Below are positions 1-40,275 of a stretch of DNA of 40,275 nucleotides, one piece after another; the first letter of the stretch is position 1; each line of letters starts with the position of its first letter. The notes under the pieces are model-generated. The model saw only the letters and a list, made by a program, of their open reading frames with translations. It searched no databases and had not been told where the DNA came from. A program made the translations under genes and the position numbers. Origin of the DNA: Bacillota bacterium (lineage in GTDB: Bacteria; Bacillota; UBA4882; UBA10575); assembly GCA_012838955.1 (NCBI GenBank), contig DUOH01000010.1, positions 1-40,275 of the forward strand. Reading direction: 5' to 3'.

Positions 1-605
1 AAAGCGAGGAACGGATAGTTATCCAAGTCTTCAAGGGTAACCGAAGCATTCTTGGCAAGGGGATGCTTTGTACTGACAAAAACGTGGGGACTGGCTTCAA
101 AGAGAACATTGAAGACCAGGTGGTTTTCTTTTAACAATTTGTTGAGAACCTTTTCATTGAAATCACTAAAATAGATGATCCCAATTTCACTGCGGAAATT
201 TTTAACATCTTCAATAATTTCATACGTTCTCGTCTCGCGCAGAGTAAATTCATACTCTTCCACATTTAGATCTAAAAGTAATTCGACAAAAGCATTGACA
301 GCAAAGGCATAATGTTGGGTGGAGATTGAACAAAGCCGTTTTGTTGGCTTTTTCCCCATATAGCGTTCTTCCATAAGCTCGGTCTGTTCTATAATCTGAC
401 GCGCATAAGAGAGAAATTCCGTACCATCAATAGTTAAAGATACTCCTTTGGTTGTGCGGTTAAATATTTCGATGCCCAATTCTTTTTCAAGCTCTTTAAC
501 GGCTGCCGACAGACTGGGTTGCGTAATAAAAAGCTGTTTAGCGGCTTCAGTAATTGAACCGCACTCTACGATTTTAATAATATATTTAAGTTGTTGGAGG
601 GTCAT
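1..605 (-). CDS. LysR-family transcriptional regulator (C-terminus outside window)
   Basis: This gene runs off the left edge; about 201 codons are visible, starting at the ATG complementary to 603-605. The N-terminus reads MTLQQLKYIIKIVECGSITE, the typical LysR winged-helix start. It continues with a recognition helix around ITQPSLSAAVKELEKELGIE and the 'F-R-T-K-G-V-LT-DG' wing. After the linker helix comes the first part of the effector-binding domain, including an EIGIIYFSDFNEK stretch and the usual 'PLAK' loop (HPLAKNASVTLEDLDNYPFLA). LysR proteins normally have about 290-300 residues, so roughly the last third is missing. The effector is unknown. The neighbours concern cysteine metabolism and several LysR regulators of Firmicutes control sulfur genes, so a sulfur role is possible, but this is inference only. 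Confidence 0.9.
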   Translation of the reverse strand, partial: MTLQQLKYIIKIVECGSITEAAKQLFITQPSLSAAVKELEKELGIEIFNRTTKGVSLTIDGTEFLSYARQIIEQTELMEERYMGKKPTKRLCSISTQHYAFAVNAFVELLLDLNVEEYEFTLRETRTYEIIEDVKNFRSEIGIIYFSDFNEKVLNKLLKENHLVFNVLFEASPHVFVSTKHPLAKNASVTLEDLDNYPFLA

Positions 606-749
606 AGTATCACCTTTGCCATAGATTTTATCTATAATTATATAAAAGAATTGCCCAAGAAACAATGACAGCGGCTGACTGGTGTCGACCGCTGATCGTT
701 AGATCCGGTTTACTGTATTACAGTGTCAGATGAGTTTGCCAGCATTCTC

Positions 750-1039
750 TCACGCCTGCAAATAGGCAAGGGCTTTCTTCAGACGATTCAGCCCCTGCTG
801 TAAGAGAGCCCGGGGGCAGGCGATATTGAAGCGTTGAAAACCCTGGCCACCTGCGCCAAAGGTAGGACCTGGAGACAGCCGGAGTTTTGCTTTCTGCCCC
901 AGCAAATGGTCTAGCTCCTGATCGGAAAGTCCCAGCGCTCTACAGTCAAGCCAGACAAGGTAAGTGCCCTCAGGCTCCGCCAGATCAATGGCAGGCAGCT
1001 CATGTCGTAAAAAATTTCATCAAAACCAGGCATTGCCAT
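750..1039 (-). pseudogene. patB/malY-type C-S lyase remnant with large internal deletion
   Basis: One reading frame, ending at the TGA complementary to 750-752, gives FLRHELPAIDLAEPEGTYLV followed by WLDCRALGLSDQELDHLL, then the LSPGPTFGAGGQGFQRFNIA motif and a C-terminal helix. This matches the last ~90 residues of PatB/MalY-type PLP-dependent cystathionine beta-lyases (aminotransferase fold I). At the 5' end a strong AGGAGGAG site precedes ATGs at 1039 and 1033 that begin MPGFDEI, the kind of start seen in this family. Between them about 290 codons, including the PLP lysine, are absent, and the two pieces are in different frames with a stop just upstream of the C-terminal piece. The gene therefore appears to have collapsed by internal deletion. 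It sits about 20 bases after the Rrf2 gene and was probably its operon partner. Confidence 0.8.
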
Positions 1040-1058
1040 CTCCTCCTGTTTATTTGCA

Positions 1059-1514
1059 TCATATATAGAACATCAGAGCCTGGTCTTTCCGATGTTTTTC
1101 CGCCTCGCGGACCAGATCGGCCAGGGTTATTCCACTTAATGTTCTACTGACCCTTTGATCCAAGGCCGCAAAGACCAACAGCCGTAAGGCTACTTCAATT
1201 TCAGGGGCCTTTTCTTCGACAGTATCCTGCGTCTGTTCGAATAATGACACTTCCACAGCGGACAAGACGTCCAGGACCGTTATTTGCTTAGGCGCTCGCG
1301 AAAGTTGATAACCGCCTTGCGCGCCTTTAGCAGAAAGAACAAGTTCCGCTTTTTTCAGCAGAGAAAATACTTGCTCCAGATATATTTTGGAGATGCCAAG
1401 TTCCTCCGAGATGGTGAGTACGGTAATATACTCGCCATTATTATACAGCCGAGCCATGTATGTTAAAGCCGCCAGCGCATACCGTCCTTTTGCTGATAGT
1501 CTCACCAGTATCAC
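1059..1514 (-). CDS. cymR: Rrf2-family repressor, CymR-like (cysteine metabolism)
   Basis: This 151-residue protein has the Rrf2 pattern: RLSAKGRYALAALTYMA at the start, a winged helix with ITVLTISEELGISKIYLEQV and the LLKKAELVLSAKGAQGGYQL wing. It contains no cysteine at all, so it cannot bind an Fe-S cluster as IscR does. That fits CymR, which in Bacillus and Staphylococcus represses cysteine-synthesis genes in complex with CysK. Here the gene is divergent from cysK and is followed by a patB remnant, which strengthens the CymR call. The GTG at 1514 gives the longest form; an internal GTG three codons later would start closer to the family's usual N-terminus, and neither has a strong ribosome site. 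Autoregulation is likely because its leader carries a sequence similar to the cysK operator. Confidence 0.8.
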   Translation of the reverse strand: MILVRLSAKGRYALAALTYMARLYNNGEYITVLTISEELGISKIYLEQVFSLLKKAELVLSAKGAQGGYQLSRAPKQITVLDVLSAVEVSLFEQTQDTVEEKAPEIEVALRLLVFAALDQRVSRTLSGITLADLVREAEKHRKDQALMFYI

Positions 1515-1544
1515 TCATTTCATATATATATATAGTATGTATTT

Positions 1545-1573
1545 ATCATAAAGTTTAAAAAAGGTCCAGTCAA
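1545..1573 (-). promoter_or_regulatory. promoter of the cymR-like gene
   Basis: On the minus strand TTGACT (complement of 1568-1573) and TATGAT (complement of 1545-1550) are separated by exactly 17 bases, a near-ideal sigma-A promoter. Downstream, before the GTG, lies an AT-rich run ending in ATATATGAAATGAGTGA, which resembles the cysK leader. Confidence 0.75.
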
Positions 1574-1622
1574 TAGGGGGCATCCAGTTCCAGCAGGTGA
1601 ATACGGGTTATAGATAAAAGTA

Positions 1623-1673
1623 TTGACACGGTAATTCATGCGTAGTATGATAAATCATATAAAACATATATGA
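1623..1673 (+). promoter_or_regulatory. cysK promoter and putative CymR operator
   Basis: TTGACA at 1623-1628 and TATGAT at 1646-1651 have a 17-base spacer. Just downstream of the -10 is a perfect inverted repeat, TCATATA (1655-1661) and TATATGA (1667-1673), with a 5-base centre. It covers the expected start of transcription, a good place for a repressor. The motif ATATATGAAATAGATGA running out of it is nearly repeated in the divergent leader of the Rrf2 gene. Confidence 0.7.
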
Positions 1674-1697
1674 AATAGATGAAAAGGGTGTATTATT

Positions 1698-2630
1698 ATG
1701 TCAAAAATTTACAAGGACATAACGGAACTGATCGGGAGAACACCCCTGCTGCAACTGGTGAACTATGAAAAGAAAAAGGGACTTCAGGCCACTGTCATCG
1801 GAAAACTGGAATACTTTAATCCTGCAGGAAGTGTAAAGGATCGAATTGCCAAATCCATGATTGAAGAGGCAGAAGCAAAAGGGTTGTTGATTCCGGAATC
1901 GGTAATCATCGAACCGACCAGCGGTAACACGGGTATTGCGCTGGCGGCGGTGGCGGCGGCCCGCGGGTACCGGGTCATTCTGACCATGCCGGAGACCATG
2001 AGCGTTGAACGGAGAAACCTGCTCAAGGCATATGGGGCTGAGCTTGTGCTCACCGAAGGCGCCAAGGGGATGGCCGGCGCCATTGCCGAAGCCGAGGAAC
2101 TGGCTGAAGAAATACCCAATTCCTTCATTCCCGGCCAGTTTGACAACCCGGCCAATCCGGAAATGCACCGGAAGACCACCGGGCCTGAAATCTGGGAGGA
2201 TACCGACGGGGCCGTTGATATTCTGGTCTCCGGCGTTGGCACAGGGGGTACTCTGACCGGGACGGGTGAATACCTGAAAGCTAAAAAACCCAGTATTAAG
2301 GTAGTGGCGGTGGAACCGGACTCCTCCCCCGTACTCTCCGGAGGGACCCCCGGTCCCCACCAGATCCAGGGAATTGGCGCGGGTTTCGTGCCCGGGGTAC
2401 TTAATACTTCCATCTATGATGAGGTTATTCGTGTGAAGAACGAAGACGCTTTTACGGCCAGCAGAGAACTTTCCAGAACAGAAGGGCTGCTGGTGGGCAT
2501 TTCTTCCGGTGCGGCCCTGTGGGCAGCCACCGAAGTGGCAAAGCGTCCGGAGAACGCCGGTAAAGTTATTGTGGTCATTCTTCCGGATACCGGCGAGCGG
2601 TATCTCTCCACACCGCTTTTCTCCGAGTAA
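1698..2630 (+). CDS. cysK: cysteine synthase A (O-acetylserine sulfhydrylase)
   Basis: The 310-residue product is a full-length fold-type II PLP enzyme that makes cysteine from O-acetylserine and sulfide in the cytosol. Visible family marks are [11 protein letters not shown] near the N-terminus, the PLP lysine in [14 protein letters not shown] (about K47), the substrate-binding [11 protein letters not shown] loop (about residue 72), the phosphate-binding glycine loop [12 protein letters not shown], and GIGAGFVP. The C-terminus ends [14 protein letters not shown], typical of CysK. The gene has its own strong promoter with an inverted repeat over the start site and is followed at once by a terminator, so it is monocistronic. 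In Bacillus, CysK also binds CymR and makes it able to repress; the divergent Rrf2 gene suggests the same pairing here. Confidence 0.96.
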
Positions 2631-2645
2631 CCCTTTCTTTTGCCA

Positions 2646-2683
2646 AAGACGTTCCCCCCGAGCTGGAACGTCTTATTTTTTTA
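2646..2683 (+). terminator. rho-independent terminator after cysK
   Basis: A 10-bp perfect stem, AAGACGTTCC (2646-2655) with GGAACGTCTT (2665-2674), is followed by a T-rich run. Confidence 0.85.
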
Positions 2684-2694
2684 TACAAAAAAGC

Positions 2695-2726
2695 TTTACA
2701 AGTGATTCACTTTATTTTAGTATAAT
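2695..2726 (+). promoter_or_regulatory. putative hydE promoter
   Basis: TATAAT at 2721-2726 follows TTTACA at 2695-2700; the 20-base spacer is long, so the -35 is uncertain. Because the -10 ends directly before the ATG at 2727, that ATG would lie upstream of or at the transcription start. This favours the ATG at 2754 as the true hydE start. Confidence 0.5.
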
Positions 2727-2753
2727 ATGAAATTCGAAAAGGGGGATGGAGAG

Positions 2754-3794
2754 ATGCGCGAACTGATCGATAAATTACATAGAGAAAAGGTTTTGAGCAA
2801 GGCGGAATTTGTGGAGCTGTTGAAAGGTTTCAACAAAGACGATGCGCAATACCTGTTTTCCCAATCAAGAGCACTGGCGGATGAGTTGTTTGGCAAAAAA
2901 ATTTACATACGGGGTTTGATTGAGTTTACAAATTTCTGCAAAAACGACTGTTTTTATTGTGGGATCAGAAGAAGCAATCATCAAGCCGAACGCTACAGGC
3001 TGTCAAAAGAGGATATCTTATCCTGCTGTGAGCAAGGATACGCCCTGGGCTTCCGTACTTTTGTGCTGCAGGGCGGAGAGGATCCGTGGTATACCGACGA
3101 GAAGCTGATTGACATTATCTCCTCAATAAGAAGAGCGTATCCCGATTGCGCAATCACTCTTTCCCTGGGCGAGAAGACTTACGAACAATACCGGGGCTAT
3201 TATAAAGCAGGCGCCAATCGCTATCTGCTGCGTCACGAAACAGCCAATGCCGAGCACTACGCAAAGTTGCATCCCCCGGCGCAAAGGGCTGAAGACAGGC
3301 AGCGCTGTCTGTATCATTTAAAAGAAATAGGCTATCAAGTGGGAACTGGATTTATGGTTGGCTCACCAGGGCAGACTACTGAGCATCTTGCCGAAGACTT
3401 GTTGTTCATTAAAAAGTTGAAGCCCCACATGATCGGGATCGGCCCCTTTATCCCGCATAAAGATACCGCTTTTGCCAAATTTCCCGCAGGAAGCCTGGAT
3501 TTAACCCTTTTTCTCCTTGGTCTCCTGCGCCTGATGCTCCCTTCTGCCCTGATCCCGGCCACAACAGCACTGGGCACTATTCATCCGGAAGGGAGGGAAC
3601 TGGGGATACTGGCCGGAGCCAATGTGGTAATGCCCAACCTCTCTCCCGTCTGGGTCAGAAAGAAATATGAGCTTTATGATCATAAGATCTGTACTGGCGA
3701 GGAGGCCGCAGAATGCCGTCACTGCCTGCAGGGCCGCTTGCAGAAGATCGGATATGAACTCGTTGTCAGCAAGGGTGATTATGTAGAGAGATAA
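2754..3794 (+). CDS. hydE: [FeFe]-hydrogenase H-cluster maturase HydE (radical SAM)
   Basis: HydE is a radical SAM enzyme that acts with HydF and HydG to build the di-iron subcluster of [FeFe]-hydrogenase. Counted from the 2754 start (346 residues), the radical SAM CX3CX2C motif is at C62, C66 and C69 (FCKNDCFYCG), preceded by YIRGLIEFTN as in HydE and BioB relatives. VLQGGEDPWYTDE and GTGFMVGSPGQT are also typical. Near the C-terminus C-x7-C-x2-C (CTGEEAAECRHC) matches the second Fe-S site found in many HydE proteins. The start at 2754 follows a GGGGGATGGAGAG stretch. HydF, HydG and a hydrogenase are not in the window, so the gene is separated from its partners here. It implies hydrogen metabolism in a strict or near-strict anaerobe. 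Confidence 0.93.
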   Translation: MRELIDKLHREKVLSKAEFVELLKGFNKDDAQYLFSQSRALADELFGKKIYIRGLIEFTNFCKNDCFYCGIRRSNHQAERYRLSKEDILSCCEQGYALGFRTFVLQGGEDPWYTDEKLIDIISSIRRAYPDCAITLSLGEKTYEQYRGYYKAGANRYLLRHETANAEHYAKLHPPAQRAEDRQRCLYHLKEIGYQVGTGFMVGSPGQTTEHLAEDLLFIKKLKPHMIGIGPFIPHKDTAFAKFPAGSLDLTLFLLGLLRLMLPSALIPATTALGTIHPEGRELGILAGANVVMPNLSPVWVRKKYELYDHKICTGEEAAECRHCLQGRLQKIGYELVVSKGDYVER

Positions 3795-3816
3795 GTTCTT
3801 ACCATACATTTCATCA

Positions 3817-4011
3817 ATGACCTTATCAGGCAGCGCGGTTTTTTCTGGCGGCCAAAACGACTATCAGAAAACGCATGTCTCGTCTTATCTGGAGGCGCAG
3901 AACATCAGGACATGCGTGGCGGAGTACAACATCCGTATTGGGAACCTGGCGACGATGGAGGAAGAGGTCAGGGCGGTGGTAAAGGCGGACTGTTGCTATT
4001 TACAAAAATAA
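3817..4011 (+). CDS. unassigned small reading frame after hydE
   Basis: A 64-codon frame begins 22 bases after hydE. I do not recognise the product. It has no clear ribosome site, but the stretch from SGGQNDYQKTHVSSYLEAQN to about EEEVRAVV looks like folded-protein sequence (helix, strand, helix), so it may be a remnant of a longer gene. No hydF or hydG motif can be seen in any frame. It may also be a chance frame. Confidence 0.2.
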   Translation: MTLSGSAVFSGGQNDYQKTHVSSYLEAQNIRTCVAEYNIRIGNLATMEEEVRAVVKADCCYLQK

Positions 4012-4025
4012 AAACATTAGAGTAC

Positions 4026-4084
4026 TTGATTTTTTGCCTATAAGTAGAGTATACTTAAATTAAAGTTAGATAAGACTAACTTAA
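4026..4084 (+). promoter_or_regulatory. feoAB promoter with DtxR/IdeR-type iron box
   Basis: TTGATT (4026-4031) and TATACT (4050-4055) with an 18-base spacer form a plausible promoter. Just downstream, 4066-4084 reads TTAGATAAGACTAACTTAA, which agrees at 15 of 19 positions with the classical DtxR/IdeR consensus TTAGGTTAGCCTAACCTAA. Its core is an inverted repeat, AAGTTAG (4063-4069) and CTAACTT (4076-4082). A DtxR-family gene closes this block at 8608-8988, so iron repression of feoAB by that protein is a strong inference. Confidence 0.75.
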
Positions 4085-4125
4085 TTCAGTTGTGAGGCGT
4101 ACGTTTTGCGAGGAGGTACGGGAAG

Positions 4126-4386
4126 ATGATACAGAAGCAGAGAAGACATAGAAAGCGTGGGCAACATAGCTTATATTCTGCCCCAGAGAACTGCCGTTAT
4201 ACAGTAACTGCTGTGCCCGATGTCAAGATCCTGAACAGTCTTGGTTTTTATCCGGGGACCGTAGTTCACAAAGAAAAAAGATTTAGAATGGGCGGTCCTG
4301 TACTGATCCGCCGCGCCACCAGAGAGATTGCCCTGGGTAAGGATATTGCGTCCGCGATTTTGGTTGAGGAGGACAACACATTATGA
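4126..4386 (+). CDS. feoA: ferrous iron transport protein A
   Basis: The 86-residue product is a small SH3-like cytosolic partner of FeoB. The family pattern is in the C-terminal two thirds: ILNSLGFYPGTVVHKEKRFRMGGPVLIRRATREIALGKDIASAILV, with the 'LG-PG' turn and the final basic 'alG-diA' segment. The first ~25 residues are basic and unusually long for FeoA (QKQRRHRKRGQHSLYS). The start at 4126 is supported by AGGAGGT nine bases upstream. The stop overlaps the feoB start by four bases (ATGA), so the two are translationally coupled. A DtxR-type box lies in the leader. Confidence 0.88.
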   Translation: MIQKQRRHRKRGQHSLYSAPENCRYTVTAVPDVKILNSLGFYPGTVVHKEKRFRMGGPVLIRRATREIALGKDIASAILVEEDNTL

Positions 4387-6188
4387 AGTGCCATCTCATT
4401 GCCGAGGACAGTAAAGTCTTGGCGAAAGAGAATAAAATTTTACTGATGGGTACTCCCAATGTGGGAAAGAGTGTCTTCTTTTCCGCACTGACCAACGTTC
4501 ATGTAATCAGTTCCAATTATACAGGGACCACTGTTTCTTATATGGAGGGCTCCTATCAGGTAGGAGATACCCAATATACCTTGATTGACGTCCCCGGCAC
4601 CTATTCTCTGGCGGCCACTTCGGTTGCTGAGGAAGTAGCTATCCGCTTCATGTGCAGCAATCCCGCGGCTGTACTTTTTGTTCTCAATGCCGCTGATCTG
4701 GAGGGCAGCGTCAAGCTGGCTCTGGAGGTTATGGAATATGACGTTCCCGTCGTTTTTGCCCTCAATCTAATGGACGTAGCGGAACGGAAAGGCTTAAAGG
4801 TCAATGTTAAACTGTTGGAGCGGGAGCTTGGGGCGCCGGTGATTCCGACTGTGGCTGTAAAAGGTCGGGGTCTTGACCAGATCACCAAGACCTTTGCGCA
4901 GATCTTGGGGGCGGAGCGTCCGGCTCCGGGTGAGCGGGCCTGTGCTTCCTGTGCCGGTTGTGCGGGTTACGGTGTGACCGCTGGCAACGATGGACTGGAG
5001 TATTGGGAGCGGGCCCGGCAGATAGTGCGCAAGGTGGTTTCCCGTACCGATGCGCAGCCGAACTTCTTGGATCGGCTGGGCGATGCCTTGCTTCGTCCCT
5101 GGCCCGGCCTTCCGCTGTCTCTGCTGATTCTCCTGGTTAGCTTGGGAATAGTGGTGGGTGGCGGAAAGGCGTTGCGGGCGGTCTTGCTTCTACCTTTGGT
5201 TAACCAGGTGATAGTTCCTTTCTTTGAGCGTCTGATTACACCATTAAACTTACATCCGGTTTTGCATAATATCTTAATCGGGAACTACGGTGTCTTGCGC
5301 ATTAGTTTCGAATGGATTTTGGCGCTGGTGATGCCGTATGTCATCCTCTTCCAGATTCAATTCGCCTTACTGGAGGACAGCGGCGTTTTGCCGCGGATTG
5401 CCGTCATGTTTGATAATCTCATGCGGAAGCTGGGCGTGCAGGGGGGCAGCCTGATCCATATCTTTTTGGGTTTTGGTTGTGCCGTTCCGGCGATTATAGG
5501 CACCAGAACAGCAACCACCCATAAGGAACGGCTCATGGTTACCGCCATGGTTTGCTTTGCGATCCCCTGTATTTCACAGACTGGGGCCCTCATCTCCTTG
5601 TTATCAGCCTATTCCATCTGGCTTCTGCTGGCGACCGCACTGACAGGAATGGCGGTCTTTGTGACGGTCGCCATGGCGCTGAGAAAATTTCTCAAAGGCA
5701 GCGTGGATCCGCTGATTCTGGAGGTGCCTAATCTGCTGCTTCCCGAGCCGCGGGCATACTTTAAGAAACTGTGGGTCAGGATTAAGCAGTTTTTAGTGGA
5801 AGCGGAAGGACCGATGCTGATTGCGGTCTTCATCGCCGCTATCCTGGCGGAAACAGGCGCTTTGAAAGGATTGGGTGAACTCTTAAAACCAGTCGTCTCG
5901 GGCTGGCTGGGCCTGCCGGAGGGGGCGGTCATGTCACTGATCTTAGGTATTATCCGGCGGGAGATGTCAGTGGCGCCGTTGTTGGGACTGAACTTGAACC
6001 CTCTGCAGATGTATGTGGGGGCTGTTGTTTCACTGCTTTATTTGCCTTGTTTGTCGGTGTTCGGTATCATTGCCAAAGAGTTTAACGCGCGAACCGCTGT
6101 GGTCATTACTGTTGGCACCACCTTGACCGCGTTGTTTGTGGGTGGAGTCATGAACCATCTTGTCTTGTTTCTCCAAAGTATTTTCTAA
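4383..6188 (+). CDS. feoB: ferrous iron transport protein B (GTPase-coupled permease)
   Basis: FeoB imports Fe2+ across the cytoplasmic membrane under anaerobic conditions. The N-terminal G domain is clear: G1 GTPNVGKS (residues 23-30), G2-region NYTGTT, G3 DVPG (69-72) and G4 NLMD (128-131). A CxxCxxC cluster (C187, C190, C193) lies just after the G domain, before the membrane part. The membrane part holds two Gate domains with about eight or more hydrophobic segments, including LHIFLGFGCAVPAIIGTR-like and MSLILGIIRREM segments typical of FeoB. At 601 residues it is shorter than the E. coli protein (~770) but has both Gate halves. It overlaps feoA by four bases. The next gene starts 133 bases later with no obvious terminator between, so the transcript may continue into the lipid-related genes. 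Confidence 0.95.
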   Translation: MKCHLIAEDSKVLAKENKILLMGTPNVGKSVFFSALTNVHVISSNYTGTTVSYMEGSYQVGDTQYTLIDVPGTYSLAATSVAEEVAIRFMCSNPAAVLFVLNAADLEGSVKLALEVMEYDVPVVFALNLMDVAERKGLKVNVKLLERELGAPVIPTVAVKGRGLDQITKTFAQILGAERPAPGERACASCAGCAGYGVTAGNDGLEYWERARQIVRKVVSRTDAQPNFLDRLGDALLRPWPGLPLSLLILLVSLGIVVGGGKALRAVLLLPLVNQVIVPFFERLITPLNLHPVLHNILIGNYGVLRISFEWILALVMPYVILFQIQFALLEDSGVLPRIAVMFDNLMRKLGVQGGSLIHIFLGFGCAVPAIIGTRTATTHKERLMVTAMVCFAIPCISQTGALISLLSAYSIWLLLATALTGMAVFVTVAMALRKFLKGSVDPLILEVPNLLLPEPRAYFKKLWVRIKQFLVEAEGPMLIAVFIAAILAETGALKGLGELLKPVVSGWLGLPEGAVMSLILGIIRREMSVAPLLGLNLNPLQMYVGAVVSLLYLPCLSVFGIIAKEFNARTAVVITVGTTLTALFVGGVMNHLVLFLQSIF

Positions 6189-6321
6189 GTAGCCGCCTTC
6201 TCCAGCAAGCTGGGGTAGAGAAAAGGATAACAAGGCATGCTTTAATTGCAGAGGCAAGTCATTCAGCAAGCGGCAAGCGGCGAGTCAGGAGTGGCGAGAA
6301 ATATTTTTAGGATGAGCGAAA

Positions 6322-6900
6322 ATGCGAATCACAGCTTTAACGCAGAAGATTGAATGGATTGCCAATCAGAGCAGGCTGATTTATCTCTTAACGACCTCGT
6401 ATTATAAGGCGATTATCAGGCAAGAAGCAAGGTTGGCTGAGATTAAGCCGAGCGACAAGATCCTCTGTATCGGTGGGGGGCCTTGTCCTTATACCGCGAT
6501 CATGCTGCACCAACTGACCGGAGCTGCGGTAACAGTTGTCGACAACAATGCGGCTTGTGTTCAACAATCAGCCAATCTAATTAAACGACTGGGACTGGAG
6601 AAGGCCATCCGTATCGTTTATGGTGAGGGCGAAGACATTGACTGTGAAGGGTTTACCGTTATCCATCTGGCGCTTCAGGTTTCCCCAAAAAGAAAAGTCC
6701 TCGAAAGCCTTTTGGAGCGGGCCGGTAATGGTGTGAAAATTCTTGTCCGCAGGCCAAAAGAGTTGGTGCGCAGACTATATTGTGATCAGGAGTCTTGTCC
6801 TTTACCCTGTGAAAATTATGTTAAGCATAACTTCTTTACCAATGTGGGTAACACGGTTTTGTATATAAAGGAGCGACTCTATGGTGAAGCCCAAGCGTAA
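6322..6900 (+). CDS. SAM-binding protein, nicotianamine-synthase-like or small methyltransferase
   Basis: The 192-residue protein has a Rossmann SAM-binding core: KILCIGGGPCPYTAIMLHQL (about residues 46-65) is motif I, VTVVDNNAACVQQSANLIKR (about 70-89) supplies the acidic residue after strand 2, and FTVIHLALQVSPKRKVLESL stands at strand 4. The 'G-GP-P-T' loop followed by 'VDNN' is reminiscent of nicotianamine-synthase-like enzymes, which use SAM to build metal chelators, but a plain methyltransferase cannot be excluded. The C-terminus has several cysteines (CDQESCPLPCENY) that could bind metal. The start has AGGATGAG upstream. Its last 20 bases overlap the next gene. Lying between feoB and two membrane or lipid genes, it is likely part of an iron-linked unit. 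The function is inferred, not known. Confidence 0.6.
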   Translation: MRITALTQKIEWIANQSRLIYLLTTSYYKAIIRQEARLAEIKPSDKILCIGGGPCPYTAIMLHQLTGAAVTVVDNNAACVQQSANLIKRLGLEKAIRIVYGEGEDIDCEGFTVIHLALQVSPKRKVLESLLERAGNGVKILVRRPKELVRRLYCDQESCPLPCENYVKHNFFTNVGNTVLYIKERLYGEAQA

Positions 6901-7894
6901 AAAGGTACAGTCCCTGCTCATGTCTATAGCTGTCGTATTGCTGGTTTATCTTGTTAGGCAAGGGGATCTTAAAGGCATCTTCGTCCAGGTCGGGGCGATT
7001 CCGGTCTGGCTTTTCTTGACCCTCATCGGTTTGCAGATCGTTACCCAGCTTTTGCTGAATTATCAGTGGTACAGGCTGTGTCAGGTCTTTGGCTGGCCTA
7101 CTTCTTTTTTCCAACTCTTGCTGGTCAACTCCTATGGGGCTGTGGCTGATGCGGTTACTCCCGGGGAAAAGATCGGGGGAGAGGTGGTCCGGGTGGTGAA
7201 ACTCCGTAGTTATCTGGGCTATTCCACCGGACAGTCCACCATTTTGGTGGCCATCCAGAAAGCATTAAGCCTTTCTGCGCTGGTACTCCTCAATGTGGCG
7301 GTTGTGGCTACCATGGCCCATCATATCACCTTTTTACAGGCATGGCCGGTGCGCTTACTACTCTTTCTGATTCTCATCGCCATTGGGGCGTTTCTTTTTT
7401 ATCTGTTCTTCAGAACCCGTTCTCTGAAGAACCGGCTGGCGCGGATCAGGACTACCAGAAAACTGCTTTTAAGTTTGATCAATTGGGTGGAGGACTTTGC
7501 CAACCTGACCGACCGGATTCGGCAAAAGCCTGGTGAATGGCTCTTCCAGCTCGCTTTGTCTGTTCTGATCTGGGTTATATTCCCGCTTAAGCTGATCATG
7601 CTCATCCTTCTCCATACCAACTCGATCCCCACGTTGGTGCTCTTTGGCGCCACTTTTCTTTCCTACTTTGCTGGGATGATCCCGTTGCTCCCGGGGGGGT
7701 TGGGCGCCTTTGAAGGGACGATGAGCGGCATGCTGACCGCCTACGGGCTGCGGCTCAACCAGGCGGTGGCGATAGCCGTTGTTTTCCGATTCATAACTTT
7801 CTGGTTTGTGCTCATCCTCAGTCTTTTTTTCATCGGCGGCGAGCGCATTGTTCTGTATATGCAAAGGAGGAGTACTGATGACCAGCATTCGTAA
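6881..7894 (+). CDS. YbhN/UPF0104-like integral membrane protein (lysylphosphatidylglycerol-synthase TM / flippase-like)
   Basis: The 337-residue protein has about eight hydrophobic segments and the pattern of the UPF0104/LPG-synthase membrane domain: VRQGDLKGIFVQVGAIPVWL near the N-terminus, NSYGAVADAVTPGEKIGGEV in the first conserved loop, and GMIPLLPGGLGAFEGTMSGM close to the C-terminus. Family members with known roles move or modify lipids (the MprF flippase half is related); many others are uncharacterised. The start at 6881 has AAAGGAG seven bases upstream. It overlaps the preceding gene by 20 bases and the following gene by 17, so all three are translated as a coupled unit. The partner phosphatidyltransferase suggests it handles the lipid made there. 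Confidence 0.8.
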   Translation: MVKPKRKKVQSLLMSIAVVLLVYLVRQGDLKGIFVQVGAIPVWLFLTLIGLQIVTQLLLNYQWYRLCQVFGWPTSFFQLLLVNSYGAVADAVTPGEKIGGEVVRVVKLRSYLGYSTGQSTILVAIQKALSLSALVLLNVAVVATMAHHITFLQAWPVRLLLFLILIAIGAFLFYLFFRTRSLKNRLARIRTTRKLLLSLINWVEDFANLTDRIRQKPGEWLFQLALSVLIWVIFPLKLIMLILLHTNSIPTLVLFGATFLSYFAGMIPLLPGGLGAFEGTMSGMLTAYGLRLNQAVAIAVVFRFITFWFVLILSLFFIGGERIVLYMQRRSTDDQHS

Positions 7895-8471
7895 GAATAC
7901 GCCTATCACCGGTTGGCTTATGAAGAACATTTCCAATTCAATGACCCTTCTCAACATGCTGTCCGGTCTGTCCGTATTGTATTTAAGTATCAGCATGGGG
8001 GGGCAAAATTACGCCAGGCTTTCTTGTATCTTGATTCTCATTGCGGTCGTGGCGGATATCTTCGACGGCGCTCTCGCCCGGTACCTCGGCACTGAATCGG
8101 ACCTTGGCAAGCAGCTTGACTCCTTCGCGGACTTAATCTCTTTCGGGCTGGCGCCCATCGCCGTTTTGTTGACAGTAGAGCCGATCAGTGCGACACCTGC
8201 GATCCTCCTGATACTGGTCTTTTATCCGGTGGCAGGGGCTTTTCGTCTGGCCCGGTTCAACTTGGGAGACTACACCAATTACTTTGTTGGCCTGCCGATT
8301 CCAGCTGCCGGACTGATTCAGGCTTGTTTTATTCTCCTTATGGACCGCCTTGTCTTGCCGACCCATTGGGTGGTGGCTAGCGCCGCGTTGCTCACTGCCG
8401 CCCTTTCCTTTCTGATGGTTTCTACTTTTAAGGTCAGCAAGGTAAAGATTATGGCAAAAACTACTAGATAA
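7878..8471 (+). CDS. pssA: CDP-alcohol phosphatidyltransferase, PssA-like
   Basis: This integral membrane enzyme transfers a phosphatidyl group from CDP-diacylglycerol to an alcohol, probably serine. The catalytic signature DG-x2-AR-x8-G-x3-D-x3-D is complete in DGALARYLGTESDLGKQLDS followed by FAD. Several hydrophobic helices follow, and 'FPVAGAFRLARFN'-like sequence (FYPVAGAFRLARFNLGD) is typical of the PssA branch. The start at 7878 is chosen because AAAGGAGGAG lies seven bases upstream. The product has 197 residues, normal for short Firmicute PssA. No phosphatidylserine decarboxylase gene is adjacent, which is unusual for pssA, so the acceptor alcohol could be different. It is the last gene before the shared terminator with the DtxR gene. 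Confidence 0.82.
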   Translation: MTSIRKNTPITGWLMKNISNSMTLLNMLSGLSVLYLSISMGGQNYARLSCILILIAVVADIFDGALARYLGTESDLGKQLDSFADLISFGLAPIAVLLTVEPISATPAILLILVFYPVAGAFRLARFNLGDYTNYFVGLPIPAAGLIQACFILLMDRLVLPTHWVVASAALLTAALSFLMVSTFKVSKVKIMAKTTR

Positions 8472-8514
8472 GTCGTGATTTTTCATCCCGGGATTGCTTA
8501 TTTTCGCTGAAAGC

Positions 8515-8588
8515 AAAAAACGTCTCCCAACTTTGGGTTCTCCCTCGGGTGGTTGGCCGGGGTGACTAAGGTTGGGAAACGTTTTTTT
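8515..8588. terminator. bidirectional terminator between pssA-like and dtxR genes
   Basis: AACGTcTCCCAAC (8519-8531) pairs with GTTGGGAaACGTT (8571-8583), one mismatch, flanked by A6 on the left and T7 on the right. It can end transcription on both strands. A secondary hairpin (CCTCGGG...GGCCGGGG) may form in the loop. Confidence 0.8.
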
Positions 8589-8607
8589 GTTTACGCCATT
8601 CATGTGC

Positions 8608-8988
8608 TTATTTGGTTTTATTGGTTTGCATATATTCCTGCATGGCCTGGATGGAATCGCTACTGATCACATGCTCAATAGAGCAGGCGTCTTGGTCAGC
8701 CACGTCAGCGTCGATCTTTAATACTTCTATAAAAAACCTTTGGATAATCTGATGTTTTTTGGAGGTTAGCTTCGCGCGCTCGAGACCGGAGGGGGTTAAA
8801 AAGATTTTTTTGTATTTCTCGGTGGTAACCAGTCCCTTTTCGGCAAGGGTTGATATTGCGCTGTTGACGCTCGGTTTGGTGACGCCCAAACGCTCGGAGA
8901 TATCCGAAACCCTGACGCCGGAGTTTCCCTGGGAAAGCTCATATATGGCTTCAAGATAATTTTCCATTGAGAAGGTGAGTTTGCCCAT
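8608..8988 (-). CDS. DtxR/MntR-family metal-dependent repressor
   Basis: This 126-residue, two-domain repressor has a winged helix (VRVSDISERLGVTKPSVNSA) and a dimerisation/metal domain ending DACSIEHVISSDSIQAMQEY. It lacks the SH3-like third domain of classical DtxR. The metal ligands are mixed: C102, E105 and H106, plus H79, line up with DtxR, but the position of DtxR M10 / MntR D8 is Asn (N10). Cys at 102 argues for iron over manganese. The start has GGAGG nine bases upstream. It is convergent with the feo-lipid block and a DtxR-type box precedes feoAB, so it probably represses that block when iron is plentiful. Confidence 0.88.
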   Translation of the reverse strand: MGKLTFSMENYLEAIYELSQGNSGVRVSDISERLGVTKPSVNSAISTLAEKGLVTTEKYKKIFLTPSGLERAKLTSKKHQIIQRFFIEVLKIDADVADQDACSIEHVISSDSIQAMQEYMQTNKTK

Positions 8989-9402
8989 AACTATTCCTCC
9001 GCAGCTTATTAAGGCATTTTGAAAGTCACCAATACCTGATTATTTATATTATACACAAGGTTATACAGAAGATAAAGGTCTGGAAATTTTATGGAAAACT
9101 AATTCCCCTTAGGGACTGGGAGTAGAGAACGTCTTGTTTTAGCACTCCTCGTGCCTGCCGTGTGGAAGATCAATAAGGAGTTCAATGGTTAAATCTTGGA
9201 GTATCAGGAGTATCATTAGGATCAACTGTCATAGTTTTTTCCAGAAGCATGTGCTATAATTATATACTAATCAAAGATATTTACCAGTAGAGTATTTTTC
9301 GATGAATTGGAAATATTCCCGCCCACTGCCGACCGGCGTAACTTTATCTGTCCATAATGTCTTATGAAAGACACAAGAATATTAAATGAAGGAGGTAATG
9401 TT
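8989..9402. other. intergenic region between dtxR and rubredoxin genes
   Basis: No gene was found in these 414 bases. An extended -10 element (TGCTATAAT, 9252-9260) probably drives rubredoxin. AT-rich sequence near 9040-9060 is a likely dtxR promoter area, but no clear DtxR box was found there. Confidence 0.5.
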
Positions 9403-9564
9403 ATGGAGAAATACATCTGTACTGTCTGTGGTTATATCTATGATGAAGCACAGGGAATTCCGGATGAAGGCATCGCGCCAGGTACCAAGTGGGTGGACCT
9501 CCCGGAAGACTGGGTTTGCCCCCTTTGCGGAGTAACCAAAGAGGAATTTGAGAAACAAGAGTAG
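9403..9564 (+). CDS. rubredoxin
   Basis: The 53-residue protein [20 protein letters not shown]... carries both iron-binding knuckles, CTVCGY and CPLCGV, with the [10 protein letters not shown] segment between them. That is the full standard rubredoxin fold. It is a one-electron carrier in the cytosol, often serving oxygen or superoxide defence in anaerobes. The start is at 9403 because GGAGGT lies six bases upstream; an upstream ATG at 9364 has no such site. The gene stands alone, with its own extended -10 promoter and a very long hairpin downstream. Confidence 0.95.
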
Positions 9565-9639
9565 TCAACCGCACTCCATACCCGGCTTTTGCGCGAGACA
9601 AAAAGATAATCAATAATACTAAAACCGTATCCAATGGAA

Positions 9640-9696
9640 GTAAAGAGACGCAGGCGCTCTGCGGTGCGATTCCGTAGAGCGCCTGCGTCTCTTTAC
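9640..9696. repeat. 25-bp near-perfect hairpin after rubredoxin
   Basis: Left arm 9640-9664 and right arm 9672-9696 pair along 25 bases (one G-T pair) around a 7-base loop TGCGATT. There is no T tract on either side, so it is not an ordinary rho-independent terminator. It could protect the rubredoxin mRNA 3' end, or be a cruciform or miniature element. Confidence 0.8.
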
Positions 9697-9975
9697 CCTT
9701 CATCGAAGCGGACAAGTGTTTGTCATGTTAGTATTCAGAATAAATCAGGAAGTAGGAATAAGTAAAAGTGAAAGGTTCTTAGGGATTTCAAAAAACTTCA
9801 AGATTCTCCTGTCTGTTACGGAACGCTCAATGATCAGATCGGCTATATTATTCTAACAGGAATGGGTACTGAAGCCCTTGACCAAACCAGGACTACAAAG
9901 AAGGCTTAGGTGAGGCCATTCTCAAACGCATTGGCAAGTGCGGTGGCCTGTGTTAACCCAGAATATGATAGAGAA
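9697..9975. other. intergenic stretch without recognised gene
   Basis: No convincing coding sequence was seen. A short plus frame near 9905-9950 reads GLGEAILKRIGK, which could be a gene remnant or chance. The trpB2 terminator follows. Confidence 0.4.
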
Positions 9976-10004
9976 TAAAAAAACCCTCTGGCGTAGCCAG
10001 AGGG
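9976..10004 (-). terminator. terminator of trpB2
   Basis: On the minus strand CCCTCTGGC (from 10004) pairs perfectly with GCCAGAGGG around a 3-base loop and is followed by T7. It lies about 80 bases beyond the trpB2 stop. Confidence 0.88.
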
Positions 10005-10082
10005 AGTCCACCAGAGGAACTGGGCCAGGGGACGTAACCCAGAGGAAGAAAATAGTCCTTTCTGTACCCACCAGCGCCATAG

Positions 10083-11459
10083 TCACACAGTGGGGACTTC
10101 AGGAAGCCGGGCAAAAGCTCGTTCCAGATCTTCGTCAGTGGGGATGTAATCGGTCATTGTTTTATTTAAATATGATTCGTAAGCAGTCATATCAAAGAAG
10201 CCGGTTCCGGTCAGACCAAAGAGAATGGTCTTTGCTTCCCCGCTTTCCTTGCATTTTAACGCTTCGTCAATTGCCGTCCGGATGGCGTGGGCGGACTCCG
10301 GAGCCGGCAGGATCGTCTCATGTTTGGCAAAGAATGTTGCCGCCTCAAATACCTTGGTCTGCTCTACTGCCACCGCTTCCATATAACCGTCATGGTAAAG
10401 TTTGGACAGGATGGGAGACATTCCGTGATAACGTAACCCTCCGGCGTGATTGGGAGAGGGGACAAACTGGCATCCCAAGGTATACATTCTGGCCAAGGGA
10501 GTAATCTTACCGGTATCACAAAAATCGTAGGCATACCGTCCCCTAGTCAAGGAGGGACAAGAGGCGGGCTCAACCGCGATAATCCTCGGCGAGGCTTTCC
10601 CCAACAACTTGTCCTGTACAAAGGGGGCGATTAATCCGCCTAAATTGGAACCGCCACCGGCGCAACCGATGATCAGATCCGGATATTCATCCAGTATTTC
10701 CAGGGCTTTTCTTGCCTCCAAACCGATAATGGATTGGTGTAGTAAAACCTGATTCAAAACAGAGCCCAAGACGTAACGGTAGCCTTCGGTAGAGACAGCT
10801 TTTTCCACTGCCTCGGAAATGGCGCACCCCAGACTGCCGCCGGTGTCCGGGTTTTCCGCCAGAATAGCGCGGCCGGCGTTCGTAGTCGTGCTGGGGCTCG
10901 GAACAATTTCCGCGCCAAAAGTTTGCATCACAGAGCGGCGAAATGGTTTTTGCTCGTAGGAGCATTTTACCATATACACGGTTAAGGGGATCTTAAAGAA
11001 AGCACAGGCTTCGGCCAGGGCGGTACCCCATTGCCCGGCCCCGGTCTCCGTGGTTAAACCGGTTAACCCTTGTTTCTTCGCATAATACGCCTGGGCGACT
11101 GCGGAGTTCAGCTTATGACTGCCGGAGGTGTTGTTGCCTTCGAACTTATAGTAAATTTTGGCCGGGGTATCTAAAGCTTTTTCCAGGTTGTAGGCGCGGA
11201 TCAGGGGTGAAGGCCGGTACATTCTGTAAAATTCCAAAATTTCATCGGGAATCGGAAAATACCTGGTCGTGCTGTCCAATTCTTGCTCGGCCAGTTCTGT
11301 ACAGAAGACAGGATACAAATCTTCTGCTGTGACCGGTTTTAGGGTCGTCGGATTGAGCATCGGATCCGGCTGCTCCTTCATGTCGGCACGCATATTGTAC
11401 CATTCCTTCGGTATCTGCTCCTCACTTAGATAAAATCGGTAAGGGACTTTTTTGGACAT
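10083..11459 (-). CDS. tryptophan synthase beta-like protein TrpB2
   Basis: The protein (458 residues from the ATG at 11459) belongs to the TrpB2 branch of PLP-dependent tryptophan synthase beta chains, which condense indole with serine. The PLP lysine is in NNTSGSHKLNSAVAQAYYAK; GLTTETGAGQWGTALAEA and the phosphate loop CAGGGSNLGG are also visible. The TrpB2-type N-terminus (YNMRADM...) and the length of about 460 separate it from TrpB1 (~400). No trpA or other trp gene is adjacent, as is common for trpB2, so it may salvage indole. The 11459 ATG is favoured over 11465 because GGAG stands seven bases before it. A tryptophan T-box controls it, showing that the cell treats it as a tryptophan-supply gene. 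Confidence 0.93.
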   Translation of the reverse strand: MSKKVPYRFYLSEEQIPKEWYNMRADMKEQPDPMLNPTTLKPVTAEDLYPVFCTELAEQELDSTTRYFPIPDEILEFYRMYRPSPLIRAYNLEKALDTPAKIYYKFEGNNTSGSHKLNSAVAQAYYAKKQGLTGLTTETGAGQWGTALAEACAFFKIPLTVYMVKCSYEQKPFRRSVMQTFGAEIVPSPSTTTNAGRAILAENPDTGGSLGCAISEAVEKAVSTEGYRYVLGSVLNQVLLHQSIIGLEARKALEILDEYPDLIIGCAGGGSNLGGLIAPFVQDKLLGKASPRIIAVEPASCPSLTRGRYAYDFCDTGKITPLARMYTLGCQFVPSPNHAGGLRYHGMSPILSKLYHDGYMEAVAVEQTKVFEAATFFAKHETILPAPESAHAIRTAIDEALKCKESGEAKTILFGLTGTGFFDMTAYESYLNKTMTDYIPTDEDLERAFARLPEVPTV

Positions 11460-11561
11460 AATCATTCTCCTCTCTTCTCGTCTTTTCTTTTCCGGTTTTT
11501 TCAGAAATGAAGCATTGCTCTGTGAAACAAATGTTCAAAACAGATTTCAAACATCTGTTTC

Positions 11562-11962
11562 TGATAAAAAAAGCTTCTGTCTCAGTATTCACTGGGACAG
11601 AAGCTTTCTTCCAACTTCTGCGGTACCACCCGGTTTGGCGCCGCGCACAGACGCGCGCTTGCACCCACTCAGCTCATATTTCACCTTCACTCGCAGGTGA
11701 AATATGCTCCCTTGGTAACGGAGGGAGAGTCCGTCAGGTATTACTCAGCGGCCATGCCGCCTTTCTTCCTGCACTCGTAAGTCCATTCAGTATAACCCTT
11801 TGCTACTGCTCTTCCACCACCGGCAGCTCTCTGCGCGCGCGGCCCGCGCGAAGCAAGTGGCCATACTTACTCTTCTTACTCATCGTTTTCTCTGCGCTCC
11901 AGGCCCAACCGTCCATTTCACCAGAAGGACCAGCCGGAGATCTGTTATTGTAAATTATACTT
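11562..11962 (-). promoter_or_regulatory. T-box leader, tryptophan-specific, before trpB2
   Basis: The T-box core GGGTGGTACCGCAG lies on the minus strand at about 11634-11617. The terminator pairs AAAGCTTCTGTC (from 11607) with GACAGAAGCTTT (to 11570), followed by a T run; the T-box core lies just before it, so the antiterminator can compete. In stem I an AGTAAGTA element pairs with ACTTAC, and the specifier loop reads GAATGGAC. The specifier codon is therefore TGG (Trp), complementary to 11783-11785. Uncharged tRNA-Trp should promote read-through into trpB2. Confidence 0.9.
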
Positions 11963-11968
11963 TTTCTT

Positions 11969-11998
11969 AGTATATTATAATTCAAAACTAAATGTCAA
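11969..11998 (-). promoter_or_regulatory. promoter of the trpB2 T-box transcript
   Basis: TTGACA (complement of 11993-11998) and TATACT (complement of 11969-11974) are 18 bases apart. Transcription would begin near 11962. Confidence 0.65.
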
Positions 11999-12069
11999 TA
12001 GATAGAGTGAATCAGTTAGATCGAGCCACTGTGTATAGGATAAAGACAGCTGAATTTCCTGATCGGGAA

Positions 12070-12078
12070 TGATATAAT
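12070..12078 (+). promoter_or_regulatory. extended -10 element before ABC exporter
   Basis: TGATATAAT is an extended -10 about 50 bases before the start codon; no good -35 was seen. Confidence 0.5.
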
Positions 12079-12129
12079 GCTAGATGAAGATAAGAGAATA
12101 AGTCGAAATTTAAGTTGGAGGAAGAGCAG

Positions 12130-13863
12130 ATGAGTCCAAAGATGAAGAAATTCTTCTCCTATTACCGTCCATATCTTAAGATTTTTACCTTCGACATGGT
12201 TTGCGCCTTAACAGCCGCCGGGATTAGCCTGGCGTTCCCCTTGATTGTCCGTTATATCGCCGCCAATCTGCTTCAACCTTCGCTAATGGCACCGGTTACT
12301 CCGTTTATCATGATTACTGCAGCCATGGTCGGTATGACCATCGTCGAATATTATTGCAACTTCTATATCACCTATTATGGCCATCTGATGGGCGCAAAGA
12401 TGGAGTATGATCTGAGGAACGAACTGTTTGAGCATATTCAGAAGTTATCCTTTAGTTACTATGATAACCAGAAGACCGGCCAGATTATGTCGCGCATCAC
12501 CAATGACCTTTTCGAGATTACCGAGTTGTATCACCACGGTCCGGAGGATTTGCTGATCTCCGCTGCCAAGTTAATCGGCGCTTTCCTCATTTTAATGACG
12601 ATTAATCCGAAACTAACCTTGATTGTCTTCAGTTTCATTCCGGTGATGTTCTTCTTCGCCTATTATTACAATAAAAAAATGCGTCGGGCTTTTCAGATGA
12701 ACCGGGTGAAGATTGCCGAGATCAATGCGGGAATCGAGGATAGTATCTCCGGGGTGCGGGTGGTCAAATCTTTCGCCAACGAACACCTGGAACTGGAGAA
12801 ATTTCGGGAGAACAACTACAGGTATGTGGAGAGTAAGAAGAACAGTTACTATTATATGGGGCGCTACCATAGTGGAATTACCGCCTTCAGCTCTTTGATT
12901 TATGTGGCGGTGGTGGCCGCGGCTTCCCTGCTAATCCGGGGAGGCCAGGTCGATACGTTGGATCTGGTCACCTTTTTGCTGTATATAAACACCTTTTTAG
13001 ATCCCATTAAAAAGCTGGTGAACTTCGGCGAACAGTTCCAAAACGGCTTTTCTGGGTTTGACCGTTTTTATGAGTTGCTCCAGATCGCCCCGGATATTGT
13101 CGACTCTAAACATGCCGTGGACTTGCCGGAGGTAAAAGGGGAGATCGAGTTTGTGGACGTGTCTTTCCGTTACCCGGGAACGCAGACGAATGTGCTTTCT
13201 CATGTAAATCTAAAAGTGGCCGCCGGTGATTATGTGGCCCTGGTTGGTCCGTCGGGAGTAGGGAAGACCACCTTATGCAGTCTGATTCCTCGGTTTTACG
13301 AAGTGACGGAGGGGGGAATTACCCTGGACGGAATCGATCTCCGGGGGATTAAGTTGAAATCTTTGCGGAAGCAGATTGGCCTGGTACAACAGGATGTCTA
13401 TCTGTTTGCCGGGTCGATTCTGGAAAACATCAGATACGGTAGGCCCGAAGCCACAGTGGAAGAGGTGGTGGAGGCGGCAAAAAAGGCGAACGCTCACGAC
13501 TTTATCTGCGCGCTTCCTGAGGGGTATGATACGGACATCGGCCAACGGGGGGTTAAACTCTCCGGTGGACAAAAACAGCGGATAAGTATTGCCCGGGTAT
13601 TTTTGAAGAATCCGCCGATCTTAATCTTTGATGAAGCCACTTCCGCTTTGGATAATGAAAGTGAAAAGGTGGTCCAGGAGTCGATGGAGGCCTTGATCAG
13701 AAACCGGACTACTTTTGTCATTGCCCACCGCTTATCCACAATCAAAAATGCGAAGCGTATTTTGGTGTTGGCGGAGGAGGGCATTGTGGAAGAGGGGACT
13801 CACGAAGAGTTACTGGCGCGAAACGGGATCTATGCTGATCTCTACCACATGCAGTTTAAATGA
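12130..13863 (+). CDS. ABC exporter, fused membrane and ATPase domains
   Basis: The protein has 577 residues from the ATG at 12130, chosen because GGAGG lies eight bases upstream; an in-frame TTG at 12115 overlaps that site. The first ~310 residues hold six hydrophobic helices of the type IV exporter fold, including LSFSYYDNQKTGQIMSRITN-like coupling-helix sequence. The ATPase part has Walker A GPSGVGKTT, Q-loop LVQQDVYLF, signature LSGGQKQR, Walker B ILIFDEATSALD and the H-loop AHRLST. It would work as a homodimer, or with a partner encoded elsewhere, to export a lipid, drug or peptide. The substrate cannot be told. It is monocistronic between an extended -10 promoter and the thi riboswitch region. 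Confidence 0.92.
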   Translation: MSPKMKKFFSYYRPYLKIFTFDMVCALTAAGISLAFPLIVRYIAANLLQPSLMAPVTPFIMITAAMVGMTIVEYYCNFYITYYGHLMGAKMEYDLRNELFEHIQKLSFSYYDNQKTGQIMSRITNDLFEITELYHHGPEDLLISAAKLIGAFLILMTINPKLTLIVFSFIPVMFFFAYYYNKKMRRAFQMNRVKIAEINAGIEDSISGVRVVKSFANEHLELEKFRENNYRYVESKKNSYYYMGRYHSGITAFSSLIYVAVVAAASLLIRGGQVDTLDLVTFLLYINTFLDPIKKLVNFGEQFQNGFSGFDRFYELLQIAPDIVDSKHAVDLPEVKGEIEFVDVSFRYPGTQTNVLSHVNLKVAAGDYVALVGPSGVGKTTLCSLIPRFYEVTEGGITLDGIDLRGIKLKSLRKQIGLVQQDVYLFAGSILENIRYGRPEATVEEVVEAAKKANAHDFICALPEGYDTDIGQRGVKLSGGQKQRISIARVFLKNPPILIFDEATSALDNESEKVVQESMEALIRNRTTFVIAHRLSTIKNAKRILVLAEEGIVEEGTHEELLARNGIYADLYHMQFK

Positions 13864-13965
13864 GACAGCCCAGCGGCGGTCTTGGTTTCTTTGGTTACCG
13901 CTATATTGGGGATTTTACCGGCAGGTAGTCTTCCTTGCCGACGGACATCCCATGCCTAACTTAAC

Positions 13966-13994
13966 TTGACAAGGAAGGCGGCGAGTAGTAGTAT
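13966..13994 (+). promoter_or_regulatory. putative promoter of the thiamine operon
   Basis: TTGACA at 13966-13971 with TAGTAT at 13989-13994 (17-base spacer). A second TTGACA stands at 14017-14022 but has no good -10 at proper spacing. Either would place both riboswitches in the leader. Confidence 0.45.
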
Positions 13995-14038
13995 AAAGAT
14001 ATTGAAGATGTTTATGTTGACAATTGAATATGTATATA

Positions 14039-14118
14039 TTGCGGGGGGACTCATTTGAGTTGAGAAGGTAGAACCTGACCCTTTGAACCTGTCAGTTAAT
14101 ACTGTCGTAGGGAAGCAA
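14039..14118 (+). promoter_or_regulatory. TPP riboswitch, first copy
   Basis: The THI element is complete. Outer stem TTGC/GCAA, ACTC-ATTT-GAGT hairpin, TGAGA box, ACCCTTTGAACCTG core, CAGT/ACTG hairpin and CGTAGGGAAGC end are all present. A strong terminator follows at 14151-14183, so TPP binding should stop transcription. Confidence 0.95.
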
Positions 14119-14150
14119 TGCATGTAATAAGAATCAAGAATGATGAATAT

Positions 14151-14183
14151 GCGCCTTCCTTACCCAGAAAGGCGCTTTTTTTT
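14151..14183 (+). terminator. terminator of first TPP riboswitch
   Basis: GCGCCTT (14151-14157) pairs with AAGGCGC (14169-14175), followed by T8. Confidence 0.88.
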
Positions 14184-14206
14184 ATAAAAAACTGAATAAG
14201 TTTGTA

Positions 14207-14286
14207 TTGCGGGGGGACTCATTCGAGTTGAGAAGGTAGAACCTGACCCTTTGAACCTGTCAGTTAACACTGTCGTAGGGAAGCAA
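14207..14286 (+). promoter_or_regulatory. TPP riboswitch, second copy
   Basis: This 80-base element matches the first copy except for two substitutions: ATTT to ATTC in one loop and TAAT to TAAC in another. Both lie in hairpin loops, so all pairings are kept. The offset is 168 bases. It is followed by a hairpin GCTTGCCT (14304-14311) with AGGCAGGC (14316-14323) and only four T residues, a weaker terminator than that of copy one. Confidence 0.95.
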
Positions 14287-14422
14287 AACCTGATAAAAGT
14301 GATGCTTGCCTATTCAGGCAGGCGCTTTTCGCATTACCGCCCGCCTTTGAGAGGGAGCGACTGGAGGACGGCGCCGTTATAGCAATAAGGGTATGCTAGT
14401 ACCAACGAAAGGAAGGACCGAA

Positions 14423-15256
14423 ATGACGAAAGAGGAGATCAAGGACGAGATCATTCAGGCAGTGGAGACCGTAAGACGGAGGAATCCGATGGTGGGGTCG
14501 ATCACCAACACGGTAACCATTAATTTTGTGGCCAATGCCCAGCTGGCTGTCGGCGGATCTGCGGCCATGGTGTATCTGCCTGATGAGGGTGAATTTTTGG
14601 CGAAAGCCGGCGGGGCTACTTATATAAACGTCGGCACACTCCTGCCCATTTATGAAGAGACTCTGCCCCTGGTAGCCAAAGTCTTGCACGAGACAGGTAA
14701 GCCATGGGTGCTGGATCCGGTTGCCATCGGCGTTGGCTCGCTGAGAACCCAGTTGTTGCAGAGGTTTAAAGAGTACAAACCCAGTGTGATTAGAGGAAAT
14801 GCCTCGGAAATTATTGCCCTTGCCGGTTTGTGGGAGTTGGACGGCGGGACGGCCGTCTCCAAGGTACGCGGTGTTGATTCCACCGATTCTGTACACGCGG
14901 CCAAAGCGGCTGCTGTCTCACTGGCCAAGTGGACAGGGGGGGCGGTGGCCGTCTCCGGAGAGACCGATTTAGTCACCGACGGTTCGCTCATGGCTTTCTC
15001 TTATGGCGGGTCGGGCTTGATGCCGAAGATTACTGGGACAGGCTGTTCATTGGGGGGAGTCGTCGCGGTTTATGCCACCGTTGCTTCACCGTTTATTGCG
15101 GCGCTGACCGCTACTGCGGTATACAATTTAGCAGGAAAACGCGCTGAAAAGCAGGTGAATGGTACCGGAAGTTTTCAGATGCGGTTTCTTGATGAACTGT
15201 ATCAGGCGACTGCGGAGGAGATCGCGAATAACCCATTTGAAATCGAGGAGGTTTAA
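14423..15256 (+). CDS. thiM: hydroxyethylthiazole kinase
   Basis: ThiM phosphorylates the thiazole alcohol so that ThiE can join it to the pyrimidine. The 277-residue product has the ThiM opening (PMVGSITNTVTINFVANAQL, GGSAAM), the WVLDPVAIGVGSLR segment, VIRGNASEI and the anion-hole/catalytic GTGCSLGG motif. GGAAGG seven bases before 14423 marks that ATG; the upstream ATG at 14393 has no ribosome site. It is the first gene after two TPP riboswitches, and the next gene begins one base after its stop. Presence of ThiM without ThiG/ThiH/ThiS nearby suggests thiazole salvage. Confidence 0.95.
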   Translation: MTKEEIKDEIIQAVETVRRRNPMVGSITNTVTINFVANAQLAVGGSAAMVYLPDEGEFLAKAGGATYINVGTLLPIYEETLPLVAKVLHETGKPWVLDPVAIGVGSLRTQLLQRFKEYKPSVIRGNASEIIALAGLWELDGGTAVSKVRGVDSTDSVHAAKAAAVSLAKWTGGAVAVSGETDLVTDGSLMAFSYGGSGLMPKITGTGCSLGGVVAVYATVASPFIAALTATAVYNLAGKRAEKQVNGTGSFQMRFLDELYQATAEEIANNPFEIEEV

Positions 15257-15583
15257 ATGATGAATACTTTAGTTGCAGTGTCCATCGCGCCGATTGGCAT
15301 TGGAGAGGAACTCGCCGCTGAAGTGGCGGAAGTGGTGAAAGTAATCCGCGCTTCGGGGTTACCGAACCGCACCACTTCAATGTTTACGGAGATTGAAGGC
15401 CCCTGGGATGAGGTGATGCGAGTGGTGAAGGAAGCCACCTTTGTACTGGCCGAGAAGGGTATCCGCACAGAAGTAGTGTTAAAGGCCGATGTTCGCCCCG
15501 GGTTTACTAACATGATAACGACCAAAGTTGATAAAATCAATAATATTTTAGGAGGAGAAGATGAGCATCAGAAGAAGGTTTGA
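15257..15583 (+). CDS. MTH1187/YqgV-family thiamine-binding protein
   Basis: The 108-residue protein reads LVAVSIAPIGIGEELAAEVA, then GLPNRTTSMFTEIEGPWDEV and EVVLKADVRPGFTNMI. This is the DUF77/MTH1187 family: small ferredoxin-like proteins that form tetramers, and members of which bind thiamine or its pyrimidine. GAGGAGG precedes the two adjacent ATGs (15257 and 15260). It overlaps thiE by 23 bases. Its place inside the thi operon supports a role in thiamine or precursor handling in the cytosol; an enzymatic role has not been shown for the family. Confidence 0.85.
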   Translation: MMNTLVAVSIAPIGIGEELAAEVAEVVKVIRASGLPNRTTSMFTEIEGPWDEVMRVVKEATFVLAEKGIRTEVVLKADVRPGFTNMITTKVDKINNILGGEDEHQKKV

Positions 15584-16280
15584 TCTTTCAGCATACTTGG
15601 TAGTGGGTCCTGAGAATACCAAAGGCCGGCCGGTGGCGGCGATCGTTAAAGCTGCGGTTGAGGCCGGGTTTACCTGTGTGCAAATCCGTTCCAAGGTTGC
15701 TTCAGCCCGCGAACTGATTGATCTGACCCGGCAGGCCGCGCAGGTGATTGCGGAAACCGGTAAGGCGGATGAAGTCGCGCTGTTGGTCGACGATCGCTTG
15801 GACGTTGTTCTGGCCGCGCGAAAAGCAGGGATCAAAGTTGATGGCATCCATGTTGGGCAAGGAGATATTCCTGTAGATGTTTGCCGGGAATACTTGGGAG
15901 AAGATTCTATCATTGGCTTGTCAGCCAGAACCCATGATTTATTTGAGTATGTCCAAACCGCCGATGTTTCCCGGATTGACTATTTTGGCGCCGGACCGGT
16001 CCATGAAACCAATACGAAACCCGATTGCGGGCTTGGCCTGGATGGCAAAGTGATCACCAGAAGTTTTACCGACCTTTCCAACCTAGCCAAACTCAGCCCC
16101 CTTCCGGTTGTCGTGGGCGGTGGCGTTAAACTTGTGGACATCCCTCCGCTGGCGCAGACCGGAGTTGATGGTTTCTTTGTGGTCACTGCGGTGTCAGAGG
16201 CGGATGATCCCAAGTCAGCCGCTGCTGAGCTTGTTAAGGCCTGGAAACAACACTATCAACCGGGCTGCAGCGGTAAATAA
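15561..16280 (+). CDS. thiE: thiamine-phosphate synthase
   Basis: ThiE condenses HMP-pyrophosphate with thiazole phosphate to give thiamine phosphate. The TIM-barrel marks are VQIRSK (strand 2), LLVDDRLDVVLAARKAGIKV followed by DGIHVGQGDIP, GLSARTHDLFEYV, DYFGAGPVHETNTK and VVVGGGVK. The order and spacing are those of ThiE; at 239 residues it is slightly longer than the common 205-220. AGGAGGAGAAG directly precedes the ATG. It overlaps the upstream gene, so translation is coupled. The HAD phosphatase gene follows 18 bases downstream. Confidence 0.93.
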   Translation: MSIRRRFDLSAYLVVGPENTKGRPVAAIVKAAVEAGFTCVQIRSKVASARELIDLTRQAAQVIAETGKADEVALLVDDRLDVVLAARKAGIKVDGIHVGQGDIPVDVCREYLGEDSIIGLSARTHDLFEYVQTADVSRIDYFGAGPVHETNTKPDCGLGLDGKVITRSFTDLSNLAKLSPLPVVVGGGVKLVDIPPLAQTGVDGFFVVTAVSEADDPKSAAAELVKAWKQHYQPGCSGK

Positions 16281-16298
16281 GCGGTAGAAGTCATCATT

Positions 16299-17021
16299 AT
16301 GGCTGCAGCTGAACCGGGAAGAACCAACCTGCAAGATGGCGCAAGCGTGATTGCTGGAGCTATCTTTGACGTGGACGGGACCATCTTGGACACGCTGTCA
16401 ATCTGGGATCAGGCCCCCGAAAGGTACTTAAAGAGTATGGGGATCGAGGCGGAAGACGGTCTTGGGCAAACCCTGTTTTCCATGAGCATGCAAGAAGGGG
16501 CCGCCTTTTTAAGGGAGCTATACCTTCCGGATCTGGAGGAAGAGGCTATTATAGCGGGGATCAACCGTACAGTCGAAGACTTCTATTTTGATCAAGCGCC
16601 ATTAAAGGACGGGGTGGAACAGTTCTTAAAAGAGATGAAGCAAACCGGCGTCAAAATGGTGGCGGCCACCTCCAGTGACCGGCGGGTGGTCGAAGGAGCG
16701 CTGCGCAGACTCAAGGTGATGGGCTTTTTCGAGCGGATTTTTACTAGCACAGAGATAGGAGTAGGCAAAAGAAAGCCCGATATTTACCTGGCGGCCGCTG
16801 CGTGTATGGGTACACTGCCCGCAGAGACTTGGGTTTTTGAAGATGCGTTATATGCGCTTCAGACGGCAAAGAAAGCCGGTTTTAGGACCGTCGGGGTCTT
16901 TGATGCTTATAGTGCGGAAGATCAGGAGAAGATTAAGGAGATCAGTGACATCTACTTGAAAAAACTGGCCGATTTTGACGGGTTTTTAAAGAAAGTATCA
17001 CGAATGAGTTGTTCGCGGTAG
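16299..17021 (+). CDS. HAD-superfamily phosphatase in the thi operon
   Basis: This 240-residue HAD subfamily I protein has the nucleophile motif FDVDGTILDT, motif II as ATSSD, a lysine in VGKRKPDIYL and acidic motif WVFEDALYAL. The helical cap lies between the first two motifs, as in beta-phosphoglucomutase-like phosphatases. Its position between thiE and thiC suggests it removes phosphate from thiamine phosphate, HMP phosphate or thiazole phosphate; none can be chosen from sequence. The ribosome site is weak and the first ~20 residues before GAIFDVDG are poorly conserved-looking, so the true start may be a little downstream. Confidence 0.82.
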   Translation: MAAAEPGRTNLQDGASVIAGAIFDVDGTILDTLSIWDQAPERYLKSMGIEAEDGLGQTLFSMSMQEGAAFLRELYLPDLEEEAIIAGINRTVEDFYFDQAPLKDGVEQFLKEMKQTGVKMVAATSSDRRVVEGALRRLKVMGFFERIFTSTEIGVGKRKPDIYLAAAACMGTLPAETWVFEDALYALQTAKKAGFRTVGVFDAYSAEDQEKIKEISDIYLKKLADFDGFLKKVSRMSCSR

Positions 17022-17172
17022 ATTTGGGACTGAACTTTCAGCGAGGAGTTCTTTGGCCGGGGGGATCTAATCGGGCCTGGCGGGCGCTGCTTGATTAGTT
17101 GATCAAGAAGAGGGTCCTTGCACCAGTCCAAGAGATCGAACGATAATATCGAATTGGAGAAGGGAAATAACA

Positions 17173-18477
17173 ATGAGAAGATATGCCACGCAGATGGAAG
17201 CGGCGCGTAAAGGAATTATTACCGAGGAATTAAGGGAAGTAGCGGAAAAAGAACGGATGACGGTGGAGGAATTAATGCCGCTGGTTGCTGCCGGGAAAGT
17301 GGTAATCTGCGCCAACAAAAATCATAAAGCTCTTGCCCCGGAAGGCATTGGCTCCATGCTAAAGACAAAGATCAATGTAAACCTTGGGGTATCCAGAGAC
17401 TGTCGGGATTATGACCTTGAAATGAAAAAAGTGATGGCAGCAGTCAATATGGGCGCTCATGCGATCATGGATTTGTCGTCGCACGGTGATACAAGCCATT
17501 TTCGGAGGAGACTGACTGCAGAATGTCCGGCGTTGATCGGGACCGTACCGGTCTATGATGCCGTTATTCACTACCAAAGAGACTTGGATCAGCTCACCGC
17601 ACGGGATCTCATTGAGGTGGTGCGACTCCACGCAGAAGATGGGGTTGATTTTATCACTCTGCACTGTGGGATTACCCGAAAAACCATTGAACAGATTAAA
17701 CAGGGCAACAGAAAAATGAATATCGTGTCCAGGGGTGGCTCTCTAATATTCGCCTGGATGTGTATGACCGGTGCAGAAAACCCATTTTACGAATATTACG
17801 ATGAAATTCTGGAGATCTGTTCTGAACATGATGTAACGATCTCATTAGGAGACGCCTGCCGGCCGGGGTGTCTGGCCGATGCGTCGGATGTATTGCAAAT
17901 TGAAGAACTTGTATGCCTGGGGGAGCTTACGAAGAGAGCCTGGGAAAAGAATGTCCAAATCATGGTGGAAGGTCCGGGGCATATGCCCATTGACCAAATT
18001 GCCGCCAATGTAAAAATTCAGCAGACCATCTGTGAGGGGGCTCCCTTCTATGTTTTGGGGCCGTTGGTAACAGATATTGCCCCCGGCTATGATCATATTA
18101 CGGCGGCAATTGGCGGGGCGCTTGCTGCGGCAGCTGGCGTAGCCTTTTTGTGTTATGTGACCCCTGCAGAGCATCTGGCGCTTCCCAATTTGGACGATGT
18201 AAAACAAGGCATTGTTGCCGCGAAGATTGCCGCCCATGCCGCGGATATTGCCAAGGGTGTAAGAGGGGCCAGAGAGGTTGATGACAGGATGGCAGAGGCC
18301 AGGAGGGACTTTGACTGGGAGGCGCAGTGGGAGTGCGCCATCGATCCTGAAACGGCGAAGACCATTCGGGCCAGTAGAAAGCCGGAGCTTGAAGACTCCT
18401 GTTCAATGTGCGGAAAGTTTTGTGCCATTCGGAGTATGAATAAAGCCCTGTCCGGAGAGTATGTTGATGTTTTATAG
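17173..18477 (+). CDS. thiC: phosphomethylpyrimidine synthase (radical SAM)
   Basis: ThiC turns AIR into HMP phosphate. The 434-residue product is the short form lacking the N-terminal extension of proteobacterial enzymes. Visible are MRRYATQMEAARKGIITEEL, the DLSSHGD, HCGI, SRGGS, GDACRPGCLADASD, VEGPGHMPID and LGPLVTDIAPGYDH segments. The C-terminal cluster-binding cysteines are in SCSMCGKFCAIR, spaced CX2CX3C; many described ThiC proteins have CX2CX4C. All three cysteines are present, so activity is plausible. GGAGAAGGG precedes the ATG. The 150-base gap before it holds no recognised riboswitch. Confidence 0.95.
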   Translation: MRRYATQMEAARKGIITEELREVAEKERMTVEELMPLVAAGKVVICANKNHKALAPEGIGSMLKTKINVNLGVSRDCRDYDLEMKKVMAAVNMGAHAIMDLSSHGDTSHFRRRLTAECPALIGTVPVYDAVIHYQRDLDQLTARDLIEVVRLHAEDGVDFITLHCGITRKTIEQIKQGNRKMNIVSRGGSLIFAWMCMTGAENPFYEYYDEILEICSEHDVTISLGDACRPGCLADASDVLQIEELVCLGELTKRAWEKNVQIMVEGPGHMPIDQIAANVKIQQTICEGAPFYVLGPLVTDIAPGYDHITAAIGGALAAAAGVAFLCYVTPAEHLALPNLDDVKQGIVAAKIAAHAADIAKGVRGAREVDDRMAEARRDFDWEAQWECAIDPETAKTIRASRKPELEDSCSMCGKFCAIRSMNKALSGEYVDVL

Positions 18478-18706
18478 TTGGGGATGCGGATCGCTTGCTG
18501 GTCAATGATGCTGGCCCTCTGCCAATACTCAGGGCAGCAATAAAGGTTATATACTCCGTAGACGCGTCTCTTACAGAGAGGAGACGAGCGACTGCAAAGT
18601 AGCTGGCTGATCTATGAAAAGCTGCTTGGTTAGGCAAAGATAATGAAGGACAAAAAAGCATGAGTTTAAAAATTACCGTATATGCTCTTCTGGAGGAGGT
18701 AAGAAA

Positions 18707-19501
18707 ATGAGAACAGCTTTAACCATCGCCGGAAGCGACTGCTCTGGAGGCGCGGGCATCCAGGCGGATATCAAGACCATGACCGCCTATGGCGTATATG
18801 CCATGAGTGCGATAACGGCTCTGACCGCACAGAATACAACCGGCGTTACTGATATTATGGAGGTTACCCCGGAGTTTTTAGGCGAGCAGTTAGACTGTAT
18901 TTTTACTGATATTTATCCCGATGCCATCAAGATAGGCATGGTTTCCTCAGCCGCACTGATTGAAACCATCGCAGAAAAGCTCCGTTTTTATCAGGCCAAG
19001 AACATTGTGGTGGATCCGGTAATGGTCTCCACCAGCGGCGTAAAGCTGCTACAGGACGAGGCAGTGGAAACGTTGAAAAATCGCTTGTTTCATCAGGCGG
19101 TTCTATTAACGCCCAATATTCCGGAAGCTTCGATCCTGGCCGAAATCTCCATAGAAGATGAGGCTGATATGATTAAAGCCGCGGAGATCATCAGTAGTCA
19201 ATACGGATGCGCTGTTCTTTGCAAGGGTGGGCACAGTATCAATGATGCGAACGATCTATTGTACTGGAATCATCAGTACCAGTGGTTTATAGGGGAGAGA
19301 ATAGACAATCCAAACACGCATGGAACGGGGTGTACTTTATCCAGCGCTATCGCGGCAGGCCTGGCCAAGGGGATGGACTTGGATGCAGCAATCCAAGCAG
19401 CCAAGGAATATATCTCAGGAGCCTTGAAGGCCATGCTTAATCTGGGTAAAGGAAGCGGCCCGCTGAACCATGCCTGGAAGCTTGATAGGGAAGAGCACTA
19501 A
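18707..19501 (+). CDS. thiD: hydroxymethylpyrimidine (phosphate) kinase
   Basis: ThiD phosphorylates HMP and HMP phosphate, giving the pyrophosphate used by ThiE. The 264-residue ribokinase-fold product starts RTALTIAGSDCSGGAGIQAD, has VVDPVMVSTSG, LTPNIPEASIL and the anion-hole motif THGTGCTLSSAIAAGLAKG. GGAGGT seven bases upstream sets the start. It lies 229 bases after thiC with no terminator seen between; a modest hairpin CGTCTC/GAGACG sits in the gap near 18563-18588. A clear terminator follows at 19750, so thiD likely closes the operon. Confidence 0.94.
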   Translation: MRTALTIAGSDCSGGAGIQADIKTMTAYGVYAMSAITALTAQNTTGVTDIMEVTPEFLGEQLDCIFTDIYPDAIKIGMVSSAALIETIAEKLRFYQAKNIVVDPVMVSTSGVKLLQDEAVETLKNRLFHQAVLLTPNIPEASILAEISIEDEADMIKAAEIISSQYGCAVLCKGGHSINDANDLLYWNHQYQWFIGERIDNPNTHGTGCTLSSAIAAGLAKGMDLDAAIQAAKEYISGALKAMLNLGKGSGPLNHAWKLDREEH

Positions 19502-19990
19502 AAGTGAGGGCAACGGGGCGTCCTATGAGCGGACGGGCGTAACCCCGAGATACATACGCGCTCTACTATTCCCTAAATAATTAAGAACAATTGAAAAAAC
19601 CAAGCAGAATACGTCCGTAGAAATGAGATGTTAGAGGAATATGGTTTGTACATGGTTTATATTGAGTATCAAGAGAATGGTCACGCCATCCGGCACTGTT
19701 CGGAGGGGAGAAAGATTACCATTACATTTCCATAAACGTAAAAGCAGTGCCCCGGGCTAAGTCCGGGGTTTTTTATTACTATCGTATTTCTGTACACAAT
19801 GACATGCCTCATTGAACTGGATGAAGACAGATTAGCCAAAACTTTCCGCGTGGTAAAAGGGAAAAGACAAATTATCATGAATATTAAGAGGCTGGGAATA
19901 GGGCGTCTGGTTTTACCAGTAGTTTGTAGCAATTAAATTAGGATTGGTAAACAAGTTATCGATCTGGATATAAAGCAAGGAGGAATGCGT
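19502..19990. other. intergenic stretch after thiD
   Basis: No confident gene. Two short plus-strand frames (about 19628-19724, ending EGRKITITFP, and 19800-19936, starting MTCLIELDED) lack ribosome sites. The only firm element is the terminator at 19750-19774. Confidence 0.4.
19750..19774 (+). terminator. rho-independent terminator downstream of thiD
   Basis: CCCCGG (19750-19755) pairs with CCGGGG (19763-19768), followed by T6. Confidence 0.8.
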
Positions 19991-19991
19991 A

Positions 19992-21159
19992 ATGGGTTCT
20001 ATTTTACTAGTTATTATTTATATTGCCTTTATCAGTCTAGGATTGCCGGATGCCCTCTTGGGTTCAGCCTGGCCATCTATGTATGGAGAATTTCAAGTGC
20101 CTATCTCATATACGGGGATTGTCACGATGATTATTGCCGGCGGGACTATCATCTCCAGCTTTTGCAGTTACAAGGTGATTCACCGGTTTGGAACGGGTAT
20201 GGTTACCTTGGTGAGTGTGGCTATGACCGCTATTGCGCTGTTTGGGTTTTCGTACTCCACTTCCTTCCGGTTATTATGCATTTGAAGCATACCCTATGGT
20301 TTGGGGGCCGGAAGTGTGGATGCGGCGTTAAATAATTTTGTCGCTTTGCATTACAAGGCGAAACATATGAGCTGGCTGCATTGCTTCTGGGGGATTGGGG
20401 TAACGGCCGGACCGTACATTATGGGGCTTTGTCTAACCAGTGGCCTGAGGTGGAATTCGGGTTACCAGACAATTGGGGTTATCCAGACCGTATTGGTGCT
20501 CTGCCTACTGATGACTCTGTCGCTCTGGGAAAAGAACCAAAAGGATAAAAGCAGGGCGGAACAGGAAAAGCAGGCTCTCACTTTGAAAGAAATGCTCCGG
20601 CTGCCAGGGGTTAAACAGGCTCTAGTTGGTTTCTTCTGTTATTGCTCGTTGGAGGCGACCACCGGTTTATGGGCCAGCAGCTATATGGTTTTGCAGAAGG
20701 GTATTGACGCCCGGACCGCGGCCAAGTGGGCGGCCATCTTCTATTTAGGGATAACCGCAGGCAGATTTATTAGTGGTTTCATTACCGGAAAAGTTGGCGA
20801 CAAAAATATGGTCCGGCTGGGACAAGCTTTAGCCGGATTGGCTGATTATCATGTTTTCATCGGGAAACATAAGTGCTTTTCTTGGATTAATTCTGATTGG
20901 GGTTGGCTGTGCACCGATCTTTCCCAGTCTGTTACATGAGACCCCGGAAAACTTTGGTGAGGATAAATCACAAGCAATTATGGGTATGCAAATGGCATCA
21001 GCTTATATTGGTACCACCTTTATGCCTTTGCTCTTTGGTTTTGTTGCCGAAAAGATTGGGATCTGGAGTTATCCCTTGTTTTTAATGCTCTTTGTTGTTG
21101 TAATGTTGATCATGGTTGAAAAATTAAACCGGATCCAGACCGAGAAAGGCAGAAGATAG
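19992..21159 (+). pseudogene. broken MFS transporter (one nonsense codon, one frameshift)
   Basis: Read together, the three pieces make one ~385-residue major-facilitator protein of the FucP/YfkF-like kind: GLPDALLGSAWPSMYGEFQV at the start, GLGAGSVDAALNNFVALHY in the middle, and MGMQMASAYIGTTFMPLLFG near the end. The frame is first broken by TGA at 20283-20285 (LLCI-stop-SIPYGLGAG), where most relatives would carry a small or Cys residue. It is broken again by a one-base shift near 20835-20850, after GQALAGLA. The start has AAGGAGG upstream. The gene may have transported a sugar or precursor; its place after the thi operon is suggestive only. It is probably inactive unless these are sequencing errors. 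Confidence 0.85.
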
Positions 21160-21527
21160 TCACTGATATTTTGACAGGAATATGTTTACTCTGAAAGAGC
21201 AGGAGAGTTGATCCTAGATTGCCTTTGGATTTTCTACTTTTCCGTGCTGTACAGAAGAGAAAGGCGCCCTTATGCCGGTGATGAACGCTGCCACCTTCGA
21301 GAAAAGTGGAGTCCGACCTACATTTGTTGTGAAGATCCATTTAGAGGCATACCAAAGAAAGGCGATCTATCGGGTATTTATGGATACGACGTGAACTACC
21401 GGGAAGTTAAATACGAGGTCGTATAGAGAATTGCTGAAAGAGTTGATGATATCGAGTTGTTATAGTTATGGAGGGAAGACGTGAGAACTTTTATGAGCAG
21501 TTAAATAGGTATTTATGAGAGATTTAC
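21160..21527. other. intergenic stretch, possible decayed coding sequence
   Basis: No gene is called. Frames from 21208 to 21426 contain protein-like stretches (DLSGIYGYDVNYREVKYEVV in one frame, VVKIHLEAYQRKAIYRVF in another). Such alternation suggests a decayed gene, but I recognise no family. Confidence 0.3.
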
Positions 21528-21566
21528 GAAACGAGGCTGTCTCTTTATACAGCCTCGTTTCTTTTA
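21528..21566 (+). terminator. strong terminator before Uma2 gene
   Basis: A 13-bp perfect stem, GAAACGAGGCTGT (21528-21540) and ACAGCCTCGTTTC (21549-21561), followed by TTTT. Confidence 0.8.
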
Positions 21567-21585
21567 TGAAAAGACCTGTGTTTAC

Positions 21586-21614
21586 TTGACAATAGTTATG
21601 TTTAGTTATAAAAT
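21586..21614 (+). promoter_or_regulatory. promoter of the HTH-Uma2 gene
   Basis: TTGACA at 21586-21591 and TAAAAT at 21609-21614 with a 17-base spacer. Confidence 0.65.
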
Positions 21615-21635
21615 AAGAAACAGGGGTGACATATA

Positions 21636-22394
21636 ATGGAAAAATATCTTACCGCCTATGAACTGGCGGAGCTTTTGCATTTATCGGTGGAGACCATCTG
21701 GCGGTACACACGGGAGAACAAGATTCCAGTAATAAAGCTGGGAGAAAAACAGTACCGCTACAAAAAAGAAGAAGTGTTGGCGGCCCTGACGGCCAGTGGT
21801 GATCTTGTCCGGGAAGAACAGGCAATCTATGCCAAACAAGATGAATACACCTATGATGATTACATAAAACTCCCGGAAGAGCCTGGTTATCGCTATGAAG
21901 TCCTCAATGGGTTCTTGGTCAAAGAACCCTCGCCTTTGCTTCAACACCAACGGGTATCCCGGGAACTAGGATATCAATTGAAAACATTCTTTGACGGATT
22001 TGACCCTAAGGGAGAAATCTTCTATTCTCCCATAGATGTTACTCTGGGTGATCACAATGTGGTTCAGCCTGATATTTTATTTGTCTCCAGCAACCGGAGA
22101 GAGATCATGCGGAAAGAACGCATTGACGGCCCCTGCGATTTGGTGGTGGAGATACTGTCGCCGTCGAGCCGCCGGAAGGATCGCTTGAAGAAGATGGAGA
22201 TTTACCGGAAAGCAGGTATCCCTCATTACTGGATCGCTGACCCGGACGAGAAGATTTTGGAAGCTTATCAGCTTCAGGGGGAGAACTACCTCCTGGTCTT
22301 TACGGGCGGGCCGGAAGATGAGTTTGCACACCCGGAGTTTCCAGGGTTAAAGCTTGATCTGGAGAAAATCTTTTATAACCTTGATCTAGATTGA
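21636..22394 (+). CDS. HTH (excisionase-type) and Uma2-family nuclease-fold fusion
   Basis: Residues 1-55 are a MerR/excisionase-type helix-turn-helix (YLTAYELAELLHLSVETIWR, then 'KIPVIKLGEKQYRYKKEEV'). Residues ~70-250 are a Uma2 (DUF820) domain, a PD-(D/E)xK nuclease fold: EVLNGFLVKEPSP, VQPDILFVSSNR with D146, LVVEILSPSSRRKDR with E172, and YRKAGIPHYWIADPDEK. All three usual catalytic-type residues can be seen. Most Uma2 proteins lack a DNA-binding domain; the fusion would bring the nuclease to a set sequence. The biological role of Uma2 proteins is not settled. It has its own promoter and no partner gene. Confidence 0.85.
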   Translation: MEKYLTAYELAELLHLSVETIWRYTRENKIPVIKLGEKQYRYKKEEVLAALTASGDLVREEQAIYAKQDEYTYDDYIKLPEEPGYRYEVLNGFLVKEPSPLLQHQRVSRELGYQLKTFFDGFDPKGEIFYSPIDVTLGDHNVVQPDILFVSSNRREIMRKERIDGPCDLVVEILSPSSRRKDRLKKMEIYRKAGIPHYWIADPDEKILEAYQLQGENYLLVFTGGPEDEFAHPEFPGLKLDLEKIFYNLDLD

Positions 22395-22486
22395 TATTTC
22401 TGTTTTTTTGTTACTGACTTTTACTATAGAGAATTTGCGCTAGAGGCCTATGGCCGATCTTGTGCTGCGGAAACAGGCTTAATCCC

Positions 22487-22515
22487 TTGACGAACACGGC
22501 TTCCTTGAATATAAT
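22487..22515 (+). promoter_or_regulatory. strong promoter of the small-membrane-protein operon
   Basis: TTGACG at 22487-22492 and TATAAT at 22510-22515 with exactly 17 bases between. Transcription would start near 22522, about 206 bases before the first gene. Confidence 0.75.
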
Positions 22516-22521
22516 TTATGC

Positions 22522-22727
22522 TGATCCGAATGAATCGGATTACTAACGCAGAAGTGTTCAAGTTTTTGTCCTATGCGCAGTATTTTGCGTTGAAGGTATG
22601 CTATTGGAGGCATACGGTTTTTCAGAAGAAGAACCGCATGCCTTTTTTGCATACCTGGGCGTAACGGCATCATTGATGCGATACCGCGTATATTATTATT
22701 ACTATTTATTACAAGGAGGTAGTACTT
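22522..22727 (+). ncRNA. structured 5' leader with internal terminator, unclassified
   Basis: The leader begins with a hairpin, ATCCGA/TCGGAT (22524-22540). A helix AACGCA (22545-22550) with TGCGTT (22586-22591) encloses about 35 bases. A terminator follows: GGCAT-CGGTT (22609-22619) pairs with AACCG-ATGCC (22632-22642), then T6. The coding region begins about 80 bases later. This is the layout of a transcription-attenuating riboswitch, but it matches no class I can recall. Confidence 0.55.
22609..22648 (+). terminator. attenuator-type terminator inside the leader
   Basis: Two stem blocks, GGCAT/ATGCC and CGGTT/AACCG, around an 11-12 base loop, followed by T6. It precedes, not follows, a gene. 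Confidence 0.75.
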
Positions 22728-23138
22728 ATGGCATGTTTTCTAGTCCCTGTTGCGGAGGCCGCGGTCACAACGGCGATCACTAAGGCAGTAAAATTGAAGG
22801 AACATCGATCGGTAGACCTGAAGGCCGACACCGGCAACAACAACTCCGGGAAAGAGGGCAAAATTCCCTTCTCCGGTAAACTGAAATGGCTCACCAATAT
22901 GCTCTGGGGCGGATCGGTCCTGCTGGCCTTTGAGCATGTGTGGTACGGCGAGGTAGTGCCGTGGTTCCCATTTCTGACCGCAGCCTCTGACCCTGCCGCG
23001 GCTTCAGAAATGCTCGCGGAGATGGCGACTGTCGGCGTGTCCATGGCTGTGCTCGTGACCGCCGTTTGGGGTGTTATGCTGCTTGTGACGAACGCTATGG
23101 AAAAAAAGGCTCTGAAAGCGCAACCGGTTTCGGGTTAA
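22728..23138 (+). CDS. small conserved-looking membrane protein, unknown function
   Basis: The 136-residue protein has an N-terminal hydrophobic stretch (MACFLVPVAEAAVTTAITKA), a polar Asn/Lys-rich linker (residues ~25-48), then two membrane helices: LWGGSVLLAFEHVWYGEVVP and a second around VSMAVLVTAVWGVMLLVTNA. A His and acidic residue lie inside the first helix (FEHVW). I cannot name a family. GGAGGT precedes the start by nine bases. The next gene, 12 bases downstream, is another small membrane protein, so the two probably form a complex. Both lie behind an attenuator-type leader. Confidence 0.75.
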   Translation: MACFLVPVAEAAVTTAITKAVKLKEHRSVDLKADTGNNNSGKEGKIPFSGKLKWLTNMLWGGSVLLAFEHVWYGEVVPWFPFLTAASDPAAASEMLAEMATVGVSMAVLVTAVWGVMLLVTNAMEKKALKAQPVSG

Positions 23139-23150
23139 GGAGGGCTGGAC

Positions 23151-23464
23151 ATGATTTTACTGACAACAGTTTTTGCGGCGATTATCTGTACGGTTATTTG
23201 GTATAAAAACGCGCCCAAGGCTGAAATGAAGGTCGGCCTTCTCTGCTGGATGTATTGGGGCGCTACGCTGATGTGCTGGTGGATGCGATCTTTGGCTACG
23301 CTGAGCTGCAGGCAGAGTATTTCACACCCACACCCATTGAGATGCTCAATGATTTCTATTTGGGGCTTTCCGTTGTTGCGCTGGGGCTGATTATCTGGTT
23401 GGTGATTCTGCTCACCAAAGACCCCAAAGGCGTGATCAAGGCGGCATTACTCAAGCAAAAGTAA
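23151..23464 (+). pseudogene. second small membrane protein, frameshifted
   Basis: The first frame gives MILLTTVFAAIICTVIWYKN and continues to MYWGATLM near 23274. The sensible sequence then continues in another frame as LVDAIFGYAELQAEYFTPTP, with a second helix, LGLSVVALGLIIWLVILLTK, and a basic end. Joined, it would be a protein of about 104 residues with two membrane helices. One missing base near 23272-23282 explains the break. GGAGGG precedes the start. It is paired with the gene just upstream; if the shift is real, that partner is now alone. Confidence 0.65.
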
Positions 23465-23508
23465 GACAGAATAAATGGGGGTGGCACTGCTTTTGGGGGG
23501 CTGCCCCC

Positions 23509-23676
23509 TTTAGATTGAACGCAACAGTGACGAAACTCATAGTCGGCTTCAAGAGCATTTTTTTCAAGGCGTATTTTTGGGTCTCTACAGAGGAATCCCA
23601 TTATTTAATCAAATATGAAGGAAAGAGACATAAAAATACTGTAGTTACGGAGCTTGTCGAGATAGAAGAATTGTAA
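23509..23676 (+). pseudogene. possible C-terminal gene fragment
   Basis: A start-less frame ends at TAA 23674-23676 and reads FRLNATVTKLIVGFKSIFFK, then AYFWVSTEESHYLIKYEGKR and TVVTELVEIEEL. It looks like the beta-rich end of a folded protein, but no family is recognised. No ribosome site or start is present, so at best it is a remnant. Confidence 0.3.
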
Positions 23677-23716
23677 ACAGGGCTGTTTCCGGGTATTCCC
23701 GGACACAGCCCTGTTT
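23675..23716 (-). terminator. hairpin downstream of xylanase gene
   Basis: AAACAGGGCTGT (23675-23686) pairs with ACAGCCCTGTTT (23705-23716), with inner TCCGGG/CCCGGA pairing. On the minus strand it is followed by a modest T-rich stretch. Confidence 0.6.
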
Positions 23717-23765
23717 GCGCCTTAAAAAGCTGACGGTCTGCCCTGGAGTCAACTCTCTGTCAGAG

Positions 23766-25979
23766 TTATTGATTAGCGCGGAGAAAACCCTCGGGATCGA
23801 TGACTGCGTAGAAGGCCGGTTTGGCGCCGAAGGTCCGGTTAAAGAGTAACGGACTGCCTTGTGCGCGCCAACTTTGGGAATCCGCCTTGCCCCAGAAGGT
23901 AACTCGCTCGATGTGGGTGGCGTACTTCTTATATACCTTGAACAACTGGGCGTACAGTCGCGCCTGGAACAGCTCTTCCTCCTTGGTGAGGGGAGTGGAA
24001 TGCTGGTTGGACCAAGAGCCGTACGGGATGTCAAGTTCGGTAACAGCGACTTTTACCCCAGCCTTGATAAAGCGGCCGATGGCGGCGTCGACAGCATACA
24101 CATTTAAGTTGGCGGTCCAGTAGTGGGCTTGCATCCCCAGGACTTCGATGAGCAACCGATCAGGCTGGGTGTTACGTTTGTCCGTCTTCCATTTTGCATT
24201 GAGCTCTTCAGCCATCATGGCCATGGCTTCCCGTTTCCAAGAGTCGGTTTCGTTGTAGTCGTTATAGAACAAGGTCGCCTCCGGGTCGGTCAGACGCGTA
24301 AAGACAAAGGCGTCGTAGATATAGTCGGCGCCGCTTTCGCCCTTGCTCTGGTCAGCGCCGTTTTCGTAAGCCAGGTACCAGGGGGCGTCTTTGCGCAGAG
24401 CGTCTTTCCAGTTGGCTGGAATTCCGGACCCGTCGGAGAAGGCTTCGTTCACCACGTCCCAGGAGATGACTTTGCCCCGGAAATGTCCGGCCACCTTGGT
24501 GATGTATTCCTCCATATTGGCCCTGGCTTCCGCCCGGGTGAGTGGTTTGCCGTCTGCGCCTGTGGTCAGCCAGGCCGCGGACTGGGAGTGCCAGACCAGG
24601 GTATGACCATGAACCTTGAGGTTGTTTGCTGCAGCCCAATTGATCAGCGTATCCGCATTGGTAAAGTTGTATTGACTCTTGGCAGGACTTAAATACAGCG
24701 GTTTCATATCATTCTCGGCCGTCACTAAGTTGTAGTGGTGTTTATACATGGCGGTCAGCTCGGTATCGGCTGTTTGGTGGGCACTCATCACATTACCTAT
24801 CATGAAGTAGTCTTTATATGTTTCAGCGAGCGAAGGAAGGGAGAGATCCCATTCGGGGATGACGATCTGCTTCAGTTCGCCAACCCGGTTGATGACAATA
24901 TGGTCAATGTACCACACATCAGCATGTTTAGACCCGTCGTTGACGACCAGTCGGAAATCTATGGTTTTGAGCGGTTTGTCCATCAACGGAGTCTTGACGT
25001 TTACTTCTTTCCATTGCTCCAGGGGTAAGGTTCCGAAGTTGCTCGGGAGTTTGAATTCGCTGAGGGCGTATTCACCGTTGAGCACCACCCCAGGACCGGT
25101 GAGTGTGTCCTTACCTTCGTTATCTTTTGCAGGAGCATAGAACCAAACGGATATGTTATAGACGCCACCGGCCGGAAGCGGTTCGCTGAAGGTGAGCCGG
25201 ACGGCATTATCGTAGCTGGTATAGGTCTTGCCATCGATATGAGTGACCTTTAAGGCGGTGTCGTCATTCTTGCCGGCGTCGGCTCCTTTGATCCATTCGA
25301 TCTGCGCAGAAGAACCTACCGTGAAGAGGCTCCCCTCCTTGGCCTGATCAGCAAAGGTGAAGGAGAGTAGATGAGTAAGTTCCGGTTCCTCAACCGGCTG
25401 AGGTAGGCCAGTTACTTGCAGTTTTACTTCATCCAGATAGAAGTGGAGATTGGGAATTTGATCGTCGTTGTGGAAGACAATGGCCACAACCGATTGGTGG
25501 TCCGCGGGAACGGTGAAGTCCATCGTTACATCCACCCATTCACCGGCCACCAGATTGACCTTGGCCCGGCCCACACTGCCGTAGGTATTACCCCCGTTAC
25601 TATCTTTGGTTTCCACGCGTACACCTAAGGTCGCTTTTTTGGGGCTGAGGACTTTGGCGGTCAATCTGTACTTGCCACTGGGCATCATTGGTGTCTCTAG
25701 AGAGTCGTTGCGAAGAGCCACTCCGCTCCAATTGTTATCCGCGACAGGTTCAACGCTCAGGCTTTTGGAACCGGCCGCCGCATATTTGTTACTTAGGGTA
25801 ATGGTTGCAGTACCGTTTTGTTGGAGTGTATTGGCGGATTCAAAGTCTTCAAAGTAAATCGTATCTCCGACTTGTACCGTATCTGCCCGGGTGACCGGAA
25901 CACCGGTGAACAAGACCGGCGTCATGATGAGGAGCAGGAACTGTATTATACGGTGCTGCTTCGGATAGAGAGTGCTCAT
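23766..25979 (-). CDS. secreted GH10 endo-1,4-beta-xylanase with two N-terminal carbohydrate-binding-like modules
   Basis: The 737-residue protein starts with a signal peptide (hydrophobic IIQFLLLIMTPVLFTGVPV, cleavage probably after TRA near residue 32). Residues ~36-190 form a CBM4/9/22-like beta-sandwich (IYFEDFESAN...); residues ~203-365 form a second one with less typical sequence. The GH10 catalytic domain fills ~377-737: ENDMKPLYLSP, HGHTLVWHSQ, acid/base E512 in WDVVNEAF, FYNDYNE, and nucleophile E648 in AVTELDIPYG. It should cleave xylan outside the cell with retention of configuration. There is no S-layer, dockerin or sortase anchor at the C-terminus. GGAGGG precedes the ATG. No other xylan-use genes are adjacent. 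Confidence 0.93.
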   Translation of the reverse strand: MSTLYPKQHRIIQFLLLIMTPVLFTGVPVTRADTVQVGDTIYFEDFESANTLQQNGTATITLSNKYAAAGSKSLSVEPVADNNWSGVALRNDSLETPMMPSGKYRLTAKVLSPKKATLGVRVETKDSNGGNTYGSVGRAKVNLVAGEWVDVTMDFTVPADHQSVVAIVFHNDDQIPNLHFYLDEVKLQVTGLPQPVEEPELTHLLSFTFADQAKEGSLFTVGSSAQIEWIKGADAGKNDDTALKVTHIDGKTYTSYDNAVRLTFSEPLPAGGVYNISVWFYAPAKDNEGKDTLTGPGVVLNGEYALSEFKLPSNFGTLPLEQWKEVNVKTPLMDKPLKTIDFRLVVNDGSKHADVWYIDHIVINRVGELKQIVIPEWDLSLPSLAETYKDYFMIGNVMSAHQTADTELTAMYKHHYNLVTAENDMKPLYLSPAKSQYNFTNADTLINWAAANNLKVHGHTLVWHSQSAAWLTTGADGKPLTRAEARANMEEYITKVAGHFRGKVISWDVVNEAFSDGSGIPANWKDALRKDAPWYLAYENGADQSKGESGADYIYDAFVFTRLTDPEATLFYNDYNETDSWKREAMAMMAEELNAKWKTDKRNTQPDRLLIEVLGMQAHYWTANLNVYAVDAAIGRFIKAGVKVAVTELDIPYGSWSNQHSTPLTKEEELFQARLYAQLFKVYKKYATHIERVTFWGKADSQSWRAQGSPLLFNRTFGAKPAFYAVIDPEGFLRANQ

Positions 25980-26177
25980 GTTTGAAATCCCTCCATTTTT
26001 TACTTTATCAAGATTGAGTTAAGGAATTGTAACATGGAAGGGCAAAATGATCAATGCGAATATTATAGACACTTCCGGCAAAAAATCAACTATTTGGACA
26101 AGTATTTGTTTCCAATTCACCCTGGGCTGATGGAGAAGGGTATTCTTGTTTTTCTATGACCATTTTCGGCTAAAATC

Positions 26178-26215
26178 TTGAAAAAAACTTGGTATTACTA
26201 TAGTATATTACTATA
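26178..26215 (+). promoter_or_regulatory. putative TRAP-operon promoter with direct repeat
   Basis: TTGAAA at 26178-26183 with TAGTAT at 26201-26206 (17-base spacer). TATTACTATA occurs twice, at 26193-26202 and 26206-26215, 13 bases apart, over the promoter. The repeat might be an operator. The remaining 25980-26278 sequence is AT-rich and holds no gene. Confidence 0.45.
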
Positions 26216-26278
26216 TGTCCGCGTGATTTCCGGTCTTTATTTATATAATTATATATATTTCATAGAGGGGGAAGACTT

Positions 26279-27226
26279 ATGAAAAAAAGACTATCTTTCA
26301 TCATGGTTACGTTATGCGTCATCACGTTAGCGCTCGCGGGTTGCGGAGGAAAAACCACCCTTAAGATGGCGACCGGGGGCACAACCGGCACATATTACGC
26401 TTATAGCGGGACTGTTTCGCAAGTGCTTAGTCAAAAAATTGACAATTTAAGCTTTGATGTGCAGTCCACCGGGGCTTCCAAAGCCAACATTTACCTTATA
26501 TCCGACAAAGAAGCGGATATCGCGCTGGTGCAGAATGATGTCATGTACTATGCTTATCACGGCACCGACCTTTTTGCCGGAGAGAAAGTCAGCGGCTTTT
26601 CGGCGATGGCCGGGGTCTATGCCGAGGTTTGCCAGATCGTAGCGAAGAATGGAATCACCTCAATTGAAGATCTAAGGGGGAAGCGGGTCTCTGTCGGTGA
26701 TATCGGTTCTGGTGTGGAGTTTAACGCCAGGCAGATTCTTGAAGCTTACGGTATTACCTTTGACGATATTATCGTCAACAACCTTAGCTTCGGCGACAGC
26801 GCAGCGGCGTTCAAAGATGATAAGATCGACGCCTTCTTCTGTGTGGCCGGCGCCCCGACCACTGCCATTGTAGAACTGGCGACCACCAATCAAATAAACT
26901 TATTGGAAATTGATGATCAGCATGCCGCAAAACTAATGGAGAAGTATCCGTTCTATACCAAATTCCATGTTCCCGCCGGGACTTACAAGGGTGTTGAGGC
27001 TGATGTCCGGACAGTGGCTGTGGTGGCCAGCTACATTGTAGCCGACAGTCTGGAGGAAGATTTGGTTTATAAAATGACCAAAGCTCTCTTTGAAAATGCG
27101 GCAGAGATCGCAGCGGGGCATCCGAAAGGCGTAGAACTGGATCCGGCGTATTCCGTCTCCAGTATCTCCATACCGATGCATCCAGGCGCCGAGAAGTACT
27201 ATAAAGAGGTCGGCGTGTTGGATTAA
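26279..27226 (+). CDS. TAXI-family TRAP transporter solute-binding lipoprotein
   Basis: The 315-residue protein has a lipoprotein signal (VITLALAGCGG, lipidated C22), followed by the TAXI signature start LKMATGGTTGTYYAYSG. Downstream come QSTGASKANIYLISDKEADI, ALVQNDVMYYAYHG, and DIGSGVEFNARQILEAYGIT, all typical of TAXI proteins, which bind glutamate or other carboxylates. It would sit on the outer face of the membrane and deliver its ligand to the fused permease two genes on. GGGGG-AAG precedes the ATG at 26279. The stop overlaps the next start by one base. The substrate is unknown. Confidence 0.92.
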   Translation: MKKRLSFIMVTLCVITLALAGCGGKTTLKMATGGTTGTYYAYSGTVSQVLSQKIDNLSFDVQSTGASKANIYLISDKEADIALVQNDVMYYAYHGTDLFAGEKVSGFSAMAGVYAEVCQIVAKNGITSIEDLRGKRVSVGDIGSGVEFNARQILEAYGITFDDIIVNNLSFGDSAAAFKDDKIDAFFCVAGAPTTAIVELATTNQINLLEIDDQHAAKLMEKYPFYTKFHVPAGTYKGVEADVRTVAVVASYIVADSLEEDLVYKMTKALFENAAEIAAGHPKGVELDPAYSVSSISIPMHPGAEKYYKEVGVLD

Positions 27227-27729
27227 TGCCAAGGAAAAGCTGGATCATAGAGGCCGCGATAGTGGTCACCATCGTCACGGTCTCTATTTTTTTGCTCATT
27301 ACTCTTTCTGCTCCGCACCTGATCCTGAAGAACGGAGATACAGGTGAAGTGATTAAGGCTTTCCCGGTTAAAGACGGGGAGGAGTTCTCCGTGACCTTCG
27401 TTCATTCCGTAAATCAAACTCCGGTTACTGATGTTTATCAGATCCGCAGTGATGGGATTTATGTCGTCCGTACGATTTACTATGCCTTTGGCGCAGGTGT
27501 GCAAACAGAGTTAGAGGAAGGCCAGACCCTTGAATACGGTCTGGATGGCTCGATGGTCGTCAGTGGTTTTCATCGGCGGATGGATCGCCTCTCTTATATT
27601 GTGGGCACAGTCTCCGACCACATATTGCAGATTGACGGGGAAACGCTCAGTCTGCGGGAACTCTGTGGACGGAACGCCACTGTGCACTTTGTGAAGGGGC
27701 GGAGATTAATCTTTTTTGACGGGAAATAG
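27226..27729 (+). CDS. DUF1850-family small protein of TAXI-TRAP operon
   Basis: The 167-residue protein has one N-terminal membrane helix (WIIEAAIVVTIVTVSIFLLI) and a beta-rich outer part: FSVTFVHSVNQTPVTDVYQI, then YYAFGAGVQTELEEGQTLEY. The 'HSVN-TPV-D-Y' pattern marks DUF1850, a family usually coded next to TAXI binding proteins and fused TRAP permeases. Its role is not known; a chaperone or sensor for the transporter is possible. Its ATG overlaps the stop of the binding-protein gene. Confidence 0.8.
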   Translation: MPRKSWIIEAAIVVTIVTVSIFLLITLSAPHLILKNGDTGEVIKAFPVKDGEEFSVTFVHSVNQTPVTDVYQIRSDGIYVVRTIYYAFGAGVQTELEEGQTLEYGLDGSMVVSGFHRRMDRLSYIVGTVSDHILQIDGETLSLRELCGRNATVHFVKGRRLIFFDGK

Positions 27730-27761
27730 GGATGTTGTATTCAGGAAAAGGAGGATGATTC

Positions 27762-29714
27762 ATGACTGAACAGAAGAAAACGCCTGAATCCTTAAACGAT
27801 ACAGCGCCACAGGTTGATGTTGAGACTCTGATGGCTGAATATGACCGCGAATCAAACACCAGGCATTTTGCAGGTGTCCCCAGAGTGGTTATGCGGTATA
27901 TCTTGGCTGCCTTCTCCTTTTATGTGTTTTATATGAACCTCTTCAGCGTCTGGCCGGAGCAGATCCGCAGGGCGTCTTTTGTGGGACTGATTGTGCTGCT
28001 GGCTTTCGTCCTTTATCCGGCCAAAAAGAGATCAGCCAAAACACAGAATTTCGTGCCTTGGTACGATCTTCTGCTTGGACTGATTGGCGCTGCTGCATAC
28101 TTTTACTATGTAGTCAACTTTGCCGACCTGGCGGTGAAGGCGACCCGGATCACGCAGCTGGATGTGATCGTCGGGGTGGTCGGGGTCTTAATTACAGCCG
28201 AGGTGTGCCGGAGAGTGGTTGGCCTCCCGATTTTAGTGGTAGCCAGCGCTTTTGTTTGTTATGCGTTTTATGCCGGTTACTCTCTAAAGCGTATCGTCTA
28301 TACTCTATTCTATACGCTCGATGGCGTGATCGGCACACCGATTGGCGTCTGTTCCACCTTTATTGTATTGTTTATTATCTTAGGTTCTTTTCTGGAAAAG
28401 ACGAATATCGGCACGTTTTTTATTGACATCGCCAACTCCATCGCCGGACGGGCCATGGGCGGACCGGCGAAAGTCGCAGTAATCGCCAGTGCGCTGGAAG
28501 GGATGTACTCCGGCAGTTCAGTGGCGAATACCGTCGGCTCCGGCAGTGTCACGATTCCGGTTATGAAGAAAGCAGGCTACGACAGAGACTTTGCCGCCGC
28601 AGTGGAGGCCGCCGCTTCCACCGGAGGACAAATCATGCCGCCCATCATGGGCGCAGCCGCGTTCCTGATGGCGGAGATGACCGGGACGCCTTATTTTATG
28701 ATTGCTGTGGCCGCAATTTTCCCGGCCATCCTCTACTTTACCGGTATTTTCATGATGGTGCATTTTGAAGCCAAGAAGAACGGGCTGAAAGGTCTGCCCA
28801 AGGAGTCAATCCCCAATTTCTTCAAGCTCTTCCTGAGCAGAGGCTATTTATTTCTACCGATCGTGGTGTTAATTGTCACCATGTCCGTGGGGTATACTCC
28901 TTCACGCGCCGCTTGTCTGGCTATTTTGACAGCGATCATGGTCAGTATGTTCCGGCAGGATACCCGGTTGACACCGAAGACCTTCATTGCGGCTCTGGAG
29001 AATGGGGCGAAGAACACCATCGGGGTGGCGGCCGCCTGTTCGATTGCTGGTATTATTGTGGGCGTTGTTTCCCTGACCGGGATCGGACTCAAACTCGCCG
29101 AAGGGCTTCTCTTTCTCTCGGGTGGGATTGACTTTATTGCACTCTTCTTGACGATGATCGCCTGCCTCATTTTGGGTATGGGTGTGCCGACCACAGCGAA
29201 TTACGTAATTATGGCAACCATCACGGCGCCGATTATTTTGAAGTTGATCCCGGGAACACCGGTTCTTGCCGCCCACTTCTTCGTCTTTTACTTCGGAGTG
29301 GTGGCTGATATTACGCCTCCGGTAGCGCTGGCCGCTTACGCCGGGGCAGCCATCTCCGGCGGGAATCCGCTTCGGACGGGGGTAATCGCGACCAAACTGG
29401 CTATTGCGGCCTTTATTATCCCCTACATGTTTGTGTTGAACCCCACCATGCTGTTGATTAACGCCTCGTTCCTTCAGATTGTGCTGTTCGTGATTACTTC
29501 GATGATTGGGATGTTCGCCATCTCCTGCGGGATGGAGGGCTTCATGAAGAGACAACTTTCAGCATGGCAGAGAATCTTAGCGGTCGGGGCGGGGCTGCTG
29601 ATGATTGATCCGGGGCTGGTGACGGATCTGGTCGGGATGATCATCATCGCCTACCTTATTCTCCTTCAATATGGTGTTAAACAGAAGAATACCAGTAAGC
29701 AGGTGGCGGCTTGA
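27762..29714 (+). CDS. TRAP transporter fused permease (4TM + 12TM)
   Basis: The 650-residue membrane protein carries both TRAP permease parts on one chain. After ~45 polar residues, about four helices form the small DctQ-like part. The remainder is DctM-like, with EGMYSGSSVANTVGSGSVTI, AAVEAAASTGGQIMPPIMGA and LILGMGVPTTANYVIM, all hallmarks of this family. It would take up the solute held by the TAXI protein using a Na+ or H+ gradient. GGAGG precedes the ATG by about nine bases. A strong terminator directly after the stop ends the three-gene operon. Confidence 0.93.
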   Translation: MTEQKKTPESLNDTAPQVDVETLMAEYDRESNTRHFAGVPRVVMRYILAAFSFYVFYMNLFSVWPEQIRRASFVGLIVLLAFVLYPAKKRSAKTQNFVPWYDLLLGLIGAAAYFYYVVNFADLAVKATRITQLDVIVGVVGVLITAEVCRRVVGLPILVVASAFVCYAFYAGYSLKRIVYTLFYTLDGVIGTPIGVCSTFIVLFIILGSFLEKTNIGTFFIDIANSIAGRAMGGPAKVAVIASALEGMYSGSSVANTVGSGSVTIPVMKKAGYDRDFAAAVEAAASTGGQIMPPIMGAAAFLMAEMTGTPYFMIAVAAIFPAILYFTGIFMMVHFEAKKNGLKGLPKESIPNFFKLFLSRGYLFLPIVVLIVTMSVGYTPSRAACLAILTAIMVSMFRQDTRLTPKTFIAALENGAKNTIGVAAACSIAGIIVGVVSLTGIGLKLAEGLLFLSGGIDFIALFLTMIACLILGMGVPTTANYVIMATITAPIILKLIPGTPVLAAHFFVFYFGVVADITPPVALAAYAGAAISGGNPLRTGVIATKLAIAAFIIPYMFVLNPTMLLINASFLQIVLFVITSMIGMFAISCGMEGFMKRQLSAWQRILAVGAGLLMIDPGLVTDLVGMIIIAYLILLQYGVKQKNTSKQVAA

Positions 29715-29721
29715 TGAGTGC

Positions 29722-29757
29722 GAACGGCCATCTCCGGATGGCCGTTCTTTTCTTTTT
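29722..29757 (+). terminator. terminator of TRAP operon
   Basis: GAACGGCCATC (29722-29732) pairs with GATGGCCGTTC (29737-29747) around TCCG, followed by a T-rich run. Confidence 0.9.
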
Positions 29758-29773
29758 TGTGCTGCCTTTTCCA

Positions 29774-30322
29774 TCAGTAGTCGCTGTTTTCTGCCGCCGG
29801 TTTGACCACCTGAACCGTACCCCGGGGATGCTCGGGCGGGGCATAGATGGAGTATAATTTGAGCGGGACGTTGCCTGTGTTGATCAGATTATGCCACTTA
29901 CCGGCGGGGATGAGAATCACATAGCCATCATAAACATTTCTCTGAAAATCCAGGTTACACTGGTGATCTCCCATTAGTACCAGGCCTTGGCCGTGCTCGA
30001 TCCGGATGAATTGATCGACATAGGGATGCATCTCCAGACCAATGTCTTCCCCTACCTTGATGCTCATCAAGGTAAGCTGTAAATAGCAGCCGGTCCATAA
30101 AGCGAGCCGAAAATAATTATTCTGCCTGGCCGCTTCTTCAATATTTATTACCAACGGCTCCGGTCCGTAATCCCTGAAATCTATAGGATAGTCACGCCCT
30201 GGCGACCGTTCCGGATGTGGGTATCTTCTATTCAAATCATCCACTTTGCTCACTTCCTTCCCAGGCTTGTAGTAATATGATATTTTGCAGGCTGGAAGAT
30301 GTTCATTAATTAGTAAGGCCAT
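29774..30322 (-). CDS. cupin-domain protein
   Basis: The 182-residue protein has one cupin barrel. LTLMSIKVGEDIGLEMHPYV followed by DQFIRIEHGQGLVLMG is motif 1 with a His-Glu pair (H, E of 'EMH...DQF...E'), and VILIPAGKWHNLINTGNVPL is motif 2 with the final His. It therefore can hold a metal. Similar cupins, with an N-terminal PHPERSPGRDYPIDFRDYGP segment, occur in spore-forming Firmicutes; their function is not settled, though spore-coat or sugar-isomerase roles have been suggested. It is alone, convergent with the TRAP operon and divergent from the DUF2935 gene. Confidence 0.8.
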   Translation of the reverse strand: MALLINEHLPACKISYYYKPGKEVSKVDDLNRRYPHPERSPGRDYPIDFRDYGPEPLVINIEEAARQNNYFRLALWTGCYLQLTLMSIKVGEDIGLEMHPYVDQFIRIEHGQGLVLMGDHQCNLDFQRNVYDGYVILIPAGKWHNLINTGNVPLKLYSIYAPPEHPRGTVQVVKPAAENSDY

Positions 30323-30465
30323 TGGTACGGTTCTTCTCCCGGAACAATCTTCTTCGGTGATGGACTGGATTACGGCTAGATCCGGAGGTGGACGGACACA
30401 CCAGAAGCCGGTCTTAACTATAATGAAGATGAATATAAGATTTGCGTGTGGAGGTGAAACCCGTT

Positions 30466-31338
30466 ATGGAGAAGACCGACTTCATTACCGAATCGCTAAG
30501 AGAGAACCGGTTCTGGACTCAAATCATGTCAGAGCATGCCCTCTTCCTCAGACAAGGGTTGCCTTGTGAAGAGAAGGAGGCCATAAATGAGGCCAGGCAA
30601 CTGGAGAGGCTCTTCGCTGAGTTGAAAGCCCGCGCCGACTGGACGCCAAGTGACCGGGAGGCGGTTTTTCTGCTGAATCAAGACGTGATTCAGGCCTTGG
30701 ACCGGATTATCAAGTTCAAGACTTATGTGTTAAAAATGATGATCACCTGCAGGCTCGGAGGTTTTAACTATCCTTTGCTCGTCGACCACGTCCGCCGGGA
30801 GGCCATTCGTTTTCGCGTCAACTTATTGAGGCTGAACAATAATATCCAAACCCCTGTGGCCGAATTAGCGCTGGAAGAGGAGATCTTCTGGTTGCGGATC
30901 ATGGGTGATCACGCCAGATTCATCGCCCATCTGCTGGATCCTTCAGAAAGACCGTTGGTGCAAAGGGCCATGGCGTTTGGGGAGGATTTTGAGACCCTGC
31001 GTGTACAAGGGGAGGATCTACAGTCCATGCTGGTCCCCAGAGACTTTGAAAATCACTTGCTGCCTGCAGATTTGATGGGTGATCCGTTACCGCCCGGCTT
31101 CGGGAACTTACCGAAACCCTTTGCCATCCCCAGGCTGCGCCGGTTTAACGAAGAAGTAATCGACGCTACCAGGGGGATTAGGGATTTCAAGGCAATAGCT
31201 CTGGAGTTGATTGAGAGTTGTACGGTGCTTAGCCTGATCTCTTCCTTATTGGCCAGTCATGTCTTGAGAGAAGCGCAAATGGCCTTGGAAGACTTGGAGA
31301 TGGTGGGTGGTGAATTAAATAAACCCCAGTCCCAGTAG
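30466..31338 (+). CDS. DUF2935-family helical protein
   Basis: The product (290 residues from 30466) is all-helical with two similar halves: SLRENRFWTQIMSEHALFLRQG near the start and LALEEEIFWLRIMGDHARFI near the middle. Each half has the 'E..FW..IM.(E/D)HA.F' motif, a ferritin-like arrangement of E and H that might bind metal. This is DUF2935, found in spore-forming Firmicutes; its function is unknown. GGAGGTGA lies eight bases before the ATG at 30466, so the longer frame from 30442 is not used. A terminator follows. Confidence 0.85.
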   Translation: MEKTDFITESLRENRFWTQIMSEHALFLRQGLPCEEKEAINEARQLERLFAELKARADWTPSDREAVFLLNQDVIQALDRIIKFKTYVLKMMITCRLGGFNYPLLVDHVRREAIRFRVNLLRLNNNIQTPVAELALEEEIFWLRIMGDHARFIAHLLDPSERPLVQRAMAFGEDFETLRVQGEDLQSMLVPRDFENHLLPADLMGDPLPPGFGNLPKPFAIPRLRRFNEEVIDATRGIRDFKAIALELIESCTVLSLISSLLASHVLREAQMALEDLEMVGGELNKPQSQ

Positions 31339-31355
31339 ACTGCGGAAAACATCTG

Positions 31356-31380
31356 GACTGCTGAAGAGCAGTCTTTTTTT
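31356..31380 (+). terminator. terminator after DUF2935 gene
   Basis: GACTGCT (31356-31362) pairs with AGCAGTC (31367-31373) around GAAG, followed by T7. Confidence 0.88.
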
Positions 31381-31551
31381 ATTAAGGGCAGGCTTATTAT
31401 TAGAACCCCGTGGCCTGTGCCAGCCTGGCGGGTTGATAACGCGCGGGGTATGATCATTCTTTACAAAGCAGAGCGTTTTAGCAGATAAGCTGGTGTTTAT
31501 TTGATAAAAATTTTAATTTAGTATTGACTTAATTAGATTAATCCGTTAAGC

Positions 31552-31579
31552 TTTTAATTAAGTAGCTACTTAATTAAAA
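31552..31579 (+). promoter_or_regulatory. 28-bp perfect palindrome, likely operator of the ArsR-like regulator
   Basis: Half-site TTTTAATTAAGTAG (31552-31565) is followed by its exact reverse complement (31566-31579). It lies 16 bases before the regulator's start, in a region with TTGACT at 31524-31529. ArsR/SmtB proteins typically bind such AT-rich palindromes; autoregulation is inferred. Confidence 0.75.
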
Positions 31580-31595
31580 AGAGGGGGGAGGCAGC

Positions 31596-32033
31596 ATGCG
31601 CACAAAAGCGGTATTAAAGGCAATCGCCGATGATACCAGGTTGAACCTGGTGAAGCTGCTACTCAAGCACAGCTATTGCGTGGGCGCATTGGCGCGGCGC
31701 CTCGGTTTGACTGAAGCTGCTGTTTCTCAGCATTTGAAAGTATTACGGGAAGTCGGATTGCTCCACGGAGAAAAGCGCGGGTATTTTCGCCATTATGAGG
31801 TGAACCGGGAAAAACTGCGTATGCTTGCCGCTGAATTGCAGGAGTTGGCTGCGGTTCAAAGGGAGGCTGGCCCGTCGGAGGAAGGAGGCTGCCGCCTGCA
31901 GAAGCAGGGCAGGGGCGCTACGCATAAATCCCAAAAAGAATGGGTTCAAGAAGCTTGCTGTGCCTGCCATGGCGTCCGGGCCAAGCGGAAGGAGAGTGAG
32001 AGAGATGAACATCATAAGTGTGAAGAATCTTAA
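31596..32033 (+). CDS. ArsR-family regulator with Cys/His-rich C-terminal tail
   Basis: Residues 1-70 are an ArsR winged helix: LKAIADDTRLNLVKLLLKHS, YCVGALARRLGLTEAAVSQH, LKVLREVGLLHGEKRGYFRHY. A single Cys (C28) lies near the position of the usual ArsR metal site. The tail is unusual: C99, H110, C121, C122, C124, H125, H139, H140 and C142 lie within 45 mostly polar residues, a likely metal or redox site. GGGGGGAGG precedes the ATG. The last 29 bases overlap the ABC ATPase gene, so all three genes form one operon behind a 28-bp palindrome. It probably represses the exporter until a ligand binds. Confidence 0.85.
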   Translation: MRTKAVLKAIADDTRLNLVKLLLKHSYCVGALARRLGLTEAAVSQHLKVLREVGLLHGEKRGYFRHYEVNREKLRMLAAELQELAAVQREAGPSEEGGCRLQKQGRGATHKSQKEWVQEACCACHGVRAKRKESERDEHHKCEES

Positions 32034-32970
32034 AAAAGTATATGGCGACTTTACAGCAGTTGACGGTATCTCCTTTGATATTGCCCAAGGCGAGGCCTTC
32101 GGATTTTTAGGCCCGAATGGAGCGGGCAAAACCTCTACCATTAATATGCTTACCGGTTTGTCCAGGCCAACCGCGGGTACGATCCGTATTGACGGGATCG
32201 ACGGGATCAAGAAGATAAAAAAGGCCCAGAGCATCATGGGTATTGTTCCGGACGAGAGCAATCTCTATGATGAAATGAACGGTTTTGACAATCTTACTTT
32301 CTGCGCTGCGCTGTACGGGATGGGAAAAGCGGAACGCCAGAAAAGAGCGGCTGAGCTACTGGAGGAGTTCAACCTGAAAGAGGCGGGAGACCGTCCGTTT
32401 AAGGCATATTCCAAGGGAATGCGCCGTAAGCTTACTATTGCGGCAGGCATTATTCATCGTCCGAAGATCCTCTTTCTGGATGAACCCACCACCGGTATTG
32501 ATGTAGAGAGTGCAAGGCAAATCCGGAGGTTGCTTTCGGATCTGAAGCGCCAAGGCGTCACCATCTTCCTTACCACGCACTATATTGAGGATGCGCAGCG
32601 GATCTGCGACCGCATTGCGTTTATTGTTAAAGGAAGAATCGTCAAATCAGGAACAGTTGATGAGCTGCTGAGGAACGCCGGGCAAGAACAGGTCATCAGA
32701 TTGACGCTGAGTCAGGGGATAAAGGGGATAAAAAACCAGTTTCAGCAGGCCTTCCCCGCTCTGCGGATTGAAGCGCAATCTGAAAACGATTGTTTGATAA
32801 CAGCGCCGGAGCGGATTGCCCTTGCTCCAATCCTGCAATACCTTGACAGTAAAGGAATCTCTGTGTTTGAGGCCAAGGAGGCGCGTCCAACCTTGGAGGA
32901 TGTGTTTGTCAAGGTGACCGGCATAGAAGCGGGCAAACCTCACAAAGAGAAAGCGGGTGAGCACAGATGA
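32005..32970 (+). CDS. ABC-2 exporter ATPase subunit
   Basis: The true start is the ATG at 32005 (321 residues), supported by GGAGAGTGAGAGAG upstream and by the family start MNIISVKNLKKVYGDFTAVD. An open frame extends further upstream but only overlaps the regulator. Walker A is GPNGAGKTST, Q-loop GIVPDESNLY, signature YSKGMRRKL, Walker B ILFLDEPTTGID and the H-loop TTHYIEDA. The C-terminal ~80 residues form the regulatory domain typical of DrrA/CcmA-type ATPases. It overlaps the permease gene by four bases. Drug, lipid or polymer export is likely; the substrate is unknown. Confidence 0.92.
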   Translation: MNIISVKNLKKVYGDFTAVDGISFDIAQGEAFGFLGPNGAGKTSTINMLTGLSRPTAGTIRIDGIDGIKKIKKAQSIMGIVPDESNLYDEMNGFDNLTFCAALYGMGKAERQKRAAELLEEFNLKEAGDRPFKAYSKGMRRKLTIAAGIIHRPKILFLDEPTTGIDVESARQIRRLLSDLKRQGVTIFLTTHYIEDAQRICDRIAFIVKGRIVKSGTVDELLRNAGQEQVIRLTLSQGIKGIKNQFQQAFPALRIEAQSENDCLITAPERIALAPILQYLDSKGISVFEAKEARPTLEDVFVKVTGIEAGKPHKEKAGEHR

Positions 32971-33713
32971 AGGCAGGGATTGGGTTTTGGAATATCTTAA
33001 AGAAGGATATCAAGAATTATTATTTGAAACCGCCCAATATAAGCTGGGGCATGATCTTCCCTCTCTCCTGGACGCTCATGCAGTTGCTGCGTGCGCCACA
33101 GGGGCAGGCCATCGATGTAAAGGAGCTTTTACCGGGGTTGATGGGGATGAGCATCCTCTTCGGCGCCACCTCCATGCTGGCGGTGACGATTACTTTTGAA
33201 AGGAGAGGCCGCTCTTTTGAACGGCTGTTACTAGCGCCCATCAGCCTATCTACAATGGTGCTGGCCAAAATCTCCGGGGCCATACTTTTCGGCGTAATCA
33301 TCGCTTTTGTCCCGGTCTTATTGGCCGCCTGCTGGATTGATTTGTCCGGAATCAATTGGGGAATGGCCTTCGTCAGCGTGGTGCTGATGGCGGTGACCTC
33401 CGCCTTGCTGGGCCTGGTGATTGCGGTATCGGCCAAGGAAGTTTTTGAAGCGCAGACTTATTCAAACTTCTTTCGTTTTCCCATGCTCTTTTTGTCAGGC
33501 TTATTCTTCCCCATCGAGCGGTTGCCCCTTCTTTTACAGGCTGTCTCTTATTGCCTGCCGCTGACCTATGGTGTGGACATGCTGAAGAATGCTGTCCTGC
33601 ACACCGGCGCCATCAATATCTGGCTGGACTTGGCGGCGCTGGTCGGGTTCAGCGTTTTGCTCTTCTATATTTGTCAACGAAACATCAAGAGGAAGTGGAT
33701 TATAATACGGTAA
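32967..33713 (+). CDS. ABC-2 type permease subunit
   Basis: This 248-residue membrane protein has six hydrophobic segments and the ABC-2 pattern: an N-terminal amphipathic helix (FWNILKKDIKNYYLKPPN), GMSILFGATSMLAVTITFER, the FERLLLAPISL loop, LLGLVIAVSAKEVFEAQTYS and FPMLFLSGLFFPIERLPLLL, with 'LPLTYGVDMLKNAV' near the end. It pairs with the ATPase encoded just upstream and overlaps it by four bases. A bidirectional terminator follows. Confidence 0.9.
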   Translation: MKAGIGFWNILKKDIKNYYLKPPNISWGMIFPLSWTLMQLLRAPQGQAIDVKELLPGLMGMSILFGATSMLAVTITFERRGRSFERLLLAPISLSTMVLAKISGAILFGVIIAFVPVLLAACWIDLSGINWGMAFVSVVLMAVTSALLGLVIAVSAKEVFEAQTYSNFFRFPMLFLSGLFFPIERLPLLLQAVSYCLPLTYGVDMLKNAVLHTGAINIWLDLAALVGFSVLLFYICQRNIKRKWIIIR

Positions 33714-33752
33714 AAGAAATCCTCTCTTCTGTGAAGTAGAGGATTTCTTTTT
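33713..33752. terminator. bidirectional terminator between exporter operon and XRE gene
   Basis: AAAGAAATCCTCT (33713-33725) pairs perfectly with AGAGGATTTCTTT (33738-33750). It lies between two convergent genes. Confidence 0.88.
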
Positions 33753-33754
33753 AT

Positions 33755-34234
33755 CTATTTTTCCACTTCCCTAAAGGCAATTTCCAGCTGTTTCTCCAAC
33801 CAATGCCGCGTCTTCTCGTCACCTTGATTCCAGGTATTAATGATATACCGGAAATATTTCGCTATTTCTTCCGGAACCCCCGACTCCAATATCTTGTATA
33901 ACCCCGCCTGTGCTTTTAAATCCTTAAATTCTGGAGATTGCAGTATATTAACAATCCCGATGACCATATTTTCTTTTCCTAGGAAGTTAACCCCGTTTTG
34001 CAAGTATTTTTCCGGGGAAATTAGCATATCGCCTTCCCCGGTTTTCAGCCACTTCGGGTTAACCGGAAAACGAGAGATAATTGCATTAATCGTTACTTCT
34101 GTAGGTTTGGTAACACCAGACTCAATTCTTGAAATTTGCGATTGCTTGAAACCTATAACCTTACCAAAGCTTTCTTGAGAAAGGTTAAAGTATTCGCGTA
34201 TTTGTGCAATTCTTTTACCTATATTATTATCCAT
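33755..34234 (-). CDS. XRE-family helix-turn-helix regulator
   Basis: From the ATG at 34234 the protein has 159 residues. Residues 1-60 are an XRE DNA-binding domain: IGKRIAQIREYFNLSQESFG, KVIGFKQSQISRIESGVTKP, TEVTINAIISRFPVNPKWLK. The 'NPKWLKTGEGDML' segment is characteristic of phage-type repressors. The C-terminal ~90 residues are helical and not recognised; there is no LexA-type protease motif. AAGGAG lies 12 bases before this ATG, slightly far. No phage genes surround it, so it may be a domesticated repressor. Its leader contains the structured block at 34302-34445. Confidence 0.8.
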   Translation of the reverse strand: MDNNIGKRIAQIREYFNLSQESFGKVIGFKQSQISRIESGVTKPTEVTINAIISRFPVNPKWLKTGEGDMLISPEKYLQNGVNFLGKENMVIGIVNILQSPEFKDLKAQAGLYKILESGVPEEIAKYFRYIINTWNQGDEKTRHWLEKQLEIAFREVEK

Positions 34235-34301
34235 TTTGCATAGATGCTCCTTGACAGTTATACAAATTGTATGATATATTGGTAATAACTTCAAACGTAA
34301 A

Positions 34302-34445
34302 CAATCACTAACACCAAAGATCGATCGATTCTATTTCGCGTGTTGGTGATTGGCGGACAAAAACGCGTCGAATGCAAACGTAAAATCAACGACTGTGGGG
34401 CTGCCAACCTGTGCCAGTCGTTCTGCCGGACCAGCGTTTTCGTCC
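34302..34445. repeat. block of nested and adjacent inverted repeats
   Basis: Three pairings are seen. 34302-34314 (CAATCACTAACAC) pairs with 34340-34352, one mismatch. 34355-34366 (GGACAAAAACGC) pairs with 34434-34445, one mismatch. Inside it, AACGACTG (34388-34395) pairs perfectly with CAGTCGTT (34415-34422). The minus strand has TATAAT just outside (complement of about 34454-34459), so this may be the folded leader of the XRE gene, a small RNA, or a miniature element. No protein is called here. Confidence 0.65.
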
Positions 34446-34577
34446 CTTAAATTTATAAGAATATTATACCATGCTGCGCCGTGTGTCGCAAAGTTTGAAG
34501 TATTTCGAAGTTTTTCGAGAGACGGGTTCTTGTTTATCAGTCCGAACCGTATAATAACTTTTTAGAGGAATTGCTGG

Positions 34578-34778
34578 ATGTTAAAAAGAGTTCAAATTCG
34601 AGTCTTAAAAAGAAGAATTGCCAACGCCCGAAGGCGTATGCAGTCTCTTTGGAACGTCAAGGGATCTACCGACGCAGAGGTTTTGCGAGCCAGTGTTGAG
34701 CTGGATCTCTTGATCAATAAGTACCAGCGTTTCTACAAGAAAGAGGAGAGGACCAGAAGATTTAAACCTCCCACTTGA
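34578..34778 (+). CDS. Spo0E-like aspartyl-phosphate phosphatase
   Basis: The 66-residue protein is a predicted helical hairpin with the Spo0E signature: SVELDLLINKYQRF matches the SxELDxLI motif, in which the acidic and adjacent residues act on Spo0A~P. The first helix (RRIANARRRMQSLW) and a short turn precede it. Known Spo0E proteins remove phosphate from Spo0A and so delay sporulation; the match supports a spore-forming host. The many arginines at the start are more than usual. The ribosome site is GAGG nine bases upstream. Confidence 0.78.
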   Translation: MLKRVQIRVLKRRIANARRRMQSLWNVKGSTDAEVLRASVELDLLINKYQRFYKKEERTRRFKPPT

Positions 34779-34879
34779 ATACTTCGCATCGAAATAAGCA
34801 CCGAAAAAAGCAGGAAGCCGGTTTTCTGACAAATAATACTTTTATAAGACCTGGCTTCAGTGATATAATGGAGGTTACC

Positions 34880-35308
34880 ATGAAGATTTTAGTAATTGAC
34901 GCCCAAGGCGGCGGGATTGGAAAGCAACTTATTGCAGCGATTAAGCAAAATATTGCAGAAGCGGAGATCACGGCGGTCGGCGCCAACAGCGCCGCCACCT
35001 CCGCCATGTTGAAAGCCGGAGCAGACTACGGGGCAACCGGTGAAAATGCGGTGGTTGTCGGGTGCCGCCGGGCGGACGTGATTGTCGGACCGATCGGGAT
35101 TGTAATCGCGGATGCGCTCTTCGGAGAGATAACCCCACGCATGGCGAAGGCTGTGGGGCAAAGTCCGGCGAAAAAAGTGCTGATCCCCATTAATCACTGC
35201 GACAACATTGTAGTCGGTGTGGCGGATCTGTCCATCTCCGCCTTGATCCAGGAAGCAGTCAAAGCCATTCAGTCCATCACAGATCAGCAGTGTAAAGGAT
35301 CTTTCTGA
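34880..35308 (+). CDS. DUF3842-family protein
   Basis: The product (142 residues from 34880) begins MKILVIDAQGGGIGKQLIAA, a Rossmann-like strand and glycine loop, and continues with VGANSAATSAMLKAGADYGA, VGCRRADVIVGPIGIVIADA and VLIPINHCDNIVVGVADLSI. This is DUF3842, found in Clostridia; no function is known. GGAGGT precedes the ATG, and an extended -10 (TGATATAAT, 34861-34869) lies directly upstream. The frame could be extended to 34775, but that part has no ribosome site. It is followed by the ECF promoter, so it is monocistronic. Confidence 0.85.
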   Translation: MKILVIDAQGGGIGKQLIAAIKQNIAEAEITAVGANSAATSAMLKAGADYGATGENAVVVGCRRADVIVGPIGIVIADALFGEITPRMAKAVGQSPAKKVLIPINHCDNIVVGVADLSISALIQEAVKAIQSITDQQCKGSF

Positions 35309-35310
35309 TC

Positions 35311-35339
35311 TTGCTGTTTACTTTGGAATCAGGTATAAT
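35311..35339 (+). promoter_or_regulatory. promoter of ECF operon
   Basis: TTGCTG (35311-35316) and TATAAT (35334-35339) with a 17-base spacer. Transcription would start near 35346, 160 bases before the first gene. Confidence 0.6.
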
Positions 35340-35340
35340 T

Positions 35341-35489
35341 CATATGTTCCACGAAGGAACAGAGGCCTTCAGAAGAAGGCTGGGTAAGGCAGACTCTAGA
35401 TTAATATAACTTTGCAATATTTTCGTATTGATTACCGCGAAGGTGATTTGACTTCCTGTAGGAGGTTTTACCTTGGCGGTTTTTCTTTT
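35341..35489 (+). ncRNA. structured leader of the ECF operon ending in a terminator
   Basis: Hairpin TGTTCC/GGAACA (about 35344-35360) is followed by GCCTTC-AGAA-GAAGGC (about 35368-35383). Then ACCGC (35434-35438) and AAGGT (35440-35444) pair with ACCTT (35470-35474) and GCGGT (35476-35480), ending in T5. The arrangement is that of an attenuating riboswitch before a vitamin transporter, but I cannot place it in a known class. Confidence 0.55.
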
Positions 35490-35504
35490 CTCTGAGGGGG
35501 AAAT

Positions 35505-36341
35505 ATGGTGCTTGTTGAGGGAAAAAACATTTCTTTCTCATACGACTTTGACGATTCTTCCTTTGCCCTGCAAGGAGTGGATATTGCCATCGAGCAGGGC
35601 GAGTTCGTCGTCATCCTTGGCTGTAATGGCTCCGGTAAATCAACACTGGTCAAACACTTCAATGCCCTCCTCCGACTGCAACACGGGGAGCTTAGGGTGG
35701 CGCAGATTGATGTCAAAAACGAGGAGGAGATCTGGCTTTTGCGCCGCCTCTGCGGCATGGTTTTTCAAAATCCCGATAATCAATTTGTCTCCTCTGTAGT
35801 GGAGGAAGACATCGCCTTCGGACTGGAAAACTACGAAACGCCCCGCCGGGAAATTCCAGAGCGGGTCCAGTCCGCCCTGGCACTGGTGGAGATGGGCGGC
35901 TATGAAAAGCGCGCGCCGAATACGCTCTCCGGCGGCCAGAAACAGCGCGTTGCATTGGCGGGCGTGTTGGCGCTGGAGCCGGAGATCATCATCTTTGATG
36001 AGGCCACCGCCATGCTGGACCCAGGTGGCAGGCAGGAAGTGGCAAAGATCATGCGCAAGCTGCACAGAGCCGGAAAGACGATCATCGCCATCACCCATTA
36101 TGTGGAGGAAGCAGTTGCCGCCGACAAAGTCATCTTGATGGCCCAGGGTCGGGTTTTGGCTTCTGGAAGTCCCAAAGCGATTCTGACCGACCTTGACCTG
36201 ATGAAGGAGGCTGGGATGCTCCTCCCTCTCCCGGTGCGCCTCTATTATGACCTGCGGCAAGCGGGTGTCCATTTAAACCATTGTCCACTAACCGATGAGG
36301 AGCTCGTAGAAGAAATATGTCAATTAAGATCGAAAAGCTAA
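35505..36341 (+). CDS. ECF transporter ATPase EcfA1
   Basis: The 278-residue product is an energy-coupling-factor ATPase. Walker A is GCNGSGKST (residues 39-47), the Q-loop is MVFQNPDNQFVSS, the signature LSGGQKQRVAL and Walker B EIIIFDEATAMLDP. The 'VFQNPDNQF' form of the Q-loop is typical for ECF ATPases, as is the C-terminal extension after the H-loop. GGGGG precedes the ATG. Its last 25 bases overlap the second ATPase gene. With EcfA2 and EcfT it makes the energising module. Confidence 0.93.
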   Translation: MVLVEGKNISFSYDFDDSSFALQGVDIAIEQGEFVVILGCNGSGKSTLVKHFNALLRLQHGELRVAQIDVKNEEEIWLLRRLCGMVFQNPDNQFVSSVVEEDIAFGLENYETPRREIPERVQSALALVEMGGYEKRAPNTLSGGQKQRVALAGVLALEPEIIIFDEATAMLDPGGRQEVAKIMRKLHRAGKTIIAITHYVEEAVAADKVILMAQGRVLASGSPKAILTDLDLMKEAGMLLPLPVRLYYDLRQAGVHLNHCPLTDEELVEEICQLRSKS

Positions 36342-37177
36342 GCTACTCATATACACTGCCCTCCGGAGAGAAAGTCGAGGCCCTCAAAGACATAACCTGC
36401 TCCATTGAGACCGGGGACTTTGTCGGGATCATGGGACCCACCGGTTGTGGCAAAACCACCTTCATTCAGCTCCTGGCCGGACTGCGTTCTCCCACTGGTG
36501 GGCGGATCTATTTGGATGGCGAGGATATCAACGTCAGAGGCTATGACAGAAATCGCTTACGGCGAACAGTGGGCGTGGTGTTTCAAAATCCTGAGTATCA
36601 GCTTTTTGCCGCCACAGTCGAGAAGGATGTGGCCTTTGGTTTGAAGTATAACGGTTTGAGCCGTTCGGAGGTAACGGGCCGGGTCCGGTGGGCCTTGGAA
36701 ACCATGGGCTTTGACTTTGAAAAAGTCCGCGCCCAATCTCCACTGGCCCTGTCCGGCGGGGAAAAACGGCGGGTGGCGATTGCCGGAGTGATCGCCACCA
36801 AACCGAAGATCCTGATCTTTGACGAGCCCATCGCCGGGCTGGACCCGTACGGCAGGCGAAACTTTTTACAGTTTATCAGGGGGATGAATCAAACCGGGAC
36901 CACCGTTATCATGGTCTCTCATAACTTGGAGGCCCTGGCGGAGTATACCAGGCATCTGCTAGTGCTAGAGCAGGGCAGGCTGATTGACTCCGGGCCGACC
37001 AGAGAAGTATTTGCCAGACTACAGCAGAGAAATAACGGAGCCTTTGGCCAAACAGAAGCGCAAAGAATCGTCGCGCTGCTGGCCGAGGGCAACCTGGCTC
37101 TCTCTTCCGCCATCATTACCTATGACGATCTGCTTTCCGCTTTAAAGCAAGAACTAAACGGAGGTGGCGCGGGATGA
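36317..37177 (+). CDS. ECF transporter ATPase EcfA2
   Basis: The 286-residue product has Walker A GPTGCGKTT, Q-loop VVFQNPEYQLFAATVEKDVA, signature ALSGGEKRRVAI and Walker B ILIFDEPIAGLDP. The ECF-type Q-loop and the 'GLDPYGRRNF' D-loop are typical. It overlaps both neighbours (25 bases with EcfA1, four with EcfT), so the module is translated together. The two ATPases form the heterodimer that grips EcfT. Confidence 0.93.
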   Translation: MSIKIEKLSYSYTLPSGEKVEALKDITCSIETGDFVGIMGPTGCGKTTFIQLLAGLRSPTGGRIYLDGEDINVRGYDRNRLRRTVGVVFQNPEYQLFAATVEKDVAFGLKYNGLSRSEVTGRVRWALETMGFDFEKVRAQSPLALSGGEKRRVAIAGVIATKPKILIFDEPIAGLDPYGRRNFLQFIRGMNQTGTTVIMVSHNLEALAEYTRHLLVLEQGRLIDSGPTREVFARLQQRNNGAFGQTEAQRIVALLAEGNLALSSAIITYDDLLSALKQELNGGGAG

Positions 37178-37968
37178 AGACCCTGCCGACCGGTCAATAC
37201 ATTCCAGGAGATTCATTCCTCCACCAACTCGAGGCCAGAGCAAAGATTTCCTGTCTTTTTCTCCTCATCGCCGCCGTGCTTGGCGCTTCGTCGTTTTGGG
37301 GCTACGCCCTGGTGTTGGCGACCATCTCTACGCTCCTCCTGCTTTCCGGATTACCGATCCGCGGCGCCGTCGCCCCGGTGCGGAGGATATCCTGGTTTCT
37401 GCTGATCATTTTGCTGATGAATGCGCTGTTTTTTGAGGGCGAAGCTGTACTGGCCTCCTGGGGGATCTTCCATCTCTCGCGTGGAGGGATTGAGCAAGGC
37501 TTCAGAGTAGTGGGTAACCTGGTCCTCATTCTCATCCTTGGTAATCTGCTGACCATGACTACTCTGCCTACCCAGGTCACCACCGCGCTGGAGAGTCTGA
37601 TCAAGCCTTTAAAGCTCATCGGCGTTCCCACAGAGGAGGTGGCGATCATCATCAGTGTGGCCATTCAGTTTATCCCCACTTTACTGGAGGAAACCGAGTT
37701 GATCAAGATGACCCAGATCGCCAGAGGGGCCAGGTTCGAAAGTAAGAAACTGTCGGAACGCGCAGCGAGTTTTCTCCCCTTGGTCGTACCAATTTTTATC
37801 TCCTCTTTCCGGCGGGCGGAGGAGTTGTCCCTGGCCATGGAGGCGCGGGGCTATCGCAAGGCCCGGAACCGTACGAAGCCAAAGAAAGCGCCACTGGCGC
37901 CCGCCGACTACACAGCTTTAATCGTCTGCGCTTTAATCTGCCTTATCCAACTTTTGTGGCGGGGCTGA
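37174..37968 (+). CDS. ECF transporter transmembrane subunit EcfT
   Basis: The 264-residue protein has about five hydrophobic helices and the two cytosolic coupling motifs of EcfT: TQIARGARFESKKL and AMEARGYRKARNRTK, both with 'ARG'. The order A1-A2-T is that of the shared ECF module. It overlaps ecfA2 by four bases. A 17-base sequence covering its stop codon is duplicated directly after it (37965-37998). Substrate-specific uptake is given by the S component 70 bases on. Confidence 0.93.
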   Translation: MKTLPTGQYIPGDSFLHQLEARAKISCLFLLIAAVLGASSFWGYALVLATISTLLLLSGLPIRGAVAPVRRISWFLLIILLMNALFFEGEAVLASWGIFHLSRGGIEQGFRVVGNLVLILILGNLLTMTTLPTQVTTALESLIKPLKLIGVPTEEVAIIISVAIQFIPTLLEETELIKMTQIARGARFESKKLSERAASFLPLVVPIFISSFRRAEELSLAMEARGYRKARNRTKPKKAPLAPADYTALIVCALICLIQLLWRG

Positions 37969-37998
37969 TTTGGCCCGGCGCCTGATTTGGCCCGGCGC
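37965..37998 (+). repeat. 17-bp tandem duplication at the ecfT stop
   Basis: CTGATTTGGCCCGGCGC occurs twice in tandem (37965-37981 and 37982-37998). The first copy contains the ecfT stop TGA; the reading frame is closed before the second copy, so the protein is unaffected. Confidence 0.9.
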
Positions 37999-38037
37999 CT
38001 TATGATCATTATTAACTTGGTTAGGAGGTAATACAAA

Positions 38038-38595
38038 ATGTCCAAGCTGTCTTCGGTGAAACGTTCCATCATTACCGCAGCCTGTATCGGGTTGTGCGTG
38101 GTTTTGCCCATGGCCTTCCATTCCATTCCCAACGCTGGCCGTGTCTTCTTGCCCATGCATATTCCGGTTTTATTGTCCGGACTAATCTGTGGCTGGTCTT
38201 TTGGACTGCTTTGCGGTCTGGCCGGTCCGCTGCTCTCCACCCTGCTCACTGGCATGCCTCCGCTGGCCTTTTTACCATCCATGCTGGTGGAACTGGCTGT
38301 TTACGGAGTGGTGTGCGGACTCCTGATTAACCTGGTCCGCACGAAAAACCTCTATACTGATCTCTACATCAGTTTGGTGGTGGCATTGCTTGCCGGACGG
38401 GTAGTGGCCGGGATCGCACAGGCTTTGCTCTTCTCTGCCGGAAGCTACTCCATAGCAGCCTGGACAGGAAGCTACTTCGTGACCGGCTGGCCCGGCATCC
38501 TTCTCCAGCTGGCGCTGATTCCCGCGGTTGTTTCGGCCTTGATGAAAGCCAAGTTGATCCCTGCGCGGTATCCTGCTGCCCGGCAGAGCGCATGA
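38038..38595 (+). CDS. ECF transporter S component, vitamin specificity unknown
   Basis: The 185-residue membrane protein has about six helices, with the S-component style opening (SVKRSIITAACIGLCVVLPM) and the conserved RVFLPMHIPVLLSGLICGWS and GPLLSTLLTGMPPLAFLPSM segments. The 'LPMHIPVLL' and 'TGMPP' loops mark one large branch of S components whose ligands are mostly not defined. It likely gives specificity for a water-soluble vitamin or precursor. GGAGG precedes the ATG. The next gene, a kinase, overlaps its stop by four bases, so the ligand may be phosphorylated on entry. Confidence 0.88.
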   Translation: MSKLSSVKRSIITAACIGLCVVLPMAFHSIPNAGRVFLPMHIPVLLSGLICGWSFGLLCGLAGPLLSTLLTGMPPLAFLPSMLVELAVYGVVCGLLINLVRTKNLYTDLYISLVVALLAGRVVAGIAQALLFSAGSYSIAAWTGSYFVTGWPGILLQLALIPAVVSALMKAKLIPARYPAARQSA

Positions 38596-39656
38596 GTGGG
38601 GCCACATTTGCAAGTTGCCTGAGCCACCAGGCCGTACTGCACCCCGGCATGACAGCGCAGGATGGGGTAAAGCTATGCTTTCAAGCGGCCTTTGGCGCAG
38701 AGCATATTTTAACGGATCAGGATAAGGCGCGGGCTGCGTTCTACGCGGAGTTTGAGCAGACGCCTGCCCGGAGTACGGACATATTCGAGCCGATCTCCGG
38801 GGAATACAGCAGATGTAATCTGGCCGCTTGGAAGTATCTGCAGTTGCCGCCGGAATGGCTTTTTCGCATCTTTTTTCATTCTGTGCCAGAAAAAAATGGC
38901 GACAGGGCCGGGCTTTTCTTGGAGTACCTCGAGATCGAGACCGCCTACGCGGATCAGGGGCTGCTTCCCTTTACCGGCGCAGCCTGGCGCAGATATAAGG
39001 AGAGTTATCTGGCGGGCGGGGTGCGCCCCGTACATCACAGCGTATCATACCGGCGCAGGGAAAAACCGGCTTATCGCATTGTGAAAAGGGAGTATGAGCG
39101 GTTGTTGCCGGTCTGGCAAAGGCTGGCCGTACTTCCGGACCATGTCGGGCCGAAAATCATCGCCATTGATGGCCGGGCGGCGGCAGGAAAGACCACCATG
39201 GCCAATTTGTTGTCTCAGGTATTAGAGGCGGATGTGATCCGGATGGATGACTTCTTCCTCCCGGCGGAGCTGCGCACAGCAGAAAGACTGGCGCAGAGCG
39301 GTGGGAATATCCATTACGAACGTTTCGCCGCCGAGGTCCTGCCATATCTCAAGAAGAACGAAAGCTTTTCCTATCGCCGGTTTGACTGCGGGATTATGGA
39401 CTACGCCGGGTCCCGCCTGGTCCAGAGCAGTAACTGGCGGATTGTCGAGGGTTCCTACAGCTGTCATCCGGTCTTTGGCGACTACATGGACTGCCGGGTT
39501 TTCTGCGATATTTCCTCCGAGGAACAGAAAGAGAGGATTATAAAGAGGAACGGCCCGGAGATGGCGGAACTCTTCTTCACCCGCTGGATCCCTATGGAGG
39601 AGCAATACTTCAAAACTGAACAGATCAAAGAGAAAACGGATGTAGTAATTGAGTAG
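38592..39656 (+). CDS. two-domain protein: unknown N-domain plus uridine-kinase-like P-loop kinase
   Basis: Of 354 residues, the first ~185 form a domain I do not recognise, rich in aromatic and acidic residues (LPPEWLFRIFFHSVPE, FLEYLEIETAYADQGLLPFT). Residues ~187-354 are a P-loop kinase of the uridine kinase / PRK group: Walker A in DGRAAAGKTT (194-202), VIRMDDFFLP (about 216-224) with the acceptor-site Asp pair, and IVEGSYSCHP. It overlaps the S-component gene by four bases, so it belongs to the ECF operon. It probably phosphorylates the imported molecule to trap it; the substrate is unknown. A terminator follows. Confidence 0.8.
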   Translation: MSGATFASCLSHQAVLHPGMTAQDGVKLCFQAAFGAEHILTDQDKARAAFYAEFEQTPARSTDIFEPISGEYSRCNLAAWKYLQLPPEWLFRIFFHSVPEKNGDRAGLFLEYLEIETAYADQGLLPFTGAAWRRYKESYLAGGVRPVHHSVSYRRREKPAYRIVKREYERLLPVWQRLAVLPDHVGPKIIAIDGRAAAGKTTMANLLSQVLEADVIRMDDFFLPAELRTAERLAQSGGNIHYERFAAEVLPYLKKNESFSYRRFDCGIMDYAGSRLVQSSNWRIVEGSYSCHPVFGDYMDCRVFCDISSEEQKERIIKRNGPEMAELFFTRWIPMEEQYFKTEQIKEKTDVVIE

Positions 39657-39959
39657 ACGCCGACCCCGGCTGCCGCCGGGGGGCGAAGTCTCAGCCTCCT
39701 CACTTAGGTGAGGAGGTTTTCTTATTTCACCAACTCCGCATGTGGGCATGGGCTCTCGCACTTGACAAAACAATTGCAACAACCGACTCCGTCTTTTACA
39801 CCAATATCCTTTGCGACAATGAAATAATTACCCTTCTATCTGCAGAAAACGCCGCAAACCATGGCAAGAGCAGGAAAATCTGTAAAGAAGACAGAATATT
39901 ATTATAGTTACACGCATTGATCCAAAATATTACCAAAGGTTACAGAGGAGATGTAGCAG
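39657..39959. other. intergenic region between ECF operon and type I RM operon
   Basis: It holds a GC-rich hairpin, CCCCGGC/GCCGGGG (about 39664-39681), the terminator at 39695, a TTGACA at 39763-39768 without a good -10, and an AT-rich stretch near 39890-39905 that may be the hsdM promoter. No gene was seen. Confidence 0.5.
39695..39724 (+). terminator. terminator of ECF operon
   Basis: CCTCCTCAC (39695-39703) pairs perfectly with GTGAGGAGG (39708-39716) around TTAG, followed by TTTT. Confidence 0.85.
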
Positions 39960-40275
39960 ATGATCACCGGCGAGATCAAGAATAAAGTCGATAAAATATG
40001 GACCGACATCTGGGCGGGAGGAATCACTCAACCCCTGACTGTAATAGAGCAGTTGACCTACTTGATGTTTATCCGTGCCCTGGATGAAAAGGAGATCGAA
40101 AACGAAAGTCTGGAAGCCCTGGGGGTGGAAGTGCCGAAGATTTTCCCACAAACCCCGGAAGGACAAGCCATGCGCTGGTCCAAGTTTAAGGATAAGGATG
40201 CGCGGGAGATTTTTGAGCTCGTCAGGGATAAAGTCTTTCCTTTTATTAAATCTTTGAACGGGAATGCGGAGTCCG
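39960..40275 (+). CDS. hsdM: type I restriction-modification methyltransferase subunit HsdM, N-terminal part (runs off window)
   Basis: The frame is open from the ATG at 39960 to the right edge (105 codons). It begins MITGEIKNKVDKIWTDIWAG, then GITQPLTVIEQLTYLMFIRA, LDEKEIENES and MRWSKFKDKDAREIFELVRD. This is the HsdM_N helical domain that precedes the N6-adenine methyltransferase domain in type I systems. GAGGAG lies nine bases before the ATG. The catalytic NPPF motif would come later, outside the window, as would hsdS and hsdR, so completeness cannot be judged. Confidence 0.9.
   Translation, partial: MITGEIKNKVDKIWTDIWAGGITQPLTVIEQLTYLMFIRALDEKEIENESLEALGVEVPKIFPQTPEGQAMRWSKFKDKDAREIFELVRDKVFPFIKSLNGNAES

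Follow-up and report, generated by a model that had tools for sequence, protein, structure and literature searches.

The region at positions 22487 to 22727 of the window (the whole stretch of 40,275 nucleotides that was analysed) raises two questions: what kind of regulatory RNA lies in front of a small membrane protein gene, and which genes are controlled by RNAs of this kind. The original prediction described the region as an attenuator leader with the layout of a riboswitch, containing a promoter, a 5' hairpin, a closed domain and an intrinsic terminator, and located before two small membrane protein genes.

Promoter and leader layout

The plus strand of the window shows a sigma-70 promoter, TTGACG-17-TATAAT (22487-22515), which matches the consensus in 11 of 12 bases, as originally predicted, and whose hexamers and spacing are identical in the two closest relatives. 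Between this promoter and a 136-codon open reading frame starting at 22728 there is a leader of 205 bases, and the reading frame is preceded by a ribosome-binding site, AAGGAGG (22713-22719, plus strand), which is kept in relatives. Predicted folding is far more stable than that of shuffled sequences both for the fragment 22522-22730 (z = -6.0) and for the fragment 22522-22656 (z = -6.75). Only one copy of the leader was found in the genome of the window. A promoter with at least 9 of the 12 consensus bases is located just 5' of 36 of the 46 leaders collected overall, versus 12% of shuffles, and in the promoter scan of these 46 leaders the leader begins a median of 9 nucleotides after the -10 box. 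Since the promoter sits just upstream at this median distance, the first hairpin, P1, is taken as the 5' end of the transcript.

Conserved structures of the leader

The structural comparison was based on an alignment of 22 leaders of gene 1 homologues, gene 1 being the reading frame at 22728, and later on 46 leaders overall, many of which come from metagenome-assembled genomes. P1 (22522-22542, plus strand), which corresponds to the predicted 5' hairpin, shows an ATGAA loop, and its seven pairs all change on both sides among the 22 leaders. The loop is closed by an A-T pair in the window and by C-G or T-G in most relatives; it is exactly ANGAA in 26 of the 46 leaders, and 39 of the 46 have a loop with GA(A)(G) at its end. 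P2 (22545-22558, plus strand) is the hairpin AACGC-AGAA-GTGTT, in which 5/5 pairs change on both sides. Its loop is exactly NGAA in at least 24 of 46 leaders, a lower bound because automatic loop picking assigns P2 wrongly in several leaders, including that of the window. The closed domain that had been proposed between AACGCA (22545-22550) and TGCGTT (22586-22591) is not kept: all 21 other leaders of the alignment have at least one mismatch in it, and AACGC pairs instead with GTGTT in the covarying local hairpin P2. The domain can form in the window, and when this sequence is folded on its own the antiterminated state prefers it.

The part overlooked in the original prediction is P3 (22596-22615, plus strand), an antiterminator hairpin with the sequence GTATGC(T)-ATTGGA-(G)GCATAC, in which 94% of the cells are paired and five of six pairs change on both sides. 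P3 loops are often ANGAA-like, such as ATGAA, AGGAA and ACGAA. A P3 stem of at least 5 bp is present in 36/46 leaders versus 18.4 expected from shuffled linkers, a lenient control in which only the linker is shuffled, and in 16 of the 24 leaders outside the first alignment (7.4 expected). The covariance models did not include P3 as a paired element, and they carry some sequence preference in that arm. By simple search, roughly 10 of the 46 leaders have a weak P3 arm or none, which counts against reading the leader as an attenuator.

The intrinsic terminator (22609-22648, plus strand) had been predicted correctly; it has a stem-loop at 22609-22642 followed by six T at 22643-22648, and 14 of its 15 pairs change on both sides. 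The 5' arm of the terminator is the 3' arm of P3, and the two structures are mutually exclusive. In the window, the predicted energy is -43.6 kcal/mol for the terminated state versus -38.2 kcal/mol with P3 forced, a difference of about 5 kcal/mol. The upper terminator stem, P4 (22615-22636, plus strand), coexists with P3 when the antiterminated state is folded; its apical loop is AGAA in the window, and the terminator apical loop is NGAA in 35/46 leaders. The length of the P2-P3 linker is very variable among leaders, and the conserved positions are confined to stems and GAA-type loops, with no extended single-stranded core. On this anatomy, the leader may be read as a duplicated pair of hairpins, P1-P2 and P3-P4.

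Among the 22 aligned leaders, 17 of the 18 pairs of the antiterminated form (P1, P2 and P3) show changes on both sides; 86.5% of the cells are paired, and the covariation score is 0.531, whereas shuffles reach 0.291 and slid versions no more than 0.146. The terminated form (P1, P2 and terminator) shows such changes in 26 of 27 pairs. The original prediction had named a lack of conserved structure in homologue leaders as the finding that would speak against it; the alignment gave strong covariation and a second conformer, and the prediction withstood this check. Judged from these alignments, the leader is a conserved RNA with two predicted mutually exclusive structures before a coding region.

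The nested palindromes around 22596-22656, and one copy that also scores weakly on the minus strand, could belong to an ordinary terminator between transcription units or to a palindromic mobile element, neither of them acting as a switch. However, the leader is present in a single copy in the genome, has a conserved promoter directly upstream and a gene downstream, contains three covarying hairpins (P1, P2 and P3) and recurs with the same gene set. The P3 covariation and the recurring targets refute this explanation, to which we attach hardly any probability. A terminator/antiterminator pair would also suit attenuation by ribosomes that translate a leader peptide, or a leader that senses tRNA, and chance short open reading frames occur in many leaders. 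Those with a ribosome-binding site vary in place and sequence, however, and 13 of the 46 leaders have none; moreover, P1 at the 5' end of the transcript leaves no room for a peptide ahead of it, and Rfam gives no T-box match. The leader peptide was rejected because no short open reading frame is conserved among the 46 leaders, and peptide- or tRNA-sensing control of this kind appears extremely improbable.

Search for known RNA classes

No Rfam 15 family matches the leader at curated scores, either in the window or in 15 leader loci, and elsewhere in these sequences only TPP and tRNA models were found. The model of the NiCo riboswitch gives no match on the leader at its gathering score or at E values up to 10. 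The earlier statement that no riboswitch class is recognisable thus stands at curated and at permissive Rfam thresholds. Among the open papers searched, on the nickel-pincer nucleotide (NPN), on DUF3842 and from riboswitch and attenuator surveys, no mention of the motif was found. The motif is undescribed in Rfam 15 and in this open literature, and an earlier mention elsewhere is possible. The window also contains, on its plus strand, a tandem pair of TPP riboswitches assigned by Rfam (14033-14131 and 14201-14299).

Genes located downstream of the leader

NPN, a nickel cofactor discovered recently, serves lactate racemase and related racemases. The first covariance model was built from membrane-protein leaders only. 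In carrier genomes, this model found the leader before NifH-like and nitrogenase-component-like genes with a FecB/FecCD/FecE-type transporter behind them; at L163:2355-8792, which contains the leader and the NifH-like operon, the NifH-like protein is near CfbC and NifH and scores under both cut-offs. It also found the leader before a methyltransferase gene with a nickel-type ABC permease, before a FecB-FecCD-FecE transporter, before a methyltransferase gene with FecCD and FecB and, weakly, before larE-larB. When 398 genomes of the phylum were scanned with the first model, one new match was obtained, before a DUF3842 gene. The second model was run on 392 genomes of the order of G425 (the scan around G433 covers nearly the same genomes) and gave 16 new matches, 15 of them before genes of the same set. 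In this order scan, the leader precedes the membrane pair accompanied by larE, larB or larC; larE-larB with no other gene in between; a gene for a nickel-type solute-binding protein; two methyltransferase genes with larC behind them; or an ECF S-component gene. The order-scan match L147 (E = 9e-4) has no related gene and was taken as a false positive.

Two operons from the order scan contain, under the leader and in this order, genes encoding a NikA-like protein, two ATPases and two permeases, then larE, larB and larC. The LarE, LarB and LarC proteins of that operon are above the NCBIfam cut-offs, and its transporter proteins resemble the NikA/NikB and oligopeptide families alike. Since both families score below the NCBIfam cut-offs, the label of nickel transporter draws on the operon context in addition to similarity. 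Overall, the 46 leaders precede the membrane pair in 29 cases, larE/larB directly in six, ECF S-components in three, FecBCD-type operons in three, nickel-type ABC operons in two, methyltransferase operons in two and a DUF3842 gene in one. The kinds of genes found under the leader, which occurs in many bacteria of the gut and of anaerobic habitats, point to a regulon of nickel uptake and nickel-cofactor (NPN) synthesis. Against a nickel regulon, the targets are not all known nickel genes, as is the case for the ECF S-component, the NifH-like operon and DUF3842.

At L159:9776-10899, the ECF S-component under the leader is followed by a kinase-like gene similar to phosphoribulokinase and uridine kinases, an arrangement as expected for nucleoside salvage. 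DUF3842 (PF12953) is a small protein with an N-terminal GGG motif. Its gene lies beside or under the leader at L055, L056, L059, L065, L076, L157, L158 and L165, and after the leader at L164; it occurs in none of the clustered leaderless gene 1 loci. DUF3842 is a candidate member or regulator of the pathway.

Membrane protein genes of the window

Gene 1 (22728-23138, plus strand) encodes a membrane protein of 136 amino acids belonging to a family that begins with MACF, and no Pfam model matched it. An alignment of 59 sequences of this family shows that C3, E10, E69, H70 and E75 are invariant and H73 is nearly so; by this conservation pattern, Cys3, Glu69, His70, His73 and Glu75 could be metal ligands. 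The scan of species genomes for gene 1 gave 80 loci, mainly in Clostridia. About 25 of the 80 show the same leader layout before gene 1, and most homologues have no leader. The leaderless homologues often adjoin larB, larC, larE or a CO dehydrogenase gene, all of them nickel systems; larB and larC at these loci were assigned by similarity to proteins tested against NCBIfam. Gene 1 homologues were not found in viral contigs, and three were found in plasmids, one of them adjoining a CO dehydrogenase gene. In the Ruminococcus albus plasmid pRUMAL02, the membrane pair adjoins a CO dehydrogenase gene. Searches by fold and by sequence with gene 1, gene 2 and DUF3842 gave no usable match, and the confidence of the models was moderate or low.

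Two genomes of the same family as that of the window have a gene 1 with 81% and 77% identity and leaders about 80% identical to that of the window, and in both the operon goes on with an intact gene 2 and larE, then larB and larC. In the window, gene 2 (23151-23464, plus strand), encoding a small membrane protein, has a one-base frameshift near 23275 and consists of two overlapping open reading frames in different frames; it is intact in all relatives compared. Of the two small membrane proteins originally predicted, the first is thus intact and the second is split. The operon of the window has no larE downstream, and LarC was not found in its genome, which is 98% complete. The copy of the window may be in decay; alternatively, the frameshift could stem from the assembly. 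Upstream, at 19992-21159, a transporter-like gene (MFS-like by eye) is spread over three open reading frames in different frames, and the contig may contain several frameshifts, real or from assembly. Just upstream of the promoter, at 21636-22394, there is a gene encoding a Uma2-family protein fused to an excisionase-like helix-turn-helix domain.

Distribution of LarC and ANTAR proteins among carrier genomes

LarC (PF01969) is present in 37/42 genomes carrying the leader and in 14/38 non-carriers of the same order (p = 2e-6), a comparison with a possible bias from carriers picked through gene 1. For the carriers that come from the order scan alone, LarC is present in 13 of 15 versus the same 14 of 38 non-carriers (p = 0.0018).

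ANTAR proteins (PF03861) were considered as readers of the leader. In ANTAR targets, one hairpin lies upstream and another, whose loop is similar, overlaps the terminator (PMC3369931, PMC8934654), a layout which the leader shares, and matches to ANTAR proteins are present in 27 of the 42 carriers. This presence does not, however, differ significantly from that in non-carriers (20/38, p = 0.36), and 15 of the 42 carriers gave no ANTAR match, among them G000, G006 and G009, whose genomes are 95-98% complete, and G412, which contains three leaders. In known ANTAR targets the loops are six nucleotides long, the first being A and the fourth G (PMC3369931), a rule that none of the 46 P1 loops and none of the 46 P2 loops follows. 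For P3, in the window and its closest relatives, a hexaloop ATTGRA that has A1 and G4 can be drawn; for P1 and P2 this is not possible. As P1 and P2 depart from the loop rule and the protein was not found in several nearly complete carriers, membership in this class is largely refuted, and a dual hexaloop of the known kind read by an ANTAR protein is very unlikely.

Proposed mechanism

We propose, with about even confidence, that the leader is a transcription attenuator of a nickel/NPN regulon read by an RNA-binding protein. The comparisons place the start of transcription just before P1 and show P1 and P2 forming together with either P3 or the terminator. The terminator would be the default state, since it is the more stable one by predicted energy. 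P1 (ANGAA) with P2 (NGAA), and then P3 (ANGAA-like) with P4 (NGAA), would represent two copies of one recognition module, and a factor bound to P1-P2 would also capture P3-P4, stabilising P3 and blocking termination. The factor would most likely be an RNA-binding protein active when nickel or NPN is short, and such a shortage would lead to read-through and switch on uptake and cofactor synthesis. We infer this direction of the response from the kinds of genes and the predicted energies. The attenuator reading is favoured by the fact that models built from membrane-protein leaders independently recover leaders before other genes, and also by the covariation of both conformers and by the frequency of LarC among carriers. 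An RNA-binding protein is preferred over direct ligand binding, given that conservation is limited to small loops and that the spacing between P2 and P3 differs greatly from leader to leader.

Direct binding of NPN, an NPN precursor or Ni2+ by the leader itself, with P3 and the terminator as the expression platform, is a possibility of some weight, to which we give distinctly less than even confidence. Such a riboswitch would suit the cofactor-type gene set, namely larBCE for synthesis, nickel-type ABC transporters for supply and a possible cofactor or nucleoside uptake by the ECF S-component with a nucleoside-kinase-like gene, the second gene of L159 resembling phosphoribulokinase and uridine kinases. 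It would also suit a leader that has no dedicated regulator gene constantly beside it, that occurs with its target in distant lineages and that lies before an ECF S-component in the carriers G537 and G752, in which LarC was not found. Nevertheless, the conserved letters are found in small hairpin loops only, with no extended conserved single-stranded core, a widely varying P2-P3 linker is unusual for an aptamer, and the two hairpin modules look like repeated protein sites; a tertiary arrangement of the loops is conceivable. In its more specific form, to which we give nearly the same confidence, the leader would found a riboswitch class for NPN (or its precursor, or nickel in uptake control) made of two tandem GAA-loop hairpin modules, and the membrane pair and the ECF S-component would be transport parts of NPN/nickel metabolism.

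Whether a protein or a ligand reads it, the leader offers either a new RNA-binding antiterminator or a new riboswitch class. RNA-level control of NPN synthesis was not found in the open papers searched. The leader links nickel-type uptake, larBCE and several unannotated genes, which gives a handle on nickel rationing in gut and anaerobic Clostridia, and candidate functions follow for DUF3842, for the ECF S-component and for two unannotated membrane protein families.

Comparison with known systems

The logic proposed for the leader is the same as that of ANTAR antitermination (PMC3369931, PMC8934654). Like the target RNAs of EutV, NasR and AmiR, the leader combines a 5' hairpin with a later one that has a similar loop and that overlaps the terminator and prevents its formation; the linker is variable in both, and one motif stands before several operons of one pathway. 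Unlike them, it has penta- and tetraloops ending in GAA, an additional hairpin (P2), an NGAA terminator loop and a nickel/NPN regulon, and its carrier genomes are often without any ANTAR match. Antiterminators of the BglG/LicT type (RAT), compared through the Rfam scan only, also contain a stabilised hairpin that overlaps a terminator. A RAT is one bulged stem-loop, whereas the leader consists of separate plain hairpins with GAA-type loops. As in the Moco, cobalamin and TPP riboswitches, synthesis and transport genes are found under one terminator-switch leader; in contrast to these, the leader described here has no visible conserved multi-helix aptamer core and no Rfam match. The NiCo riboswitch (Rfam, czcD motif) is likewise a cis-acting leader tied to nickel biology. 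The NiCo RNA forms a four-way junction and activates efflux genes, whereas the present leader shows separate hairpins located before genes for uptake and cofactor synthesis.
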